DNA from: Emticicia aquatilis
GTDB lineage: Bacteria; Bacteroidota; Bacteroidia; Cytophagales; Spirosomataceae
Assembly: GCF_014644295.1 (NCBI RefSeq)
Contig: NZ_BMKK01000011.1
Coordinates: 124,001 to 188,000, forward strand
Reading direction: 5' to 3'
DNA: 64,000 bases
A program made the translations under genes and the position numbers. This document shows positions 1 through 64,000 of this stretch, piece by piece. The notes below the pieces were generated by a model. That model saw only the letters and a list, made by a program, of their open reading frames with translations. It was not told where the DNA came from and made no database searches. Position 1 is the stretch's first letter. Each line of letters opens with the position of its first letter.

Positions 1-846
1 TTCCTGCGGATTATAACCAATGGCATTGACTTCCAAGACCTCTCCAACACTCACATCATTGATTTTGAAAACACCATTGATATCGGTTTGTGCAGTCTTA
101 TTGCTATTTTTGAGGCTTACGATTGCCCCCACAATTGGCTGATTTTCAGTATCAAGAATTTGTCCAGAAAAAGTCGGAGTTCGTTCTCTGCTTGTCAAAA
201 TTACGGGGGCTTTCGCAGCTTTTGGTTCGGCAATTTCTTTTGCAGAGCTTATTGGTGCCGCAGGTTTTAACACCTCATCGGCTTTGCTTTCTTCATTACT
301 TTGTAGCACTAACTTTTGTGGCTCTTGGGCAGAAATTGTACTTGCATTCTCCTGCTCATTACTATTTTGTGGGCTTGCTGAAACCGTTTCTTTTGCTTTG
401 GTTGGCTTTGGTTGATTGATAGCAATTACTTCTTTTTTCGTTTCTTCGTGCAGGGTTTCGGCTGTTGTTTTTGAAAGCGTTTCTTGTGTTTTGTTTACAG
501 CAAGTGTCTGATTATCAGTTTTGTAGAAAATGAAATACAATCCAATACCAAAGAACAAAGCAATTGATGCAGCCACCGAAGCACGCTGCCAAAGAGGAAT
601 AATTTTGGTCTGTTTTTGCTTTGTTTTTATTCTTGCATCAAGGCGTTTTTTCAAGTCATTCATTGCAGCCGAAGTATTGATTTTTTCAGCCGATAATTTC
701 TCTAAACCTTCGGCAGCATCGGCCGCAAATGCCTCGTTGAGTAATTGTTTTTCTACTTGGTGCATTTGTTTGGCCGAAGCTTCGCCCGAGAGGTATTTTT
801 TTATCTCTTCGGCCGTCAGTTCAGTATTTTTTTTGCCTTTATTCAT
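1..846 (-). CDS. Anti-sigma-like membrane protein with carboxypeptidase-like regulatory domain (partial)
   Basis: The reading frame runs off the left edge, so only the first 282 codons are visible. The N-terminal ~85 residues are soluble and charged. One hydrophobic segment follows at about residues 88-108, then a Lys/Thr/Gln/Ala-rich linker. A carboxypeptidase-like regulatory (beta-sandwich) domain starts near residue 222, with the usual G-x-I-x-D-x-x-x-x-P-I-x-G-A pattern. The ATG overlaps the end of the upstream sigma gene by 8 bases (ATGAATAA), so the two are probably translationally coupled. Position after an ECF sigma gene and the single-TM topology suggest a membrane anti-sigma or signal-relay role. 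No classical zinc anti-sigma motif is seen, so the function is inferred from context. Confidence 0.75.
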   Translation of the reverse strand, partial: MNKGKKNTELTAEEIKKYLSGEASAKQMHQVEKQLLNEAFAADAAEGLEKLSAEKINTSAAMNDLKKRLDARIKTKQKQTKIIPLWQRASVAASIALFFGIGLYFIFYKTDNQTLAVNKTQETLSKTTAETLHEETKKEVIAINQPKPTKAKETVSASPQNSNEQENASTISAQEPQKLVLQSNEESKADEVLKPAAPISSAKEIAEPKAAKAPVILTSRERTPTFSGQILDTENQPIVGAIVSLKNSNKTAQTDINGVFKINDVSVGEVLEVNAIGYNPQE

Positions 847-1420
847 GCTTTTTTTCAATACAAATTTTCAGATTTCGCTTGCCATTTTGTATGTAACTTT
901 TCACTTTATTCAAATCATAACCCGTCAGGTCTGTAATTTCTTTGTAGCATTTCTCTTCTAAATAAAACAATCGGATACTCGTTCTTTGTTCGTCCGATAG
1001 CGTTTCGAGGCAATCGGTCATTTTCGATAAATTTTGTTCGAGTTCAAAAGGTTCATCTGATTGATGTTCAAATGGCTCATTTTCCACAGAACCATCTTCA
1101 AAAAAATCGACACCCTCCGTTTGCAGGCGATTACTTCGGAGGTGCATCAGACAATGATTCCGTGCCACACTGTGCAGCCAACTTCTAAAGTTCTCGACCG
1201 AATGAGTGCGTAATTTTACGACTAACTCCTCAAAAATCTGCATGACGGCATCTTTGCTTTCATCTTCATCTCGCAGATATTTAAAGCAAACCGCAAACAC
1301 CATTTCCATGTAACGTTCATACAATTCTCCCAACAATTCAAGGTTTCCCGTAGCCTGATAAGCTGCCAAATATTCGGCATCGGTGGTGGGCTTGGGTTTA
1401 CTGAATCGCTTGAAAAACAT
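839..1420 (-). CDS. ECF RNA polymerase sigma factor
   Basis: A 193-residue sigma-70 family protein of the ECF type. Region 2 lies at about residues 28-95, with the LYERYMEMVFAVCFKYL-type core and a W-L-H-S-V-A-R-N segment. Region 4 lies at about residues 135-190, with an L-S-D-E-Q-R-T-S-I-R-L-F-Y helix and a helix-turn-helix around LTGYDLNKVKSYIQNGKRNL. The acidic spacer between them is typical of ECF factors. The start ATG at 1420 fits the family length. The gene is divergent from the VWA gene across about 200 bp and coupled to the membrane protein downstream. It likely directs RNA polymerase to cell-surface stress or envelope genes. The target regulon cannot be read here. Confidence 0.93.
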   Translation of the reverse strand: MFFKRFSKPKPTTDAEYLAAYQATGNLELLGELYERYMEMVFAVCFKYLRDEDESKDAVMQIFEELVVKLRTHSVENFRSWLHSVARNHCLMHLRSNRLQTEGVDFFEDGSVENEPFEHQSDEPFELEQNLSKMTDCLETLSDEQRTSIRLFYLEEKCYKEITDLTGYDLNKVKSYIQNGKRNLKICIEKKHE

Positions 1421-1621
1421 TATTCTTAGGGTATGAGTGTTTTATAGAATAGGAGATAAGTGTTTGTTTACCAGAGACTTATGTTTTGTTGTCTCAAAAT
1501 GTTGCACCTAAAATTAGTCTTTAATCGACACATCGCAATTTTTTTCTAAAAAAACTCAAAAAAAATTATGGAAAAAATCTGAGTCATGCATCAATGGTAT
1601 AAAATCAAAACTTATACAATT

Positions 1622-3562
1622 ATGAAAACGAAAATTTGGGTACTTATTGCGTTGGTGTTTGGCATTTTTGCATTTACTACACAGCGAACAATCAAAGGTA
1701 AAGTGCTTGCGGGCAGCGATGGCTCAGCCTTACCCGGTGTAATGGTGGCCGTTAAAGGCACGAGTATCGGTACACAAACTGACGCCAATGGCGACTTTCA
1801 GCTTACGATGCCAGCAGGTAGTGAAAAACTGATTTTTACTTATATCGGCTATAAAACAAAAGAAGTTAAAGTTGGAAAAGATAGTATAATTACGGTGAAA
1901 CTTGAAGACGATGCACACGCTTTGGATGAAGTTGTAGTAGTAGGGTATTCAACTCAACAACGTCGAAATGTTACAGGAGCAGTTTCTGTAATGTCAAAAA
2001 ATAAAATTATACCTTCTGCCAGTCCGATGTTACAAGGGCGAGTGTCTGGCTTGCAGGTGCAACAAAGTGGCGTGTATCGTGAGCGAAAAAAGCGTTATTC
2101 GGCTGATAAACCTAAAGAAGATTTCAATACCGAAGAGTATAACTCATTGATGGAGAATATTTTTCAAGAAGCAAAAAGTAATCCTCTCACCACTTTTTCG
2201 ATTGATGTGGATAGAGCAGGATATAGCAATGTGCGTCGGATGTTAAATGCTGGCACGATGCCACCAAAAGATGCCATCCGAATCGAAGAAATGGTTAATT
2301 ATTTCGATTATGATTATCCGCAACCTATTAAAAATGAACCTGTTACGATAAATACTGAGTTTTCGGATTCGCCGTGGAACAAAGGTTTGAAATTATTGCA
2401 GATTGGTATTCAAGCCCAAAAGATTTCGACCGAAAATCTTCCTGCATCTAATCTCGTTTTCTTGATTGATGTATCAGGTTCGATGGGTTCGCCTGAAAAA
2501 CTCCCTTTGGTCAAGCAAGCACTTTATTTATTGACTGACCAACTTCGTCCGCAAGATAAAGTTTCAATCGTGGTTTATGCAGGTGCGGCGGGTTTGGTGC
2601 TTTCGCCGACTTCGGATAAAGGTAAAATCAAAGATGCACTCGAAAATCTACAAGCAGGAGGCTCAACCGCAGGTGGTGAAGGTATAAAATTGGCGTATAA
2701 AATTGCTGCCGAAAATTTGATAAAAGGTGGAAATAACCGTGTGGTTTTGGCAAGTGATGGCGATTTTAATGTGGGTGTTTCGAGCGAAGTAGAATTGAAA
2801 GCTTTGATTGAAGAAAAACGCAATATCGGTGTATTTTTGAGTGTTTTAGGCTTCGGAATGGGCAATTATAAGGATAATAAAATGGAAACTTTGGCCGATA
2901 AAGGAAACGGAAATTACGCTTATATTGATAATCTGCAAGAAGCCCAAAAGGTTTTTGTGCATGAATTTGGCGGGACGATGTTTACGGTTGCCAAGGATGT
3001 GAAACTGCAATTGGAGTTTAACCCAAAATTCGTAAAAGCCTATCGCTTAATTGGTTACGAAAACCGAATGCTTCGTAATGAAGACTTCAATGATGATAAA
3101 AAAGATGCAGGTGAAATGGGTTCGGGTCATACGGTCACGGCTTTATACGAAATCGTGCCAGTGGGCGTAGAAAGTGCGTACTTGAAAAATATCGACGAAC
3201 TAAAATACCAAACCGAAAACGGCCTTTCTGCAGCTGCTAAATCCAACGAAGTGCTTACTGTCAAATTACGCTATAAATCACCCGATGAAAACAAAAGTAA
3301 ATTGATGGAAAAAGTAATAACCGACCAACAAAAGTCATTTGATAAAACCTCCGAAAACTTTAGATTTGCAATTGCTGTTGCTGAATTCGGTCTAATTTTA
3401 CGCCAATCGGAGTTTAAAGGAATGGCCAATTATGAGCAAGTAATTGATTTAGCCAAAAACGCCAAAGGTGCAGACGAAGAAGGCTACCGTGCTGAGTTTA
3501 TAAAGTTAGTAAAAACCGCTAAAATGTTGGATAAAACTGTTGTGGCGAGTAATAAGGATTAA
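1622..3562 (+). CDS. Secreted von Willebrand factor A protein with carboxypeptidase-like domain and TonB-plug remnant
   Basis: I take the ATG at 1622 (646 residues) because a signal peptide starts there; an in-frame ATG at 1586 would put 12 extra residues before it. Order of parts: hydrophobic signal (1-20), carboxypeptidase-like regulatory domain (about 22-97), a short stretch that looks like the beginning of a SusC/TonB-receptor plug (LDEVVVVGYS... to LQGRVSGLQVQQSG, about 101-150), a YfbK-type N-terminal segment (about 168-235), a VWA domain with the MIDAS motif D283-x-S285-x-S287, and a C-terminal DUF3520-like region. VWA domains bind metal and protein ligands. The divergent sigma/anti-sigma pair suggests a shared envelope-sensing role. 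A perfect hairpin terminator follows. Confidence 0.9.
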   Translation: MKTKIWVLIALVFGIFAFTTQRTIKGKVLAGSDGSALPGVMVAVKGTSIGTQTDANGDFQLTMPAGSEKLIFTYIGYKTKEVKVGKDSIITVKLEDDAHALDEVVVVGYSTQQRRNVTGAVSVMSKNKIIPSASPMLQGRVSGLQVQQSGVYRERKKRYSADKPKEDFNTEEYNSLMENIFQEAKSNPLTTFSIDVDRAGYSNVRRMLNAGTMPPKDAIRIEEMVNYFDYDYPQPIKNEPVTINTEFSDSPWNKGLKLLQIGIQAQKISTENLPASNLVFLIDVSGSMGSPEKLPLVKQALYLLTDQLRPQDKVSIVVYAGAAGLVLSPTSDKGKIKDALENLQAGGSTAGGEGIKLAYKIAAENLIKGGNNRVVLASDGDFNVGVSSEVELKALIEEKRNIGVFLSVLGFGMGNYKDNKMETLADKGNGNYAYIDNLQEAQKVFVHEFGGTMFTVAKDVKLQLEFNPKFVKAYRLIGYENRMLRNEDFNDDKKDAGEMGSGHTVTALYEIVPVGVESAYLKNIDELKYQTENGLSAAAKSNEVLTVKLRYKSPDENKSKLMEKVITDQQKSFDKTSENFRFAIAVAEFGLILRQSEFKGMANYEQVIDLAKNAKGADEEGYRAEFIKLVKTAKMLDKTVVASNKD

Positions 3563-3568
3563 AGAAAA

Positions 3569-3599
3569 GCATCCCGAAAATGATAAGTTTTCGGGATGC
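3569..3599. terminator. Bidirectional intrinsic terminator
   Basis: A perfect 12-bp stem, GCATCCCGAAAA pairing with TTTTCGGGATGC, with a 7-base loop. It sits between the convergent VWA gene and the DUF779 gene, whose stop codon is four bases away, so it can serve both directions. Confidence 0.85.
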
Positions 3600-3602
3600 C
3601 AT

Positions 3603-3965
3603 CTAAATTTCCCCCAAACCCATTGACTCTTCTTTACTGAAAAGCCTTGATTTTATCACAAAACGCACTCCGAGTGGTATTTCGAGCGAAAAACTTGCTC
3701 CTCTGCCTTTGACTACATCAAGCGTGAGGTGCGTGTGTTTCCAATATTCAAATTGGTCTCTCGACATATAAAAATCACAATCGTGGATAGTACCGAGTTT
3801 TACATCGTTTTCGTTGAGCATGAGTTCCCCAACCTGAAAACACATCGGCGATGAGCCATCGCAGCAGCCACCACTTTGGTGAAAAAACAATGGGCCGTTT
3901 CGGTCTCTCAATTTATCAATAATTTCGGTAGCTTCGGGCGTTACAGCCACTCGTTCGATAGTCAT
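3603..3965 (-). CDS. DUF779 family protein, aldehyde dehydrogenase companion
   Basis: A 120-residue protein matching the DUF779 family as I know it: an N-terminal helix, then HQSGGCCDGSSPMCF with two adjacent cysteines, then a conserved Y-W-K-H-T-H-L-T-L-D-V-V-x-G-R-G-A-S-F-S-L-E motif near the C terminus. The biochemical role is unknown. DUF779 genes are commonly found next to NAD-dependent aldehyde dehydrogenases of the ExaC/AldA type. Here it lies 91 bp downstream of such a gene on the same strand, so co-transcription and a role in aldehyde or alcohol metabolism are likely. The clustered Cys residues could bind a metal, but this is inference. Confidence 0.88.
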   Translation of the reverse strand: MTIERVAVTPEATEIIDKLRDRNGPLFFHQSGGCCDGSSPMCFQVGELMLNENDVKLGTIHDCDFYMSRDQFEYWKHTHLTLDVVKGRGASFSLEIPLGVRFVIKSRLFSKEESMGLGEI

Positions 3966-4056
3966 ATTTTTCCTAAATTAGATTTTAATATAAAAAGTAT
4001 GAGAGAGCCAAAACTGACTCTCTCTACTCATATTTTAGCCTTAGACCTATGTATTA

Positions 4057-5580
4057 TCAGAAAAATCCGAGTTTGTTTTTGTCATACGAAATCAACATAT
4101 TTTTCGTATTACGGTAGTGAGCCAACATCATTTTGTGGTTTTCACGACCAATACCCGATTTTTTGTAGCCACCAAACGGAGCGTGTGCAGGATAATCGTG
4201 GTAACAATTTACCCAAACTCTACCCGCCTGCACGGCTCTCGCTACCGTATAGGCTTGGTGCATATCACGTGTCCACACGCCCGCACCCAAGCCATAAAGT
4301 GTATCGTTGGCAATCGCAATGGCTTCTGCTTCATCTTTGAAAGTTGTCACGCAAACCACTGGCCCGAAGATTTCTTCTTGGAAAATTCTCATCTTGTTAT
4401 TGCCTTTGAAAATCGTTGGTTTGATGTAATATCCACCTTCTAAACCTTCGTTATAGGCGGCCGCACCACCTGTCAAAACCTCAGCACCTTCTTCTTTTCC
4501 GATTTCAATATAATTCAAGATTTTCTCGTATTGGTCATTTGATGCTTGAGCCCCCATCATGGTTTCTGGGTCGAGTGGGTGGCCAAGTTTAATGGCATTT
4601 ACACGCTCAACTACACGCTCAATGAACGCATCGTAGATTGATTCTTCAACCAAAATTCTTGATGGACAAGTACATACTTCTCCTTGATTAAGAGCAAACA
4701 TTGAGGCACCTTCAAGAGCTTTATCAAAAAACTCATCATCGGCATCCATGATACTTTTGAAGAAAATATTTGGTGATTTTCCACCTAATTCCAACGTTAC
4801 TGGAATGATATTCTTAGAAGCATATTGCATAATTAGCTGACCAGTAGTGGTTTCGCCCGTAAATGCAATTTTATTAATACGTGGACTCGATGCCAAAGGC
4901 TTACCAGCTTCGATACCAAAACCATTCACGATATTCAACACACCATTTGGTAATAAATCTTGAATCAATTCGGCCAAAACCAAAATTCCTACGGGCGTTT
5001 GTTCGGCTGGTTTCAATACGATACAGTTACCCGCTGCCAGTGCTGGAGCAATTTTCCAAGCAGCCATCAAAATCGGGAAATTCCACGGAATGATTTGTCC
5101 AACTACGCCCAGCGGTTCGTGAATAATCAATGAAAGAGTATTGGCGTTTAGCTCAGAAGCCGAGCCTTCTTCGGCACGAATCACACCCGCAAAATAACGG
5201 AAGTGGTCAATTGCCAAAGGTAAATCGGCTGCCATTGTTTCACGGATGGCTTTGCCGTTATCCCAAGTTTCGACACGAGCCAAAAGGCTGAGGTTTTGCT
5301 CAAGGCGGTCGGCAACTTTCAACAAAACATTGCTACGAGTTGTAGCCGATGACGAACCCCAACTTGGAGCGGCTGCCCAAGCGGCATCTAATGCCAAATT
5401 TATATCTTCTTCGGTTGAGCGGGCCACTTGCGTAAATACCTTGCCATCAACTGGTGATGTTACATCAAAATATTCGCTTTTTACGGGAGCAACCCACTTG
5501 CCACCGATAAAATTATCATAGTGAGTTTTGAAGCTTGGTTTTTCTACCAAATTACTTTTTTGTGTTGTTACTGCTGACAT
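4057..5580 (-). CDS. NAD-dependent aldehyde dehydrogenase (ExaC/AldA-like)
   Basis: A 507-residue aldehyde dehydrogenase of normal family length that oxidises aldehydes to acids with NAD(P). Visible signatures are the oxyanion Asn167 in PWNF, cofactor Lys190 in VLKPAE, general base Glu264 in [10 protein letters not shown], and catalytic Cys303 in GEVCTCPSR. The C-terminal [16 protein letters not shown] motif is also present. The closest family in memory is ExaC/acetaldehyde dehydrogenase II. DUF779 follows on the same strand and an AraC regulator is divergent, which is the usual arrangement for an aldehyde- or alcohol-inducible locus. The true substrate cannot be read from the sequence. Confidence 0.94.
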
Positions 5581-5936
5581 TGTTTATAGTATTAAAGGTG
5601 AAAAATGATAGTGCAAATAAATCTTGTAATAATGATATTGAATGTCATTTTTCTGCTGTCATGTACCACTTTTCTGTCAACTGATTGCACTATTCTATAT
5701 TCAATTGTACTATCCTATCAATTTGCAGTGTTGGGGCTAATTTAGATAGTTATATTTTTTGTGGAAATAATAATATTAGGTAGGTTTGTTTAGAGTATGC
5801 AATACCTGAGAAACTGCTGATGAAAAGTATCACGTAGGGATTAAATATTGGTAGAAAGAAAAACACCACAATTAACCTGATGCCGTTAGGTATCAAACTT
5901 ATTGAATACATGTATCACCAGTAAAAAGCCGATAAT
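5581..5936. other. Intergenic region between aldehyde dehydrogenase and AraC regulator
   Basis: About 356 bp that must hold both divergent promoters and the regulator's binding site. It has no coding potential. The right half contains one copy of the dispersed two-hairpin repeat. I could not pick out a convincing AraC operator. Confidence 0.5.
5831..5896 (+). repeat. Dispersed two-hairpin repeat, copy 1
   Basis: Contains ACGTAGGGATTAAATATTGG followed by TAGAAA, then about 30 bases, then the small hairpin GATGCC-GTTA-GGTATC. The same layout recurs near 35.4, 37.4, 56.0 and 63.2 kb. This copy lies in the AraC leader, so it would be transcribed. Confidence 0.7.
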
Positions 5937-6857
5937 ATGATTAATCTAAATACATCTCATTACGAAAGCCGTAAGCTGGTAAGTTTGGTCGAAAACCGAA
6001 CTGTTCATACACTTAATAGTGCCGAACTGAATATTTTCGAGACACACCAACAAGCATCGCAGGTAATGCTTCGATTCAGCGAACCAGTATTGGCCAGTAT
6101 GATAAAAGGTAAGAAAGTGATGCACTTAGAAAACACCCATTCGTTCGGTTTTTTGCCAGGTGAGTCGGTGATTTTACCTTCAAACGAACTGATGTGCATT
6201 GATTTTCCTGAAGCTGCCGAGTATAATCCAACGCAGTGTTTGGCTTTAGCTTTTTCGGAAGAAAAATTGTGTGAAACAGTAGAATTATTGAATAACCGAG
6301 GCACCAAACAAAACGGCAAAGAATGGAGCATGACAGACTATAATTATCATTTCACAAATGATGTAGCCATTAATCAGATTCTCCAACGCCTAATCTTTAT
6401 TTTCGCTGAAAAACACCCTTCAAAAGATATTTTTGCCGATTTACTGATTCAAGAATTGATTATCAGAATCCTGCAAACAGAATCGAAAAGTATTTATCTG
6501 AAAAAAGCTCAACACGACTCGAATAACGACCGTATTTCGTTCATTATCAAATACATACAAGATAACATCACCGAAGATTTATCAGTAGAATTGTTGAGTG
6601 AAAAAGCTTACATGAGCGAGTCGAATTTTTATAGAACCTTCAAGCACGAACTTGGTTCATCGCCCAATGATTTTATTATTGAAGAACGCCTAAAAGTTGC
6701 CGAAAGCATGCTCCGAAATCCTAAAGTGAGCGTAAAAGAGGCTTATATGGCGAGTGGTTTTAATAGTTTTTCGTATTTCTGCCGAATCTTCAAGAAAAAG
6801 AAAAATCTTTCACCGACTGAGTTTAAGGAAAAAGCGAGTGTGATGAAAGCTAAATAA
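5937..6857 (+). CDS. AraC family transcriptional regulator
   Basis: A 306-residue regulator. The N-terminal part resembles the AraC_N ligand domain found in regulators of alcohol and aldehyde genes. The C-terminal ~100 residues form the AraC double helix-turn-helix: ISFIIKYIQDNITEDLSVELLSEKA... then SESNFYRTFKHELGSSPNDFI, then VKEAYMASGFNSFSYFCRIFKKKK. The gene is divergent from the aldehyde dehydrogenase-DUF779 pair, the arrangement expected for its activator. A GC-rich hairpin follows the stop. The inducer is unknown. Confidence 0.92.
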   Translation: MINLNTSHYESRKLVSLVENRTVHTLNSAELNIFETHQQASQVMLRFSEPVLASMIKGKKVMHLENTHSFGFLPGESVILPSNELMCIDFPEAAEYNPTQCLALAFSEEKLCETVELLNNRGTKQNGKEWSMTDYNYHFTNDVAINQILQRLIFIFAEKHPSKDIFADLLIQELIIRILQTESKSIYLKKAQHDSNNDRISFIIKYIQDNITEDLSVELLSEKAYMSESNFYRTFKHELGSSPNDFIIEERLKVAESMLRNPKVSVKEAYMASGFNSFSYFCRIFKKKKNLSPTEFKEKASVMKAK

Positions 6858-6860
6858 AAA

Positions 6861-6882
6861 GAGGGGAGATATTTCCCCCCTC
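6861..6882. terminator. Intrinsic terminator between convergent genes
   Basis: GAGGGG pairs with CCCCTC across an A/T-rich loop, right after the AraC stop codon and before the convergent esterase gene. It probably works in both directions. Confidence 0.7.
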
Positions 6883-6916
6883 GGCAGTTAGTTATGGATG
6901 CGTAGTAATTAATATT

Positions 6917-7786
6917 TTACAGATATTTATCAGCAAATTCAAGCATTTTATCAAGTGTTTCGGATATTTTCCCCCATTCGTGGTATTGCTCAGGATAAAA
7001 ATGGTACTCGTGTTTGCTACTCATTTCCTGAAGTTTCTGCTGCATTTTTTCTCCTTGTTCGGGTGGTACAGTCGTATCGCTTCCGCCATAAAATAAAATA
7101 GTAGCAGGTGATGTTTTTCTTATCTGAAATACTGGGCTTGCCGAGCGATATTCATCAATGGTTTCCTCACTAAAAGGTTGCCCGACGAGCTTAATAATAT
7201 CGTTGTTCATGCGTCCTTGTCGGAGTCGCTCAGAAGTTAAATCTGCTGGACTCGAAATTCCGCCCACAACCTCCACCAAGTTTTTATTATCAGCCGTATA
7301 TGAGTAGAGCATTGCCAGATGTCCACCCGCACTAATACCTAAAAGGAAGAATTTTGGCGTAATATTGAGCGATTTAGCATCTTTTTGTAATTTTCTTAGC
7401 AATAAGCCAATATCTTCTATTTGCTGCTGATAGGTGATTCCTTTCTGAAAAGTGAGTCTGTAATTGGCGTTAACAATCGCACATTTGGTGCGTTTTTGTC
7501 GGAGATTCTCTACAATCGGATTAATAAAACCCTTATCCCCTTCGCTCCAACCTCCACCGTGGAGTAATACAATTACGGGTACTTTAGTAGGCTGATTTTT
7601 AGGTAAATAAATGTCATAGTTTTGGAGTTCATTATCTCCGTATTTCTCATTTTTCTTTACCTCGTATTCGATGTCAACCGATTCTTCACCCCGAATCGAG
7701 TAATTTTTATTAAATAATGGCACAACATCAATGCTATCGCAGGAACTTAGCAACAGCATAAATCCGATAATAAAATAGGTTCTCAT
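6917..7786 (-). CDS. Lipoprotein alpha/beta hydrolase (carboxylesterase, BD-FAE type)
   Basis: A 289-residue lipoprotein: hydrophobic N terminus ending in the lipobox LLSSC. It carries the alpha/beta hydrolase signature VIVLLHGGGW (oxyanion hole), nucleophile elbow GISAGG, an acid in YGGSDTTVP and a C-terminal His in YHEWG. The family includes secreted esterases that remove acyl groups from plant polysaccharides or small esters. It is on the opposite strand to the AraC gene and co-directional with the small barrel protein upstream (70 bp). It probably acts in the periplasm or on the outer membrane. The substrate is unknown. Confidence 0.88.
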   Translation of the reverse strand: MRTYFIIGFMLLLSSCDSIDVVPLFNKNYSIRGEESVDIEYEVKKNEKYGDNELQNYDIYLPKNQPTKVPVIVLLHGGGWSEGDKGFINPIVENLRQKRTKCAIVNANYRLTFQKGITYQQQIEDIGLLLRKLQKDAKSLNITPKFFLLGISAGGHLAMLYSYTADNKNLVEVVGGISSPADLTSERLRQGRMNNDIIKLVGQPFSEETIDEYRSASPVFQIRKTSPATILFYGGSDTTVPPEQGEKMQQKLQEMSSKHEYHFYPEQYHEWGKISETLDKMLEFADKYL

Positions 7787-7855
7787 GGTTTTAGTTTTAT
7801 ATAAATCATTTTATAAATACAGATTTACGAATGATTAACGGTTGAATTTATATGG

Positions 7856-8335
7856 CTATTTGATAGCAATACGGGCGGTAACAGCTACGTCGTCGAGCCA
7901 TGCTCCTTGATAGCCAATCAGATTGATGGCGGGTTTCCAGTCAAGACTTAAATTGAGCGGAATTTCTCGAAAAGTATATTCAAGGCCTAAAATTCCGTCG
8001 GCACCAATAACCGTATGATTGTCGTTATTATCAAACCACGGATTGCCATATCTACCTCCATTTCGCCAAAAACCTACGTGGCCACCAACGCCGTAGTACC
8101 AACGCCAGTTGGGAGTCTGAAATGCCGCTTTGTGGATTTCATAAAGCCCCGTAACGTTTATTCCTTGCCACCTCGAATACAAAATACCTTCAACTGCTTC
8201 TTTATTATTCATTTTATATTTTACGCTCAGGCCATAGCCGTAGTTGAGCCTTGCACCTATACCCAATTTATATTGGGCTTGAGCGGTTGTTAGAGAAACA
8301 ATAATCAGAAAAAGACCTACTATTATTTTTTTCAT
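7856..8335 (-). CDS. Small outer-membrane beta-barrel-like protein
   Basis: A 159-residue protein with a clear signal peptide ending TTAQA-Q. The mature part shows alternating aromatic and small residues, several G-x-G-x-R/Y strands (KLGIGARLNYGYGLSVKY) and a C-terminal strand ending in VTARIAIK, as in small outer-membrane barrels of the Bacteroidota. Its shape is that of an 8-strand barrel. It has no recognised enzymatic residues. Function unknown. It is probably transcribed ahead of the esterase. Confidence 0.8.
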   Translation of the reverse strand: MKKIIVGLFLIIVSLTTAQAQYKLGIGARLNYGYGLSVKYKMNNKEAVEGILYSRWQGINVTGLYEIHKAAFQTPNWRWYYGVGGHVGFWRNGGRYGNPWFDNNDNHTVIGADGILGLEYTFREIPLNLSLDWKPAINLIGYQGAWLDDVAVTARIAIK

Positions 8336-8537
8336 TTTGGGTTATTAATTAGTGATGTAATTTCCCAGTAAAAACAATATGCCATTATTTCTGATGAAAT
8401 ATTTGGGTAATTTTTTTCTTATTATTTGGGTATTTTTTTCTACATAATAGGCCATTTGTAATACAAAATCTGGGTGGAATATTCTTTTTGCCTAAAATAG
8501 TAACCCAAAAAGTAGATTTTAACTAAAACGATTGTCC

Positions 8538-9518
8538 ATGAAAACTTTAAAATTAGCCATTGCACTGGTTAGTGTTTTTTTGATGCAAGTAGCTTGCGAA
8601 AAACAAAATGAATCTGTAACACCAGTGAGTCAGCAAGACCCCAATGCTCCGAAAGGAGATGTGCGATTAAGCATAACTGATGCCCCGATTGATGATAGCA
8701 GTGTAAGTGCCGCCTTTGTGACCATTACTGAAGTAAGATTTGATGGAAAAGTTTATGATGCCTTTAAAGGCCCAAAAACAGTAAATTTATTACAACTCCA
8801 AAATGGTAATTCTTTAAGCCTCGGTGATGGGAAATTCCAGACAGGTTCGTTCAGTAAATTGACTTTGGTTCTTGATTATGCCAAAGATGCCAGCGGAAAT
8901 GCCCCTGGGTGTTATGTTCAGAAAACAGATGGTTCGAAAGAAGCCTTGGCGATTTCGGGAAATGCCCGACAAGAAATCGAAATTACAGCTAAACAATTTG
9001 ATATTACACAAAATGGCGTAACCGATTTAATGATTGATTTTGATTTACGAAAATCAATTAAAGAAATGAACGCTAACAGTAAAAAAAGCTATGCTTTTGT
9101 GACTTATGGCGAATTACAATCTTCTATCCGACTTGTCAATAAAAACACTACGGGAGAAATTGTAGGTAAAATAGATAATTATAATGCCTCTACTAATGGG
9201 CAAGTTGTGGTATATGTTTATAAAAAAGGCACTTTTAATCAAAGCACCGAAGTAAAAGGACAAGGCGAAAGCGGAGTAACTTTTAAGAATGCCGTAACGA
9301 GTGCGAAAGTTGATGGTTCGGGTAATTTTAAGGCAGCATTTTTGGAAGAAGGTGACTACGAACTACATTTTGCTTCTAACAAAAGCACAACAGGGGCAAT
9401 CATTGATTTCAGTACATTCTTGAATCTGAATAGCAATATCGCCCTTAATAGCATTGCAGTAAAATCTAATACGCAAGTGAGTTTATCGCTTTCGATTAAA
9501 GGATTAATAGGTTTATAA
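8538..9518 (+). CDS. DUF4382 domain lipoprotein
   Basis: I choose the ATG at 8538 (326 residues) because the signal peptide begins there; an in-frame TTG six bases upstream is less likely. A lipobox-like VACEKQ follows the signal, so it is a lipoprotein. Residues of about 40-185 match the DUF4382 pattern: RLSITDAPIDD, then VFVTI-type strands (AAFVTITEVRFDG), a surface-exposed beta domain. The C-terminal part is a second beta-rich region with a carboxypeptidase-like look (GEIVGKIDNYNAS). Function is unknown; the family is secreted and common in marine and freshwater Bacteroidota. A short terminator follows. Confidence 0.85.
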   Translation: MKTLKLAIALVSVFLMQVACEKQNESVTPVSQQDPNAPKGDVRLSITDAPIDDSSVSAAFVTITEVRFDGKVYDAFKGPKTVNLLQLQNGNSLSLGDGKFQTGSFSKLTLVLDYAKDASGNAPGCYVQKTDGSKEALAISGNARQEIEITAKQFDITQNGVTDLMIDFDLRKSIKEMNANSKKSYAFVTYGELQSSIRLVNKNTTGEIVGKIDNYNASTNGQVVVYVYKKGTFNQSTEVKGQGESGVTFKNAVTSAKVDGSGNFKAAFLEEGDYELHFASNKSTTGAIIDFSTFLNLNSNIALNSIAVKSNTQVSLSLSIKGLIGL

Positions 9519-9546
9519 ATAGTGTTTAGGTTAGTAAATGGTAAAT

Positions 9547-9580
9547 AGCTGCAACGATTGTGTGCAGCTTTTTCTTTTTT
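9547..9580 (+). terminator. Intrinsic terminator after the DUF4382 gene
   Basis: AGCTGCA pairs with TGCAGCT (9-base loop) followed directly by a T-rich run (TTTTTCTTTTTT). Confidence 0.8.
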
Positions 9581-9679
9581 ATGGGTGTTTGGGTGAAAGA
9601 CTAATTGAAAAAGAGATAGAAAATGCTTATATTTTCGACGTTTTCTGACTCAGCACTTTTATCCTAAACCTATAATTCA

Positions 9680-10954
9680 ATGGCAAATACGACTAAATGG
9701 TCAGTTGCTCACAAGCTGATTTTCTATTTTTGCTTTTTATTCTTTGGTCTAAATACCTTCCCTTTTCCTTTAGATTTTATCGGAGAACCAGTCTATAATC
9801 TAATTGAAAAGTTTTGGACGCCAATCATCAACCTTTTAGGTAATGTATTTTTGGACTTAGATGAAATAACCGTTCGCCCGAATGGCAGTGGCGATACCAC
9901 TTGGAATTGGCTTCAAGAGCTTGCTATTCTCATTATTGCATCGCTCGGGAGTATCGTTTGGCTGATAGCTGCTCGCAACCGAGCGAATCACGAAAAATTG
10001 GTTTATTGGCTCAGAATCTACCTACGTTATTATCTGGCTGCCACCATGCTTTCGTATGGTTTGGTAAAAGTTTTCCCACTGCAATTCGGTACTATTACGA
10101 CTTATCGCCTCTACGAACGCCTCGGTGAAATGAGTCCGATGGGACTTTTGTGGACATTCATGGCGTACTCGAAGGGGTATCAGTTTTTCGGTGGACTCAT
10201 GGAAGTTGTAGCAGGTTTGTTACTAATCTTTCGTCGAACCACCACACTGGGTGCATTATTGAGTGCGGGCGTGATGCTCAATGTGTTTATGATGAATTTG
10301 TTTTTTGATGTACCTGTCAAGATTTTCTCGTTTTGGTTGATGCTCATAGGTATCTATTTACTTTCGGCTGATGCCAAACGCCTTTGGCAATTTTTTGTAT
10401 TGAATCAGCCAACGCAAGCTACTCAAGAAATAAAGATTTTTGCCGATAAAAAATGGTTTCGTATAGGAAGAATCGTGCTAAAAGTATTGTTTATTGGAAT
10501 TACTTTCGTTGCTCAATTTTATAGTAATTGGCAAGATGCTGCACCTATTTCAGCACCGAAATCAGCCATTTATGGGCCTTATAAAGTAGAAAAATTTGAG
10601 CGAAATAACGTAGTTTCAGAAACTGATACTTTGCGTTTGCAAGAAGTATTTATCGACCGCCGAGGAGCCACAGATATGATTTATGTAACCAACGAAGAGG
10701 GGTTACGTAAACGAGTCAATTTTACACTCGATTCTACTAAGCATATTATTCAAATGAATGACTACGCAGCTCCCATAACCGATACGACTCAATATGCGTT
10801 TACTTACACTCTGTCAGATTCAGAAAAGTTATTCTTGAAAGGAAAAATCAAAAACGATTCTATAAAAATATCAATGAAGAAAATGAAACCCAGAAACTTC
10901 TTGCTTACTACTCGTGGTTTTCATTGGGTAAATGAAGTGCCTTTTAATAAATAG
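9680..10954 (+). CDS. DoxX-like integral membrane protein
   Basis: A 424-residue inner-membrane protein. At least seven hydrophobic helices occupy the first ~270 residues, including LAILIIASLGSIVWLIAA and a DoxX-like core around LRYYLAATMLSYGLVKVFPLQF and FFGGLMEVVAGLLLIFRRTT. The last ~150 residues are soluble and beta-rich, with no motif I recognise. DoxX relatives are poorly characterised and some are linked to quinone or redox functions, so no reaction is assigned. It ends two bases before the convergent VOC gene stop, leaving no room for a terminator between them. Confidence 0.8.
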   Translation: MANTTKWSVAHKLIFYFCFLFFGLNTFPFPLDFIGEPVYNLIEKFWTPIINLLGNVFLDLDEITVRPNGSGDTTWNWLQELAILIIASLGSIVWLIAARNRANHEKLVYWLRIYLRYYLAATMLSYGLVKVFPLQFGTITTYRLYERLGEMSPMGLLWTFMAYSKGYQFFGGLMEVVAGLLLIFRRTTTLGALLSAGVMLNVFMMNLFFDVPVKIFSFWLMLIGIYLLSADAKRLWQFFVLNQPTQATQEIKIFADKKWFRIGRIVLKVLFIGITFVAQFYSNWQDAAPISAPKSAIYGPYKVEKFERNNVVSETDTLRLQEVFIDRRGATDMIYVTNEEGLRKRVNFTLDSTKHIIQMNDYAAPITDTTQYAFTYTLSDSEKLFLKGKIKNDSIKISMKKMKPRNFLLTTRGFHWVNEVPFNK

Positions 10955-10955
10955 T

Positions 10956-11603
10956 TTAGTACAGAATCATTAAACTCAAATCGTCAAAAATTTTTGTTTT
11001 GCCTTGTCGGTGCTCATCAAATATAAGTATGAGTGAGGGGGCTTGTTGTGAAACAAATGAAATATTTGCCTGATTTTCAAATGCTTTTAAAAAATTAGCA
11101 CTTGTATCGTTTGGCAAAAACGAAAACTCAGCTTTCGTAAGGCGACTAATATTATTTGAATGTTCGGTTGGTTCAGAAGTTTTCTTTTTATCACCCTTGA
11201 AAGGTAGTCGGAAAGTCCACGGAAGTGAGGGGTTTGTTTCGTTGGTCAAAACATCAATCTTCAATCCTTCAGGAAAATATTCAGGTTGATACTTAGTTGC
11301 ATCACGAAATAAGGCATCGGTATCATCCGTATTTACCAAACACAAGCCAAGAGGTGAATAAATATTATTAGAAAAATTTGCACGTTCCCATAGTTTAGTG
11401 GGCAATATTAAATCACTTTTTATTTCGGTTTCGTTATGTACCCACAAGATTTCTAAGAAAAAATTATCGAAATAAAATTTTCGATTGACAGTACCTTGCC
11501 CAGGATGGACTCTGCTACTTCCTTCTGTAAAGCCAAATTCTTCGAGCTTATCTGCTTCGCTGCCATTTGTGTTACTAAAAATAAAGATGTGGTCGATTTC
11601 CAT
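10956..11603 (-). CDS. VOC/glyoxalase-like domain protein
   Basis: A 215-residue cytoplasmic protein. The start MEIDHIFIFSNTNG and the metal-ligand-like NFFLEILWV strand resemble the vicinal oxygen chelate fold (glyoxalase-like family PF13468). The middle part (PWTFRLPFKG) fits that larger subfamily. Its substrate is unknown and the second half is divergent. It lies 83 bp downstream of the DUF6157 gene on the same strand. Confidence 0.72.
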   Translation of the reverse strand: MEIDHIFIFSNTNGSEADKLEEFGFTEGSSRVHPGQGTVNRKFYFDNFFLEILWVHNETEIKSDLILPTKLWERANFSNNIYSPLGLCLVNTDDTDALFRDATKYQPEYFPEGLKIDVLTNETNPSLPWTFRLPFKGDKKKTSEPTEHSNNISRLTKAEFSFLPNDTSANFLKAFENQANISFVSQQAPSLILIFDEHRQGKTKIFDDLSLMILY

Positions 11604-11686
11604 GAGCGTTAGTCGTTTATACTACTGAAAACCATAATTTAACAAAAATGTTTATTGGCTTATTAATCAGTAGTGATAGCTTTTAT

Positions 11687-12100
11687 CTATTTATTCGACC
11701 GCATCGCTTTATAGACTTTTATCGAATCATCGTTTATAAACTGCTCATATTCAGGGCTTTCGCAACCATAAATGGCAATTTTACCTGCCTCGTTGTGGTG
11801 TACGCCCCAGCCATATCGTTTCGTGAGTGGCGATGCCCTAAAACACGCTTGTCCCTTAGAAAAATAAGCGGCACGAGCTTCGGCCAATTCGGCTTCGGTT
11901 AAATCATTTTTTTCGGCAAAAACCTGAAACAGTACATCATCGGATGTGTATTTGTAAGGATTTTTCTTCAAAATCTCAAACTGAATATTTGCGATTGATT
12001 TTTTATCACCTTTCATTGGTGGCACTTCGCCCATGCTGGCGGGGCAATCGTCGGCTACGGCAATGAAGGCTGTTTCGTAGTTGGTCGTATGTACTTTCAT
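11687..12100 (-). CDS. DUF6157 family protein
   Basis: A 137-residue soluble protein. I use the ATG at 12100 (MKVHTTNYETAFIAVADDCP) because the conserved family start is there; an ATG 33 bases further upstream adds a non-conserved tail. Conserved blocks are PPMKGDKKSIANIQFE, KYTSDDVLFQVFA, and FRASPLTKRYGWGVHHNE. The family is widespread in soil and water bacteria and has no known function. Confidence 0.85.
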   Translation of the reverse strand: MKVHTTNYETAFIAVADDCPASMGEVPPMKGDKKSIANIQFEILKKNPYKYTSDDVLFQVFAEKNDLTEAELAEARAAYFSKGQACFRASPLTKRYGWGVHHNEAGKIAIYGCESPEYEQFINDDSIKVYKAMRSNK

Positions 12101-12166
12101 AAGATAACTGATTTTCTGCAAAGAAAAACACACTCACTGACAACCCTATGTCAGTACAAGATATTT

Positions 12167-12973
12167 TTACTTCAAAAATGCCCGAACTCCCTCCGAAAAC
12201 TCTTCGGTATTGTAAGTGCCGTTATGATTCCCCTTCACAATTTTGAGCGTGGCGTTCTTAAAATAGGTCTGCAAAACTTCGGGGTCACCATTATCTTTAT
12301 CTTCGTTTCCTGCAATAACCAACACTGGTTTCTTGAATTTCAGCAACTCACTGGGCGAGGTTACGGGCTGGTATTTTTGCAGAAGTCCCAAAGCCAAAGT
12401 GTCGGCATTGATAGATTTGGCGTATTTTACCGCTCCTTGAGCTTCGGGGTATAAGTGATATTTTCCATTGAAGGCGGCCGCAAACATGAGCCTTCTATCC
12501 CAATTCGGGTTCGTAAAATGCTGCCCCATTCCGCCCAAGACTACTTGCGAAATTCGCTTGTCTTTCGTCAGTAATTTAGCCGCCACAATTGCCCCACGAG
12601 AATAACCTACAACTGCATAAGATTTGATTTTTAGGTCGGAAACAATACCTGCTACATCAGCCGTTTCGATATCGTTTGCATAGAATTTATCTTCGTGAGG
12701 TTTATCCGAACGCCCATTTCCACGTAAGTCAGGGACGATTACCCGATAACCATTTTTTACTAAATCCTTGAATAAGGCTGTTTTTCGCCAATTGGCCCCA
12801 GTATTGATAAAACCGTGCAGCAAAACGATAGCTTTTCCCGAACCAGTATCGGTATAAGCGATTCTGATTTTGTCGGGAGCTTCGTAATATTTGAAATTTT
12901 GTGCAAAGCTACAAGAAGTAAAAAGCAGCACGAAAACCACACCAAAGCTACCAAGTTGTTTTAAGCGTTTCAT
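12167..12973 (-). CDS. Lipoprotein alpha/beta hydrolase
   Basis: 268 residues from the ATG at 12973, which gives a signal peptide and lipobox (LLFTSC). It shows the fold's HG motif in AIVLLHGFINTG, the nucleophile elbow VGYSRGA, a likely acid in AGNEDKDNGD and a C-terminal His in KGNHNGTY. The pattern fits the epoxide-hydrolase/haloperoxidase-like branch of alpha/beta hydrolases. It is exported and lipid-anchored. The substrate is unknown. Confidence 0.87.
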   Translation of the reverse strand: MKRLKQLGSFGVVFVLLFTSCSFAQNFKYYEAPDKIRIAYTDTGSGKAIVLLHGFINTGANWRKTALFKDLVKNGYRVIVPDLRGNGRSDKPHEDKFYANDIETADVAGIVSDLKIKSYAVVGYSRGAIVAAKLLTKDKRISQVVLGGMGQHFTNPNWDRRLMFAAAFNGKYHLYPEAQGAVKYAKSINADTLALGLLQKYQPVTSPSELLKFKKPVLVIAGNEDKDNGDPEVLQTYFKNATLKIVKGNHNGTYNTEEFSEGVRAFLK

Positions 12974-13021
12974 AGTTTTAATTGAGGTTAAAATAATTTT
13001 TAACAATGACAAATTTCTAAA

Positions 13022-14145
13022 TTATTTCTCTCTAATTATCGTAAAAGGCATTTTCTTTACTTTCCCCTCGTGTTTACTGTCAATAACTAACCGTGTATTA
13101 GGGGATTCTCTTAGTAGGTTTACCAATAAACCTACTGCCGATGCCGCAGCCAATCCAGCGTTGAGTCTTGTCGGAAATAGAAATGTTCGAGAAACGTCGA
13201 GAGCAACATTTCTAATCATTCTATCTTTTACTTCTTTTATATTATAGATTTTATTGGCAAACCCTTCGACTTCAAATACGGTTCCAAGCCTTTCAATTGG
13301 AATAAACGTTCCATTTTTTTCATAGTTTAGATAAATACTCTTGCCGTTTGAGTAACCATAATACCAGCTATTTGGATAAAACATTTGCTTTATTTCTTTG
13401 TTGGTCGAATCAACACTTACAAGAGTTGGCTCCTTTAAATCATAGACTTTTATGCTTGGCGAATTATTGTTTAGTTCAGCAACTGAGTCATAATTACCTT
13501 TTTGTAAGGAATCAGCGTTAAATATTGGAAGATATTCATACGTTTGATTAATTATTTCTAATTTTTGAGCAGGGGTATTTTTTAAAAGATTCTTGAATTT
13601 TATTACATTAATTTTGGTGTGAATTTCTTCCCAAAGTAACCAATGTAAAGTCGAAAATTGTTGCTCATCGGTATCTTTCGTTCGTCCAAAATCAGCTCTA
13701 CCTTCGAGCATTTCTATTCCATCATAAACTTTTGTGTAAGTGTTATCAGTATTTTGACGTAAAGTTCAATATCATAAAAAATCCAAAAACGCTCATGGTC
13801 TTCTACTTTTCTTTTGTTGAATTCTACATAATTGACTTTTAATGCCAATGAATATTTAATCTCGTTTTCACCTTTAGGGATACAGTAACCAAGTGTGTTT
13901 TTTAAGTTAAACTCAAGAGGTTCGGCAAACTGAACGGTATCTACTTGCTTTTTAGCTTCGTTTAAAATCAGTCCAATATTAGTTTTATCCTTACGTGCAT
14001 CAATCACTTCGGCTATTTGATAAATACTTGGAAGTCCAAAACGACGATATTTGGCTGGGATTACTATTTGTGAATGGGCAACGTATAGATTTATAATGAA
14101 AAATACGAATGTAGTGAGGGAATGACGATAAGGTTTTTGGAACAT
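13022..14145 (-). pseudogene. Secreted protein gene split by a one-base frameshift
   Basis: Two frames read as one protein. The upstream frame (14145 to 13714) starts with a signal peptide (MFQKPYRHSLTTFVFFIINL...VAHSQ) and ends soon after FWIFYDIELYV. The downstream frame is open from 13765 to 13022 and lacks a good start. At the run AAA (13761-13763; TTT on the coding strand) one extra T would continue ...DIELLRQNTDNTYTKVYDG-IEMLEGRADFG without a break. The restored protein would be about 370 residues, secreted, with a hydrophobic patch (AGLAAASAVGLLVNLL) near the C terminus. No family is recognised. It may be a real mutation or a sequencing error. Confidence 0.75.
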
Positions 14146-14233
14146 ATAAAATGAAATAAAGTTGTTTTGCTATTTTGAGCAAAAATTTTGCCATGAATAA
14201 AATTCATTAATCGCACTTATAAAATCACAAATA

Positions 14234-15154
14234 TCAAGGCAACTGATATTTCTTAAAAAAATCCCAAATGACATCGTTGGCGTTGATAGCTGTTGAAATT
14301 TCGTCGGCAGCAGCCCTGGCTTTTTCGCCACTTGGCCACGAGTGTCCGCCATCTTTGGTCAGATAGATTTCTACCGAACTATTGGTGCAGTTTGCCCAGC
14401 GAGTAAGGGTATATTTCTCGAAATTCTGCACAGTTTTGGCCGCAGTATTACAAGAATTATTCTTCAACCACGTATTAATTCCCTGCTCAATCGGCGGAAT
14501 CGTGAAACCAAAAGTGCTTTTTCCACCATTATATGGCACTTTTGTATCTAAAACAGAATGAATGTGCAAAACCGGAACTGGCCTTGATGAAACACATGGT
14601 TGAATAACCATTGAGCCAGCTACTGGAGCAATGGCGGCGATTTTATTTGAGAGTTCGCACGCTAACCGATAAGACATCATTGCTCCGTTCGACATTCCTG
14701 TTACATAAACTTTCTTACGATTCAAGTTTGGGTAGTTTTTCAAGAGTTCATCAATCAATAAGCTGATAAACTTTACATCATCAATATTCTTTTCTACTGC
14801 ATAATCGCAGCAAGTACCTGCATTCCACGTTCGAGCTTTCAGTATTCCATCGCTTTGTACACCTTCGGCATAAACAATAGCAAAATTTTCTTTGTTGGCT
14901 TTTTCAGTCAGAAAATAGTTGGTCTCCATTTGTGACGCACTACCACCGCCACCATGCAAACCAATAACTAAAGCAACATTAGATGACTCATAATAATTTG
15001 GAGGTAAATTGAGCAGATAGGTGCGGCTAAGTCCATCAACTGTAAGTGTTCCGTTGACCCTAAAATCAGATAAAGGTCTTAGTTTATCTCTGAATCTTCC
15101 ACAACTAAAAAATGTAAATAAGAAGCAAATAATTGAAAGTGAGGCTATTTTCAT
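14234..15154 (-). CDS. Lipoprotein PHB-depolymerase-like esterase (LpqC family)
   Basis: 306 residues from the ATG at 15154; a longer start at 15205 would bury the signal peptide. The lipobox is FTFFSC. It carries the LpqC/feruloyl-esterase pattern: GLHGGGGSASQ (oxyanion), two adjacent Cys in NAGTCCDYA, nucleophile elbow GMSNGAMM, an acid near HSVLDTKVPYNGG, and DGGHSWP with the catalytic His. It probably cleaves ester bonds of polymers or aromatic acyl groups outside the cytoplasm. It stands alone and is divergent from the thiamine-regulated operon. Confidence 0.9.
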   Translation of the reverse strand: MKIASLSIICFLFTFFSCGRFRDKLRPLSDFRVNGTLTVDGLSRTYLLNLPPNYYESSNVALVIGLHGGGGSASQMETNYFLTEKANKENFAIVYAEGVQSDGILKARTWNAGTCCDYAVEKNIDDVKFISLLIDELLKNYPNLNRKKVYVTGMSNGAMMSYRLACELSNKIAAIAPVAGSMVIQPCVSSRPVPVLHIHSVLDTKVPYNGGKSTFGFTIPPIEQGINTWLKNNSCNTAAKTVQNFEKYTLTRWANCTNSSVEIYLTKDGGHSWPSGEKARAAADEISTAINANDVIWDFFKKYQLP

Positions 15155-15270
15155 AAAGTTTTCTTTTGGTGTTTTCTTGCAAAAATTAGACCTTTTCGGT
15201 GGCAAAAGGTTTAATTGTTTGATGTCTGATAAAAGACAAAAATAAGAGAGAAATTTTAATCTTCATTTGC

Positions 15271-15300
15271 TTTGTTTCTTTCGTTTCATCATTACATTTG
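15271..15300 (+). promoter_or_regulatory. Bacteroidota-type promoter of the TPP-riboswitch operon
   Basis: TTTG at 15271-15274 and TACATTTG at 15293-15300 with an 18-base spacer fit the TTTG/TAnnTTTG promoter of this phylum. Transcription would start near 15307, just at the 5' side of the riboswitch. Confidence 0.65.
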
Positions 15301-15306
15301 TAGCAT

Positions 15307-15390
15307 ATTTCATGCACGGGGTGCTTTAAAAAGCTGAGATGATACCCGAGAACCTGAACTGGTTAGTACCAGCGTAGGAATGCAGGAGCC
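15307..15390 (+). promoter_or_regulatory. TPP riboswitch (THI element)
   Basis: The conserved THI-box core is unmistakable: GGGGTGC, then GCTGAGATGATACCC, then GAACCTGAACTGG, a short loop, and CCAGCGTAGGAA. Paired P1 strands TGCA occur at 15313-15316 and 15381-15384. It binds thiamine pyrophosphate and normally lowers expression of downstream thiamine genes. An intrinsic terminator about 65 bases downstream is the likely output. Confidence 0.97.
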
Positions 15391-15449
15391 AAACAAGATA
15401 TTCGGGAGGAATAGCCTTTGGTGCTTTGCCTTTTTCTATATACGTTTTG

Positions 15450-15496
15450 AAACCTCATTTCGAACATTCGGTGCAGAAATGAGGTTTATTTTTTTA
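15450..15496 (+). terminator. Riboswitch-controlled intrinsic terminator
   Basis: Perfect 12-bp stem, AAACCTCATTTC (15450-15461) with GAAATGAGGTTT (15476-15487), 14-base loop, then ATTTTTTTA. It ends 12 bases before the methyltransferase start, so it must be read through for any operon expression. Confidence 0.92.
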
Positions 15497-15507
15497 TCAA
15501 AACTACT

Positions 15508-16233
15508 ATGGAAGAATTAGAACTAAGCGAAAAAAGTTTGGTAAAGCCGCCACTCCGAAATTGGCAAGGCCGAAAAGAATGGTTTTTTAACCGTGAACAC
15601 ACCGATACCTACGAACTTTGGTACGAAGGCCGTTACAAACGAGCCGAAGTATGGCAAAAGAAAATTATGGGTAGATTCGTAAAATCTGACCCAAGAATAA
15701 AGACACTTCTCGAATTTGGCTGCGGCACGGGCCGTTTTACTCGCTGGTGGAAAGAAATTGGCATTGATGCCTCGGGTGGCGATATTTCGCCTTTTATGCT
15801 GGGGCAGGCCGTACATCTTTTTGGCGGAAACTTAGTTTGGGCCGATTCTCACTTTATGCCTTTCAAAGACCATACTTTCGATGCCCTTGCGTTTATCACA
15901 ACCTTTGAATACTACCGAGACCCCGTGCAGGTGATTCGAGAAGCCGCCCGAGTAGGTAAATACGGCATTGCCTTTGGCATGATGAATCGGAATTCGCCAA
16001 AAGTAGTCCGACGAAGAGTGCAAGAAGCCTTTGGCAAAAATCCGTTTTATGTAACTGCTACTTTTTATACGCCTGATATGCTTACCCGAAAAATCCACGA
16101 AGCACTCGAAGGGCGAAGCTATACCATTGAGTGGCAAGCAACGGGCTTACCCGAATGGTTTCCTGTGCAAGAATGGCACGTACCTTACGGCGATTTCTTT
16201 GGTTTATTCGTACGCTTCAATGATGTGGACTGA
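15508..16233 (+). CDS. Class I SAM-dependent methyltransferase under TPP control
   Basis: A 241-residue cytoplasmic protein. The SAM-binding motif I is LLEFGCGTGRFTRWW (about residues 67-82), followed by an acidic ribose-binding residue in ASGGDISPFML and motif II/III region HTFDALAFITTFEYYRDP. The C-terminal third is rich in aromatic residues and probably holds the substrate. It is of the UbiE/methyltransf_11 type. It is the first gene after a TPP riboswitch and its stop TGA shares one base with the next start. The last gene of the operon encodes a Trm112-like protein, the kind of zinc partner known to activate several methyltransferases. The methyl acceptor is unknown; a thiamine-precursor or salvage role is inferred only from regulation. 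Confidence 0.88.
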   Translation: MEELELSEKSLVKPPLRNWQGRKEWFFNREHTDTYELWYEGRYKRAEVWQKKIMGRFVKSDPRIKTLLEFGCGTGRFTRWWKEIGIDASGGDISPFMLGQAVHLFGGNLVWADSHFMPFKDHTFDALAFITTFEYYRDPVQVIREAARVGKYGIAFGMMNRNSPKVVRRRVQEAFGKNPFYVTATFYTPDMLTRKIHEALEGRSYTIEWQATGLPEWFPVQEWHVPYGDFFGLFVRFNDVD

Positions 16234-17285
16234 TGGAAAAAGTAGGAAAAATCAACGAAGAATATTTCAAAAGAGTGATTCTGCCGAATAGCGGTTTTAG
16301 TCGAAAAGAAGTATTGGTTGGCCCAAATTTTGGCGTTGATGTGGCACTTATTGAGCTACCCAATAATATGGCAATGGCTCTTACTTCCGACCCTTTGAGT
16401 CTGATTCCGACTTTAGGATTGCAGGAGTCAGCGTGGCTTTCGGTGCATCTGATGGCCAATGATATTGCCACTACCAGTTTTTCTCCCATGTATCTACAAA
16501 CTGTGCTGAATTTACCGACGAATATCAGCGATGCTCAGTTTAGAGAATATTGGCAACACATTGATAGCTTTTGTAAGCAAATAGGCGTAGCAATTACGGG
16601 CGGACATACAGGTAGTATTGAAGGACAAAATTCGACTATTTCGGGCGGGGGAACTATGATAACGGTTGCTCCCAAAAAACGGATACTCACCTCAAATAAT
16701 GCCCAAGTCGGAGATTCAATCATCATGACCAAGCAATGTGCGATGTCATCGGTGGCTATTTTGGCTATGTCTTTTCCCGAAACTATTCGTCAGAAATTAG
16801 GTGCCGGAACAGCTCAAAAGGCAGCCGAATTATTTTACGAAACCTCAGTTTTGAAAGAAGCCTCGCTTGTCAATCAGTTAAATACACAAGAAAATGTCGT
16901 GAATGCCATGCACGATGTTACTGAAGGAGGTGTATTGGGTGCGGCCTTCGAAATGGCTGTTGCAAGCGGTTTAGGCCTCGAAATAGAAGTTGATAAACTC
17001 AATGTTTCGCCTACGGTGAGTGCTGTTTGTGAAGTATTTTCGCTCGACCCTCATTATTGCATTGGAGCTGGTTCGATGATAATTTCGGTTAAAAATCAAT
17101 ACGAAGATTTGGTAATCAATACTTTGCGAGAAAACGCTATTGAAGCCCATGTAATTGGGAGTTTCACTGAGGCATCGGCTGGGCATAGAATCATTGAAAA
17201 TGGTGAAATAAAACCAATGCCTTACTACGAAACCGACCCTTATTGGTCGGCATTTTTTGAAGCATTTAAACGTGGTTGGAAATGA
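16233..17285 (+). CDS. AIR synthase (PurM/HypE/ThiL superfamily) related ATPase
   Basis: A 350-residue protein of the PurM superfamily. It has VGPNFGVDVALIEL in place of the Gly-Asp-Asp ATP/metal motif, HLMANDIATTSFSPMYLQTV (the family's V-N-D-[IL] dimer segment), AITGGHTG, and a C-terminal domain with MHDVTEGGVLGAAFEMA. The match is closest to HypE-like 'AIR synthase-related' proteins. ThiL, which phosphorylates thiamine phosphate, belongs to the same superfamily, so a kinase or ATP-dependent activation step in thiamine metabolism is possible, but the ThiL GDDAA signature is not kept. It overlaps the genes on both sides (1 and 4 bases), showing tight translational coupling. Confidence 0.85.
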   Translation: MEKVGKINEEYFKRVILPNSGFSRKEVLVGPNFGVDVALIELPNNMAMALTSDPLSLIPTLGLQESAWLSVHLMANDIATTSFSPMYLQTVLNLPTNISDAQFREYWQHIDSFCKQIGVAITGGHTGSIEGQNSTISGGGTMITVAPKKRILTSNNAQVGDSIIMTKQCAMSSVAILAMSFPETIRQKLGAGTAQKAAELFYETSVLKEASLVNQLNTQENVVNAMHDVTEGGVLGAAFEMAVASGLGLEIEVDKLNVSPTVSAVCEVFSLDPHYCIGAGSMIISVKNQYEDLVINTLRENAIEAHVIGSFTEASAGHRIIENGEIKPMPYYETDPYWSAFFEAFKRGWK

Positions 17286-17893
17286 AAAAAAGTATTTATC
17301 TCATCGCCGACCCCGCCATCGAGCAAAGCGTTTTGCTCCATAAAATCGAGATGGCTCTCAAAGGTGGTCTTTTTGCCGTGCAGTTGTGGAATAACTGGCA
17401 AAATGTGGCCAATAAAATCGAAATTATTGCAAGCATTCATCAACTTACGCAATTGGCTGGCGTGCCTTTGATTTTAAACGAAGGCCAAGATTGCCTTGAT
17501 TTACCTTATTTTGAAGGTATTCATCTTGATTTGCCCAATGATAAAATACAAGAATACCGACAAAAACGCCCCAATTTAATTTGGGGACTTACCTGCTCAA
17601 ACGAAACCGAAAAACTTAGTTGGGCTGAGCAAAATTCGCTCGATTATGTGTCTTATTGTTCGGTTTTTCCATCAAAAACCAGTAATAGTTGCGAACTCGT
17701 CAGCTTCGAGACTATTCAGAAAACTCGTCAGTTTTTTAGTAAAAAAGTATTTTTAGCAGGAGGAATTAATCAAAACACAATTCCAAATCTTAAAAATTTA
17801 TCATTCGATGGCATTGCTTTGGTATCAGCCATTATGGATGCCGAGAACTCAACCGAAGTAGTATTGAATTATTCAGCAGTTTTAAACGATTAA
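17282..17893 (+). CDS. Divergent thiamine phosphate synthase-like protein (ThiE/TenI family)
   Basis: I use the ATG at 17282, which overlaps the previous stop as ATGA (203 residues). The fold is clear: GGLFAVQLW, AGVPLILNEGQDCLDL, FEGIHLDLP, LIWGLTCSN, LDYVSYCSVFPSKTS and VFLAGGINQNTI follow the ThiE strand order of the TIM barrel. Several active-site signatures differ. QLRxK becomes QLWNN, the ND metal site becomes NE, HLGQ becomes HLDL, and GPxFxTxTK becomes CSVFPSKTS. It may be a ThiE with altered chemistry or a TenI-like non-synthase relative. TPP control and operon position keep it in thiamine metabolism. Confidence 0.8.
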   Translation: MKKSIYLIADPAIEQSVLLHKIEMALKGGLFAVQLWNNWQNVANKIEIIASIHQLTQLAGVPLILNEGQDCLDLPYFEGIHLDLPNDKIQEYRQKRPNLIWGLTCSNETEKLSWAEQNSLDYVSYCSVFPSKTSNSCELVSFETIQKTRQFFSKKVFLAGGINQNTIPNLKNLSFDGIALVSAIMDAENSTEVVLNYSAVLND

Positions 17894-17897
17894 AGTC

Positions 17898-18164
17898 ATG
17901 ACCAAAAGTTTTTTTGATAAACTATGTTGCCCCTTTGATAAATCTGAACTTTCGATTCAGGTTTTCACCGAAAAAGAAAATAATGTCATTCATGAAGGGC
18001 TCATTACTTGCCCTACATGCAAGCGTTTGTATCCAATCATTCACGGAGTGCCGATTATGATACCCGATGCTTACCGTGAGGCTCAACTCGAAAAACCATT
18101 TTTTATCAAGTGGAATGATAAATTAAGTCTGGAAGCAAAAGCCAGTTTGATGCTGGAAGAATAA
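17898..18164 (+). CDS. Trm112-like zinc-ribbon protein
   Basis: An 88-residue protein with the Trm112 layout: a first Cys pair in LCCPFDKSEL, then LITCPTCKRLYPIIHGVPIMIPDAYR, giving the usual C-P-x-C zinc site and the conserved YPI-x-x-GVP-x-M tail. In other organisms Trm112 proteins bind and activate class I methyltransferases acting on rRNA, tRNA or proteins. Here it sits four bases after the ThiE-like gene in an operon that starts with a class I methyltransferase, which suggests the two form a pair. A terminator follows. Confidence 0.88.
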   Translation: MTKSFFDKLCCPFDKSELSIQVFTEKENNVIHEGLITCPTCKRLYPIIHGVPIMIPDAYREAQLEKPFFIKWNDKLSLEAKASLMLEE

Positions 18165-18169
18165 TGATG

Positions 18170-18214
18170 AAAAGCCGAGTGTTGAGCAGATTTTAGACAT
18201 TCGGCTTTTATTCT
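18170..18214 (+). terminator. Intrinsic terminator of the TPP-controlled operon
   Basis: AAAAGCCGAGTGT pairs with ACATTCGGCTTTT (one G-T pair) around a 14-base loop, followed by ATTCTTT. It closes the four-gene unit. Confidence 0.85.
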
Positions 18215-18284
18215 TTACCTCAACCGACCTAAACTATCAATTTCCAATTATATTTGTGACTGTCTCTATTCAACCTCCCATTAA

Positions 18285-19955
18285 ATGAAAAAACTACACG
18301 TGCTCTTTATGCTCATGGCTGTGTATCAGCTGAGTTTTGCACAAAAAACAACTATCCAAATAGATTTAAATAAAAAAGTTGGCAAGATGTCAACGATGTG
18401 GGCGTGGTTTGGTGCCGACGAACCCAATTATGCCTATATGAAAGATGGCAAAAAATTGCTTACAGAATTAAGTCAGCTGAGTCCAGTACCTGTTTATTTT
18501 AGAGCCCATAATATGCTTACTTCGGGACACGATACGCTTTCAATGAAGTGGGGTTCGACCAATGTTTATACCGAAGATGCCAACGGCAAACCAATTTATG
18601 ACTGGACGCTTGTCGATAAGATTTTTGATACTTATCAGCAAAGAGGCATCAAGCCAATGGCACAATTTAGTTTTATGCCCGAAGCTCTTTCTACCAAACC
18701 ACAACCTTATGAGCATAATTGGAAACCAGGCATGAATTATACCGAAATCTTTAAAGGGTGGACGTACCCGCCAAAAGACTATAAAAAATGGGCCGATTTA
18801 GTTTATGCGTGGGTAAAACACTCGGTTGAAAGATACGGCAAAGCCGAAGTTGAAAGTTGGTATTGGGAACTCTGGAACGAACCAAACATTGGCTATTGGA
18901 GCGGAACGGTAGAAGAATATTGTAAACTCTACGATTATACCGCTGATGCCGCCCAACGAGCTTTGCCAACCATCAGAATAGGCGGCCCCGAAACGACTGG
19001 CCCAAGTTGGAATAAAGCGGCCGATTTCTTGAAAACTTTTCTAACTCACTGCGAATCAGGCACTAATTACGTAACGGGCAAAGTGGGTTCGCCGCTCGAT
19101 TTTATCACTTTTCATGCCAAAGGAGCTCCAAAAGTTGTGGATGGACACGTACAAATGAACGTAGGTACGCAGCTGCGAGATATTTCGGAAGGTTTCCGAA
19201 TAGTTACTTCTTATCCGAAATTTAAAAATTTGCCCATCATCATTGGCGAGTCTGACCCCGAAGGCTGTGCGGCTTGTGGCATGAAAACCAATCCATCAAA
19301 TGCGTATCGAAACGGCACAATGTATTCAAGTTATACGGCTGCTTCGTTTGCTCGAAAATATGCTTTGGCCGATTATTTCAAAGCCAATTTATTGGGAGCA
19401 GTGAGTTGGTCGTTTGAGTTTGAAAACCAACCGTATTTTTATGGTTTCCGAGATTTAGCCACCAATGGCATTGATAAACCCGTGCTGAATGTTTTTAGAA
19501 TGTACGGTATGATGTCGGGCGATAGGGTAGAGGTAAAAGGCAATCAGAATTATACGTTTACGATGGTGCGAGATTCGAGCGTACGTAAAAAAGCCGATAT
19601 TGATGCCCTTGCGAGCAAAGACCAACACTCGGCGGCGGTAATGGTTTGGCATTATCATGACGATGACCTAAAAGCCGAAGATGCCACAATCGAAGTTGAT
19701 ATAAAAGGTTTTCCTACCCAGCAAGTCAATTTTAAACATTACCGAATCGACAACGAAAATAGTAATTCGTACGAAGTTTGGAAGAAAATGGGTTCGCCCG
19801 AAAGTCCAACTGCCGAGCAAATCAGCATCTTAGAAAAAGCAGGGCAGTTGGCTTTGCTCACCTCGCCAAGCTATGTAAAAACTACCAATGGAACGCTAAA
19901 GTTAAATTTCAAATTACCTCGCCAAGGAGTTTCGTTATTGAGGTTTGATTGGTGA
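18285..19955 (+). CDS. Secreted glycoside hydrolase family 39-like enzyme
   Basis: A 556-residue protein with a signal peptide ending LSFAQ. It is a clan A TIM-barrel glycosidase of the GH39 (beta-xylosidase / alpha-L-iduronidase) type. The acid/base Glu is in YWELWNEPN, about residue 205, and the nucleophile Glu in LPIIIGESDPEG, about residue 326. The C-terminal ~140 residues are a beta-sandwich. It probably trims xylose- or uronic-acid-containing glycans in the periplasm. A TATATTTG -7 element at 18249-18256 lies 28 bases before the ATG, so it has its own promoter. Confidence 0.88.
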   Translation: MKKLHVLFMLMAVYQLSFAQKTTIQIDLNKKVGKMSTMWAWFGADEPNYAYMKDGKKLLTELSQLSPVPVYFRAHNMLTSGHDTLSMKWGSTNVYTEDANGKPIYDWTLVDKIFDTYQQRGIKPMAQFSFMPEALSTKPQPYEHNWKPGMNYTEIFKGWTYPPKDYKKWADLVYAWVKHSVERYGKAEVESWYWELWNEPNIGYWSGTVEEYCKLYDYTADAAQRALPTIRIGGPETTGPSWNKAADFLKTFLTHCESGTNYVTGKVGSPLDFITFHAKGAPKVVDGHVQMNVGTQLRDISEGFRIVTSYPKFKNLPIIIGESDPEGCAACGMKTNPSNAYRNGTMYSSYTAASFARKYALADYFKANLLGAVSWSFEFENQPYFYGFRDLATNGIDKPVLNVFRMYGMMSGDRVEVKGNQNYTFTMVRDSSVRKKADIDALASKDQHSAAVMVWHYHDDDLKAEDATIEVDIKGFPTQQVNFKHYRIDNENSNSYEVWKKMGSPESPTAEQISILEKAGQLALLTSPSYVKTTNGTLKLNFKLPRQGVSLLRFDW

Positions 19956-19978
19956 TTTTATTTGCTTAGGAATAAGAA

Positions 19979-20180
19979 AAGCCGTAGGCTTGATTGATAT
20001 TGTAGCAACGGATTTTAATCCGTTAAATGATGTAAGCATTGATATTGTTCAAACCTACGGTTTTTAGATGTTTGTTTTGATGATTTCACATCGGATTAAA
20101 ATCTGACGCTACAAAATTTAGCCAAGCCTTCGGCTTTTGTGTTGAAATGTATTTGAGTTGTAGAAAAATGCCGAAGGCAT
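19979..20180. repeat. Composite inverted-repeat element
   Basis: Starts with the hairpin AAGCC-GTA-GGCTT (19979-19991). Two long arms then face each other: TGTAGC...GATTTTAATCCG (20001-20022) and CGGATTAAAATC...GCTACA (20091-20113). It ends with the mini-hairpins AAGCC-TTC-GGCTT and ATGCC-GAA-GGCAT (20168-20180). The layout is MITE- or REP-like. No open frame is inside. Confidence 0.65.
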
Positions 20181-20381
20181 GATATTATTTCTTCGCCCCA
20201 TTTGCTTATTATCTTATTGATTTTTCTTGAAGTTAATGAGAGGAGAATATCTCCTCTCTAACCTAATCAATTCATTGGTCATGGAATAAAGTACATTCCA
20301 CTTCTTCAAGTGAAACACTACTATTTACCTTTAAGAATATGTGTTTTGCTCGGATAAAATAAATAGTCGAGGTATTAAAAA

Positions 20382-20425
20382 ACTAATTTTTAAGGTGGAC
20401 AAAATTCACTAAAACGTTGACAATT
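20382..20425 (+). repeat. Direct repeat, left copy (possible IS end)
   Basis: ACTAATTT, five bases, GTGGACAAAA, 13 bases, TGACAATT. The same order and near-same spacing return at 20880-20924. Repeated GTGGACA-type boxes at one end recall transposase binding sites, but no transposase remains. Confidence 0.5.
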
Positions 20426-20551
20426 CAATTAATACATTGTATTTAGTAGCATTTTTTGTTGTTGAGAGACTTTTACTGCATAAAACTTCTAATATCGGAA
20501 AGGACATTCTATTTAGTAACCTGCATAATGTGGCCTTGAAGAGTAAAGCGT

Positions 20552-20599
20552 AATCAATTTATTAGGGTATAGAAGAATTGTACCCTAATAAACTTGATT
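20552..20599. repeat. Strong hairpin inside the repeat-flanked gap
   Basis: AATCAATTTATTAGGGTA pairs with TACCCTAATAAACTTGATT over about 18 bp with one bulged base and an 11-base loop. It has no neighbouring gene end that it would obviously terminate. Confidence 0.55.
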
Positions 20600-20879
20600 G
20601 ACTTGTAGCATAGTTGTTTTGGCTTCTATCTACTTCCATGTTTAACTACACGAAAGCATACCATTATTGCTTGATTGCTTGTGGGATATTTCAAATTGGG
20701 GGCCTTAATATTGGAGTAAGAAATTTTCTAATCCAATTCACCGTTCATGCACAGCTTAAAATAATCGTATGAATATCCAATAAGACAATCAAAGCAAAAA
20801 TGATACTGTATTGGGGTACGAGGGTTTGCTCAATAGCAATTGTTTGATGGTACAAAGTAATTTTCATTTACTCTAAAAT

Positions 20880-20924
20880 ACTAATTTCGAGAGTGGACAA
20901 AACACAAAGAAAAAGTGGACAATT
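20880..20924 (+). repeat. Direct repeat, right copy (possible IS end)
   Basis: ACTAATTT, five bases, GTGGACAAAA, 13 bases, TGGACAATT. Pairs with the copy at 20382-20425 in the same orientation. Confidence 0.5.
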
Positions 20925-21102
20925 AAGAAAAAAGGCTTTTTGAGCGAATATAAGTGCCGATAATTAGAAGAAAACTTTGAGTATAAGCTACTTAGTAATT
21001 ACCTACTCACCGTAAAACTTTTTGAAATTTTGTTGGAATTTTAAATAATAATCATTTACTTTGAATTACAAAGTACTTTTAAATATTTAAAAACATAAAA
21101 TT

Positions 21103-21393
21103 ATGACAGCAAACAACAACCGATTGACGATTATCTTATCAGCCGCTGGGCTTCTATTATTATTGCCTTTAGTGGCTATGCAATTTACAAGCGAAGTAAA
21201 TTGGACACTCTCAGATTTCGTAATAGCGGGCATTTTGCTATTCGGAACAGGAGGACTGATTGAATTGGCTATCCGAAAAATCAATCAAGTCAGTCTAAGA
21301 GTTTGGGTGATTTTAGGAATCTTATTGGTATTATTTTTAGTTTGGGCCGAATTGGCCGTTGGAATCTTCGGAACGCCATTTGCTGGAAGCTGA
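21103..21393 (+). CDS. Small membrane protein of unknown function
   Basis: A 96-residue protein with three hydrophobic segments, at about residues 8-27, 39-57 and 67-88. The only notable residues are a conserved-looking FGTGGLIELAIRK between the second and third helices. The leader ACATAAAATTATG matches the start context of other secreted or membrane genes here. I do not recognise a specific family. It ends 13 bp before the convergent AraC gene stop. Confidence 0.75.
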   Translation: MTANNNRLTIILSAAGLLLLLPLVAMQFTSEVNWTLSDFVIAGILLFGTGGLIELAIRKINQVSLRVWVILGILLVLFLVWAELAVGIFGTPFAGS

Positions 21394-21405
21394 TTCGGAT
21401 AAAAT

Positions 21406-22188
21406 CTAAACTTGGCTTGGTGAATAACCAAACATTTTCTTAAACGCAAACGAAAAATGGGATAAATCTTCAAAGCCCAAATCGAGGTAAATCTCAGTGG
21501 GCTTTTTATTTTTCTTTTCGATAAGAAAATGAGCTTCGTGTAAACGTTTTTGAACTAACCAACGGCTTGGTGTTTGGTTAAAAATTCTTTCAAAATCTCG
21601 TTTAAAAGCCGAAAGACTTCTTCCTGTAAGGTAGGCAAACCGCTCAATACTAACATTAAATTTATAATTTTTATTCATAAAGGCTTCAATATCAAGCTTT
21701 TCGGGTATTCCGAAGTCAAAGAAAATATTAATATATTCAGGATTTTCCTTGAGTAAAATCAATAATAATTCGCTTCGTTTTAAATCGAAAAAATCGGGAT
21801 TAATCACACCTTCTCGGGTGAAGTAAGGAGTAAGCGAATAAACAAAGTTTTCGACCAAAACAGTTGGCTTAGGTCGAAGAATCGCATCTTTAATTTTAGT
21901 TTCTCCGACATGAAATTTATATTGTTCGTTGAATTTTTTCAGAAAAACTTGGTCGAATGTGACAATGATTTTTTTGAATTTTTGCTCATCGTCATACATT
22001 TTGTTATATTTTACTAAATGGTTTCGACGTATGATTCCATAATCACCAGTTTTTACCTTAAATTCTTTATTGCCATCAAAGTAATTGATTGTGCCGCTTA
22101 TCAGATACAAAAAGAAATGCTCTGATATAAATTGTTCAGGCGAAATTTGTGGACCGATGTAGCAAGATTTTAATTCAGATACATTCAT
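21406..22188 (-). CDS. AraC family transcriptional regulator
   Basis: 260 residues. The N-terminal half is a cupin-like AraC ligand domain (FFLYLISGTINYFDG, VKTGDYGIIRRNHLVKY). The C-terminal ~100 residues hold two HTH motifs: VSIERFAYLTGRSLSAFKRDF and PTEIYLDLGFEDLSHFSFAFKK followed by GYSPS. It starts four bases after the NAD-dependent reductase gene on the same strand and is probably co-transcribed, so it may regulate that reductase. Confidence 0.9.
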   Translation of the reverse strand: MNVSELKSCYIGPQISPEQFISEHFFLYLISGTINYFDGNKEFKVKTGDYGIIRRNHLVKYNKMYDDEQKFKKIIVTFDQVFLKKFNEQYKFHVGETKIKDAILRPKPTVLVENFVYSLTPYFTREGVINPDFFDLKRSELLLILLKENPEYINIFFDFGIPEKLDIEAFMNKNYKFNVSIERFAYLTGRSLSAFKRDFERIFNQTPSRWLVQKRLHEAHFLIEKKNKKPTEIYLDLGFEDLSHFSFAFKKMFGYSPSQV

Positions 22189-22192
22189 TTTG

Positions 22193-23230
22193 TCAGAAGT
22201 TATATTTAAATAAACTCTCTACAGTTGCTAAAAGTGCTTCTTCTTTTGAGCGAGGCTGCCAATCAAGTACTTTTCTTGCTTTTTCATTACTCGAATCTCG
22301 ATATTTACTGAGCATAGGAACAAGGGCTTTGGCTTGCGAATTAAACAACGCTGCAATTTTCACTACCCAATCAGGCAATCTTTTTGTCGATATTTTATTT
22401 CCTTGTTCGCCCAGTTGTTTTTTAAAAAAGATTGCAATATCTGGCAAGGTCATTACTCCATCCGATAAGGCTAAAAACCTTTGAGCGTTGGCAGCTTCGT
22501 TAGTCATGGCTTTGATGTGTAAATCGGCTAAATCTCTTACATCAACAATACTGATAGTGATATTTGGAATAGCTTTCATTGAACCGTCAAGTATTTTCTT
22601 TAATAACTCAAATCCGCTCGAGAGTTTTGCCGAATAAGCTGGACCAAAAATACCTACAGGGTTTATTACCGAAAGTTGTAAATCACGACCTTCATTTTTT
22701 ATAAATTCCCAAGCTGCTTTTTCGGCCATTACTTTTGATTTATTATACGCCGAAAGCCCTTTTTCGTTAGGATTTGTCCAATTTTCTTCGGTTATGACTT
22801 TACTCTTATCAGCATGACTATAGCCAACCGCTCCAAAATTTGAGGTCATAACAACTCTTTTTACGCCCGCATCACGAGCCGCTTTTAGTACACGGAGTGT
22901 ACCTTCAACGGCAGGTTTTATCATTTCGTTTTCATCTTTCGGAATCTCCAAATGTATTGGTGAGGCTACGTGCAAAACATAGTCACAGCCTTCAACGGCT
23001 TTATCCCAATTTTTATCTGTTAGTAAATCGGTTTCGATAAACGTAAGATTGTAAAAAGTTAGAATTCCACTTGCTTTTAAACTTTCTATTATCTCATCTT
23101 TTCTTTTCAAAGACCTAAGGGTTGTTCTGACCTGATAACCTTTTTCGAGTAATTGTTTAATACATTCGATGGCTACAAATCCTGTTCCACCAGTAACTAA
23201 TACTAATTTATTGTTTGCTGAATTTTCCAT
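22193..23230 (-). CDS. NAD(P)-dependent epimerase/aldehyde reductase (extended SDR)
   Basis: A 345-residue extended short-chain dehydrogenase of the dihydroflavonol-4-reductase/aldehyde-reductase type. It has the Rossmann motif VTGGTGFVAIECIKQLL (about residues 12-28), the S-N-F-G-A-V region, and the catalytic YNKSK with Tyr and Lys. Substrates of the family are ketones, aldehydes and carbonyl natural products. It is the first gene of a two-gene unit with an AraC regulator. Confidence 0.9.
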   Translation of the reverse strand: MENSANNKLVLVTGGTGFVAIECIKQLLEKGYQVRTTLRSLKRKDEIIESLKASGILTFYNLTFIETDLLTDKNWDKAVEGCDYVLHVASPIHLEIPKDENEMIKPAVEGTLRVLKAARDAGVKRVVMTSNFGAVGYSHADKSKVITEENWTNPNEKGLSAYNKSKVMAEKAAWEFIKNEGRDLQLSVINPVGIFGPAYSAKLSSGFELLKKILDGSMKAIPNITISIVDVRDLADLHIKAMTNEAANAQRFLALSDGVMTLPDIAIFFKKQLGEQGNKISTKRLPDWVVKIAALFNSQAKALVPMLSKYRDSSNEKARKVLDWQPRSKEEALLATVESLFKYNF

Positions 23231-23820
23231 GTTTTTTTAAGTTTTACGTTGCAAAATTAGTCTTAAAAATAAAGCGAAACTTTGTTGAAAAGTCCAAATT
23301 TGCTTTGTTAAAAAGTTCAGAAATTTAAAAAAAATAAAAGATTATTTTCATGCTTTAACTCTGAGCATTTTTTAACTTTTTTTTTCGATTAGAAAATGGT
23401 GGAATCTAATTACGACTCAAAAAAAATTTCTCACTTAAAATCGACGGATTATCTCAATTAACTTCTTTCAAAAGTTTTAATCCTAACATCGCACGGTTGG
23501 GTTAAGATTAATTATAAAAAAACGCTAAAATTAGTGTATTTAGATTTTGCTAATAGACGTAATCACTGTTTTATTCGTATATATATTACCAGAGAATATT
23601 TTATTTGATATTGTATATAGGTATATTACAATCGCCAATGTTGGTTTAGGAAATATACTCATACAAACCTTCAAGAGTTATGTTTGCGATTAATAAATTA
23701 CGGATACTTAGTAATATGAAAATGTAGTTATTCTGAAATAAGTTGAGCTGTTGATAGATGATTATTTTAAAAGCCAAATCGGGCTAATTGTAATAAATTA
23801 CTACTCAAAAATAATTAGCT
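23231..23820. other. AT-rich intergenic region
   Basis: About 590 bp between divergent genes. It is very AT-rich, without open frames, and I see no hairpin or repeat that I would defend. It must contain both promoters. Confidence 0.5.
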
Positions 23821-25161
23821 ATGAAAACATTCATTTTTACATTCATTTGCCTTGCTTTCTTCCCAGTATGTAGTACTTATTCCCAGGTCAATTTAAGTTT
23901 AAACTTGCTATCAAATAAGTTTAGTAGTATTGTTGATATTGCAAATGCTCGTGACAATAGACTATTTATTGTCGAACAATCAGGAGTTATAAAGGTGATT
24001 TCGGCCGGCGATGAAATTCAAGCAAAACCCTTTCTTGATATCAGGACTAAGGTAAATTGGAGCGGTGAGATGGGGCTTCTTGGTTTGGCATTTCATCCAA
24101 ATTATCATCAAAATGGCTATTTTTACATAAACTACATAGATAAAAATCAGAATACAGTTGTGGCGAGGTATCGAAAATCTCAAACAGATTCGACGGTTGC
24201 TGATACAACTTCTGCAACAACGCTTCTAACTTTTTCCCAACCCTATACCAATCATAATGGTGGTGATTTGAATTTTGGACCCGATGGCTATTTATACATT
24301 AGTTCGGGCGATGGTGGGAGTGGTGGCGACCCGCTTGATATGGGGCAAAACAAAACTACTTTGCTTGGTAAAATCCTACGGATTGATGTAAATGGAGCAT
24401 TGCCTTATGGAATTCCTGTTGGAAATCCATTTGCAGATGGTGCAGGTGGAAATGCGGACGAAATTTGGTCGTTAGGTTTACGAAACCCATGGCGATTTAG
24501 CTTTGATAGACAAAACGGTGATATGTGGATAGCCGATGTTGGCCAAAATGAATACGAAGAAATAGATTTAGAGCCAGCAGGGAGTTTAGGTGGTAAAAAC
24601 TATGGTTGGCGATGCTACGAAGGCAATCATACTTATAATTCGGCCAATTGTTTGGCTCAATCGGCTTATACTTTTCCTGTTTATGAGTATTCACACAGCG
24701 AAGGTTGCTCTATTACTGGTGGATTTGTTTATAGAGGCAATGCCTTTCCTCCGCTTCAAGGAAGATATATTTATGCAGATTTTTGTAATGGAAAAGTTTA
24801 TTCTTTGAAAAAAGATGGTGTCAACTGGGTAAGTGAAGTACTATTTCAAGATGCTGCCGCTCGAATCTCGACTTTTGGCGAAAGCGTAAACGGCGAACTT
24901 TTTGTGGGCGACATTAATGGTAAACTTTATCAGATTTGTGAACTTAATACATTAGCTTCTGCTTCTTCGTTGACCATCAATAACCAACCAATATCAACGG
25001 GCGAATATCATTCGGGTAATAAAATAAGTTCAATTGGTAGTGTAGTAAATCCTTCTTTAGTCAATTTTTTTGCTTTCAAATCAGTAGAATTAGGCCCGGG
25101 TTTTAAAGTTGATAATGGAGCTGTATTTCGAGCAAAAACAAGCGTTTGTGCTAAATGGTAA
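23821..25161 (+). CDS. Secreted PQQ-dependent sugar (glucose/sorbosone) dehydrogenase
   Basis: 446 residues with a signal peptide (to about residue 21). The six-bladed beta-propeller of the GSDH family is shown by FIVEQSGVIKVI, WSGEMGLLGLAFHP, YTNHNGGDLNFGPDGYLYISSGDGG with the catalytic His, LGKILRIDV, and LGLRNPWRFSFD. It oxidises aldoses in the periplasm with PQQ as cofactor. The C-terminal ~65 residues form the 3-coathanger stack domain (YHSGNKISSIGSV ... VELGPGFKVDNGAVFRA) common on secreted Bacteroidota proteins. No PQQ biosynthesis genes are nearby, so the cofactor may be scavenged. Confidence 0.92.
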   Translation: MKTFIFTFICLAFFPVCSTYSQVNLSLNLLSNKFSSIVDIANARDNRLFIVEQSGVIKVISAGDEIQAKPFLDIRTKVNWSGEMGLLGLAFHPNYHQNGYFYINYIDKNQNTVVARYRKSQTDSTVADTTSATTLLTFSQPYTNHNGGDLNFGPDGYLYISSGDGGSGGDPLDMGQNKTTLLGKILRIDVNGALPYGIPVGNPFADGAGGNADEIWSLGLRNPWRFSFDRQNGDMWIADVGQNEYEEIDLEPAGSLGGKNYGWRCYEGNHTYNSANCLAQSAYTFPVYEYSHSEGCSITGGFVYRGNAFPPLQGRYIYADFCNGKVYSLKKDGVNWVSEVLFQDAAARISTFGESVNGELFVGDINGKLYQICELNTLASASSLTINNQPISTGEYHSGNKISSIGSVVNPSLVNFFAFKSVELGPGFKVDNGAVFRAKTSVCAKW

Positions 25162-25358
25162 TACAGTATCTAATTCTTTCTTTCTCGAAAACTATCTATT
25201 AAATGTTTTCAAGATTAAATTACATTCCTTCACCTAACTGGCTCACGAGGCTTGTCAGTGCTTTATTGTCTTAATCACCCTCAAAATTGTCTAACATACA
25301 CACCTAAAAAGTGTAAATTCTGCCCTACCTTTGTGCAAAAACCTACCCATTATAATAA

Positions 25359-26558
25359 ATGAAAACCCACAGTAAAGTACCAAAAGAAATTATTGCTTTT
25401 ACTTCATGTTCGATGGTACTTACCGCACTTGGCATTGATATTATGCTTCCTGCATTTGCAGATTTACGCCGTCATTTTTCGATTGTTGAAGAAACCGCAC
25501 AAACTGATAAACTGATTTCGTTTTTTTTTATGGGGCAAATCACACAGATAATTTTTGGCTATCTGACCGATAAAATGGGCCGATTACCAATCCTCAGATT
25601 CGGAGTAATTTTATATATTATCTGTGGTTTTGCTACGGTTTATGCCCCAAATATCGAATGGATGTTTGTGCTAAGATTTATATCGGGTATGGGTGCAGCA
25701 GCCGTATTAATGACCTCCATAGCCTCTGTGCGTGACCAATATGCTGGCGATGAAATGGCCAGAATCATGTCGTTGGTGCTGGCGTTATTTTTGTTTACAC
25801 CAGTTATAGCACCTGCTTTAGGAGCGTTCGTATTAAAATTTTATTCTTGGAAATGTGTTTTTCTGATTCCGCCTACCTTTGCCTTAATTGTGCTTATTTG
25901 GTCATTCCGCATAAAAGAATCACATCCCAAAGAAGCCCGAATTCATTTACCAATCAAAGATTTGTTACCCAAATTCAAATCCATTATTACAGACTGGCAT
26001 TTTCTTCGATACTCCATTATTGCCACACTTTTATTCGCTATACTGAGTAGCTATGTTTCAAGTTCTGAACGAATCATCGGTGAGATTTACAACAGTCCCA
26101 AGCTATTCCCAATCATTTTTGGTACAATAGGCTTGCTCATGGCTATATTATCTTTGAGCAATTCGTTCTTTACTCGAAAGTTTGGGGCCAAAAATACGCT
26201 TCGGGTAATACTACTAATGTATCTTGCTGTTTCGGCTTTACTTGTCTTGGTTACTTTTTTCATTGGTAATCCTCCACCAATGATTTACTTTTTTATACTT
26301 ATTGCTCTTCTAATGGCATTCACAACCGCAGGTGACCCTAACAGTAGCTCAATAGCTTTAGAATTTATGGGCGAGAATGCAGGCTTAGCTGCATCAGTTT
26401 ACGGTACAATATTCTTTTTTATCGGCTCAAGTATTGGAGCAGCCATTAGTAGTCAGCTTTCAAACGGAGTGCTTCCATTAGCAATTAGTGCTTTTGGGCT
26501 TAGTGCTTTGGCCGTTTTATTATCATTTAGTGATAAAACCAATAAGTCTTCTTTATGA
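25359..26558 (+). CDS. MFS exporter of the Bcr/CflA drug-efflux type
   Basis: A 399-residue transporter with about twelve hydrophobic segments. The first loop has GYLTDKMGRLPILRFG, matching the MFS motif G-x-x-x-D-x-x-G-R, and the N-terminal GIDIMLPAF segment is typical of Bcr/CflA proteins. These export drugs and small metabolites by proton antiport across the inner membrane. An AraC regulator follows 71 bp after the stop with its own promoter. A TACCTTTG box at 25326-25333 is a possible -7 element. Confidence 0.92.
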   Translation: MKTHSKVPKEIIAFTSCSMVLTALGIDIMLPAFADLRRHFSIVEETAQTDKLISFFFMGQITQIIFGYLTDKMGRLPILRFGVILYIICGFATVYAPNIEWMFVLRFISGMGAAAVLMTSIASVRDQYAGDEMARIMSLVLALFLFTPVIAPALGAFVLKFYSWKCVFLIPPTFALIVLIWSFRIKESHPKEARIHLPIKDLLPKFKSIITDWHFLRYSIIATLLFAILSSYVSSSERIIGEIYNSPKLFPIIFGTIGLLMAILSLSNSFFTRKFGAKNTLRVILLMYLAVSALLVLVTFFIGNPPPMIYFFILIALLMAFTTAGDPNSSSIALEFMGENAGLAASVYGTIFFFIGSSIGAAISSQLSNGVLPLAISAFGLSALAVLLSFSDKTNKSSL

Positions 26559-26580
26559 TATTACTCAAATAATTGATACT

Positions 26581-26612
26581 TTTGGGTATATTCAGTCAAA
26601 TTCGTATATTTG
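26581..26612 (+). promoter_or_regulatory. Promoter of the AraC-type gene at 26.6 kb
   Basis: TTTG at 26581-26584 and TATATTTG at 26605-26612 with a 20-base spacer fit the Bacteroidota promoter. The start would fall about ten bases before the ATG at 26630. Confidence 0.6.
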
Positions 26613-26629
26613 ATTTTTACAACAAATAT

Positions 26630-27574
26630 ATGAATAGCATTTCAGTCGAAGAGTTTTATAAAGAAATCAATGTTCCGCTTCCCGAAGGCTTTAAAAAAGA
26701 AATCGGGCATTTTAATGTTTTTGAAATAGATGATTTTATTAGAGGGCTTCGAGAGAAAAACCTCATGCTTTATAATCGTAGGGCTTATTATAAAATCAGC
26801 CTTATTATTGGTAAAAACCGAGCTGAATATGCCGATAAGGTGATAGACATTGAGCAAAATGCCCTGCTTTTTGCTACCCCCTTGATTCCCTATCATTACG
26901 TGCCGCAAGATGCTAATCAAAGCGGACATTTTTGTGTATTTACTCCTGAATTTATACACCGTAGCAAAACAGGAATGGCGATTGATGAATTGCCAATTTT
27001 TCGCCCCGACGGTTTTCCGATTTTTCAACTTACTGATAAAAATGTAGAAGAACTAAAGGCTATTTTCGAGAAAATGCACCAAGAAATAGCTTCTGATTAT
27101 GCTTATAAGTATGATTTGCTTCGTAACTATGTACTCGAACTCATTCATTACGGCCAAAAACTCCAACCCATAACGGCTCTGTATTCGGCTCATAATGCAG
27201 CCACGAGGGTGTCTTCTTTGTTTTTAGAATTGCTCGAAAGGCAATTTCCGATAGAATCACCTCAGCAAAAGCTCAATCTTCGTACTGCCAAAGATTATGC
27301 CGACCGTCTGGCCGTGCACGTTAATCATTTGAATAAAGTTTTGAAAGAAAATACAGGAAAAACTACTACCGAAATAATTAGTAGTAGGGTAACACAAGAA
27401 GCTAAGATTTTACTTCGACAAACCGACTGGAATATCTCCGAAATTGCCTATTCGTTGGGCTTTGAAGAAGTAGCTCATTTTTCTAATTTCTTCAAACGTC
27501 AGACCTCACTTTCACCTGCTCAGTTTAGAAGCCCCCTAACCGCTGCGGCGGACCGCCCCCAATGGGGGAATTAA
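26630..27574 (+). CDS. AraC family transcriptional regulator
   Basis: 314 residues from the ATG at 26630; upstream promoter position excludes the earlier in-frame ATG at 26573. The N-terminal domain has RAYYKISLIIGKNRAEYADKV, a cupin-type sensor. The HTH pair lies in RTAKDYADRLAVHVNHLNKVLKE-type and ISEIAYSLGFEEVAHFSNFFKR helices. The last ~14 residues (SPLTAAADRPQWGN) are encoded by a GC-rich sequence with a hairpin and look like read-through into a dispersed repeat. It likely controls the neighbouring exporter or the SDR gene downstream. Confidence 0.9.
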   Translation: MNSISVEEFYKEINVPLPEGFKKEIGHFNVFEIDDFIRGLREKNLMLYNRRAYYKISLIIGKNRAEYADKVIDIEQNALLFATPLIPYHYVPQDANQSGHFCVFTPEFIHRSKTGMAIDELPIFRPDGFPIFQLTDKNVEELKAIFEKMHQEIASDYAYKYDLLRNYVLELIHYGQKLQPITALYSAHNAATRVSSLFLELLERQFPIESPQQKLNLRTAKDYADRLAVHVNHLNKVLKENTGKTTTEIISSRVTQEAKILLRQTDWNISEIAYSLGFEEVAHFSNFFKRQTSLSPAQFRSPLTAAADRPQWGN

Positions 27575-27673
27575 TATTTAGATATTTGAATTTTGCAAAT
27601 AATGATTTCGTTTTTGCAAACATATAGCCAACAATTAGCCTCAACTTTGCAACATCAAATAAAACCAAAAAAA

Positions 27674-28429
27674 ATGAACAAAATTGCACTCGTAACAGGC
27701 GGTAGCCGTGGACTCGGCAAAGACATGGCTCTTTCGCTTGCCAAAAAAAACATTGATGTTATTTTAACCTATAACAACAACCAAACAGATGCCGAAGAGG
27801 TAGTAAAAACGATTGAAGCCAGTGGCCAAAAAGCAGTTGCTCTAAAACTCGATGTAGGCGATATTAAATCTTTTGAGTCATTCTTAGGGCAAGTTTCGGA
27901 GGTTTTACAAAGTAAATGGCAAACTTCTACTTTTGATTTTCTAATCAATAATGCAGGTATTGGCGGCACAGTTCCGATTGCGAATATGACCGAAGAGATT
28001 TTCGATAATTTCGTCAATATTCACTTCAAAGGTGTTTATTTCTTGACTCAAAAATCTTTGTTGATGATGAATGATGGTGGAGCTATCATATTCCTTTCGT
28101 CAGGCACAACTCGTTTCTGTCTGCCAGGTTATTCAGTTTATTCTTCGTTGAAGTCGGCGGTTGAGAATTTTACTAAATACGTAGCAAAAGAGTACGGAAA
28201 TCGTGGTATTCGCTCAAATATTGTAGCACCTGGCCCAATCGAAACAGATTTTAATGGTGCGGCCATCAGAAATAACCCACAAATGAAAGGCTTTTTATCG
28301 AGCCAAACCGCTTTGGGTAGAGTTGGCTATGCCGATGATATCGGTAGTGTAGTGGCATTTCTTTGTACTGAAGATGCCAAATGGATAAACGGACAAAGAA
28401 TTGAGGTATCAGGTGGAATAAATCTATGA
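27674..28429 (+). CDS. Short-chain dehydrogenase/reductase (SDR)
   Basis: 251 residues from the ATG at 27674, where the Rossmann strand begins (MNKIALVTGGSRGLGKDMA). Other signatures are LINNAGIGG, a catalytic Ser in IFLSSGTTRF, YSVYSSLKSAVENF with Tyr and Lys, and VAPGPIETDF. The C-terminal WINGQRIEVSGG is also standard. It is a classical 250-residue NADP-type reductase. The substrate is unknown. It follows the AraC gene and may be its target. Confidence 0.93.
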   Translation: MNKIALVTGGSRGLGKDMALSLAKKNIDVILTYNNNQTDAEEVVKTIEASGQKAVALKLDVGDIKSFESFLGQVSEVLQSKWQTSTFDFLINNAGIGGTVPIANMTEEIFDNFVNIHFKGVYFLTQKSLLMMNDGGAIIFLSSGTTRFCLPGYSVYSSLKSAVENFTKYVAKEYGNRGIRSNIVAPGPIETDFNGAAIRNNPQMKGFLSSQTALGRVGYADDIGSVVAFLCTEDAKWINGQRIEVSGGINL

Positions 28430-28435
28430 TAAATT

Positions 28436-28467
28436 GAGGCAATGGCATTTTAATGAGCCATTGCCTC
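28436..28467. terminator. Bidirectional terminator overlapping the AraC 3' end
   Basis: Perfect 11-bp stem GAGGCAATGGC/GCCATTGCCTC with a 10-base loop, followed by TTTATTA. The convergent AraC gene's stop codon lies in the loop and one arm encodes its final residues. Confidence 0.85.
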
Positions 28468-29436
28468 TTTATTATATTTTTCACGATATTCCAGAGGCGA
28501 CATTCCAGTAATCTTTCGGAATACTTCTCTAAACGCCTTTACATCGGAGTAGCCAACATCATACATAACTTCGTTGATAGTTTTACGATTAGTTTCAAAG
28601 GCTTTTTTTGCCGACTCTATCCTCACTCTTTGGGCATATTCGAGTGGGGTATTGCCCGTAGCTTTTATAAATCGTCGGTCGAAATTACGTCGGCCAATGG
28701 CAAACTTCGCTGCCAATTCTTCTACCGAAATCTTATCGGTACTGTTATTTTCGATGTATAGTTGTGCTTCTTTGATGGCTTCGTCGTTATGTGTTTTTTG
28801 CCCATTGAATATACTGAAAACCGACTGACTTGTTCGATTTAGGTCTATCTGAAATACTTTTGAACAATAAATAGCCGTGCTTCTATCATAAAATTTCTCG
28901 ATTAAATAAATAATAAGATTTAGAAACGAATATGCTCCGCCGTTGGTATAGATGCCATTCTCATCGGTAATTAATTCGTCTGACTTTAGTTTTACGTTTG
29001 GAAAAGTCTGGCGGAAAGTATCAGTAGCCAACCAATGCGTTGAGCAGCTTTTACCATCAAGAATGCCCGTTGAAGCCAACAAAAAAGCCCCCGTACATAT
29101 GCTTGCTACTTCCGCTCCTCGTTTATACTGATGGCTTACCCACTGTGCTAATTCTTGGTTTTGTTGGGTTGCTTCTTCGTAATTATGATTTAATGATGGA
29201 ATAATGATTAAATCGGTAGTCAGAATTGTCGAAAAATGCTTGTGCGGATTTACCTGAAACAAACCATCATAAAAATCGACAGTATCCGAAACCCCCAAAA
29301 GTTCAATACTGAAAATAGGCTCATTGCCCAGTTTTTGCCAATATTCATTCGCTTTTTTGAATATTTTATATGCCCCCACAATACTGCTGAGATTATTGCC
29401 ATGTCCTTCCGGAACTAATATGCTGAGATGTTTCAT
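28450..29436 (-). CDS. GlxA-type AraC regulator with DJ-1/PfpI domain
   Basis: 328 residues from the ATG at 29436 (MKHLSILVPEGHGNNLSS). The first ~190 residues form the DJ-1/PfpI-like domain, with VASICTGAFLLASTGILDGKSCSTHW as the nucleophile-elbow region with a Cys. The C-terminal ~100 residues are the AraC HTH pair (SVEELAAKFAIGRRNFDRRF; INEVMYDVGYSDVKAFREVF), then GMSPLEYR. GlxA-like regulators sense small metabolites. It is convergent with the SDR gene, and the terminator lies in its final codons. Confidence 0.93.
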   Translation of the reverse strand: MKHLSILVPEGHGNNLSSIVGAYKIFKKANEYWQKLGNEPIFSIELLGVSDTVDFYDGLFQVNPHKHFSTILTTDLIIIPSLNHNYEEATQQNQELAQWVSHQYKRGAEVASICTGAFLLASTGILDGKSCSTHWLATDTFRQTFPNVKLKSDELITDENGIYTNGGAYSFLNLIIYLIEKFYDRSTAIYCSKVFQIDLNRTSQSVFSIFNGQKTHNDEAIKEAQLYIENNSTDKISVEELAAKFAIGRRNFDRRFIKATGNTPLEYAQRVRIESAKKAFETNRKTINEVMYDVGYSDVKAFREVFRKITGMSPLEYREKYNKEAMAH

Positions 29437-29556
29437 TAGATTTTTTTTTGCAAAATTATATTTTCTTTTTGTCCAAATCAACCCATCAAATAGTCTAAAT
29501 TACACACTATTAAAGTTATTTTTAGTCAATAGTTTTGCAGAAAAATAATTGACTAT

Positions 29557-30021
29557 ATGAATACAAAAATCGAAAGTATAAAAAAACTGAGGCTCTTTCT
29601 ATTGAAGCATATTGAAGGTTTGAGCGTTGAACAACTCAACGAAATTCCCCAAGACTTCAATAATAATATCATTTGGAATGTAGGACACATGTTATCTGCT
29701 TTTCAATCGCTTACTTACAAGAGAGCAGGTTTGCCCGAAAAAATACAAGAAAACTACTTTAAGCCTTTTGTTCCAGGTACAAAACCCGAGCAGTTTTTTG
29801 ATGGCGAAACCATAGAAATAATAAAATCACTGTTGGTTTCGACAATTGATGTTTTCATGATTGATTACGAAAATAAGATTTTTGAGAACTACACAAAGTC
29901 AGAAGGTATTGAGCGTACCTACAATATTGAGGTTGCAACGATTGATGCCGCACTCGATTTTTTGTTGTATCACGAGGGTTTACACATTGGTTATATTTTA
30001 GCACAAAAACATTTAGTCTGA
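29557..30021 (+). CDS. DinB/YfiT-like four-helix protein
   Basis: 154 residues. The DinB fold is shown by the metal-ligand His in NIIWNVGHMLSAFQSLTY and the last-helix LLYHEGLHIGYILAQ. Family members bind a divalent metal and include thiol S-transferases (mycothiol or bacillithiol type), but no substrate is evident. A TAGTTTTG box at 29530-29537 may be the -7 element. It is the first gene of a probable unit with the SRPBCC gene six bases downstream. Confidence 0.88.
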   Translation: MNTKIESIKKLRLFLLKHIEGLSVEQLNEIPQDFNNNIIWNVGHMLSAFQSLTYKRAGLPEKIQENYFKPFVPGTKPEQFFDGETIEIIKSLLVSTIDVFMIDYENKIFENYTKSEGIERTYNIEVATIDAALDFLLYHEGLHIGYILAQKHLV

Positions 30022-30027
30022 ATCAAA

Positions 30028-30456
30028 ATGAAAGCAACAAATTACTCTTTTGAATTTACTACTGAGCAAGACCAAGCTCAGATTTTCTCTAAACTTCTTG
30101 ATATTACAGCTTGGTGGTCAGGCGTTTATGGAGAAACCATAATCGGAGAATCAAACAAGGTTGGCGATGAATTTACTTTTGAGGCAGGTGGCGGAATGCA
30201 CAAATCTAAACAAAAACTTATCGAACTACTACCCAATCAAAAAATTGTGTGGCAGGTGATTGATAGTAATCTTAGTTTTTTGTCAAATCCCAGCGAATGG
30301 ACAAACTCTAAGCTAATCTTCGAACTCGAAAGCCAAAATAACAAAACCAAAGTAAGGTTTACGCATGATGGTCTAACGCCTTCAATCGAATGTTATGAAG
30401 CGTGTTCTACTGGCTGGAGTGCATACATGAAGCGTTTTTCGGAGCAAATGGCCTAA
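30028..30456 (+). CDS. SRPBCC/AHSA1-like protein
   Basis: 142 residues with the SRPBCC ligand-binding fold: an N-terminal strand YSFEFTTEQDQAQIFSKL, W-W-S-G-x-Y-G, LPNQKIVWQVIDS, and VRFTHDGLTP followed by CSTGWSAYMKRF. The family binds hydrophobic ligands or acts as a chaperone-like cochaperone; function here is unknown. The 3' end of a paralogue of this gene survives at 31363-31410. Confidence 0.88.
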   Translation: MKATNYSFEFTTEQDQAQIFSKLLDITAWWSGVYGETIIGESNKVGDEFTFEAGGGMHKSKQKLIELLPNQKIVWQVIDSNLSFLSNPSEWTNSKLIFELESQNNKTKVRFTHDGLTPSIECYEACSTGWSAYMKRFSEQMA

Positions 30457-30463
30457 TTTTGAA

Positions 30464-30802
30464 TCATTCCCGCATAATTTTATCACGGTGTTTTAGTCCC
30501 CAAAAGTGTAATTCATCCATTACTTTTTCGAGCGACATCCCGTGTTCGGTTATCGAATATTCAACCGTAGGAGGGAAGGTGTCATGTACTTCTCGCTTGA
30601 TGAGTTGATTGGCTTCTAAATTTTTCAATTCTTTAGATAAAATCTTATCTGTAATGCCATTTACGTCTTTTGAAATCTGCTTGAATCGCTTTTTGCCCGA
30701 TGACAAAGCAAACAAAATTAATAATTTCCAACGACCTTCTAAGGCTTCGAGGGCATCTTTGATTGAAAGAGTCGTTTTGGGGCAACCTCCTTGTGTGAGC
30801 AT
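30464..30802 (-). CDS. HxlR family transcriptional regulator
   Basis: 112 residues with the MarR/HxlR winged helix: ALEALEGRWKLLILFAL, RFKQISKDVNGITDKILSKELKNLE, and VEYSITEHGMSLEKVMDELHFWG. A Cys-Pro near the N terminus (GGCPKTT) is the usual redox- or ligand-sensing site of this family. It is divergent from a DoxX gene across a region packed with repeats, so it most likely represses doxX and itself. Confidence 0.92.
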   Translation of the reverse strand: MLTQGGCPKTTLSIKDALEALEGRWKLLILFALSSGKKRFKQISKDVNGITDKILSKELKNLEANQLIKREVHDTFPPTVEYSITEHGMSLEKVMDELHFWGLKHRDKIMRE

Positions 30803-30831
30803 TTTCTGAGTATTTAGGCAGATTTTACATT

Positions 30832-30884
30832 ACTTTCCAAGTAGATAGTGCTATCCAGTTGGAAAGTGCTATCATTTGGATAGT
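30832..30884. promoter_or_regulatory. HxlR operator cluster ahead of doxX
   Basis: Contains the inverted repeat ACTTTCCAA (30832-30840) with TTGGAAAGT (30859-30867), the dyad GATAG-TG-CTATC (30844-30855), and AGTGCTATC repeated 18 bases apart at 30847 and 30865. A TACTTTTG -7 element follows at 30894-30901. Confidence 0.7.
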
Positions 30885-30928
30885 AAAGATAAATACTTTT
30901 GTGCCATTATTAAAAACAAAATTTAAGC

Positions 30929-31333
30929 ATGGAAAAAACACAAAAGCAATCAAAGACGCTCACTATTGCCCTTTGGGTAGTGCAAGGTTTGCTGGCTATT
31001 AGTATGTTATGGGCAGCAAGCATGAAATTATTTCAACCAGTCGAAAAGTTGGCTCTGATGTGGCCTTGGGTGGCAAGTTACGAAGTTTTAGTGAAATTTA
31101 CAGGTATCATAGATTTGCTGGGAGGAATAGGTATTATTGTTCCCACCTTGTTTGGTATCAGACCAAAACTTGTTGTATTGACCGCTTGGGCAATTGTGGT
31201 ACTTATGATTTGTGCTTCGGTATTCCATATTTCGAGAGGCGAAGCATCATTGATTGGGATAAATGTAGTATTTGCGTTGATGGCGAGCTTTGTAGCTTGG
31301 GGCAGAAACCAATTGTTTAAAAACAGGATTTAA
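30929..31333 (+). CDS. DoxX family membrane protein
   Basis: 134 residues with four hydrophobic helices. The DoxX core is LALMWPWVASYEVLVKFTGIIDLLGGIGIIVPTLFG. DoxX proteins are often tied to thiol or redox stress and are typical partners of HxlR regulators. The promoter overlaps the HxlR operator cluster, so repression by the divergent regulator is expected. A near-identical 26-bp piece of this gene's 3' end is found again at 32721. Confidence 0.88.
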   Translation: MEKTQKQSKTLTIALWVVQGLLAISMLWAASMKLFQPVEKLALMWPWVASYEVLVKFTGIIDLLGGIGIIVPTLFGIRPKLVVLTAWAIVVLMICASVFHISRGEASLIGINVVFALMASFVAWGRNQLFKNRI

Positions 31334-31362
31334 GTGAGAGTGCTTAATTTCTTCAAAAAAAG

Positions 31363-31410
31363 CATGTATGCTCAACAGTTTGGAGAGCATACATGAAGCA
31401 ATTTTCATGA
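31363..31410 (+). pseudogene. Remnant of the 3' end of an SRPBCC gene
   Basis: The stretch reads C-S-T-V-W-R-A-Y-M-K-Q-F-S-stop. It matches C-S-T-G-W-S-A-Y-M-K-R-F-S of the intact gene at 30028-30456, and the DNA is also closely similar. The interval also folds as a hairpin (CATGTATGCTC with GAGCATACATG), so it may still act as a terminator for doxX. Confidence 0.7.
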
Positions 31411-31479
31411 CTATAAAAACTGTTTCTTGAATTGTTGAATATCAAATATCTGAAAGATAACTTATCCGACATGCTATTC

Positions 31480-32565
31480 TTATTTACGACCAATAAGCAT
31501 GGCATTTAATTCAGTATTTGAAGCACTTGAATTTGCATTACCAATATTTGTAATTCGAACAGTTGCCGAAGTAGTAGTAATAGATGAAATCGTATAGGCA
31601 ATAAAATCTGCATTTGTTGATGTGCCTCCTGAAAGTCGGCCAAAGGCGATACATGGTGGTTCTATAAATGCTGCAAATGACATATTGATACAGCAGGCAG
31701 AGGCACCTGGAGCCAAACTCCAACTTAAATTTGAACCAGTTGAAAAATCAACAATAGCCAATTGATTGGCATTTCCACTACGAACAATTCCTTTGCCTGT
31801 GTTGGTTGTAATATTACCATCAACTGCCAAATTTCCATTGGCATTAAGTGTGCCATTTACATTTACAGTGTTCGAAAAAGTAGCAGAGCCACCTACTTGT
31901 GCAGTTCCAACAATCTCTGAATTACCATTGACATACTGGCCATTAGAATATAAGCTACCATTTACTGAGAGCTTATATGTGGGTGCATTATAACCAATAC
32001 CTACATTGCCATTTGACAAAATAGCCATTTGTTCAGAATCATTTGTGCCAAACCTAATGGAGGCGTTTTCTTTGTTCCAAATTAAACCAGAGGTGCTACC
32101 TCCATTTCCTACATAAAAGCCATCTGTGATAGTACTACCCGTAGCGTTATTGTGAAAATATAAATTGGCACCAGTACCATTAGATATATTCAAAGCTCCA
32201 ACTGGTGAAGTAGTACCAATACCTACATTTCCTAACGAATAAGAAATTGAAGTACCATTCACATTCCATTGGTTACCGAAAATTGCATTTTGCCAAGCTG
32301 CACCATCATAGTATCTGAAATTGTGGCCAACGGTATTGTAATAGAGTAAACCCTCTGTAGGAGAACCTAAATCAGCATCTGTTCTGGGTATCAAAATACC
32401 TTTATTATTGCTTCGGATGTCTAAAATAGAAGCAGAATATGGAATGTCGGTGCCTCCAATATTGCTAATGACAGTTCCGCTTGGAGAGTCAACTATTTTT
32501 GCATTTTGGCAAAATGAATGCAATGATAATAAACTTACAATCAGGGTTTTGTATAAATTTTTCAT
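31480..32565 (-). CDS. Secreted tail-fibre-like repetitive surface protein
   Basis: 361 residues with a signal peptide. The region NNKGILIPRTDADLGSPTEGLLYYNT is the typical start of Bacteroidota secreted tail-fibre-like proteins. It is followed by NVGIGTTSP and NVGIGYNAP units and short N-G-x-L/V repeats (NGTLNANGNLAVDGN) that should form a beta-helix or fibrous stalk. The C-terminal domain has two Cys and is different. No T9SS sorting tail is obvious. It may be an adhesin or surface fibre. It lies between the remnants of a duplicated gene module. Confidence 0.75.
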   Translation of the reverse strand: MKNLYKTLIVSLLSLHSFCQNAKIVDSPSGTVISNIGGTDIPYSASILDIRSNNKGILIPRTDADLGSPTEGLLYYNTVGHNFRYYDGAAWQNAIFGNQWNVNGTSISYSLGNVGIGTTSPVGALNISNGTGANLYFHNNATGSTITDGFYVGNGGSTSGLIWNKENASIRFGTNDSEQMAILSNGNVGIGYNAPTYKLSVNGSLYSNGQYVNGNSEIVGTAQVGGSATFSNTVNVNGTLNANGNLAVDGNITTNTGKGIVRSGNANQLAIVDFSTGSNLSWSLAPGASACCINMSFAAFIEPPCIAFGRLSGGTSTNADFIAYTISSITTTSATVRITNIGNANSSASNTELNAMLIGRK

Positions 32566-32718
32566 GGTGTTTTAACATATTTTTATTTCTGTTTCAAAAT
32601 TGAGTCTTTGAGTTTGAAATAAAAAAAATATTAAAATGAATAGTATAAATATTAAAGTGAATAGTAAGTATGGTAAAATGAATGGAAAATTGAAGAAGTG
32701 GTCTTTGTGTAGATAAGG

Positions 32719-32748
32719 TGCTTTGTGGCTTGGGGCAGAAACCAATAA
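32719..32748 (+). pseudogene. Remnant of the 3' end of a DoxX gene
   Basis: Reads C-F-V-A-W-G-R-N-Q-stop, matching S-F-V-A-W-G-R-N-Q near the end of the intact DoxX protein. Twenty-five of 26 bases agree with 31288-31313 (one A/G difference). Nothing DoxX-like is left upstream. Confidence 0.75.
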
Positions 32749-32755
32749 TGAAAAT

Positions 32756-32789
32756 AATAGGACACCACGAGTGTTGTGAGTGTCCTATT
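32756..32789. terminator. Intrinsic terminator after the nitroreductase gene
   Basis: AATAGGACAC pairs with GTGTCCTATT around a 14-base loop that itself contains CAC/GTG. It lies just past the stop codon of the minus-strand nitroreductase. Confidence 0.75.
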
Positions 32790-32805
32790 CATTTATTCAC
32801 AGCAA

Positions 32806-33438
32806 TCAGTTCAGTTCATGAACAAATTCATTTATTGGCTTGCGAACTTTCTTCAAATTAGCATTCCAATCGTTGGCGGCATCTCGGTAGCCCAAAGGCA
32901 AAATTACTGCACTTTTAAGGCCTTTTTCGCTAAGACCTAATAATTTATCTAATTCTTCTGGGTTAAACCCTTCCATCGGAGTTGCATCAACTTGTTGCTC
33001 GGCAGCAGCGGCAATAGCCATCGAAAACGAAATATAGGCTTGCTTAGCCGTATGCACACTTTGCCATTCTTTTCCTCGTGGTTCGTACATGCTCCATAGC
33101 ATATTTTTATAATCATCCATTTGAGTAAGCGGCAAGCCTCTATCTGCTAGTATTTTATGGAAAGTAGCTTCAATTTTTTCTAAAGAATAACCATCCCAAG
33201 CTGCCCAAACCAATAAATGTGAGCAGTCGGTTATTTGGCTTTGGTTAAATGCTATTGGTTTGATTTTTTCGAGCAATTCTTTATCGGTAATCACAAAAAT
33301 CTCATAAGGTTGTAAACCAGAAGATGAAGGAGCAAGTCGAGCAGCTTCTAAAATATAATCCAGTTTTTCTTGAGGCACAGTATTGCCATTCATTTTTTTA
33401 GTGGCGTATCGCCATTCTAAACTTTCTAATAAATTCAT
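32806..33438 (-). CDS. Nitroreductase family NAD(P)H-dependent oxidoreductase
   Basis: 210 residues from the ATG at 33438 (MNLLESLEWRYATKKMNG). FMN- and substrate-site motifs are APSSSGLQPYEIFVI near the N terminus, and EQQVDATPMEGFNPEELDKLLGL plus LKSAVILPLGYRDAANDW near the end, as in NfsB-type enzymes. It reduces nitroaromatics, quinones or flavins in the cytoplasm. It is divergent from an HxlR regulator, the usual arrangement in which HxlR represses the nitroreductase until an electrophile arrives. Confidence 0.92.
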   Translation of the reverse strand: MNLLESLEWRYATKKMNGNTVPQEKLDYILEAARLAPSSSGLQPYEIFVITDKELLEKIKPIAFNQSQITDCSHLLVWAAWDGYSLEKIEATFHKILADRGLPLTQMDDYKNMLWSMYEPRGKEWQSVHTAKQAYISFSMAIAAAAEQQVDATPMEGFNPEELDKLLGLSEKGLKSAVILPLGYRDAANDWNANLKKVRKPINEFVHELN

Positions 33439-33462
33439 ATTTCTTGATTTAATATTTCGGGT

Positions 33463-33499
33463 CAAAGTTATGAATTAATTGTTACTTTTGGTAACTTTG
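33463..33499. promoter_or_regulatory. Divergent promoters with HxlR operator
   Basis: GTTAC-TTTTG-GTAAC (33481-33495) is a perfect dyad that overlaps the plus-strand -7 element TAACTTTG (33492-33499). On the minus strand TAACTTTG (33463-33470) faces the nitroreductase. One bound dimer could block both genes. Confidence 0.65.
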
Positions 33500-33540
33500 T
33501 ATCAAAAAGTAATTGTGAATTTCAAGAAACTTGATTACCT

Positions 33541-33894
33541 ATGGGAAACCAACTAACAACCGAGAAAGTTACCGAATGCAAGAAATCAGTAAAGGCTATT
33601 CATGATGTAATGGATATTATTGGTGGTAAATGGAAAATATCTATAATAGCCTGTTTGTGCTATCATCCAATGCGTTTTAGTGAAGTTTTGAAAGAAATAG
33701 AAGGTATTTCGGGCAAAGTTTTGAGTAAAGAACTAAAAGACCTCGAAATGAATCAATTAGTGACACGCACTGTATTGGATACGCAGCCTATCACCGTAGA
33801 ATACGCCATTACCGAATATGGGCGCACGTTAAAAGAAGTTACCAGCGTGATTGCCGATTGGGGAATGAAACATAGACAACGAATTATGAGCTAA
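33541..33894 (+). CDS. HxlR family transcriptional regulator
   Basis: 117 residues, closely similar in pattern to the HxlR at 30464. It has MDIIGGKWKISIIACLCYHPMRFSEVLKEI, ISGKVLSKELKDLEMNQLVTR and VEYAITEYGRTLKEVTSVI. An N-terminal Cys (TECKKS) may be the sensor. It is divergent from the nitroreductase gene and likely controls it through the dyad between them. Confidence 0.92.
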   Translation: MGNQLTTEKVTECKKSVKAIHDVMDIIGGKWKISIIACLCYHPMRFSEVLKEIEGISGKVLSKELKDLEMNQLVTRTVLDTQPITVEYAITEYGRTLKEVTSVIADWGMKHRQRIMS

Positions 33895-33952
33895 GTTTTA
33901 GAACCATTTCAGCGAGAAAGAGTGTTAGTTTTCTAAGACAATAGTTTATTTC

Positions 33953-34483
33953 ATGACAACCTACTTCATTATACCAGGCCTTGGCAACTCCGATGAAGGC
34001 CATTGGCAAACACACTTTGAAAATTCGGGAGATAATTTTATTAGAATCAATCAAAAAAGTTGGGACGAACCCGACTGTGAAGACTGGATTCAGAACATCG
34101 AAAAAGCAATTTCATCTTACGAGCCGTCCGATGTTGTACTGATTGCTCATAGTTTGGGTTGCACAGCTGTGGCTCAGTGGGCAAAACGCTACCCAAAGGC
34201 TATCAAAGGTGCTTTATTGGTCGCTCCGAGTGATATTGAAAAACCCGTTTATACTTTCCCGATGACAGGTTTTACACCAATTCCTTTAGAAAAACTGCCA
34301 TTTAAGAGCATTGTAGTGGCAAGTTCAAATGATGTTTGGGTGTTAGAAGAACGTGCCAAGTTTTTTGCCGATGCGTGGAGAAGCGAATACCTAAATATTG
34401 GCGAAGCTGGACACATCAACGTTGCGGGTGGTTATGGTGAATGGTCTGCTGGCTTGGAACTCCTAAACAGCTTTGATGCTTGA
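33953..34483 (+). CDS. RBBP9/YdeN-type serine hydrolase
   Basis: 176 residues, the normal size for the small alpha/beta hydrolases of the RBBP9/YdeN family (DUF1234). It has FIIPGLGNSDEGHWQTHFE, nucleophile elbow IAHSLGC, an acid in VVASSNDVWV and GEAGHIN with the His. Esterase activity on small substrates is expected; the physiological role is unknown. The promoter of the next gene lies in its last codons. Confidence 0.9.
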   Translation: MTTYFIIPGLGNSDEGHWQTHFENSGDNFIRINQKSWDEPDCEDWIQNIEKAISSYEPSDVVLIAHSLGCTAVAQWAKRYPKAIKGALLVAPSDIEKPVYTFPMTGFTPIPLEKLPFKSIVVASSNDVWVLEERAKFFADAWRSEYLNIGEAGHINVAGGYGEWSAGLELLNSFDA

Positions 34484-34501
34484 GTATTTTTTGTATTTTT
34501 G
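34472..34501 (+). promoter_or_regulatory. Promoter of the DUF1080 lipoprotein gene
   Basis: TTTG at 34472-34475 and TATTTTTG at 34494-34501 with an 18-base spacer, partly within the end of the preceding gene. The start would give a leader of about 40 bases. Confidence 0.6.
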
Positions 34502-34548
34502 GTAGAAAAACATTCTTATTCAACCAAAAATTAACAAAAAGACTCTTT

Positions 34549-35283
34549 ATGAAAAAGACATTCGTTTCCTTGCTTTCGGTGGGTTTACTCACGGTTTCTT
34601 TGTGGTCGTGTTCAGAAAAAAAAGTTGGTAATAATGAATTAAGCAACAAAGAAAAAGAGGAAGGTTGGACTTTGCTTTTTGATGGAAAAACTACTGATGG
34701 CTGGCATTTATACAACAAGGCCAAAATCCCATCAACTTGGATGGCGAAAGATGGAGAATTGTTTTGTAATCCTGATACGACAGGCATCGAACACGGTGAT
34801 TTGGTTTCGGATAAAGTTTACAAAAATTTCGATTTAAAATTTGAGTGGAAAATCTCAAAAGCAGGCAATAGTGGCGTTTTTATCAATGTAATTGAGCAAG
34901 ATACCATCCCGACGGCTTGGGCTTCTGGCCCAGAATATCAGCTACTCGAACACGAAAATATTGGAGCTGCTTATCTGAAAGATTCTACAAAATGGTCGGC
35001 TTGTTTGTATAGTTTTAAACCTCAGCAAAATCCTGCAAAACTCAAACCACTACGTGAATGGAACGAATCGAATATCAAACAAAATAACGGTAAAATTGAG
35101 TTTTATTTGAATGGCGTTCTGACTGCCGAACAAGACTTAACCGCCGATACTTGGAAAAATATGGTCAGCAAAAGCAACTTTAAATATTTTCCATTATTCG
35201 GTAAAAATACTTCTGGCCTAATTGCCCTGCAAGAATGGTCGAAAGGTGTGGCCTTTAGAAATATTAAGGTGAAGGAATTGTAG
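34549..35283 (+). CDS. DUF1080 lipoprotein (3-keto-disaccharide hydrolase family)
   Basis: 244 residues from the ATG at 34549, which gives a signal peptide and lipobox (SLWSC). The lectin-like beta-sandwich of DUF1080 shows in LLFDGKTTDGWHLY, KFEWKISKAGNSGVFI and VAFRNIKVKEL. Some family members hydrolyse 3-keto glycosides made by sugar dehydrogenases. A second DUF1080 protein lies at 59094. Activity and substrate are inferred from family only. Confidence 0.88.
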   Translation: MKKTFVSLLSVGLLTVSLWSCSEKKVGNNELSNKEKEEGWTLLFDGKTTDGWHLYNKAKIPSTWMAKDGELFCNPDTTGIEHGDLVSDKVYKNFDLKFEWKISKAGNSGVFINVIEQDTIPTAWASGPEYQLLEHENIGAAYLKDSTKWSACLYSFKPQQNPAKLKPLREWNESNIKQNNGKIEFYLNGVLTAEQDLTADTWKNMVSKSNFKYFPLFGKNTSGLIALQEWSKGVAFRNIKVKEL

Positions 35284-35353
35284 AAAATGTTGAAGAGACA
35301 ACAAAACTACCCAATCTCTGATAAACGTTAAACAAACAAATTTTGGGTTTAAA

Positions 35354-35503
35354 ATCCCGTAGGGATTATATATCGGTAGTAGAAAATAAAAACTATTTAC
35401 TCATGCCGTAGGGATGATACTTTTATAGATTAGTTTCATACCTACGGCATGAGAAATTTAGTTTGATTAGATTTTTCTACCGATATTGAATCCCTACGGG
35501 ATT
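35354..35503. repeat. Dispersed two-hairpin repeat, copies 2a and 2b in inverted pair
   Basis: Plus-strand copy 35354-35420: ATCCCGTAGGGATT, ATATATCGGTAG, then TCATGCCGTAGGGATGA. Minus-strand copy about 35437-35503 with the same order. Together they form a very long hairpin between the convergent DUF1080 and serine hydrolase genes. Confidence 0.8.
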
Positions 35504-35521
35504 AGACTATTAGGTCACCTA

Positions 35522-37000
35522 TTACTTCAACCGAATACTATAAGCCTGAATCAAAGGTGGGTTTTCGGGCGACATCGTGAAGCTTACTTCGATATTTCCT
35601 TTTTCTCCTTCCATCAAAAACTTACCTCTTAGTGCATTTTCGGCTACAATTTCGTGGACTTTTATGATTTTTCCTGCTTTCTCAAAAACTCCTTCGGCTT
35701 CGGCTTTCAAAAGGTCTGGGAAATAATCTAAAAAGAAATTTTCGGCAAAAATGCCCGATTTTTCAGCATTTTCCCACGCAGGAAGTAGTTTTACCAATTC
35801 ATTTTGGCGTTGTTTCAAAATTGGTGAAACTGGAAAAGCAATAGGTTTAAGACCTGCTTTTTCGACAATAAATGGCAAAATCTGATTATTCATCAAAGCC
35901 GCACCGCCGTAAGTTCCGTTGGTAAAAGTTACGATTCCTACACCATAATTTGGCAATATTTTCCAGTCAGAGCCAAAACCTGGGAGTCCGCCCGAATGCC
36001 CAACACTCGTAATTTGGTTGCAGTTTTTGTCGATACGCAAGCCGTAGCCATAAAACGCAACATTCGTGCATGGCTCGCCCGCACCTGTGTAGCCACGGTT
36101 ACTTAGGCTATTGAAATTCCACGGAAAGTGCATTTCTTTGAGCGAACTCTTTTTCAGAATTGACGAGTTTGGCGAACCAACTTGATAGGCCGCTTGGTGA
36201 AGAGCCATGTATTTGGCAAAATCTTCGATGGAAGTCAGCACGCCGCCCATGATTCCGTACGCACCGTCGGGTTCGATGGGTTGCTCGATGTATTGCTCAC
36301 GCAACCAACGGTAGCCCCTAACGAGTTGATTATCTGGCACTTTCGTATAGTCCCAATAGGTATTTGTCATGCCGAGTGGCTTCCAAATTTTGTTGATGAT
36401 ATAGCTTTGGTAGCTTTGTCCCGACACAGTTTTGATGATTTGCCCCAACATCGCAAAGCCCATATTACTGTATTCGTAGGCAACGCCTGGCTCGTTGGAA
36501 AACGAAATGCCTTTTTTAAACATCTTCAACATAGTTGCTTCCGAAATACCCAGTTGGCGGTCGCCCCACGGATTGTCTTCGGGGAAACCCGCTGCGTGCG
36601 AAAGCAAATGACGCACCGTAATTTCGGGCGAATCGGGTGAATATTTTTGTCCTTTCAGTTCGGGAATATATTTCCAAACTGGGTCGTCGAGTTTGATTTT
36701 TCCTGCATCACGTAGCTGTAAAATCGCTACCGATGCAAAGCTTTTCGACATCGAAGCAATGCGATAAACCGACTGATTATCAGCGGTTTTGTTGGTTTTG
36801 TAATTGACAATTCCGCTATTGCTCTGATAAATAATTTTGCCATCAAGCACCAAGGCATACGCCACACTCGATAAATGACTTTTGACCTTAAAATCTTGAA
36901 ATTTAGCATCAAGTTCGGGAATCAATGCCTTGATTTTATCTTCGGTGCTTTGAGCAAAAAGATTTAGGCTGAGAAGTAAGAGAAGGATTAGTTTTTTCAT
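35522..37000 (-). CDS. Secreted class C beta-lactamase-like serine hydrolase
   Basis: 492 residues with a signal peptide (to LNLFAQ). The penicillin-binding/class C fold shows the SxxK motif in RIASMSKSFASVAIL, YSN in YEYSNMGFAMLG, and HSGG in SVGHSGGLPGFG. A C-terminal beta domain of about 100 residues follows. Such proteins are peptidases, esterases or cell-wall hydrolases; true beta-lactamase activity is not implied. It is convergent with the DUF1080 gene, with the repeat pair between them. Confidence 0.92.
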   Translation of the reverse strand: MKKLILLLLLSLNLFAQSTEDKIKALIPELDAKFQDFKVKSHLSSVAYALVLDGKIIYQSNSGIVNYKTNKTADNQSVYRIASMSKSFASVAILQLRDAGKIKLDDPVWKYIPELKGQKYSPDSPEITVRHLLSHAAGFPEDNPWGDRQLGISEATMLKMFKKGISFSNEPGVAYEYSNMGFAMLGQIIKTVSGQSYQSYIINKIWKPLGMTNTYWDYTKVPDNQLVRGYRWLREQYIEQPIEPDGAYGIMGGVLTSIEDFAKYMALHQAAYQVGSPNSSILKKSSLKEMHFPWNFNSLSNRGYTGAGEPCTNVAFYGYGLRIDKNCNQITSVGHSGGLPGFGSDWKILPNYGVGIVTFTNGTYGGAALMNNQILPFIVEKAGLKPIAFPVSPILKQRQNELVKLLPAWENAEKSGIFAENFFLDYFPDLLKAEAEGVFEKAGKIIKVHEIVAENALRGKFLMEGEKGNIEVSFTMSPENPPLIQAYSIRLK

Positions 37001-37230
37001 GTTTTGGTTGATGAGGGGTTTGGTTTTTTACAAAGATAGAAAAAAAGCCAAGAGAGGATAGAATTGTTGAAGAGGTTTTTAGTCTCTTGAGACTTTAACC
37101 AATATGGTTTTATCATGGAAAATAGTTATAAATATTTACCATTGCCAATATTGCATTTTTTCAAAATACAATTACTGAATTTCTCTTTCTTTTTTAGACT
37201 TTGTGGATGTATTCCTCCTCCCCCGTTTGG

Positions 37231-37306
37231 CTAAATGTTCTACATTTAGTCACTGTGTCATGCGTTCTTAGAACGCAATATGTGTCAGATACCGTTCTAA
37301 GAACGG
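37231..37306. repeat. Three consecutive perfect palindromes
   Basis: CTAAATG-TTCTA-CATTTAG (37231-37249), TGCGTTCT-T-AGAACGCA (37261-37277) and CCGTTCT-A-AGAACGG (37292-37306). The last two share the core GTTCTnAGAAC. Spacers contain GTGTCA twice (37256-37261 and 37282-37287). Confidence 0.75.
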
Positions 37307-37357
37307 CTAACAGCTCCACTGCGGCACATCAACTGAATTCAAATTCAGCCGAACAAG

Positions 37358-37428
37358 GGTTAAGCCCCGATAGGGCTTGAAAGAGAGAGAATGAAACCTT
37401 TCTACCAATATTTAACCCCTAACGGGGT
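37358..37428 (-). repeat. Dispersed two-hairpin repeat, copy 3
   Basis: Read on the minus strand: ACCCCGTTAGGGGTTAAATA, TTGGTAGAAA, about 25 bases, then AAGCCC-TATCG-GGGCTT. The hairpin arms are changed but the complementarity is kept, as expected if structure is selected. Confidence 0.7.
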
Positions 37429-37564
37429 ATTTTGACAATATTTAACCCTATTTATTTCTCCAAAAAGCCAAATCTTCCCCAATGATGAGGTTAAATAGCA
37501 GTAAGAAATAAAAGTTTTCAAATAGATTTTGATAAATTGCCCCCAAAATCTATTTAACCTACCA

Positions 37565-39307
37565 ATGAAAAAATACTTTCTTCTTGCTTTGGCAATGCTT
37601 GCTTTGGTTTCGGCTTTGCAGGCTCAACAAAAAACCTATTGCAACCCCATCAACGTTGACTATGGCTATACGCCTATTCCCAATTTTAGCGAATGGGGGC
37701 GTCACCGAGCTACTGCCGACCCTGTTGTGGTCAATTACAAAGGCGAATACTATATGTTTAGCACCAATCAGTGGGGGTATTGGCATAGTCCCGATATGCT
37801 CAACTGGACTTTCCATGCTCGTAAGTTTCTTCGTCCACACAACAAAGTCTATGACGAACTTTGTGCCCCAGCCGTAGGTATTGTCGGCGATACGATGATA
37901 GTTTTTGGTTCGACTTATACCAGCGAATTTACTATTTGGATGAGTACCAACCCAAAAGCCAACGAATGGACAGCTTTGGTTGATAACTTCGAGATTGGTG
38001 GTTGGGACCCTGCTTTTTTTACCGATGATGATGGCAAGTTTTATATGTACAACGGAAGCAGCAACCGTTATCCGCTTTATGGCATTGAGTTAGACCGCAA
38101 AACCATGAAACCCAAAGGCACTCGCAAAGAAATGTACTTACTGGAATCGTGGCGATATGGCTGGCAACGCTTCGGCGAGTACATGGACGATACGTTTCTC
38201 GATGGTTTCATTGAAGGTGCAACCGTCAACAAAAACAATGGGAAATATTACCTACAATACGGAGCTCCAGGCACCGAAATGAGCGGTTACGCCGATGGGG
38301 TTTTGGTGGGAAAAACGCCATTAGGGCCTTGGGAAGCTCAGCCCGACCCACTTAGTATGAAACTTGGAGGTTTTGCCCGTGGAGCAGGTCATGGGGCATC
38401 TTTTCAGGACAATCAAAAAAACTGGTGGCACGTTTCTACAATTCAGCTTTCGAGCAAAAACAATTTTGAACGACGCATCGGTATTTGGCCTGCTGGCTTC
38501 GACAAAGACGACGTTATGTGGTGTAATACGGTTTTTGGCGATTATCCGCATTATATTCCATCAGCAGGGCTGGACATCAAAAAGACCTTTACGGGTTGGA
38601 TGTTGCTCAATTACAATAAACCCGTTGAGGTTTCTTCAACGTTGGGTGGGTATTTGCCCAATAATGCCGTTGACGAAAGCATGAAAACCTACTGGTCGGC
38701 CGAAACAGGCAAAGCGGGCGAATGGATTAAAACCGATTTGGGTAATTTGTCAACCGTCAATGCGATTCAGATAAACTATGCCGACCAAGACGCCGATTCT
38801 TCGTTCTTGGGAAAACAAGTAAATATCAAGCATCAATACAAACTTTGGTCGAGCCTTGACGGTAAGAAATGGACAATTTTGGTCGATAAATCAAATAATC
38901 AAACTGATGTGCCGCACGAATATGTAGAGCTTGCACAGCCGATTCAGACTCGCTACATCAAACTTGAAAATGTGGCAATGCCGACGGGTAAATTTGCCAT
39001 CAGTGGCCTACGAGTTTTTGGCAATGGCAATGGCTCAAAACCCGATGCCGTAAAAGATTTTATGGTACTAAGAACCGAAAAAGACAAACGCAGTGCGTGG
39101 ATTCGCTGGCGACCAGAAAATAAGGCCTACGCCTATAATATTTATTACGGAACAGCCCCCGACAAACTCTATAATTGCATCATGGTGCATAATGCCAACG
39201 AATACTGGTTTAGAGGTATGGACAAACTAAGCACGTATTATTACACCATCGAGGCCATCAACGAAAATGGTGTTTCGGAAAAAACGAAGGTTTTGGAGGT
39301 GAAATAG
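37565..39307 (+). CDS. Secreted GH43-like glycosidase with F5/8 and Fn3 domains
   Basis: 580 residues from the ATG at 37565 (signal peptide ending ALQAQ). The first ~330 residues look like the five-bladed GH43 propeller: RATADPVVVNYKGEYYMFST with a base Asp, GGWDPAFFTDDDGKFYM, and DGFIEGATVNKNNGKYYL with the acid Glu. A discoidin (F5/8 type C) domain follows at about residues 350-485 and an Fn3-like domain ends the protein. It probably acts on arabinose- or xylose-containing polysaccharides. Assignment to GH43 is by pattern. Confidence 0.82.
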   Translation: MKKYFLLALAMLALVSALQAQQKTYCNPINVDYGYTPIPNFSEWGRHRATADPVVVNYKGEYYMFSTNQWGYWHSPDMLNWTFHARKFLRPHNKVYDELCAPAVGIVGDTMIVFGSTYTSEFTIWMSTNPKANEWTALVDNFEIGGWDPAFFTDDDGKFYMYNGSSNRYPLYGIELDRKTMKPKGTRKEMYLLESWRYGWQRFGEYMDDTFLDGFIEGATVNKNNGKYYLQYGAPGTEMSGYADGVLVGKTPLGPWEAQPDPLSMKLGGFARGAGHGASFQDNQKNWWHVSTIQLSSKNNFERRIGIWPAGFDKDDVMWCNTVFGDYPHYIPSAGLDIKKTFTGWMLLNYNKPVEVSSTLGGYLPNNAVDESMKTYWSAETGKAGEWIKTDLGNLSTVNAIQINYADQDADSSFLGKQVNIKHQYKLWSSLDGKKWTILVDKSNNQTDVPHEYVELAQPIQTRYIKLENVAMPTGKFAISGLRVFGNGNGSKPDAVKDFMVLRTEKDKRSAWIRWRPENKAYAYNIYYGTAPDKLYNCIMVHNANEYWFRGMDKLSTYYYTIEAINENGVSEKTKVLEVK

Positions 39308-39412
39308 GTGAGTTAATATAAGCCTTTATACTTTCAGAGTTTTTCAAAAGAATCTTTTGATATTTCTGAGAGTACAAAGGCTTTCATCTTCAAAAAAATA
39401 TCTACTCATAAA

Positions 39413-40282
39413 TCAGCCGTCGTTGACAAGTATATCATAAAACTTTTTCACTGCTTTCTTTTCGTAGGCTTCTTTGAGTGAAATTATTGTGATGGTTCGT
39501 TTCATGCTTTCACCTTCGATTTGAATACCCACAACATTTGGGTCGTTTACACTCGTATCGCTCAAAATTGTATGCCAAAGACCCGTTTTCACAATTTCAA
39601 ATAATGTTGGAATATCATTTATTTCCATACAAATTTTTGGTACAAGTTTATTTTGGTTAAATGAATCTACAAAAAACTGAATTGTACTATAACCGCTAAA
39701 TGGCAAAGCCAATGGTAAAGTGGCTACTTCTTCAAGTGAAATGCTTTTCTTATTTACCAACTGCGATTTCTTGGCTGTTACCAATACCATGTTTGAACTC
39801 AAAAGTCTTTGGTATTTTAAATGTGGGAGCTGTTCGTCCCCGTCAAACGACAAAATAAAATCAAAATGATGTGAATTCAGTTTTTCAAGTAGGTCTTTGG
39901 TAGTTCCAAAAACTACTTGAATCTTAATGGTGGGATACAGCTCTGCAAACTTTATTAATGCTTTTGCAAAAAGGATTCGCATAGAGTAAATTACTCCAAT
40001 TGTAATTTTTCCAGTGTATAAATTATTCAAATCTTTTAGAAGCATCAAGCCTTCGTTTACTCTATTTATTCCTTGCAAAGCATACTCACTAAACATTTCG
40101 CCCGCTTCGGTAAGAAATATTCGTTTACCAATTCGATTGAATAATTGCACATTTAATTCATCCTCCAACTGCTTAATTTGCTGAGAAAGCGTACTCTGAC
40201 TGATATTCAAAACTTTTGCTGCTTCGGTAAAATTGAGTAGTTCTTTTGCTTTTAAGAAATATTTGAGCTGTCTTAATTCCAT
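39413..40282 (-). CDS. LysR family transcriptional regulator
   Basis: 289 residues. The N-terminal winged HTH is MELRQLKYFLKAKELLNFTEAAKVLNISQSTLSQQIKQLE, and the rest is the periplasmic-binding-like co-inducer domain. It is divergent from the EthD-family gene with a perfect T-N11-A box in between. It likely activates that neighbour in response to an unknown small molecule. Confidence 0.93.
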   Translation of the reverse strand: MELRQLKYFLKAKELLNFTEAAKVLNISQSTLSQQIKQLEDELNVQLFNRIGKRIFLTEAGEMFSEYALQGINRVNEGLMLLKDLNNLYTGKITIGVIYSMRILFAKALIKFAELYPTIKIQVVFGTTKDLLEKLNSHHFDFILSFDGDEQLPHLKYQRLLSSNMVLVTAKKSQLVNKKSISLEEVATLPLALPFSGYSTIQFFVDSFNQNKLVPKICMEINDIPTLFEIVKTGLWHTILSDTSVNDPNVVGIQIEGESMKRTITIISLKEAYEKKAVKKFYDILVNDG

Positions 40283-40290
40283 ATTTCTAA

Positions 40291-40305
40291 ATCGGTTTTG
40301 CCGAT
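40291..40305. promoter_or_regulatory. LysR T-N11-A box
   Basis: ATCGGTTTTGCCGAT, a 15-base dyad with ATCGG/CCGAT arms, nine bases upstream of the LysR start. It fits the classical LysR box and autoregulation site. Confidence 0.7.
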
Positions 40306-40419
40306 GGTTTCTATCGAAAAATAACGTTTTACAAATATAGCTTTTCTTCTGACATTTGCAGTGTAAGGTTTACAAGCCAAATATTTTATTATTTTTAACT
40401 TCTAAAAAAACACTCAATT

Positions 40420-40842
40420 ATGAAATCTAAACTTATTGTCTTGCTATTAAGTACATTTTTTACGGCATTTGGTCAAGAAAAAAACTCTCAAAAGTCTGAA
40501 AAGCATAGCTCTGCTATTGTAGAAAAAGGATTAATCAAGGTATCAGTCATGTATCCTTATGCCGAGGGTAAGACATTTGATATGGCCTATTACGAAACAA
40601 AACACATGCCTATGGTAGCTGGCTATTTAGGTGAAAATTTGGTGAAATATACTATCGAAAAAGGCGTTGCAAGTGGTATGCCTAATACTCCTTTGCCGTT
40701 TATGGCGATTGGCACCTTCTATGTAAAAAGCCTAAGCGATTATCAGGCAGCTATCGCACCCAACCGAGATACTATCAGAAAAGATTTTGCCAATTATACC
40801 AATATAACTCCTATTATTTTAGTGAGTGAGGTTATTAAATAA
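40420..40842 (+). CDS. Exported EthD family protein
   Basis: 140 residues. A signal peptide (to FGQ) is followed by the EthD ferredoxin-like fold: GLIKVSVMYPYAEGKTFDMAYYETKHMPMV, then a second half with FMAIGTFYVKSLSDYQAA and PIILVSEVIK. EthD relatives are small dimeric proteins linked to redox or decyclase reactions; most are cytoplasmic, so export is unusual. It is divergent from a LysR regulator. Confidence 0.87.
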   Translation: MKSKLIVLLLSTFFTAFGQEKNSQKSEKHSSAIVEKGLIKVSVMYPYAEGKTFDMAYYETKHMPMVAGYLGENLVKYTIEKGVASGMPNTPLPFMAIGTFYVKSLSDYQAAIAPNRDTIRKDFANYTNITPIILVSEVIK

Positions 40843-41173
40843 GGTTTAAAAAATTTATAGCTTCCGTTTCGTCAGAACCTTCCAAAGAATAGGAATAGAC
40901 TCTGAAGGAACGGAAATCTTTTTTTAAGGCAAACGTTTGCAGTTTTTGGGTTTCTTGTTTGTTGTAGTAATGTAAAATACTTATAGTTAAGTAGTTAGTT
41001 CATTTTTGTATTTATTTAAGATGCGAAAACCGAACCCATTAATCTATCATTGCACCGACCCATAAGTTTTTCTTAGTTGATATGAAGCTCTTCACGCTTA
41101 ACTTTATAAACGGGTTCTATTTTTAACAAAAATTAGAACTGTCTATTTATTCAACCTACAATAATCTCAATTC
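40843..41173. other. Intergenic region with LacI-like palindrome
   Basis: Contains an imperfect inverted repeat (40863-40917; TTCCGTT near its start, AACGGAA at its end) that may terminate the EthD gene, and the palindrome at 40929-40940. Confidence 0.55.
40929..40940. promoter_or_regulatory. LacI-family-like operator
   Basis: GCAAACGTTTGC is a perfect 12-base palindrome with the central CG of LacI/GalR-type operators. It lies upstream of the secreted glutaminase gene. No LacI regulator is visible in the window. Confidence 0.45.
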
Positions 41174-43618
41174 ATGAAATCTTACGTTTCGGTCATTCTA
41201 TTGACCCTTTTTTGCCTAAATTCTTTTTCGCAAAGCACAAAAGCCCCTGCTTACCCACTCATTACGCATGACCCATATTTTAGTATTTGGTCGAACACCG
41301 ACCAACTGAATGCTTCGCCAACTAAGCATTGGACGGGCAACGCTCATTCATTGACGGGTTTTCTGAAAGTTGATGGCACTATTTATCAGTTTTTGGGTGC
41401 TGAAGGCCCAAGTTTCAACAATATTTTGCCAGCGGGCGATGATGTAAATTATCAAGCGAAATACACTGAAACCACTCCTGCCGAAGATTGGATGAAACCA
41501 ACCTTCAATGATAGCGAATGGAAAACGGCCATTGCTCCCGTAGGTAACATTGATGGAGTCTCAAAAACTCGTTGGACTTCACGAGACATTTGGTTTCGTC
41601 GAACATTCACGCTTGATAAAGTTGATTTCAATGAGCCATTGCTCAAATTACAACACGATGATGATGTTTGGGTCTATCTAAATGGCGAACTCATCTATAC
41701 TGCTCGTTGCTGTGCAGGAAAATATTTGATGTTGCCTATGACGGCCGAGATGAAATCTAAGCTAAAAAAAGGCAAAAACGTCTTTGCGATTCATGTAATC
41801 AACACGGGTGGTGGTGCATTGGTCGATGTAGGAATTGTGCAGAAGTCTATTCCTGTTAAACCTCAAAACATTGTGTTGGCCGAACAAAAAAGCGTAAAAA
41901 TCAATGCTACACAAACTATTTATGAGTTTTCTTGTGGCAAAATCGACTTGAATGTTACGTTTACTTCGCCTTTATTGATAACAGATTTAGATATTTTGTC
42001 TCGCCCAGTTTCCTACGTTTCTACCAAAGTAAAAGCCAATGACGGCAAAAGTCATTCAGTAGAATTGAGTTTTGCCGCCTCGACTGATATTGCTTGCAAT
42101 GTCAGTTCGCAGGAAGTTTCGGCCAATAAATATGTGGCAAGTAACCTCAGTATTTTGAAAGCTGGCACAACCGAACAAGCTATTTTGAAGAAAAAAGGTG
42201 ATGATTTACGCATCGACTGGGGCTATATGTACGTAGCGGTTGCGAATGATAAAAACATCAGCCAATTTATATCTGATAATGCAAAACCTTTTCAAGCAGG
42301 AAAAATTGCGGCAAAAACGGGTAAAAAATTATCGTTGCACACGGTCGCAACTATGGGAAGTATTGGTAGTCTGGCAAAAGAACAAGTGATAATGTTGGGC
42401 TACGACGACCTTTATTCGATTCAATATTTTGGTAAAAATCTATTGCCGTGGTGGAAAGAAGATAAATCGACTACGATTGAAACGCTCATGGCAAAAGCCT
42501 TAAAAGAATATCCGAGTATTATTGAGAAGTGCCTGCAAACCAACGAAATGATATACAACGATGCCCTAAAATCAGGCGGTACAGATTACGCAGCTCTTTG
42601 TGAACTGGCTTATCGTCAGGCGATTTCGGCTCATAAATTGGTCAAAAGTCCCGAAGGAGAAATTTTGTTTTTATCGAAAGAAAATTTCAGTAATGGTTCC
42701 ATCAACACCGTTGATGTGACTTATCCATCTGCTCCGCTGTTTTTGGCTTATAACCCCGATTTGCTGAAAGGAATGCTCAATGGTATTTTTTATTATAGCG
42801 AAAGTGGAAAATGGAAAAAGCCTTTTGCGGCACATGATTTGGGAACGTATCCGTTGGCCAATGGACAAACGTATGGCGAAGATATGCCAGTAGAAGAATG
42901 TGGAAATATGATAATTTTGGCGGCGGCTATTTGTAAAGCAGAAGGCAAAACCGATTATGCCAAAAAGCACTGGGAAACCATCAAGATTTGGGCAGATTAT
43001 TTGAGCAAAGAGGGTTTCGACCCAGCTACGCAACTTTGCACCGATGATTTTGCAGGGCATTTGGCTCGCAATACCAATCTTTCGATAAAAGCCATTGTTG
43101 CTCTCGAAACTTTCACGCAATTGGCCAAACAACTCAACGAAACCGAACTTTACAACAAATACGAAAAACTCACAAGAGAATACGTAAACAAGTGGCAAGA
43201 AATGGCTTCATCGGGTGACCACTTTGCCTTGACGTTTGATAAAAAAGATACGTGGAGTCAGAAGTATAATTTGGTTTGGGATAAAGTGCTGAAGCTGAAT
43301 TATTTCCCAAGAAGTGTATTTGATAAGGAAGTGAAATATTATCTGACCAAACAAAACCAATTTGGCTTGCCACTCGACAGTCGTGCGACTTACACTAAAT
43401 CTGACTGGATAGTTTGGACATCGGTTTTGACTGACAACAAAGCTGATTTTGATGCTATTTTAAAACCTATTTATTATTATTCACAAAACACAACCAGCCG
43501 AGTGCCTATCAGCGATTGGCACGATACGAAAACTGGCAAAATGGTAGGTTTTCAAGCAAGAAGTGTGGTTGGAGGCTATTTTATGAAAGTTTTGGAAGAT
43601 AAGTTTAAGGATAAATAA
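41174..43618 (+). CDS. Secreted glutaminase-family protein (DUF4965/DUF5127)
   Basis: 814 residues with a signal peptide (to SFSQ). The N-terminal region starts with APAYPLITHDPYFSIWSNTD, the fungal-glutaminase-type DUF4964/5127 start. A helical (alpha/alpha)6-like domain follows at about residues 430-810, with YGEDMPVEECGNMIILAAAI and DWHDTKTGKMVGFQARSVVGG near the end. A jelly-roll-like insert (WFRRTFTLDKVDFNEP) occurs near residue 140. It may release ammonia from glutamine or act on sugar substrates. A strong terminator follows. Confidence 0.87.
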   Translation: MKSYVSVILLTLFCLNSFSQSTKAPAYPLITHDPYFSIWSNTDQLNASPTKHWTGNAHSLTGFLKVDGTIYQFLGAEGPSFNNILPAGDDVNYQAKYTETTPAEDWMKPTFNDSEWKTAIAPVGNIDGVSKTRWTSRDIWFRRTFTLDKVDFNEPLLKLQHDDDVWVYLNGELIYTARCCAGKYLMLPMTAEMKSKLKKGKNVFAIHVINTGGGALVDVGIVQKSIPVKPQNIVLAEQKSVKINATQTIYEFSCGKIDLNVTFTSPLLITDLDILSRPVSYVSTKVKANDGKSHSVELSFAASTDIACNVSSQEVSANKYVASNLSILKAGTTEQAILKKKGDDLRIDWGYMYVAVANDKNISQFISDNAKPFQAGKIAAKTGKKLSLHTVATMGSIGSLAKEQVIMLGYDDLYSIQYFGKNLLPWWKEDKSTTIETLMAKALKEYPSIIEKCLQTNEMIYNDALKSGGTDYAALCELAYRQAISAHKLVKSPEGEILFLSKENFSNGSINTVDVTYPSAPLFLAYNPDLLKGMLNGIFYYSESGKWKKPFAAHDLGTYPLANGQTYGEDMPVEECGNMIILAAAICKAEGKTDYAKKHWETIKIWADYLSKEGFDPATQLCTDDFAGHLARNTNLSIKAIVALETFTQLAKQLNETELYNKYEKLTREYVNKWQEMASSGDHFALTFDKKDTWSQKYNLVWDKVLKLNYFPRSVFDKEVKYYLTKQNQFGLPLDSRATYTKSDWIVWTSVLTDNKADFDAILKPIYYYSQNTTSRVPISDWHDTKTGKMVGFQARSVVGGYFMKVLEDKFKDK

Positions 43619-43635
43619 ACTCCTTTTTATAATTT

Positions 43636-43672
43636 AGGTCGGCAACGAATGTTATCCTTGCCGACCTTTTTA
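43636..43672. terminator. Bidirectional terminator
   Basis: Perfect 10-bp stem AGGTCGGCAA/TTGCCGACCT with a 12-base loop, then a T-run. Lies between the convergent glutaminase and DinB genes. Confidence 0.85.
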
Positions 43673-44110
43673 TTATCCTTTCGAGAGTGTCAGAGAAATT
43701 TGTCCCCCATGATGAGAGTTATGAAAAAGTACATGCGAAAAGAGTCTGATTTTTGAGACTTTTCCAAAAAATGGAGTGTCAATTTCTGTCAACCAATCTT
43801 CGTCAGTTGTTTCTTCTACAAGTTTTTTTAGCATTTCGTAGCCTTTCGCCACATAAGTCTGACTTGTTTCAAGGTCGAAATCCTGCCCAATATCTTGTTG
43901 CCCCATGGTAGTATTTGGAACTTCGCTCGGAATACCGAAAAAATAGCCAAACAAATTCATTGTCTCGCCGATGTGGCGGTAAATAAACCCAACCGAAGCC
44001 GCTTGTTCGTTGAGGCGTTTGTGTAGGTTTTCGTTGGTTATTTTCTCGAAAGCAAATGAGTTTGTAAACTGGTTTTGCACCAGCATTTCTGCCAATAATT
44101 CTTTTTGCAT
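43673..44110 (-). CDS. DinB family protein
   Basis: 145 residues. DinB four-helix fold with metal-ligand His in VGFIYRHIGETMNLFGYFFG and LFSHVLFHNSHHGGQISLTLSKG. The His-rich C-terminal helix (H-N-S-H-H-G-G-Q) is the family metal site. Substrate unknown. It follows the esterase gene on the same strand. Confidence 0.88.
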   Translation of the reverse strand: MQKELLAEMLVQNQFTNSFAFEKITNENLHKRLNEQAASVGFIYRHIGETMNLFGYFFGIPSEVPNTTMGQQDIGQDFDLETSQTYVAKGYEMLKKLVEETTDEDWLTEIDTPFFGKVSKIRLFSHVLFHNSHHGGQISLTLSKG

Positions 44111-44126
44111 GATTTATTTCTGTATC

Positions 44127-45440
44127 TTATTTTTTCGATTGTGCGGCCATCCATTCTATGATAGTCACTGGGCGATTGTTGAGTTTTACGGGCGAGCCAT
44201 CAAAATCAACTTTTGCATGATTTACGTGCGAATAAATCCATGACCAATGACCATTATAGTAGTAGTTTTCGCCACCAAAAAATCCTGAAAGGTCAGTTAC
44301 GTGGTCATAATATGTGAAATACACGTTTTTTGCTCCTGCTGCTTTCAATCTTTTATAAACTGGTACAACCGTATTTTCGGGAACGGTCGTGCCATCATCC
44401 TTTGAATGCACAAACCAAATAGGCACATTTTTGATGCTATTAATTTGCTGGTCAGTAATGTATTGCGACTGATACGCCAAGGCACTGATATAAACCGCTG
44501 CAAAATAATTTGGCTCATTTAATATCAATTTCAGAGCCATATAACCACCGTTTGAGCAACCACCTACATAAATGCGTTTGGTGTCAATGTTCGGGTTTTT
44601 CTTTACGTAATTTTTGATAAGTGCCATCAACCCTTTGTTATAAACATCATCTTCTTTTCCGTGAGTAATTACACCATCTTTGTTGTGCATCCAAGCACCT
44701 GGACATTGCGGAGATAACACGAACGCACCACCGAAAAACGCCTGCATTTCGGCAGAAGCATAATTAGCTGCTTTATTGCCCAATAGCGGAATTGTAGGGT
44801 CCGTGCCACCTTCACCGCCTCCATGAAGCCAAATAATCAGTGGCGATTTTGTTGTTTTATTTTTAGGCGAAAAAGCTGCATAAGACATCGTTTTGCCAGC
44901 TTCGTACTCGAATTTACCCGTTAGGTCAAAATCATCAATCAAAGGCATGATTCTGTTTTTTTCTTTGTTCCAGACCTTATTGGTTTTGGTGTCGGTGATA
45001 GTCACTTTATAATCTACCCATTGATTTCCTCGGCAAGCTGGTTTTTGTGAATATTGGAAAGTTGAACCCAAAGGCATATTTGGGGCAACAGCCAAAACTA
45101 AAGTTACGAAGCTACCCTCTTTTACTCTTTTGCCTTGATTATCAGACACATACGCATAAACTACGCTTCGGTTTCCTTTGGCTTGAGCAGCAGGAACATC
45201 GGCACAAGCGTGGCTTCTTTCCACCGAAACCGTAAAATCTTTATAATCAATCGTTGTGCTTGGAGCATCTAAGCCGATTATAACTTTATTGGCAGCTGGG
45301 CCCCAATCGAAGCCTTCTACAACAAGGGTGTATTCGTTGTTGGCCAGAGGTTTATCAGTAGCAAAAACATTGGTAAAAGTTAAGCAAATGATACTTATCA
45401 GAAAAGCTGTAAAAAGCTTATTGATGTAGTTTTGTCTCAT
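44127..45440 (-). CDS. Secreted prolyl-oligopeptidase-like esterase
   Basis: 437 residues from the ATG at 45440 (signal peptide ending NVFAT). A beta-sandwich region of about 150 residues comes first. The hydrolase domain has PLIIWLHGGGEGGTDP, nucleophile elbow GGCSNGGYM, the acid in VHSKDDGTTVP, and His in YDHVTD. It resembles putative esterase/S9-like peptidases with an N-terminal accessory domain. It probably cleaves esters of plant polysaccharides or peptides outside the cell. It lies 16 bp upstream of the DinB gene. Confidence 0.85.
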   Translation of the reverse strand: MRQNYINKLFTAFLISIICLTFTNVFATDKPLANNEYTLVVEGFDWGPAANKVIIGLDAPSTTIDYKDFTVSVERSHACADVPAAQAKGNRSVVYAYVSDNQGKRVKEGSFVTLVLAVAPNMPLGSTFQYSQKPACRGNQWVDYKVTITDTKTNKVWNKEKNRIMPLIDDFDLTGKFEYEAGKTMSYAAFSPKNKTTKSPLIIWLHGGGEGGTDPTIPLLGNKAANYASAEMQAFFGGAFVLSPQCPGAWMHNKDGVITHGKEDDVYNKGLMALIKNYVKKNPNIDTKRIYVGGCSNGGYMALKLILNEPNYFAAVYISALAYQSQYITDQQINSIKNVPIWFVHSKDDGTTVPENTVVPVYKRLKAAGAKNVYFTYYDHVTDLSGFFGGENYYYNGHWSWIYSHVNHAKVDFDGSPVKLNNRPVTIIEWMAAQSKK

Positions 45441-45732
45441 AATATAAGATAGGTTTAAATAGTAATTTACAAATATTTGCATAAATTGAATTATTACAAG
45501 AGTTTTTTAGACAAAAACATCGTTTTGTGTGTCAAAGACGTCCTTTTTTGAGAAAAGGGCAAAAGCTTTCTTTAATTTTTAGATTGAAACGGCTATTGTC
45601 AGTATTCTCGATTAGGCCGTAACTAAAACTTCCATCTCATTCTAAATCAGGTATTTATACGCTACTATTTAGCTAAGAAGTGGTGTAGTTTTGGGTTTTA
45701 AATACATACCAAACCTAATTTCAAATACCTAC

Positions 45733-47073
45733 ATGAAAACTAAATTACTAAGCTTCGTAGCTATCCTATTTTTAGGTGCTTCGTTTTTTCTAAATGCCCA
45801 AACTCCCAAAGGATTCACTATTAAGCCAAGTCAAACCCTCAAAAAACTGCCTGCTTTACAGTCGTTTGTTTTTGGACAATCGGGTAAATATTGGGTAATG
45901 ATTGGCGGACGTACCAATGGCTTTCACGGATTTGACCCCAACGCTTATTTATTCCCTTTCAAAAAAGCTAATAAATATGTTTATGTCTATAATACTGCTA
46001 CTAATCAGTTAGATAGTATGTCAACGTCATTCTTAGTCCCTGCCTTGAGAGAGCAATATACATCGACTAATATGCAGCACTTTCAAGTAGGAAACTATTT
46101 ATATGTTTCAGGTGGTTATGGTGAATTTCATGCAAAATTACCCGATTCGTCGTGGGTTACTTATTCTACCCTTTCAAGAATAAACATGAGTCAACTTATC
46201 AATGCAGTTTTGACAAAAAATATTAATCAATTTGCTGCCTCAGTAGTTTACGCAAAATCTAAATTAACTGCCGCTACGGGTGGAGAGTTATTTAAATTAC
46301 CCGATGGAAAGTTTTATTTAGCACTCGGGCATCGGTATAATGGAAAATATGGAACAGGTAATACAAGTCAGGTCTATCTTGATTCTGTTCATGTCTTCAA
46401 ACTTACCGAAACCGCTTCGAGTATCAGCATCACACCCAATTCGATGCAGTATATTTCGGATAATTTGCCCGATAGTATCACACAATTCAGACGACGAGAT
46501 TTACTGGTTATTCCTGCCATTCAAAGAGGTGGTAAAGCCGTTGGCCTCACAGTTTATGGCGGAGTATTTACTTACGGAAATAATGGTGCTCCTTTCCGAA
46601 ATCCGATTTACATAAAAGGCGGCACTACACCAAGTTATGTATTGGATAAATCTTATACACAAACATCAAATATCTACTCAACCGCCAACGTAGAAATGTA
46701 TGATGCCCAAAATGATGTGATGCTCACTACTGCTTTTGGTGGCATGGGCGAAAACATGACAACTGACCCCGATACTTTTACCAAGAAAATATTAACAATC
46801 AGCAAGAATAACCTAACCAATGTCACGACCGAAATTGTTAATCCTACTACGCTACCAACCTACATGGGTTCGGAAGGAGTTTTTATTACAGCACCCGGTG
46901 TTCCGATGTACAATACAAGCTATGATATAATTAATTACAATGCTATTCCTGCGGGAAAAACTACATTGATAGGTTATATTTATGGAGGAATTGTATCGAA
47001 CGGGCCTTCTTGGGGGGCATCAAACCCTACTATACCGAGCAATGTAGTCTATGAAGTTTATTTGACGAAGTAG
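45733..47073 (+). CDS. Secreted Kelch-like beta-propeller protein
   Basis: 446 residues from the ATG at 45733 (MKTKLLSFVAILFLGASFFL, cut near LNAQ). The rest shows Kelch-like pieces: WVMIGGRTNGFHG, LYVSGGYGEFH, FYLALGHRYNGKYG and LTVYGGVFTYG, each with the G-G and Y/W pattern. No catalytic residues are evident, so a binding or surface role is likely. It stands alone between two terminator or promoter regions. Confidence 0.72.
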   Translation: MKTKLLSFVAILFLGASFFLNAQTPKGFTIKPSQTLKKLPALQSFVFGQSGKYWVMIGGRTNGFHGFDPNAYLFPFKKANKYVYVYNTATNQLDSMSTSFLVPALREQYTSTNMQHFQVGNYLYVSGGYGEFHAKLPDSSWVTYSTLSRINMSQLINAVLTKNINQFAASVVYAKSKLTAATGGELFKLPDGKFYLALGHRYNGKYGTGNTSQVYLDSVHVFKLTETASSISITPNSMQYISDNLPDSITQFRRRDLLVIPAIQRGGKAVGLTVYGGVFTYGNNGAPFRNPIYIKGGTTPSYVLDKSYTQTSNIYSTANVEMYDAQNDVMLTTAFGGMGENMTTDPDTFTKKILTISKNNLTNVTTEIVNPTTLPTYMGSEGVFITAPGVPMYNTSYDIINYNAIPAGKTTLIGYIYGGIVSNGPSWGASNPTIPSNVVYEVYLTK

Positions 47074-47087
47074 GTTTGGGAATACAC

Positions 47088-47125
47088 AAGAATGGTGAAA
47101 ATCTTAGCTGATTTTCACCATTCTT
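47088..47125. terminator. Bidirectional intrinsic terminator
   Basis: Perfect 16-bp stem AAGAATGGTGAAAATC/GATTTTCACCATTCTT with a 6-base loop. Lies between the convergent Kelch-like and PhnA-like genes. Confidence 0.92.
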
Positions 47126-47138
47126 TAATTAAAAAAGC

Positions 47139-47492
47139 TTACGCTTTTCTCACGAACTCAGATTTCAAGCCCATAGACCCGAAACCTTCAATTTTACAAT
47201 CAATATTGTGGCCGTCGTTACCATCTGTCAGGCGAATATTCTTTACTTTAGTGCCTGATTTGATTGGCTTTGGAGCTCCTTTTACGGGTAAATCTTTAAT
47301 AACCACTACCGTATCACCATCTTGTAATTCGTTGCCGTTCGAGTCAAGCACCTTCGTGGTTATATCTCCTGTTTCTTCGGTTTCTACATCTTCGGGATTC
47401 CATTCATAGAAACACTCTGGGCAAATCAATAAACCATCACTCGGATACACGTATTCGGATTTGCATTTGGGGCAAGGAGGAAATTCTGACAT
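47139..47492 (-). CDS. PhnA/YjdM-like zinc-ribbon protein
   Basis: 117 residues. An N-terminal zinc ribbon has two C-x2-C pairs ([10 protein letters not shown] and [11 protein letters not shown]). The PhnA C-terminal SH3-like domain follows: [23 protein letters not shown] and [15 protein letters not shown]. Despite the phosphonate-operon name, this protein is not needed for phosphonate breakdown in E. coli and its function is unknown. It stands alone here. Confidence 0.93.
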
Positions 47493-47589
47493 ATTTTTTT
47501 ATTGTTTAGAGGAAAAGTTCAGACCGCAAAAGTAAGAAAAACATTTCAGAGTATGATTGAAAGAGTTTTTTAGGTAGTAAAATGCTGAT

Positions 47590-48546
47590 TTAGGCCTTGT
47601 CATTATTTAGCCAGACTACTTTTTGTTCGGGTTGATGCTCTTGACCTATGATGTCTCTGTATAAATCTGGGCGTCGAGCTTTTATATAACGTTTTCCTCC
47701 TGAGAGACCTAACTTTTCGGGTGTTATTGTTGCTGTCGTAAAACTATCATCAAAACTTCGACATTCGTTAAGAATATCTCCGAAAGGGTCAATTATCATC
47801 GAGCATCCGTTCTTTAATTGGTCGTCGTCCATGCCAATCGGATTTGAAAACACTACATATATTCCATTGTCATAAGCTCTTGCAGGTAGCCATTTCATTA
47901 ACCATCCCCGACCTTTCATTCCATCAAATTCTAAACGTAATGAGGTAGGGTCAGCTTCACGATTCTGCCATAATTGAGGGTCAACAAAACCCGCACCTGG
48001 TCGAGTAGAAGGCGTACACATAGTTACGTGTGGCATAAAAATAATATCTGCTCCTAAGAGAGTAGTTGCTCTTACGTTTTCAATAATATTATTGTCGTAG
48101 CAAATTAGGATGCCACATTTCCAACCATCAATCTCGAAAATACAATAGCTATCGCCCGCCGTTAGGTATGGGTTTATGAATGGATGTAACTTTCGATATT
48201 TGGCAACCAGCCCATTCTTGTTAACACAAACGTATGCTTTATATAAGTTATCATTTTCATCTTTTTCAAAAAGACCCGCTAAAATCGTAATATCATTATT
48301 TTTGGCTATTTCTGTAAGCTTCAATATACTTTCTCCGTTTGGGATAAATTCTGCCAAATTGAGCATTTGGTCTTTGTTAAGATGTCTTGCAAATGTATAT
48401 CCTGTGATTGAGCATTCATGAAATGCAATGACTTTTGAGCCTTCGGCCGCAGCTTTTTTAGAAAGTGATTCAATAACAGAAAGATTATATGCCTTATCCG
48501 CACTTTTATGCTCAAACTGAGCAGTAGATATTTTTATATTGTCCAT
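47590..48546 (-). CDS. Nitrilase-superfamily amidohydrolase
   Basis: 318 residues with the carbon-nitrogen hydrolase triad: Glu44 in IAFHECSITGY, Lys119 in KYRKLHPF and Cys149 in GILICYDNN. The fold positions and length fit branches 5-8 of the superfamily (aliphatic amidases, N-carbamoyl hydrolases). The substrate cannot be told apart. It lies 45 bp from an AraC regulator on the same strand. Confidence 0.9.
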   Translation of the reverse strand: MDNIKISTAQFEHKSADKAYNLSVIESLSKKAAAEGSKVIAFHECSITGYTFARHLNKDQMLNLAEFIPNGESILKLTEIAKNNDITILAGLFEKDENDNLYKAYVCVNKNGLVAKYRKLHPFINPYLTAGDSYCIFEIDGWKCGILICYDNNIIENVRATTLLGADIIFMPHVTMCTPSTRPGAGFVDPQLWQNREADPTSLRLEFDGMKGRGWLMKWLPARAYDNGIYVVFSNPIGMDDDQLKNGCSMIIDPFGDILNECRSFDDSFTTATITPEKLGLSGGKRYIKARRPDLYRDIIGQEHQPEQKVVWLNNDKA

Positions 48547-48591
48547 TTTGATAATAATTGTATTTGATTGGACAAATATAGATTATTGTGA

Positions 48592-49443
48592 TTATTGTAA
48601 ATTGTACAAATCCGACATCGGTATTTTTTCGGAAGTTAATTCCATAAAATTGATGGCCAGTCTATTGGTATCGTTGAGGTATTGGGTGGGGGTGATGCCA
48701 GTATATTTTCTGAATTCCTTAATAAGATGAGATTGGTCGGCGTATCCCGATTCGTAACAAAAATGCGTAATGTTCGTTTCTTTAGACTTACTTTTCAAGA
48801 GTTTCAAGAAATTATGTAGTTTGATTATATTTCCAAACTTTTTTGGACTTAATCCAATTACCTCGCTAAAGAGCCTTTCGATATGCCGTTCGGTATAGCC
48901 TGTATGTTTTACTAAATCTCCAATGGTTGTTAGGCCTTTGGTTTTGATAATAAAGTGTAAAGATGCTTGAATCAGTGCATGATTTGCTAATAGTGCTTGC
49001 TTGGCTAATTCCCTGAAAAATGTGTTGAGCGTGTAAAGTTTAGCGTTTAAATTTTCTTGTTCGAGCAGGATTTCATGAAGAGATAGCCCATTTAAACCAA
49101 AAATATCGGCAATATCAATAATCTTATCTCGTAATTGGTGAGCAGCAATACCCAATAGCTGATTAATACCAGATGGCTGAAAAACGACGACGATTAGAGA
49201 TGTGCGATTTGTAAGAAAAAGGTCTTTAAATTCGCTTATTTGTCCATAAGTAAACGAAGATGGTAAACTTTCTAATTGCGTATGATTTTGGGTATTTGTA
49301 ATAAGATTGCCTTTCAAACAAAAGACCATTCCAGTATTACCATCAGAAAACAAACGGAGTTTTTTAATAGATTGACCTTCGCTTTCTAAAAACAGATAGT
49401 GCTTGATGAAAGGTAATAATTCTTTTGAAGGGGCTATTTGCAT
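48592..49443 (-). CDS. AraC family transcriptional regulator
   Basis: 283 residues. N-terminal sensor (LPFIKHYLFLES, then GMVFCLKGNLI). C-terminal HTH pair: TTIGDLVKHTGYTERHIERLFSEV and ITHFCYESGYADQSHLIKEFRK, ending in GITPTQYL. It starts three bases after the TPR gene upstream on the same strand and precedes the nitrilase gene, so all three may form one unit. Confidence 0.92.
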   Translation of the reverse strand: MQIAPSKELLPFIKHYLFLESEGQSIKKLRLFSDGNTGMVFCLKGNLITNTQNHTQLESLPSSFTYGQISEFKDLFLTNRTSLIVVVFQPSGINQLLGIAAHQLRDKIIDIADIFGLNGLSLHEILLEQENLNAKLYTLNTFFRELAKQALLANHALIQASLHFIIKTKGLTTIGDLVKHTGYTERHIERLFSEVIGLSPKKFGNIIKLHNFLKLLKSKSKETNITHFCYESGYADQSHLIKEFRKYTGITPTQYLNDTNRLAINFMELTSEKIPMSDLYNLQ

Positions 49444-49446
49444 AGT

Positions 49447-49896
49447 TCAATGGTTCAGATTAAATATCTCTGTTTTTTGCATTTTTATTCTTTCAATACC
49501 ACTTAATATGCCTTTTTTAATCATGCTTCCATAACCATCATCTACCAAATTGTCGGTTGCTACGAGAGCTAACTGATAGTTTTTTTGTGCATTGGCAAAA
49601 CCTTGCAAGTCCTCATAACACTTAGCAATGTTTAGATATAAAGAAGGAAATGCACCTTTTACCGAATCATCTTTTACATTGGAGGCATGTTTTAATGCCA
49701 CTTGGTCCCATTTCAATTTATCTGCTACACTACTTTGGTGTCGAGCTATATAGTGAGCAGCAGTGAGTTTTTCGATGTCGTTACTTGCTTCTTCCCACGC
49801 TTGAGTAAAAAGCTTTTTGGCTTCTTCTGGCTGCCCTTCTATCTCCATACCTTTTGCACAGAGTTTGACTATTTTATTTTCAGGGTCGAATGTCAT
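49447..49896 (-). CDS. Small TPR-like helical protein
   Basis: 149 residues, all-helical, with two TPR-like repeats: EEAKKLFTQAWEEASNDIEKLTAAHYIARH and PSLYLNIAKCYEDLQGFANAQKNYQLAL. It has no signal peptide or membrane segment. The name 'rRNA adenine methyltransferase' has been attached to similar proteins, but no methyltransferase motif is present. It is co-directional with the AraC gene, three bases apart. Confidence 0.8.
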   Translation of the reverse strand: MTFDPENKIVKLCAKGMEIEGQPEEAKKLFTQAWEEASNDIEKLTAAHYIARHQSSVADKLKWDQVALKHASNVKDDSVKGAFPSLYLNIAKCYEDLQGFANAQKNYQLALVATDNLVDDGYGSMIKKGILSGIERIKMQKTEIFNLNH

Positions 49897-49945
49897 CGTT
49901 GAGAGTGGATAATTTGTTTTCTGTAATGAAAAAGGCTTTTGAATG

Positions 49946-50896
49946 CTATTGATAAGTTTTATTTAACCAAACAACAACCTGTTGCCAGCTTTCAAGAGGA
50001 ATTTTGGCATGAGTCGTATTTTTCATCACTAAAAACTCCTTTTTGTTACCCGGTACCAAATCATAGAATTCCTTTACTTTGTCAACTTCAAATAACTCAT
50101 CTTTATCGCCAATGCCAACCAGTACTGGAATATTTAATGTTGCTGGCAGTCGGAGGGTTTTAACATCCAGCATCGTAAGAAATCGGAGTGTATATCTAAA
50201 GTTGAATAATGGGTCTTTCGTAACTGTCATGCCTTCCCTGTAATATTCAACGGCTTGATGAGATGGACGGAAAATTGAACTGGCCAAAATCTGAGTTTTT
50301 TGGAAAAGTGTTGGCGGTTTTGATAAACCTTTTCGACCTTCATAAGCACCTGAAAGCAAAACTAAACCCGAAATTTCATTAGGAATGGCACTTGCGGCAC
50401 ATATTGCTGAGGCCACGCCCAAGCTATGCCCCAAAACAACCACTTTTGAAAAACCAAGTTTTTTAACATACCTCACAGCTTCTACCAAATCAGCAATCCA
50501 TCTTTCTTTACCTGGGCTATCACCACGGTTTCCTCCTGATAATCCATGTCCTCTATAGTCTATCCCAAAAGTCGTATAACCACCAGCTGATATTGGCTTT
50601 CCTGCCATGTCATAAGGGCCACTGTAAGCCGTAATTCCATGAAAAACCAAAACTGCAATATCGTTTTTTACTGGTTTTGTGCTGTCAGGATTCCATCTGC
50701 GTAGAAAAAGCGTTTCGCCATCAGTTGTAGTAATCAGATGGTGAGGAGTGGTAAACTTTTGTCTTAAACTGGCTGCTTCTTCAGGCGAAACGCCCATATG
50801 GTTTGTTTTAGATTTGATAGGCATATAGGCTAAACCTAATCCCAAAATGACAATGATTACAAGCAAGCTAAGAATAGTGTATAATATTTTTTTCAT
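49946..50896 (-). CDS. Membrane-anchored alpha/beta hydrolase (lysophospholipase-like)
   Basis: 316 residues with an N-terminal membrane anchor (residues 5-25). The fold shows VLVFHGITAYSG, YRGHGLSGG, nucleophile elbow LGHSLGV, the acid in VGIGDKDELF and the His in KNTTHAKIP. It looks like a monoacylglycerol lipase or lysophospholipase. It stands just downstream of the remnant of a DUF5690 gene. Confidence 0.9.
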   Translation of the reverse strand: MKKILYTILSLLVIIVILGLGLAYMPIKSKTNHMGVSPEEAASLRQKFTTPHHLITTTDGETLFLRRWNPDSTKPVKNDIAVLVFHGITAYSGPYDMAGKPISAGGYTTFGIDYRGHGLSGGNRGDSPGKERWIADLVEAVRYVKKLGFSKVVVLGHSLGVASAICAASAIPNEISGLVLLSGAYEGRKGLSKPPTLFQKTQILASSIFRPSHQAVEYYREGMTVTKDPLFNFRYTLRFLTMLDVKTLRLPATLNIPVLVGIGDKDELFEVDKVKEFYDLVPGNKKEFLVMKNTTHAKIPLESWQQVVVWLNKTYQ

Positions 50897-50919
50897 AGTT
50901 TAAGGTTTTACGTAATTCA

Positions 50920-51004
50920 TTATTCAACCGACTTGGCTCGTTTTAAACTTAAATCCCACATCGAAAGTCAGACTAAAATTACATAAATAATTGACACACA
51001 ATAA
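50920..51004 (-). pseudogene. Remnant of the 3' end of a DUF5690 gene
   Basis: On the minus strand it reads V-S-I-I-Y-V-I-L-V-stop-L-S-M-W-D-L-S-L-K-R-A-K-S-V-E-stop. This matches the last residues of the intact DUF5690 protein at 54238, ending LSMWNLSLKRAKSE. The internal TGA and the lack of any upstream homology show that it is dead. Confidence 0.85.
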
Positions 51005-51068
51005 TCTTTTAAAAAAACAACTTAGGTAATGTTTTTGAAAGATTGTTTTGCAAAAAAACAACACAGTT

Positions 51069-52709
51069 TTAATTCACTCTGAGAAATTTAACTCGTTGAA
51101 TTCTATCACTACTTAGAAACAACGTAGAGTTGTTGTCAATATCGAATACGTAATTATCTACTAATAGTTTGGTTGGAGAGATTAAAAGCCCTTTTGTGCT
51201 ATTTTTATCGCCTATTTTCACTTCATAGCTTTTATCGCTGATAAATTTAATCTCAACGCTTACATTGGTTTCTGAGTTAATAAATTTACCCTTAAGTGCT
51301 TGATAATTAAAGCCTTTCCAATCATAAATGTGCTTTGTCAGTGTATAGGGGGAGTGAGAGGTATAATAAGCAGTTACTGTCATTTCTCCTTTTCCGTTCT
51401 TTTTAAATTCTTGCTTAAAATCAGGGTCGAAGGTTTGGTGCAAGATATTATCAGCTTCACGTTCTAATTTTACGTCGTTGCGTCCGATACGTTTTAAATA
51501 CAAAATACTATCTCGTTTTTCAAACTGAAAAGTAAAATTGTCATCTGTTTGATAGAGTCCAATCATATCTTCTTCGCTTACAAAATTGCCTATTTTAGTC
51601 GGTTTTGTGACTAAATAAGTATCATTACTTTTTAGATTAAAAACCACATCGGCCATTTGGCGTGTTTGTGTATTTGGAGTGGCTTTGCCAGTATTCGTGA
51701 GGGTAACAATTGAAGTATTTTTGCTTTGAAATCTAATAACTGTTGCTTTCCAAGCTCCAGTTGCTCCTTCATGAAATGTATAATTTAAGCCTTTGTAAGT
51801 GCTAAATTCAAGTCCGTAACCATAATTTTTGATGCTCGAATAATCGGTTAATTGTTGGCTTTTTTCTATAATTTGTCTTTTTATATCGCATTTTACTTGG
51901 CCTTGAAGAATTTGCTCCCATCTGATTTGGTCTGCCAGTGTCGAAAAAATATTGCCGTCGCCATAAACATTCCAAATCCAATTATAATTTTTCCAAGTAT
52001 CAAAGTTGAAATAAGCCTTCGCAATTGGCCCACGGATTTTTGTATAATCGTCTTCAAAAGAAGTGTTTGGCATGTTTAATTTTCTGAATAAATCATTCGT
52101 ATAGGCAACAAATGACTTTCCTGTAACTTTTTCAGTAATCATCGCCAGCAGTATGTAGTTCGTATTGCTATACAAATATTTGGTGCTGGGTTTGAAATTT
52201 AATTCTTCTTGTTTTTCTATCAGCCTCAAAACATCTTTGTTGCTAAATGTATATTTCCACCAAGTAAAGCCTTGCAATGACCATAAATCATACACATCTC
52301 TGATACCGCTTGTGTGAGTAAGTAAATTTTCGATGGTAATCTTGGAATTTATTTTCGAGTAAATAGTCGGCAAATATTTCCTTATATCATCAGTGAGTTT
52401 GATTTTTTTCTCGTCAATCAAAACAAGAATCGCTAAGGCTGTAAACTGTTTGCCATTTGAAGCGATATTAAACCGTGAATCTTTCGTGATTAAAGTGCTG
52501 TCTTTTAAGTCGGCGAAGCCCGCAACTTTTTCATAAATTATCTGTCCATTGCTTACAATGCCAGTTGCAATTCCTGGAGCATTTTTGGGTACATCTTGTG
52601 TAGCAATTTCCTCAAGGCGTTTTATTTGAGAAACTGTAAGGCTGTCTGGCTTTTGACCAAACAAAATGGTGGTTGATGCAAAAAAAAGTGTCAGTACGTA
52701 TAATTTCAT
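51069..52709 (-). CDS. Secreted beta-lactamase-like serine hydrolase
   Basis: 546 residues with a signal peptide (to LFGQ). The class C fold shows SxxK in FNIASNGKQFTALAIL, YSN in YLYSNTNYILL, and a C-terminal beta domain with AYYTSHSPYTLTKHIYDW. The third HxG-type motif is weaker than in the enzyme at 35522. Peptidase, esterase or cell-wall functions are possible. It lies 67 bp downstream of the membrane AraC regulator on the same strand. Confidence 0.9.
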   Translation of the reverse strand: MKLYVLTLFFASTTILFGQKPDSLTVSQIKRLEEIATQDVPKNAPGIATGIVSNGQIIYEKVAGFADLKDSTLITKDSRFNIASNGKQFTALAILVLIDEKKIKLTDDIRKYLPTIYSKINSKITIENLLTHTSGIRDVYDLWSLQGFTWWKYTFSNKDVLRLIEKQEELNFKPSTKYLYSNTNYILLAMITEKVTGKSFVAYTNDLFRKLNMPNTSFEDDYTKIRGPIAKAYFNFDTWKNYNWIWNVYGDGNIFSTLADQIRWEQILQGQVKCDIKRQIIEKSQQLTDYSSIKNYGYGLEFSTYKGLNYTFHEGATGAWKATVIRFQSKNTSIVTLTNTGKATPNTQTRQMADVVFNLKSNDTYLVTKPTKIGNFVSEEDMIGLYQTDDNFTFQFEKRDSILYLKRIGRNDVKLEREADNILHQTFDPDFKQEFKKNGKGEMTVTAYYTSHSPYTLTKHIYDWKGFNYQALKGKFINSETNVSVEIKFISDKSYEVKIGDKNSTKGLLISPTKLLVDNYVFDIDNNSTLFLSSDRIQRVKFLRVN

Positions 52710-52776
52710 TTCTTTGATTTTTTGGCAAATTTGAGCTTTTAGAAATCCCGATTCGCCCTAAATCGTGATTTGACAC

Positions 52777-53958
52777 CTATTTTGGATAATTTTTTTCGAT
52801 GTATTCTTTTGGACTTAAGTTGGTAGCCCGCTTAAATGCTCTGTTAAACGTTGATTTTGAGTTGAATCCACAATCTAAAGCAAGACCAAGTAAAGTCTGG
52901 ATATTGTGTTCGCCTTCTTCAATCTTAGCTATCAGAGCTTTGGTTCGATAATGATTAACGAAATCATTAAAATTCATTTCAAATCCCTCATTAATTATCT
53001 GAGAGATTTTTTTAGAATGCGTTCCGAGTCGGTTGCTTAGGTCTGAAATTACAAGTTCGGGGTTTTCATACATTTTATCAACCAGCATCAATGATTCTAT
53101 TTTTTCTTTCCAAATGTCTAAATCAGCAATTTCAACCTTGAATGTATTTTTATCAATTGTAATATCTTCAACATTTAGTTTTGAATCATTCTCAAAATTT
53201 CTCGCTGAATCTCGAAATGAGGTAGTGGATAATACTGAATTGGTATATCCACTAATTGAAACATAATAGAAAAGCAAGGAAAAACACACATAATACCAAA
53301 ATTTCTTACCAAACTCGTCCCATTCAGGATTAGCAATAAAAAATACAATTCTGATAGCAATCAATAGCAAAAATGCTATTAAAAATCGCTGAGCCCACCT
53401 AAACATAACCGAGTCTGCAAAACTTACAACATTATAGGTTATCGTTTTATACTCGTTATAAGTTTTGAGGCTCTGAATCAGATAATAAGTGAGCGAGAAT
53501 AGGCCAGTTATCTGATACCAAGTTGAGAAATCTTTATCTTTTCCATCTGCATAAAAGTAATACTCTTTTAAAATAACCTTGTCGGTGAGAAAGACGACGA
53601 TTGAATAAATCAGATAAAGAGTTGCTGGTAAAAAATGGATATAATCTCTGGCAGAAAAGCTAAATGATTTGTCGAGTAGGGTTTTAAAATAGAAGTACAA
53701 TACAGGAGCCAATAAAAATAATTGTTGGAATGGGGTATAAAAAAGAATATTTCGGTAAATTTCTTTTGAATACCAGCCAGCATAACCAAACATAAAAGGA
53801 GCAATGTATAATGAGCAAAGTAGTGTAAATAAACCAAGCCAAAGACTTGATTTATTGGCGGTCTGTAAACCTTTGATGAATAACAAAATGGAAAAAACGA
53901 TTCCGTGAAAAAAGAATATTAGAAGAATAGAACTTTTCGGACTGAATGAAAAAAACAT
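52777..53958 (-). CDS. Membrane-bound AraC-type regulator
   Basis: 393 residues. The first ~240 residues hold about seven hydrophobic helices. The last ~100 residues are an AraC HTH domain: ISDLSNRLGTHSKKISQIINEGF and IQTLLGLALDCGFNSKSTFNRAFKR, ending NLSPKEYIEKN. Such proteins sense a signal at the membrane and bind DNA from there. It is followed by the serine hydrolase gene on the same strand, a likely target. Confidence 0.9.
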   Translation of the reverse strand: MFFSFSPKSSILLIFFFHGIVFSILLFIKGLQTANKSSLWLGLFTLLCSLYIAPFMFGYAGWYSKEIYRNILFYTPFQQLFLLAPVLYFYFKTLLDKSFSFSARDYIHFLPATLYLIYSIVVFLTDKVILKEYYFYADGKDKDFSTWYQITGLFSLTYYLIQSLKTYNEYKTITYNVVSFADSVMFRWAQRFLIAFLLLIAIRIVFFIANPEWDEFGKKFWYYVCFSLLFYYVSISGYTNSVLSTTSFRDSARNFENDSKLNVEDITIDKNTFKVEIADLDIWKEKIESLMLVDKMYENPELVISDLSNRLGTHSKKISQIINEGFEMNFNDFVNHYRTKALIAKIEEGEHNIQTLLGLALDCGFNSKSTFNRAFKRATNLSPKEYIEKNYPK

Positions 53959-54036
53959 TGCTTTTTCTTATAAATTTTTGAAATAGAAATAGATAAGTAG
54001 ATGGGTTTTAAATTTAATGGTTAAACCCTGCCCGTA

Positions 54037-54228
54037 GAGGCTGTCTTAAAAGTAAAATCAACCAAATAATATTCTGCAAATCACCTCATCCCAACCCTTC
54101 TCCTCACAGGAGAAGGGCTAAAAGTCTCCCTCTCCTGCGAGGAGAGGGAGATTTAGAGGGTGAGGCGGCCGACGCTCGGTCAAGTGCTGTCCAAATATTC
54201 TTTTGTGAAGAAAACTTTTGAGACAGTT
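54037..54228. mobile_element. MITE-like element with IS-type terminal inverted repeats
   Basis: Left end GAGGCTGTCTTAAAAGT and right end ACTTTTGAGACAG are inverted copies (11 of 12 core bases match). Inside are two perfect hairpins, CCCTTCTCCT-CAC-AGGAGAAGGG and TCTCCCTCTCCT-GCG-AGGAGAGGGAGA. The ends recall IS1182/IS5-type elements. No open frame, so it would be moved in trans. Confidence 0.75.
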
Positions 54229-54237
54229 CATTTATTA

Positions 54238-55509
54238 TTATTCAGACTTCGCTCGTTTCAAACTCAAATTCCACATCGAAAGCCCAACTAAAATTACATA
54301 AATAATTGATATACAATAAGATAGGATAATGAAAAAATCAAGGTAGTTAATGCTTTTCTGAAAGAAATTTTTGTAGAAAAGTACCAAAATACTGCCCAAA
54401 TAAGCATAATAATCGGCAAATGTAATCAAGAAACCAACCGTTCCTGATTTCTTGAAGGCGGCAATCATTCGCTCAAAATACAAACTATTACACATCGAAT
54501 AAGCCATGTAAACGCCCAGTCCTAAACTCGTGAGCCATGCTACAGGAGAAAGCATTTGTTGCTGATAAAGCAGCGTACTGACGCCAATCAGAATGCCTCC
54601 CGCCAACATCAAAAGTTGAATAATTACAAAGGCTTTATAATTATTTTGTACCCAACGCATAGCGGCCATCATCAGCAAAACCGTAATCGCAATCGGCGTT
54701 TCGGTTTGGGTAAAAATCGCAGAATTATTGCCATAGCCGAGTAGTTTCCAAATCTCAGGCGTGAAATTATCCCTAAACTCTCGGAATGTTGTCAGTAGCA
54801 CATACGACACCACAAAAATAAACATACTCAACGCAAATTCTTTGATAAATGCCTTTCTGTCAGCTTTTTGCATCGGTTTTCGCTCGGTACGGTTTTCCTT
54901 ATCCGCTTCGCTCGGCGGCGGAATTTGCCCCATCAACCATGTGCAAATTCCAAAAGGCACAATCATAATCGCACAGGCCACAAATGGCATCCAAAACTGA
55001 CTTACTTCGAGTGTAGTCATGACCCATTTTCCGATGCTTTTGGCAAAACCCGAACCCATGATAAACGAAGCCGTGAGAACAGCCACCAGCAAATCAGTTG
55101 TTTTTCGACCTTCAAGAAAACCCAAAATTGTACCATAAACCATGCCCAGTGGTAAACTTGCTAAGAAGATAAACACCAAATTGAATGGGGCAGGAGTAAG
55201 GGCAAAAAATAGATAACAAATCCACGATAAAGCTATCATTATCAATAAGTTACGTGAGCGATTGGCTGGAAGCATTTCGGAAACATACTTAATTCCCAAA
55301 CCTTTCGATACCGCAAAACCTAACACTTGTGCCGTAATGATAAGAATCTTGAAACTTACACCCAAAAACGATAATTCTTCATAAGTAGCCGCCGTGTATG
55401 CACGTCTAAACGGATAAAAACACATATAAGTGAAAAAGGCCGTGACAGAAGCAAATAAAGTTAAGCTAAACGAGCTTCGGCCAATGATTTGGGTGAGTTT
55501 TTGAGGCAT
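54238..55509 (-). CDS. DUF5690 family MFS-like membrane protein
   Basis: 423 residues from the ATG at 55509; the ATG at 55566 would add a non-conserved tail. About twelve hydrophobic segments. The first helix reads LTLFASVTAFFTYMCFYPFRRAY, followed by GVSFKILIITAQVLGFAVSKGLG, typical of this family. A cytoplasmic Lys/Glu/Arg-rich loop lies near the middle. Transported substrate unknown. It ends directly against the MITE. Its last ~75 bp are duplicated at 50920. Confidence 0.9.
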   Translation of the reverse strand: MPQKLTQIIGRSSFSLTLFASVTAFFTYMCFYPFRRAYTAATYEELSFLGVSFKILIITAQVLGFAVSKGLGIKYVSEMLPANRSRNLLIMIALSWICYLFFALTPAPFNLVFIFLASLPLGMVYGTILGFLEGRKTTDLLVAVLTASFIMGSGFAKSIGKWVMTTLEVSQFWMPFVACAIMIVPFGICTWLMGQIPPPSEADKENRTERKPMQKADRKAFIKEFALSMFIFVVSYVLLTTFREFRDNFTPEIWKLLGYGNNSAIFTQTETPIAITVLLMMAAMRWVQNNYKAFVIIQLLMLAGGILIGVSTLLYQQQMLSPVAWLTSLGLGVYMAYSMCNSLYFERMIAAFKKSGTVGFLITFADYYAYLGSILVLFYKNFFQKSINYLDFFIILSYCISIIYVILVGLSMWNLSLKRAKSE

Positions 55510-55664
55510 GATGAGGTGTCTGAATAGAATGAATAACCAAAGATAGTTTTTTGCACGAAAACCCACCGCCCGCCGCCCAGTAAATTTTATAATATTAATG
55601 AAAGTCTCTTTTTGGTATTCAATACATTTGTGATGTTTAGTAACCTTTAAAAATCAAAAACGCC

Positions 55665-55940
55665 ATGAAAAGGATTCTCTTAGCTACTTTATTACTTTCC
55701 GCCTCTTTCGGAATATTAGGAAGTTGTTCAAAAGCCGCTGCCGTTGTAACTAATAAATGCGACGACGAAGCCAAAAAAGTAACTGATGCCGCAACTGCTT
55801 TTAGTGCAGACCCCACCAATAAAGCCAAATGTCAAGCCTACTCCAATGCCTTGAGTGCATTTTTCAAATCTTGCCCGACTTATTATACAGGTGCTACCAA
55901 AAAAGATTTAGAAGATTTTGTTGCAAATGCCTGTAAATAA
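55665..55940 (+). CDS. Small lipoprotein with four cysteines
   Basis: 91 residues. Signal peptide with lipobox LGSC; the mature ~70 residues have four further Cys (NKCDDE, AKCQAY, SCPTYY, NACK), probably two disulfides. It is Ala/Lys-rich and helical. No family recognised. A TACATTTG box at 55623-55630 fits a -7 promoter element. Confidence 0.75.
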   Translation: MKRILLATLLLSASFGILGSCSKAAAVVTNKCDDEAKKVTDAATAFSADPTNKAKCQAYSNALSAFFKSCPTYYTGATKKDLEDFVANACK

Positions 55941-55984
55941 GAGTTGCGACAGTATCTTACAAAGTGTATAAAAGTTGCTATCTT

Positions 55985-56057
55985 ATCCCGTAGGGATTAC
56001 ATATCGGTAGAAAACATTAAAGTCAAGTTCCTATTTTCATGCCTTAGGTATGAAAAT
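55985..56057 (+). repeat. Dispersed two-hairpin repeat, copy 4
   Basis: ATCCCGTAGGGATT, ACATATCGGTAGAAAA, about 17 bases, then the 10-bp hairpin TTTTCATGCC-TTA-GGTATGAAAA. Lies in the 3' leader of the small lipoprotein gene, so it is probably transcribed. Confidence 0.75.
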
Positions 56058-56071
56058 ACGGCTATTATTTG

Positions 56072-56112
56072 ACTCATTTTGAGATACAGAAGCTCTCAAA
56101 ATGAGTTTTTTT
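56072..56112 (+). terminator. Intrinsic terminator
   Basis: Perfect 13-bp stem ACTCATTTTGAGA/TCTCAAAATGAGT with a 9-base loop and a TTTTTT tail. Insulates the BlaI unit from the lipoprotein gene. Confidence 0.9.
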
Positions 56113-56119
56113 ATTTATC

Positions 56120-56191
56120 TACGAAAATATTCGTAATAAAATTTGGAACTACGAAAAACTTCGTATTATATTTGCTACGAAATTATTCGTA
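56120..56191. promoter_or_regulatory. Three tandem BlaI-type operators
   Basis: TACGAAAATATTCGTA (56120-56135), TACGAAAAACTTCGTA (56150-56165) and TACGAAATTATTCGTA (56176-56191). All are TACGAA-N4-TTCGTA, with spacings of 30 and 26 bases. They enclose and overlap the promoter of the BlaI-like gene. Confidence 0.88.
56142..56174 (+). promoter_or_regulatory. Promoter of the BlaI-M56 operon
   Basis: TTTG (56142-56145) and TATATTTG (56167-56174), 21-base spacer. Transcription would begin within the third operator. Confidence 0.75.
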
Positions 56192-56200
56192 AACAGAATT

Positions 56201-56593
56201 ATGGAAAACATACCATCAATAAAGCCCACCGAATCGGAACTGGAGATTTTGCAGATTTTATGGCAATTGGGCAAGGCCACGGTCAGACAAGTAAACGACG
56301 AACTTTCTAAGTTTAAAGAAGTTGGCTACACCACTACACTCAAGTTGATGCAAATCATGCACGAAAAACATATCTTGAGCCGCACTGAAGAAGGGCGTTA
56401 TCATCTTTATCAAGCCGAAATAGGTGAGGAGCAGACTCAGCAACTTTTACTCGGAAAATTTGTTGATGCTACTTTCAGAGGTTCGGCCATGAAATTGGTT
56501 ATGCAAGCACTTGGCAATCAGGACGTTAGTCTTGATGAACTCGATGAAATCAAGAAGCTCATTGCCGAAAAAGAAAAGAATTTAAATTTATAA
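56201..56593 (+). CDS. BlaI/MecI/CopY family repressor
   Basis: 130 residues. Winged HTH: PTESELEILQILWQLGKATVRQVNDELSK, then EVGYTTTLKLMQIMHEKHILSR and EGRYHLYQAEI. The C-terminal dimer helix (SLDELDEIKKLIAEKEKN) is standard. It should bind the three TACGAA-N4-TTCGTA dyads ahead of its own start and repress the operon until the partner M56 protease cuts it. Confidence 0.94.
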   Translation: MENIPSIKPTESELEILQILWQLGKATVRQVNDELSKFKEVGYTTTLKLMQIMHEKHILSRTEEGRYHLYQAEIGEEQTQQLLLGKFVDATFRGSAMKLVMQALGNQDVSLDELDEIKKLIAEKEKNLNL

Positions 56594-56604
56594 AATCGAA
56601 ATTT

Positions 56605-56651
56605 TATACCTTATTACCTCGTAAGGTATAATGTAAATCCCCCTTTAGGGG
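56605..56651 (+). repeat. Two hairpins between BlaI and M56 genes
   Basis: TATACCTTA-ttacctcg-TAAGGTATA (perfect 9-bp stem), then CCCCCTTTAGGGG followed by TTAGGGG just before the start. It may lower expression of the protease relative to the repressor. The C-run/G-run type resembles the GC-rich tail at 27530. Confidence 0.5.
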
Positions 56652-56663
56652 TTAGGGGTAATT

Positions 56664-59015
56664 ATGAAAAAGCTAACAGACATTATCAACTACAACACAA
56701 GTTCGGCTCTTGGCTGGACACTCATTCACTCAATCTGGCAAGGATTTGCCATTTTGTTGGCCTTCGGTATTTTGTATTACATTTTCAAGCCATCCGTCAC
56801 TCGTTATAGGCTCGGAATCGGGGCTTTAACTTTGCAGTTTGTGGCTGCTATTGTTACATTTTTTACTGTTTATCAACCAGTTAGTCCTTCTGCTGCATTG
56901 CCGAGCAATCAGGCATTTAGTAATTTCTTATTGAATAACTCAAATCTGATTTTTACTCCTAAAAAACTCAGTATTCTACAACAAATTGAGTTTTTCTTGC
57001 AAAATAATCTTGACGTTTTTGTCATGATTTGGTTGGTCGGAACTACACTTTTATTGCTACGTTTGTTGGTTGGTTTTACGCACGTACAAAGCCTAAAAGT
57101 ACAACAAGTGAATCCAATAAGTGCTGATATTCAGGCATTAATGAATAGCCTGCTCGAAAAAACACAAATGCCAGCTACTATCAAATTACTCGAATCGGCA
57201 CGTGCGACCGTACCGATGACGATTGGTTGGCTAAAACCTGTGGTTTTGCTACCCGTAGGTATGGCTTCGGGTCTGACAATCAAGCAGTTAGAGGCTATTT
57301 TAGCCCACGAATTGGCTCACATCAAACGCTACGATTATTTGGTTAATATCTTCCAAAATTTCGTTGAAATCTTGTTTTTCTTTCATCCTGCAACTTGGTT
57401 TATTTCGGGCAAAGTGCGTGATGAACGAGAAAACTGTTGCGATGATTTTGCAGTCGAAATCTGTGGAGATAGTTTGGTACTGGCCAAAGCTCTCACGCAA
57501 GTAGCAAGTTATCAGCAACAGCCACGTTTGGCAATGGCTTTCGGTGCAAAACGCCAAACTTTCATGGACAGAATCAAACGTATTATCGGAATAAACGATT
57601 CAAAACCAATGAGTTATGGTAATTGGGCTGCGGTGATGGGAATGATTTTGGTGGTTGCTTTGGGCATCACTTATGCACAAAAAGAAATCAAGAAAGATTC
57701 ACCAACAGCCAAAGATGAAAAATCAACAGTATCTAAAGCAGATGCGATTGATAATGTTGCTCCAGTTAGTGTTGCCGATAATGTAGAAATGCCTGCTGAT
57801 ACTTCCAAATTAGATGAAGTTGAGGCCGAGATGGAGGTTTTGAGCAAAGAAATGGAGAAATACAGTAAAGAAATGGAAGTACTGAGCCGCCAAATGGAAG
57901 AAAAGTATAGTCGTCAAATGGAAAAAGAGAGCGAGGCTATGCAACAGGTTCAGCGTAAATTCCAAGTGCCACAACGCAAAATTCAAGATTTGTCGATTCA
58001 GATACAGGAGGTAAGTTTGGCTATGCAAAAAATCCATAACAAATACATGGATGCGGAAAAAATGCCAGCTGATGCCGAACGAAAACTCAAAGATTTGGAG
58101 AAACAAGAGCGAGTATTAGAAAAACAAATGCACGAGTTTGAGCAGCAAATGAATGGCATTGAAGCCGAAATGCGTCCGTTTGAGAAGCGTATGCAAAATC
58201 TCAGTTCACCAATGGATAGTTTAGGCCGATTGATGGAACGCTACTCAAAACCAATGGATAGCCTCGGTAAAATTATGGAGGCAAAAGGTAAGGTTTTAGA
58301 AAAACTGGCTAAAGAAGAAGAAGCTCGTTTCAAAAAAGACTTAGAGTCGTTTGCTGAAATGCTCTATAAAGATGGGTTAATAAAAAACAAAAAAGATTTT
58401 GAGGTACGTCTAAAAGGTGAAAAACTTTTGATTGGTTTAGAGCCACAATCTGCGGCAGTTTATGAAAAAGTTTGGAATTGGGTAAATAAAACTTGGGGAA
58501 GCAGACATAAAGATTTGCAAGAAAAAGATTTCAGAATCACCGTAAACGGCGATAACGTAAATTTCAGTACGCATGGTAGTCGTAATTATTATCGTTATGG
58601 AAGTACATATCCTGCACCACCTGCTCGCCCTTCAACACCAAGAGGAGTTGAGGCACCAACTCCGCCAGCACCACGTAATTTTCGTTCGTCAGCTTCAGAA
58701 GTTGCACCACCACCGCCACCACCAACTCGTGCAAGAACGCCCTCAACACCCAAACCACCAAAACCAGTAAGGGTAGGAGTAGTCGATAAAAACTTTCAGA
58801 TTACCAATGGGCTTATCCGTGATAATAAAGGCACTTGTTCGGTTTACGTAGTTTCTGAGAAAGATGGAAAGTCTATTGCCAAAGCAATCACGGCTACGCT
58901 CGTCAACGATAAATGGACAGCCAAAGGCTTGAAAGTAGGCGATAAAGTGATTTTGAAGAGTGATGTAAAAGTAAAGAATGGTGACGCCCTAAATCTATTG
59001 GCTATCAATAATTAA
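56664..59015 (+). CDS. M56 family metalloprotease/antirepressor (BlaR1-like) with coiled-coil extension
   Basis: 783 residues. Four hydrophobic helices lie in the first ~330 residues, with the zinc motif HELAH (His215, Glu216, His219) and ENCCDDFAV supplying the third ligand region (Glu256). This is the BlaR1/MecR1 cytoplasmic protease part. No penicillin-binding sensor domain is present. Instead there is a long Met/Glu/Lys-rich coiled coil (about 380-580) with repeated K-x-M-E-x-x-S and S-x-P-M-D-S-L-G-x-x-M-E units, a soluble stretch, and a Pro-rich tail leading to a small C-terminal domain (KNGDALNLLAINN end). It likely cleaves the BlaI-like repressor on an envelope signal. Confidence 0.9.
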   Translation: MKKLTDIINYNTSSALGWTLIHSIWQGFAILLAFGILYYIFKPSVTRYRLGIGALTLQFVAAIVTFFTVYQPVSPSAALPSNQAFSNFLLNNSNLIFTPKKLSILQQIEFFLQNNLDVFVMIWLVGTTLLLLRLLVGFTHVQSLKVQQVNPISADIQALMNSLLEKTQMPATIKLLESARATVPMTIGWLKPVVLLPVGMASGLTIKQLEAILAHELAHIKRYDYLVNIFQNFVEILFFFHPATWFISGKVRDERENCCDDFAVEICGDSLVLAKALTQVASYQQQPRLAMAFGAKRQTFMDRIKRIIGINDSKPMSYGNWAAVMGMILVVALGITYAQKEIKKDSPTAKDEKSTVSKADAIDNVAPVSVADNVEMPADTSKLDEVEAEMEVLSKEMEKYSKEMEVLSRQMEEKYSRQMEKESEAMQQVQRKFQVPQRKIQDLSIQIQEVSLAMQKIHNKYMDAEKMPADAERKLKDLEKQERVLEKQMHEFEQQMNGIEAEMRPFEKRMQNLSSPMDSLGRLMERYSKPMDSLGKIMEAKGKVLEKLAKEEEARFKKDLESFAEMLYKDGLIKNKKDFEVRLKGEKLLIGLEPQSAAVYEKVWNWVNKTWGSRHKDLQEKDFRITVNGDNVNFSTHGSRNYYRYGSTYPAPPARPSTPRGVEAPTPPAPRNFRSSASEVAPPPPPPTRARTPSTPKPPKPVRVGVVDKNFQITNGLIRDNKGTCSVYVVSEKDGKSIAKAITATLVNDKWTAKGLKVGDKVILKSDVKVKNGDALNLLAINN

Positions 59016-59030
59016 GCTACTCATAAACAA

Positions 59031-59065
59031 AAACAGCTTCTTTCAAGAGAAGAAAGAAGCTGTTT
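59031..59065. terminator. Bidirectional intrinsic terminator
   Basis: Perfect 14-bp stem AAACAGCTTCTTTC/GAAAGAAGCTGTTT with a 7-base loop, between the convergent M56 and DUF1080 genes. Confidence 0.9.
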
Positions 59066-59093
59066 CTACTGTCGTCTATCGACTGTTGACTAA

Positions 59094-59873
59094 TTACAGT
59101 CTTCTAATCCAAATATTTCTGAATTGAGTTTTGTTACCGTGGTCTTGTAAGTGAATCACGTCTTCGCCGTGAGCTTCTGGATACATGTGTAAACCAATGT
59201 AGTTTGTGAGTCCCAAAATCGTAGTATTGTTCTGAACCAACACTCCATTGTGCAAAACTGTAATACGAGCAGGATAATCTAAACGTCCATCAGGTTTGAA
59301 GCGAGGTGCGGTATAAATTACGTCATAAGTATTCCATTCTAATGGGCCACGCATTGCATTTACGAGCGGAGCAGTATCCTTATATATACTACCTGCTTGT
59401 CCGTTACGATACGTGCGGTTTTGGTAAGAATCCAAAATCTGCAATTCGTAACGGTCTTGGAAGAACACCCCACTATTACCACGACCTTGGCTTACACCCG
59501 CAACTTCATCAGGGGCCGAAAACTCAATGTGTAGTTGGCAATCACCAAATTTCAATTTTGTTTTAATATCACCAGTTTTTGGAACCACTTCCATTCGACC
59601 ATCAATTACTAACCATGGAGCAGGTGAACCATCTTTAGCACTTACCCATTGAGATAAATCTTTACCATCAAATAATATAATGGCATCAGAAGGTGCATCG
59701 GCACTGGTTTTACCTGGAGTTACAACAGTAACCTCTGGTTCCCAGATTTCAGTCATCTCGGGTTTCATCGGCATCGGCGAAACCGCAGGTGGAGTAGAAG
59801 AATATTGTGCATAAGATTTTGCACTAAGAAGCATGGCGAATGCAACCGAAGCAATGATTTGTACTTTTTTCAT
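59094..59873 (-). CDS. Secreted DUF1080 protein
   Basis: 259 residues with a signal peptide (to SYAQ) and no lipobox. The lectin-like sandwich: ILFDGKDLSQWV, GDCQLHIEFSAP, GRGNSGVFFQDRYELQILDSY, and HLQDHGNKTQFRNIWIRRL. It keeps more of the classical DUF1080 pattern than the lipoprotein at 34549. Probably binds or hydrolyses glycans outside the cell. Confidence 0.92.
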   Translation of the reverse strand: MKKVQIIASVAFAMLLSAKSYAQYSSTPPAVSPMPMKPEMTEIWEPEVTVVTPGKTSADAPSDAIILFDGKDLSQWVSAKDGSPAPWLVIDGRMEVVPKTGDIKTKLKFGDCQLHIEFSAPDEVAGVSQGRGNSGVFFQDRYELQILDSYQNRTYRNGQAGSIYKDTAPLVNAMRGPLEWNTYDVIYTAPRFKPDGRLDYPARITVLHNGVLVQNNTTILGLTNYIGLHMYPEAHGEDVIHLQDHGNKTQFRNIWIRRL

Positions 59874-60505
59874 CTCAGTATTAAAGGTTGATTATTTTGA
59901 CGCTCAAATGTAATAAAGTTTTGTGAATCAAAACCAAATAGTGTACGAAAATGACATTTAATTGTACGAAAATGGACAATTTTTAGACATCTTAAAAGCT
60001 TCTTAGTTTTAATAGTTTTATGTAAGTGTCTGATAGTGAGTTATTTATGTAATACTTGGCATGGTGGTAAATTTCTTGGCACGGCTTTTTCAAATAGTAA
60101 TATGTAGTCAGTAGGATATTTGGCCTAAAAACAAAACAATATTTGGTTTTTGTTAGTTATTAATATTGAAATGGATTTAAAAGAAAATAAAATTTTGTTA
60201 TAAGGGCGTTTTAAAGCCATCAAGTCTAATCGCCACTCGTCCTTTTAAAATAACCATTTGAGTAGTTTGTATTACATAGTACCAAGTTTTACCCATACCT
60301 TTGAATCATCAAACAAGGCAGTACACGATTTAAGAATTATAACAAAAAAGATTTTATAAAAAGCCGAATCACATAGAAGAAGAATTTCATCACAAAGATT
60401 ACTTACTTCATCACTTATGTTTCCGGAGCTTAAATCGAGACACTAATTTTGAATCAACAAAACAAAAACAACAATTAAAAAACAAAACATTAAATACATA
60501 AAATT
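59874..60505. other. Intergenic region
   Basis: About 630 bp, AT-rich, no open frame. Near its left end TGTACGAAAATG occurs twice in tandem (59940 and 59964), perhaps a regulator site. The right 60 bases are the leader of the DUF3244-like genes. Confidence 0.5.
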
Positions 60506-60916
60506 ATGAAAACTTTAAAATCAACATTGGCCATCGCTTTATTAGCAACAACAGTATTCTTCAATGCAAATGCCGAAGATAAAAAATTGGAGAAAAACGA
60601 AGCCTCAACTTCAAACTCATTAGCTACCTACAAAATGAGTAACCTCAAAGTAGGAATGTATGAAGTAGGAAACGTGAACTCAATGAAATTGAATCTTACT
60701 TTGACGAAGGATGCAGGAAAAACAGCTAACGTAAAATTAATGAACGAAAACGGAACAGTATTGAGCGAAACAACAGTGAGCAAAAAAGAAACAGCTTATA
60801 ACTTCCGATTCGATTTCTCAGAGTCTGCTACTGGTAAATATTTCATTGAAGTAACCAACGGTGACCACATTATTACTAAAGAAATTTTGAAAGGAAAAGG
60901 TACTTTGAGCTACTAA
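60506..60916 (+). CDS. DUF3244-like small secreted protein, first of three
   Basis: 136 residues with a signal peptide (cut after NANA). The mature part is one beta-sandwich of the DUF3244 / C-terminal-domain type: LNLTLTKDAGKTANVKLMN, NGTVLSETTVSKKE, and TGKYFIEVTNGDHIITKEIL. That fold is also that of T9SS sorting tails, but here it is a whole small protein. Function unknown. The first ~75 bases are nearly identical to those of the next gene, so it is a recent duplicate. Confidence 0.85.
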   Translation: MKTLKSTLAIALLATTVFFNANAEDKKLEKNEASTSNSLATYKMSNLKVGMYEVGNVNSMKLNLTLTKDAGKTANVKLMNENGTVLSETTVSKKETAYNFRFDFSESATGKYFIEVTNGDHIITKEILKGKGTLSY

Positions 60917-61060
60917 TACCGATCATCAAGAGTTTTGACCGATTGTGCTAAAACTCGAAACGTAAACAACAATCACAACATCTTATAATTGATATGGTGC
61001 GGCAATCCGCAGAGCTATAAAATAAAACATTTAAAATTGCGGTTCGCCGCTCACAAAATT

Positions 61061-61486
61061 ATGAAAACTTTAAAATCAACATTGGCCATCGCTTTATTAG
61101 CAACAACAGTATTCTTCAACGCAAACGCCGAAGACAAAAAAGAAGATAAAAAGGCAGAGAAAATTGAAACCGCTACGACTTCAAACTCGATTCTTAACTA
61201 CAAAATGACAAACCTTAACGTAGGAATGTATGAAGTAGGAAACGTGAACTCATTGCTGTTGAATTTGTCATTGACAAAAGATGCAGGTAAAATCGCTACC
61301 GTAAAATTAATGAATGAAAAAGGCAATGTATTGAGCGAAGAAAGAATCAGCAAAAAAGCTACTGGATATAATTTCAGATATGATTTCTCGACAATCGAAA
61401 CTGGTAAATACTTCATCGAAATCACCAACGGTGAGTATGTTATTACCAAAGAAATCTTGAAAGGAAAAGGTACTTTAAGTTACTAA
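61061..61486 (+). CDS. DUF3244-like small secreted protein, second of three
   Basis: 141 residues from the ATG at 61061 (same leader and signal peptide as the first copy); an ATG at 60989 would put a non-homologous tail in front. The mature part follows the first copy closely (VGMYEVGNVNS, NYKMTNLNVG, GKYFIEITNGEYVITKEIL). Two small hairpins, TGCGG-CAAT-CCGCA (60998-61011) and GCGG-TTCG-CCGC (61039-61050), lie in its leader. Confidence 0.87.
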   Translation: MKTLKSTLAIALLATTVFFNANAEDKKEDKKAEKIETATTSNSILNYKMTNLNVGMYEVGNVNSLLLNLSLTKDAGKIATVKLMNEKGNVLSEERISKKATGYNFRYDFSTIETGKYFIEITNGEYVITKEILKGKGTLSY

Positions 61487-61603
61487 TACCGTTCATCATT
61501 TATATCGACCGATTAGGCAAAACAGTGCAACGCAGCTAACAATCACAGCATCTTATAATCGAAAAAGCTATAACAATTACAAACATTTTAAAATCACAAA
61601 ATT

Positions 61604-62020
61604 ATGAAAACGACAGTAAGAAATTTCGCAATCGCTCTTATAGCAGGTGTATTCACATTCTCGACAGTATTAGCATCTGAGCCAATCGGCAAAAAAGATG
61701 AAAGCAAAACAGCCAGTAAACGCACATTTGATGTAGGTATGTATCGTGTCATTAACTCGATGAAAGTTAATGTTCTAATCGAAAAACAACAAGGAAAAGC
61801 ATTGGATATTACTTTGAAAAACGACCGCAACGAAGTAATTTATTCGGAAGTAGTGGCCAAGAATGCTGGCAAATTCTCAAAGAAATTTGATTTGACAGGT
61901 TTATCAGATGGTAAATATCGTTTTGAAATCTCGAATGGTAAAGAGGTAATTTCAAAAGAAGTAAATTTAGAAACACACGCACCAACACCAGCAGAATATC
62001 GCTCAGTTGAGGTGAAGTAA
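61604..62020 (+). CDS. DUF3244-like small secreted protein, third of three
   Basis: 138 residues with a signal peptide. It keeps the fold and the motif VGMYRVINSMKVNVLIEKQQG and DGKYRFEISNGKEVISKEV but has diverged much further than the first two. Leader ACAAAATTATG is shared. Presumably part of the same secreted family. A terminator follows the block. Confidence 0.83.
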   Translation: MKTTVRNFAIALIAGVFTFSTVLASEPIGKKDESKTASKRTFDVGMYRVINSMKVNVLIEKQQGKALDITLKNDRNEVIYSEVVAKNAGKFSKKFDLTGLSDGKYRFEISNGKEVISKEVNLETHAPTPAEYRSVEVK

Positions 62021-62137
62021 TAAAAGAGTCAACGGTCAATAGTCCAAAGTCCACAGGAAACAGTTTTTCTGTCGTCAGTTGTCTATCCGACCGTGGTTTT
62101 GAAAAGATTAGTTAGTATTTAGTTTAGGGGATTTAGA

Positions 62138-62171
62138 CAGCGTTTTGGAACTTTCCGAAACGCTGTTTTTT
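62138..62171 (+). terminator. Intrinsic terminator after the DUF3244-like cluster
   Basis: CAGCGTTTTGGAA pairs with TTCCGAAACGCTG (one G-T pair), followed by TTTTTTG. Confidence 0.88.
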
Positions 62172-62327
62172 GTTTTCTGCCAATATCTTTTTACTTTCGT
62201 TTACAAATAGTTAATCATAATCTGGGAATAAGTTTATTCAGCATTTAAGTGCTTGATTACTCGTCACTCGTCATTCGATTAATTCGTAAATTCAAATTAT
62301 TCAACCATTCCATTTTAATAAAACTCA

Positions 62328-63002
62328 ATGAAAACCTCTTTCAAAACTCTATTGTTAGTTTTACTCTCACTCTCAATGTTTTCTCTTAAACAAGACAAAC
62401 CCACTAAGGTAATTTTCTTTGGTGATTCAATTACTCAAGCTGGCGTAAATCCAGGTGGATACATCACCAAAATGAAAGAAATGCTCGAAAAACAAGGCAT
62501 TAAAGATAAATATCAGCTCATTGGAGCGGGTATCGGCGGAAACAAAGTGTATGATTTGTACCTAAGAATGGAAGACGATGTGCTTTCACAGAAGCCAGAT
62601 GTAGTCGTGATTTATGTGGGTGTAAATGATGTTTGGCACAAAGCCAGCTACGGAACAGGCACCGATGCCGATAAATTTGGTAATTTCTACACGGCTCTTA
62701 TCAAAAAAATGCAGTCGCAAGGCATCAAAGTAATCTGCTGCACACCAGCCGCCATTGGCGAACGCACGGATAATAGCAATCAACAAGATGGAGATTTGAA
62801 TCATTACTCTAATATTATTCGCACGATTTCGGCCAAATTTGATTGCCCATTGATTGATTTACGCAAAGAATTTATAGGTTATAATCTCAAAAATAACCCT
62901 ACTAACAAAGAATCGGGTATCTTAACAACTGACCGTGTACACTTGAATGAAATCGGCAATCAGTTTGTAGCCGATTTGATGATGAAAGCAGTAGTGAAGT
63001 AA
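62328..63002 (+). CDS. Secreted SGNH/GDSL hydrolase
   Basis: 224 residues with a signal peptide. SGNH blocks: Ser34 in VIFFGDSITQAG, a Gly in AGIGGNKV, Asn in YVGVNDVW, and His in DRVHLNEIGNQF. Acts as an esterase, perhaps on acetylated sugars. It is followed by a repeat block and the polysaccharide deacetylase gene, so a glycan-deacylation theme is possible. Confidence 0.93.
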   Translation: MKTSFKTLLLVLLSLSMFSLKQDKPTKVIFFGDSITQAGVNPGGYITKMKEMLEKQGIKDKYQLIGAGIGGNKVYDLYLRMEDDVLSQKPDVVVIYVGVNDVWHKASYGTGTDADKFGNFYTALIKKMQSQGIKVICCTPAAIGERTDNSNQQDGDLNHYSNIIRTISAKFDCPLIDLRKEFIGYNLKNNPTNKESGILTTDRVHLNEIGNQFVADLMMKAVVK

Positions 63003-63162
63003 GTTTGGCTTTAATTTGGTTTTAAAATGATTTACAAGGAAGACTTCGGACTGAGTGTTCTTTTCAGCGAAGTCTTCTTTGTTTACTTCAAAAAAACTCT
63101 CCACATAGAACCTCGAAGATGTAAAATGTTATAAACTATGCGAATCAAGAGTTGAATAAAAT

Positions 63163-63300
63163 ATCCCGTAGGGATTTAATATTGGTAGAAAATAAAAATT
63201 TCCTATTAATCAGTGTGCCGTAGGCACACAACATAAAGGTGAAATTTGCTTTCTACGGCCGCCACCGATTGTCAATATTTAGTACCTAAAGGCACACTAT
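63163..63300. repeat. Dispersed two-hairpin repeat, copy 5, with a degenerate inverted copy
   Basis: Plus-strand copy: ATCCCGTAGGGATT (63163-63176), ATATTGGTAGAAAA, about 22 bases, then GTGTGCC-GTA-GGCACAC (63213-63229). A degraded minus-strand copy near 63252-63300 keeps GTGCC-TTTA-GGTAC and TAAATATTG. Confidence 0.7.
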
Positions 63301-63359
63301 TTGACTTTTCAACGCTTAATTCTCATAAACTATTTCCATATCATTCGCTCTAAATCACC

Positions 63360-64000
63360 ATGAGAAGTCTTTTTATAGTTCTGCTATTCATCGGTTTTAT
63401 CTCAAATGCCCAAAAACAAATCGCTATCACGATTGATGATTTGCCATTTGTGCAAGAACTTTCGCTCAGACACGCCCAAGAATCAACTACAAAACTGCTA
63501 AGTAAGATTAAGCAAAAAAAACTCACAACCGTAGGTTTTGTCAACGAAAACTCGGTCTATAAGTTGGGGCAAATCGACGAGAGAGTTGCTTTATTGGATG
63601 CTTGGCTGGCGAATGGCCAGCAATTGGGCAATCATACTTTTTCACATCCGTCATTCAGTAAATTATCGCTCGAAGATTTTAAGGCTGAAACGCTAAAAGG
63701 TGAAATTCTGACCGAAAAACTGAAACAGAAATATGGTCAGACTGAGAAATACTTCAGATTCCCATTGTTGCATACAGGTTCTGATAGCCTGAAAAAATAC
63801 GGTTTTCAAGCATTTTTGGCTGAAAAAGGCTATCAAAATGCACCAGTTACGATTGATGCCGACGATTGGGTTTTCAACAAAGTGTATATGGATGCTGTAA
63901 AAGCCAACAATAAAACTTTGATGAAAGAAGTGGCCGAAAAATATCTCAAACACACCGAAGCCTATTTTGATTATTACGAAAAACTCACGCAAGAAGTAGC
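63360..64000 (+). CDS. Polysaccharide deacetylase (NodB-type), partial
   Basis: The frame runs off the right edge after 213 codons. Signal peptide (to SNAQ). NodB motifs: the catalytic Asp in IAITIDDLPF and the His pair in LGNHTFSHPSF. The FRFPLLHTG segment fits motif 3. Removes acetyl groups from chitin-like polymers, peptidoglycan or xylan. The rest of the domain is outside the window. Confidence 0.9.
   Translation, partial: MRSLFIVLLFIGFISNAQKQIAITIDDLPFVQELSLRHAQESTTKLLSKIKQKKLTTVGFVNENSVYKLGQIDERVALLDAWLANGQQLGNHTFSHPSFSKLSLEDFKAETLKGEILTEKLKQKYGQTEKYFRFPLLHTGSDSLKKYGFQAFLAEKGYQNAPVTIDADDWVFNKVYMDAVKANNKTLMKEVAEKYLKHTEAYFDYYEKLTQEV

Follow-up and report, generated by a model that had tools for sequence, protein, structure and literature searches.

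The window, a 64,000-nucleotide stretch of the Emticicia aquatilis genome (contig NZ_BMKK01000011.1, positions 124,001 to 188,000), carries on its forward strand a TPP riboswitch followed by four closely spaced genes. The riboswitch aptamer (THI element) lies at 15307-15397 and matches RF00059 with 66.4 bits (gathering score 54.3). It is followed at 15450-15496 by an intrinsic terminator, recognised from sequence and fold as the expression platform, with a 12-bp stem, a 14-nt loop and a T-rich tail. The two stem arms (15450-15461 and 15476-15487) pair perfectly over all 12 bp, and ATTTTTTTA comes next. The fold of 15440-15505 reached -20 kcal/mol (z -5.3), with one of 200 shuffles equally good. 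Both the element and the terminator proposed in the initial annotation were confirmed. Because the aptamer precedes a terminator, TPP probably represses the four genes.

The first gene (15508-16233, + strand) encodes a class I SAM-dependent methyltransferase of 241 aa (MT; PF08241). The second (16233-17285, +) encodes a 350-aa ATP-dependent enzyme of the PurM/HypE/ThiL/SelD superfamily (AIRS; PF00586 and PF02769). The third (17282-17893, +) encodes a ThiE-like TIM barrel of 203 aa counted from the ATG (ThiE'; TMP-TENI), and the fourth (17898-18164, +) a Trm112-like zinc-knuckle protein of 88 aa (PF03966). The window proteins passed the Pfam cut-offs of Methyltransf_11, AIRS and AIRS_C, TMP-TENI and Trm112p. 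MT and AIRS overlap by 1 base, AIRS and ThiE' overlap by 4 bases, and a 4-base gap separates ThiE' from Trm112; the coordinates agree with the arrangement described previously. An in-frame TTG stands at 17276, upstream of the ThiE' ATG from which the 4-base overlap is counted.

The same four genes, in the order MT-AIRS-ThiE'-Trm112, were found in all 80 named loci kept for comparison (the best 80 of 235 relatives), although the Trm112 gene of one of them (L065) is interrupted by the contig end. A set confined to this genome would have told against the proposal of the initial annotation, which is not the case. Genera with the operon include Emticicia, Runella, Pedobacter, Algoriphagus, Pontibacter and Chryseobacterium, among others. 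A covariance model search placed a TPP aptamer just ahead of the MT gene in every one of the 80 loci, one of which (L133) comes from a contig that is also among the training rows. No further RF00059 match at E <= 0.01 was found in the 1.41 Mb of these loci, and no flanking gene family was common to more than 9 of the 80. The constant gene order and the constant riboswitch upstream exceed what chance would give. The four-gene set behind a TPP riboswitch is a conserved unit in many Bacteroidota.

MT belongs to the class I methyltransferases (Methyltransf_11, 54.6 bits versus a cut-off of 21.2), with the glycine-rich SAM motif GCGT and the motif EWFFNR each present in 95 of 95 aligned rows. It is the most conserved protein of the operon, with 66-75% identity to the 12 rows outside the genus in the alignment, and its median pairwise identity is 0.77 versus 0.42 for ThiE'. 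Its predicted structure was poor (pLDDT 62.8). The best PDB sequence matches (1vlm, 3l8d and 1ve3) are, judged from their names, not Trm112 partners. Weaker matches of the MT profile include BUD23 (6g4w_q) and 6f5z_A, and Trm112 chains sit in the same two entries (6g4w_r and 6f5z_C). The distance correlation of MT and Trm112 was 0.72, the best among all six gene pairs.

The Trm112-like protein was assigned by Trm112p (30.8 versus 22 bits), and 14 of 14 members matched at E <= 1e-3. The zinc signature [CD]Px[CD]x19-36Cx2C, given for an archaeal Trm112 subfamily in the available text of a 2017 review (PMC5372719), occurs in 93 of 94 rows, the exception being L129. The archaeal methyltransferase-partner family NF038101 was matched with 56 bits, below its cut-off of 77. 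The pairing of a small zinc-knuckle protein with a class I methyltransferase in one operon resembles the Trm112 holoenzymes (BUD23, Trm9, Trm11 and Mtq2; 6f5z). The partners in those enzymes modify tRNA, rRNA or release factor, as the same review relates, whereas the operon's Trm112 keeps company with thiamine genes. On bacterial Trm112 function, nothing was known in 2017 according to the text available from that review (PMC5372719).

AIRS shares the AIRS and AIRS_C domains with ThiL, HypE, SelD and PurM, but the window protein falls short of the cut-off for each NCBIfam model that it hits. Points of likeness with the superfamily also include GGHT (94 of 95 rows) and HDxTEGG (93 of 95). Identity with ThiL was rejected (TIGR01379, 74.9 versus 184.15 bits), as was that with SelD (TIGR00476, 64 versus 125 bits). 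HypE carries a C-terminal Cys. The match of AIRS to HypE reached 92 bits versus 251.6 (TIGR02124), and a Cys within the last six residues was seen in 1 row; 94 of 95 rows end without it, and this identity was rejected too. The operon's host genome also has its own ThiL, HypE and SelD, all over the cut-off, together with a PurM-like protein (107 bits, below the cut-off of 236.35) and a further, long AIRS protein taken for PurL on account of its length. A separate ThiL over the cut-off, outside the operon, was found in 30 of 30 genomes searched, including all 15 with the operon. AIRS is thus no replacement for ThiL, which the initial annotation had named as a member of the PurM superfamily.

ThiE' has a TIM barrel of the ThiE kind. 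We take R59, K61, D93, D112 and K159 to be the pyrophosphate/Mg residues of ThiE and Q57 to be its pyrimidine Gln. R59, K61, D112 and K159 were each kept in 0 of 95 ThiE' rows and D93 in 7, with Arg59 replaced by Trp in every row. Q57 is retained in 95 of 95 rows and N92 in 87, whereas canonical ThiE proteins of the same family keep all of these residues (5 of 5). Two cysteines, Cys126 and Cys137, are invariant in ThiE' (95 of 95 rows) and are new relative to B. subtilis ThiE (2tps/3o15), from which ThiE' further differs by the Arg59 to Trp change and the loss of Lys61, Asp112 and Lys159. Against the TIGR00693 equivalog (cut-off 145.1 bits), the window ThiE' scored 92.3 bits and the canonical ThiE proteins of the family 185.9 and 216.7 bits. 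The protein is divergent, as the initial annotation noted, but that term understates a loss of the pyrophosphate/Mg residues themselves. A ThiE' without them should not carry out ordinary HMP-pyrophosphate chemistry, as far as its residues tell. TenI belongs to the same superfamily; like ThiE', it is without pyrophosphate residues, and its substrate is made by ThiG. Identity with this thiazole tautomerase was rejected, since ThiE' reached 43.9 versus 251 bits for NF005819, the TenI match was the weaker one (48 versus 96 bits), and ThiG, the source of the substrate, was found in none of 15 operon genomes.

The thiamine genes of these 15 genomes were then considered, as the initial annotation had proposed for thiC, thiD, thiG and thiL. 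By genome search, thiC was likewise found in 0 of 15. A ThiD-family protein was full length in 1 genome (G285) and partial in 5, with no match in 9 (E <= 1e-10), and ThiL was present throughout. Each genome has exactly one TMP-TENI gene, the ThiE' of the operon (15 of 15, E <= 1e-6). Thiamine pyrophosphokinase was found in 14 of 15, and a second TPP riboswitch site in 15 of 15. In all 14 genomes from which it was retrieved, this second site precedes a large receptor-like gene, with a TonB plug domain in 6 of the 6 such genes scanned. The pyrophosphokinase and the second site with its receptor-like gene suggested that these bacteria can probably live on imported thiamine, so the operon need not make thiamine. 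In a draw across the phylum, thiC was present in 138 of 395 genomes yet in 0 of 13 with the operon, an exclusion that is confounded by descent. Searching 11 genomes of the window's genus gave 3 with the operon, 4 with a canonical ThiE, 4 with neither and 0 with both.

Two canonical ThiE loci from this genus and family (L042 and L041) hold thiM-thiE-thiD-tenA sets preceded by a TPP riboswitch (the TenA of L041, at 123.6 bits versus a cut-off of 130, is cut by the locus end). They share with the four-gene operon the riboswitch and a single ThiE-family gene, and thiC and thiG were not found in their genomes either. They encode ThiM, ThiD and TenA where the four-gene operon has MT, AIRS and Trm112, and their ThiE is over the cut-off and keeps the pyrophosphate/Mg residues, unlike ThiE'. 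A canonical salvage operon, in which ThiD accompanies ThiE, was rejected as the identity of the unit, because the four genes hold no ThiD and a full-length one lies elsewhere in only one genome. In the literature searched, no published description of a four-gene TPP-controlled unit of this kind was found, in agreement with the initial annotation. That statement needs one qualification: Paenibacillus has a TPP riboswitch operon that combines thiE with a SAM methyltransferase, the thiaminase I/bacimethrin operon (PMC5627462). It differs in its other genes, which include thiM, thiD, a glycosyltransferase, thymidylate synthase, a Nudix hydrolase and thiaminase I, while AIRS and Trm112 are absent from the genes listed in the available text (PMC5627462). 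Identity with it was rejected, as thymidylate synthase, glycosyltransferase and thiaminase I are absent among the four genes.

Our results support, as had been proposed, a branch of thiamine metabolism or salvage that is under TPP control and not yet described, given the 80 conserved loci, the genomes without detected thiC and thiG and ThiE' as their sole ThiE-family gene. The MT-Trm112 pair may, as was also suggested there, act on a thiamine precursor or analogue. For its function, our tentative preference, held at somewhat under an even chance, is a TPP-repressed alternative module that makes thiamine monophosphate from scavenged precursors in place of thiM-thiE-thiD-tenA. At low TPP the terminator would be relieved and the four proteins made. 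MT and Trm112 may bind each other as a SAM-dependent holoenzyme, and AIRS would be an ATP-dependent enzyme; together they could activate the pyrimidine and/or the thiazole part and so replace ThiD and ThiM. ThiE', whose ThiE-like barrel keeps its phosphate-binding end as well as the pyrimidine Gln but not the pyrophosphate/Mg chemistry, might then join or process the parts via Cys126 and Cys137, and the product would reach TPP through the cell's ordinary ThiL. A specific chemistry, which would be a new thiamine pathway and which we consider unlikely, is that S-adenosylmethionine takes the role of pyrophosphate in activating or building the pyrimidine (or thiazole). MT-Trm112 would form a methylated intermediate (one whose leaving group is, for instance, a sulfonium or a quaternary ammonium), AIRS would add an ATP step, and the Cys-bearing ThiE' would form thiamine phosphate without HMP-PP. 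This would give a bacterial Trm112 a small-molecule role.

Without ThiC and ThiG, as far as searched, genomes with the operon would score as simple thiamine auxotrophs, even though they possess a dedicated set of genes under TPP control. If the operon makes thiamine from some precursor, vitamin requirements may be mispredicted in more than 200 genomes (235 with an MT relative, of which 80 were examined for the full set), and microbes may be exchanging a new vitamer. Also of interest are a thiamine phosphate synthase fold that has been stripped of its pyrophosphate chemistry, and a candidate partner and role for Trm112 in bacteria.

Several other explanations were weighed. The four proteins may repair or recycle damaged thiamine or thiamine phosphate: AIRS would, for example, use ATP to re-activate a molecule that had been oxidised, deaminated or ring-opened, ThiE' would bind the whole TMP-like molecule and MT-Trm112 would methylate. 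Activation of amide or formyl oxygens is a reaction of the PurM superfamily, and a ThiE' with the pyrimidine Gln but without pyrophosphate/Mg ligands fits a product binder better than an HMP-PP binder. Repair requires no ThiD and suits genomes that probably take up thiamine. It should, however, help thiC genomes too, which the phylum draw does not reflect, and we know of no clear place for a methylation in known thiamine damage; we regard repair as unlikely. Ordinary coupling in disguise, with ThiE' still a thiamine phosphate synthase, HMP-PP coming from a kinase not yet recognised as such, perhaps AIRS, and MT-Trm112 only modifying or protecting a precursor, seems distinctly improbable in view of the four replaced residues, the score below that of the family's canonical ThiE and the nine genomes without a ThiD-family match. 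Slightly more doubtful still is synthesis from common metabolites rather than salvage, in which a ring or its methyl group would be the work of MT-Trm112 and AIRS, and ThiE' would finish the molecule. PurM and PurL, relatives of AIRS, build ring atoms with ATP, MT is unusually constrained, as enzymes of demanding chemistry can be, and thiC and thiG were not found in the 15 genomes. But two rings are a lot to build with four proteins, and thiamine uptake seems to be retained. Among leaf strains, moreover, ThiC and ThiG occur in 21 of 21 thiamine prototrophs and are missing from most of 14 auxotrophs (available text of PMC9666465), which argues, in that sample, against full synthesis without them.

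A system for making or detoxifying a thiamine analogue (of the bacimethrin/methoxythiamine kind) under TPP control would accord with the sole published TPP-controlled methyltransferase operon in the literature searched being bacimethrin-linked (PMC5627462, in its available text), and with the release of such antivitamins by a freshwater cyanobacterium (PMC12345177, likewise). But none of the four genes encodes a thymidylate synthase, glycosyltransferase, thiaminase I or kinase, the flanks supply no constant family, and the distribution of the operon tracks the absence of thiC and thiG; we regard this as the least credible explanation. Finally, MT-Trm112 could modify RNA or protein and share the operon for regulation only. 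Such targets are those of the known partners (PMC5372719, available text), and BUD23 is among the MT profile matches. This is very improbable, as MT-Trm112 was accompanied by ThiE' and AIRS in 80 of 80 loci, always behind a TPP riboswitch.

The TPP riboswitch aptamer lies on the forward strand at 15307-15397, scored 66.4 bits against an Rfam gathering threshold of 54.3, and was the sole Rfam match above gathering in the whole window. It is followed on the same strand by an intrinsic terminator (15450-15496), recognised from sequence and fold, with a 12-bp stem and a T tail; its fold was clearly better than that of shuffled sequences (z = -5.3), and 1 of 200 shuffles was equally good. Four forward-strand genes come next, all assigned by Pfam above cut-off: a class I SAM-dependent methyltransferase (MT, 15508-16233), an ATP-dependent enzyme of the PurM/HypE/ThiL/SelD superfamily (AIRS, 16233-17285), a divergent ThiE-like protein (ThiE', 17282-17893) and a small Trm112-like zinc-knuckle protein (17898-18164). 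Their junctions, from 5' to 3', are a 1-base overlap, a 4-base overlap and a 4-base gap. A glycoside hydrolase family 39 gene stands after the operon (18285-19955, 197.7 bits). The genes at 35522-37000 and 51069-52709 each encode a member of PF00144 (Pfam Beta-lactamase), a family that includes ordinary esterases and peptidases too.

The four genes and their aptamer are conserved as a unit. Among the 38 genomes of relatives searched with the AIRS protein (own genome included), close copies were detected in three, all belonging to the window's genus (3 of 11 genus genomes), and in the phylum draw the protein was found in 13 of 395 genomes, again including our own (E <= 1e-20). The neighbourhoods of 14 other AIRS copies were fetched (L025-L038). 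The order MT-AIRS-ThiE' was kept in all 14, with Trm112 next in 13; L026 is interrupted by the contig end, and the start of Trm112 is visible in L065 of the same contig. The ThiE'-Trm112 gap reaches about 370 bases in L035 (5963-6335) and about 530 in L036 (5740-6267), both distant relatives. All 15 operon genomes (own included) carry the TPP aptamer upstream of the operon, 14 above gathering and one, G106, at 47.8 bits. A wide scan of the MT alignment against a genome-contig collection of 84,980 species gave 235 relatives, and the best 80 of these, a sample skewed to close relatives, were kept as loci. MT, AIRS, ThiE' and Trm112 stood on one strand in that order in 80/80. A covariance model built from 13 operon aptamers gave exactly one match directly upstream of MT in each of the 80 loci and no further match in them at E <= 0.01; one locus, L133, is the contig of the training row L027. 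Beyond the four operon genes, no flanking gene family was common to more than 9 of the 80 loci. The MT of Emticicia sp. CRIBPO (L072, 9001-9711) is 87-88% identical to Mucilaginibacter and Pedobacter copies and 80% to the window copy, which points to a probable exchange between families.

MT was the best conserved of the four proteins, with a median pairwise identity over 94 rows of 0.77 (AIRS 0.55, Trm112 0.50, ThiE' 0.42). The top PDB matches of its profile were uncharacterised or other methyltransferases (1vlm, 3l8d, 1ve3), and weaker matches were BUD23 and 6f5z_A; entries 6g4w and 6f5z also contain Trm112 chains matched by the Trm112 profile. The Trm112 zinc signature, as given in PMC5372719, was present in 93/94 rows. 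The distance correlation between MT and Trm112 (Spearman 0.72) was the top of six pairs, the other five ranging from 0.29 to 0.57. A complex would be expected to give such a correlation, with shared descent contributing.

The AIRS protein of the window reached none of the curated NCBIfam cut-offs. The AIRS motifs GGHT and HDxTEGG were found in 94/95 and 93/95 rows. Replacement of ThiL by AIRS was considered and rejected, because ThiL was above cut-off in all 30 genomes of the operon and comparison sets. The other AIRS-family proteins of the window's own genome are one HypE and one SelD, both above cut-off, a PurM-like protein below cut-off, a 1251-aa frame read as PurL, and ThiL. AIRS_C matches in 338-390 aa frames with one in-frame stop of differing kinds were also seen (G239:C50:363312, G144:C1:892877, G399:C1:705124, G285:C1:918982, G187:C6:3920), the stops falling inside the matched stretch.

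The operon genomes were set against 15 comparison genomes that share their genus, family, order or class, taken from genomes already listed. thiC was found in 0/15 operon genomes versus 2/15 comparison genomes, and thiG likewise in 0/15 versus 2/15. Each of the 15 operon genomes had exactly one TMP-TENI gene, the operon's own, and the comparison genomes had one (5 genomes), two (2) or none (8) at E <= 1e-6. ThiD-family genes (E <= 1e-10) were full length in one operon genome (G285), partial in five and not found in nine; thiamine pyrophosphokinase was present in 14/15 (24/30 over both sets). Among the 11 genomes of the window's genus, three have the operon, four a canonical ThiE and four neither, and never were both found together. 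The canonical ThiE neighbourhoods read, one in the genus (L042) and one in the family (L041), were thiM-thiE-thiD-tenA sets after a TPP riboswitch. Four genomes of the genus (G005, G007, G009, G010) kept ThiL, and neither a ThiE-family gene nor thiC or thiG was found in them, which suggests that imported thiamine monophosphate is used.

Across the phylum draw, thiC occurred in 138/395 genomes (136 above cut-off) and in 0/13 of the operon genomes drawn. A hand calculation assuming independence gave about 0.004 for this exclusion, which is a hint only because both traits follow descent. In genus g37, whose genomes without thiC are only partly listed, thiC was present in five drawn genomes and missing from the operon genome G312.

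The initial annotation had placed the operon in a possible branch of thiamine metabolism or salvage. It was the sole ThiE-bearing locus found where ThiC and ThiG are lacking and ThiD mostly so, and within the genus it excludes the ordinary salvage operon; both argue for alternative salvage. Most simply, this TPP-controlled operon would do the ordinary salvage operon's job through other chemistry. ThiE' should then bind a pyrimidine plus a phosphate-bearing partner rather than HMP-PP, and the ThiD and ThiM steps would be taken over between AIRS (using ATP) and MT-Trm112 (using SAM), either way round. In its boldest form we propose that methyl transfer may create a leaving group. No paper on such a TPP-controlled unit was found by title and abstract start in open-licence PubMed Central. 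PMC5613172 gives the Bacteroidetes pattern as TPP-controlled biosynthesis, OMthi and pnuT-tnr3, and 'methyltransferase' is absent as a word from its main text. PMC5627462 describes a TPP-controlled operon containing a methyltransferase, the only such case found in the open-licence literature searched.

At E <= 1e-3, 15/15 operon genomes had at least one extra TPP site each, and several of these sites scored below gathering. In all 14 operon genomes fetched (G004 not among them), one such site was followed by a large gene (705-843 aa); a TonB plug domain was present in 6/6 of these large genes scanned, and a receptor barrel too in five. In the window's own genome, the second riboswitch-like site (49.6 bits, below gathering; L003 5585-5683) precedes a TonB receptor (5702-8068; G000:C13:177584-). 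Another TPP site, in G355, lies upstream of a PnuC-family gene (PF04973).
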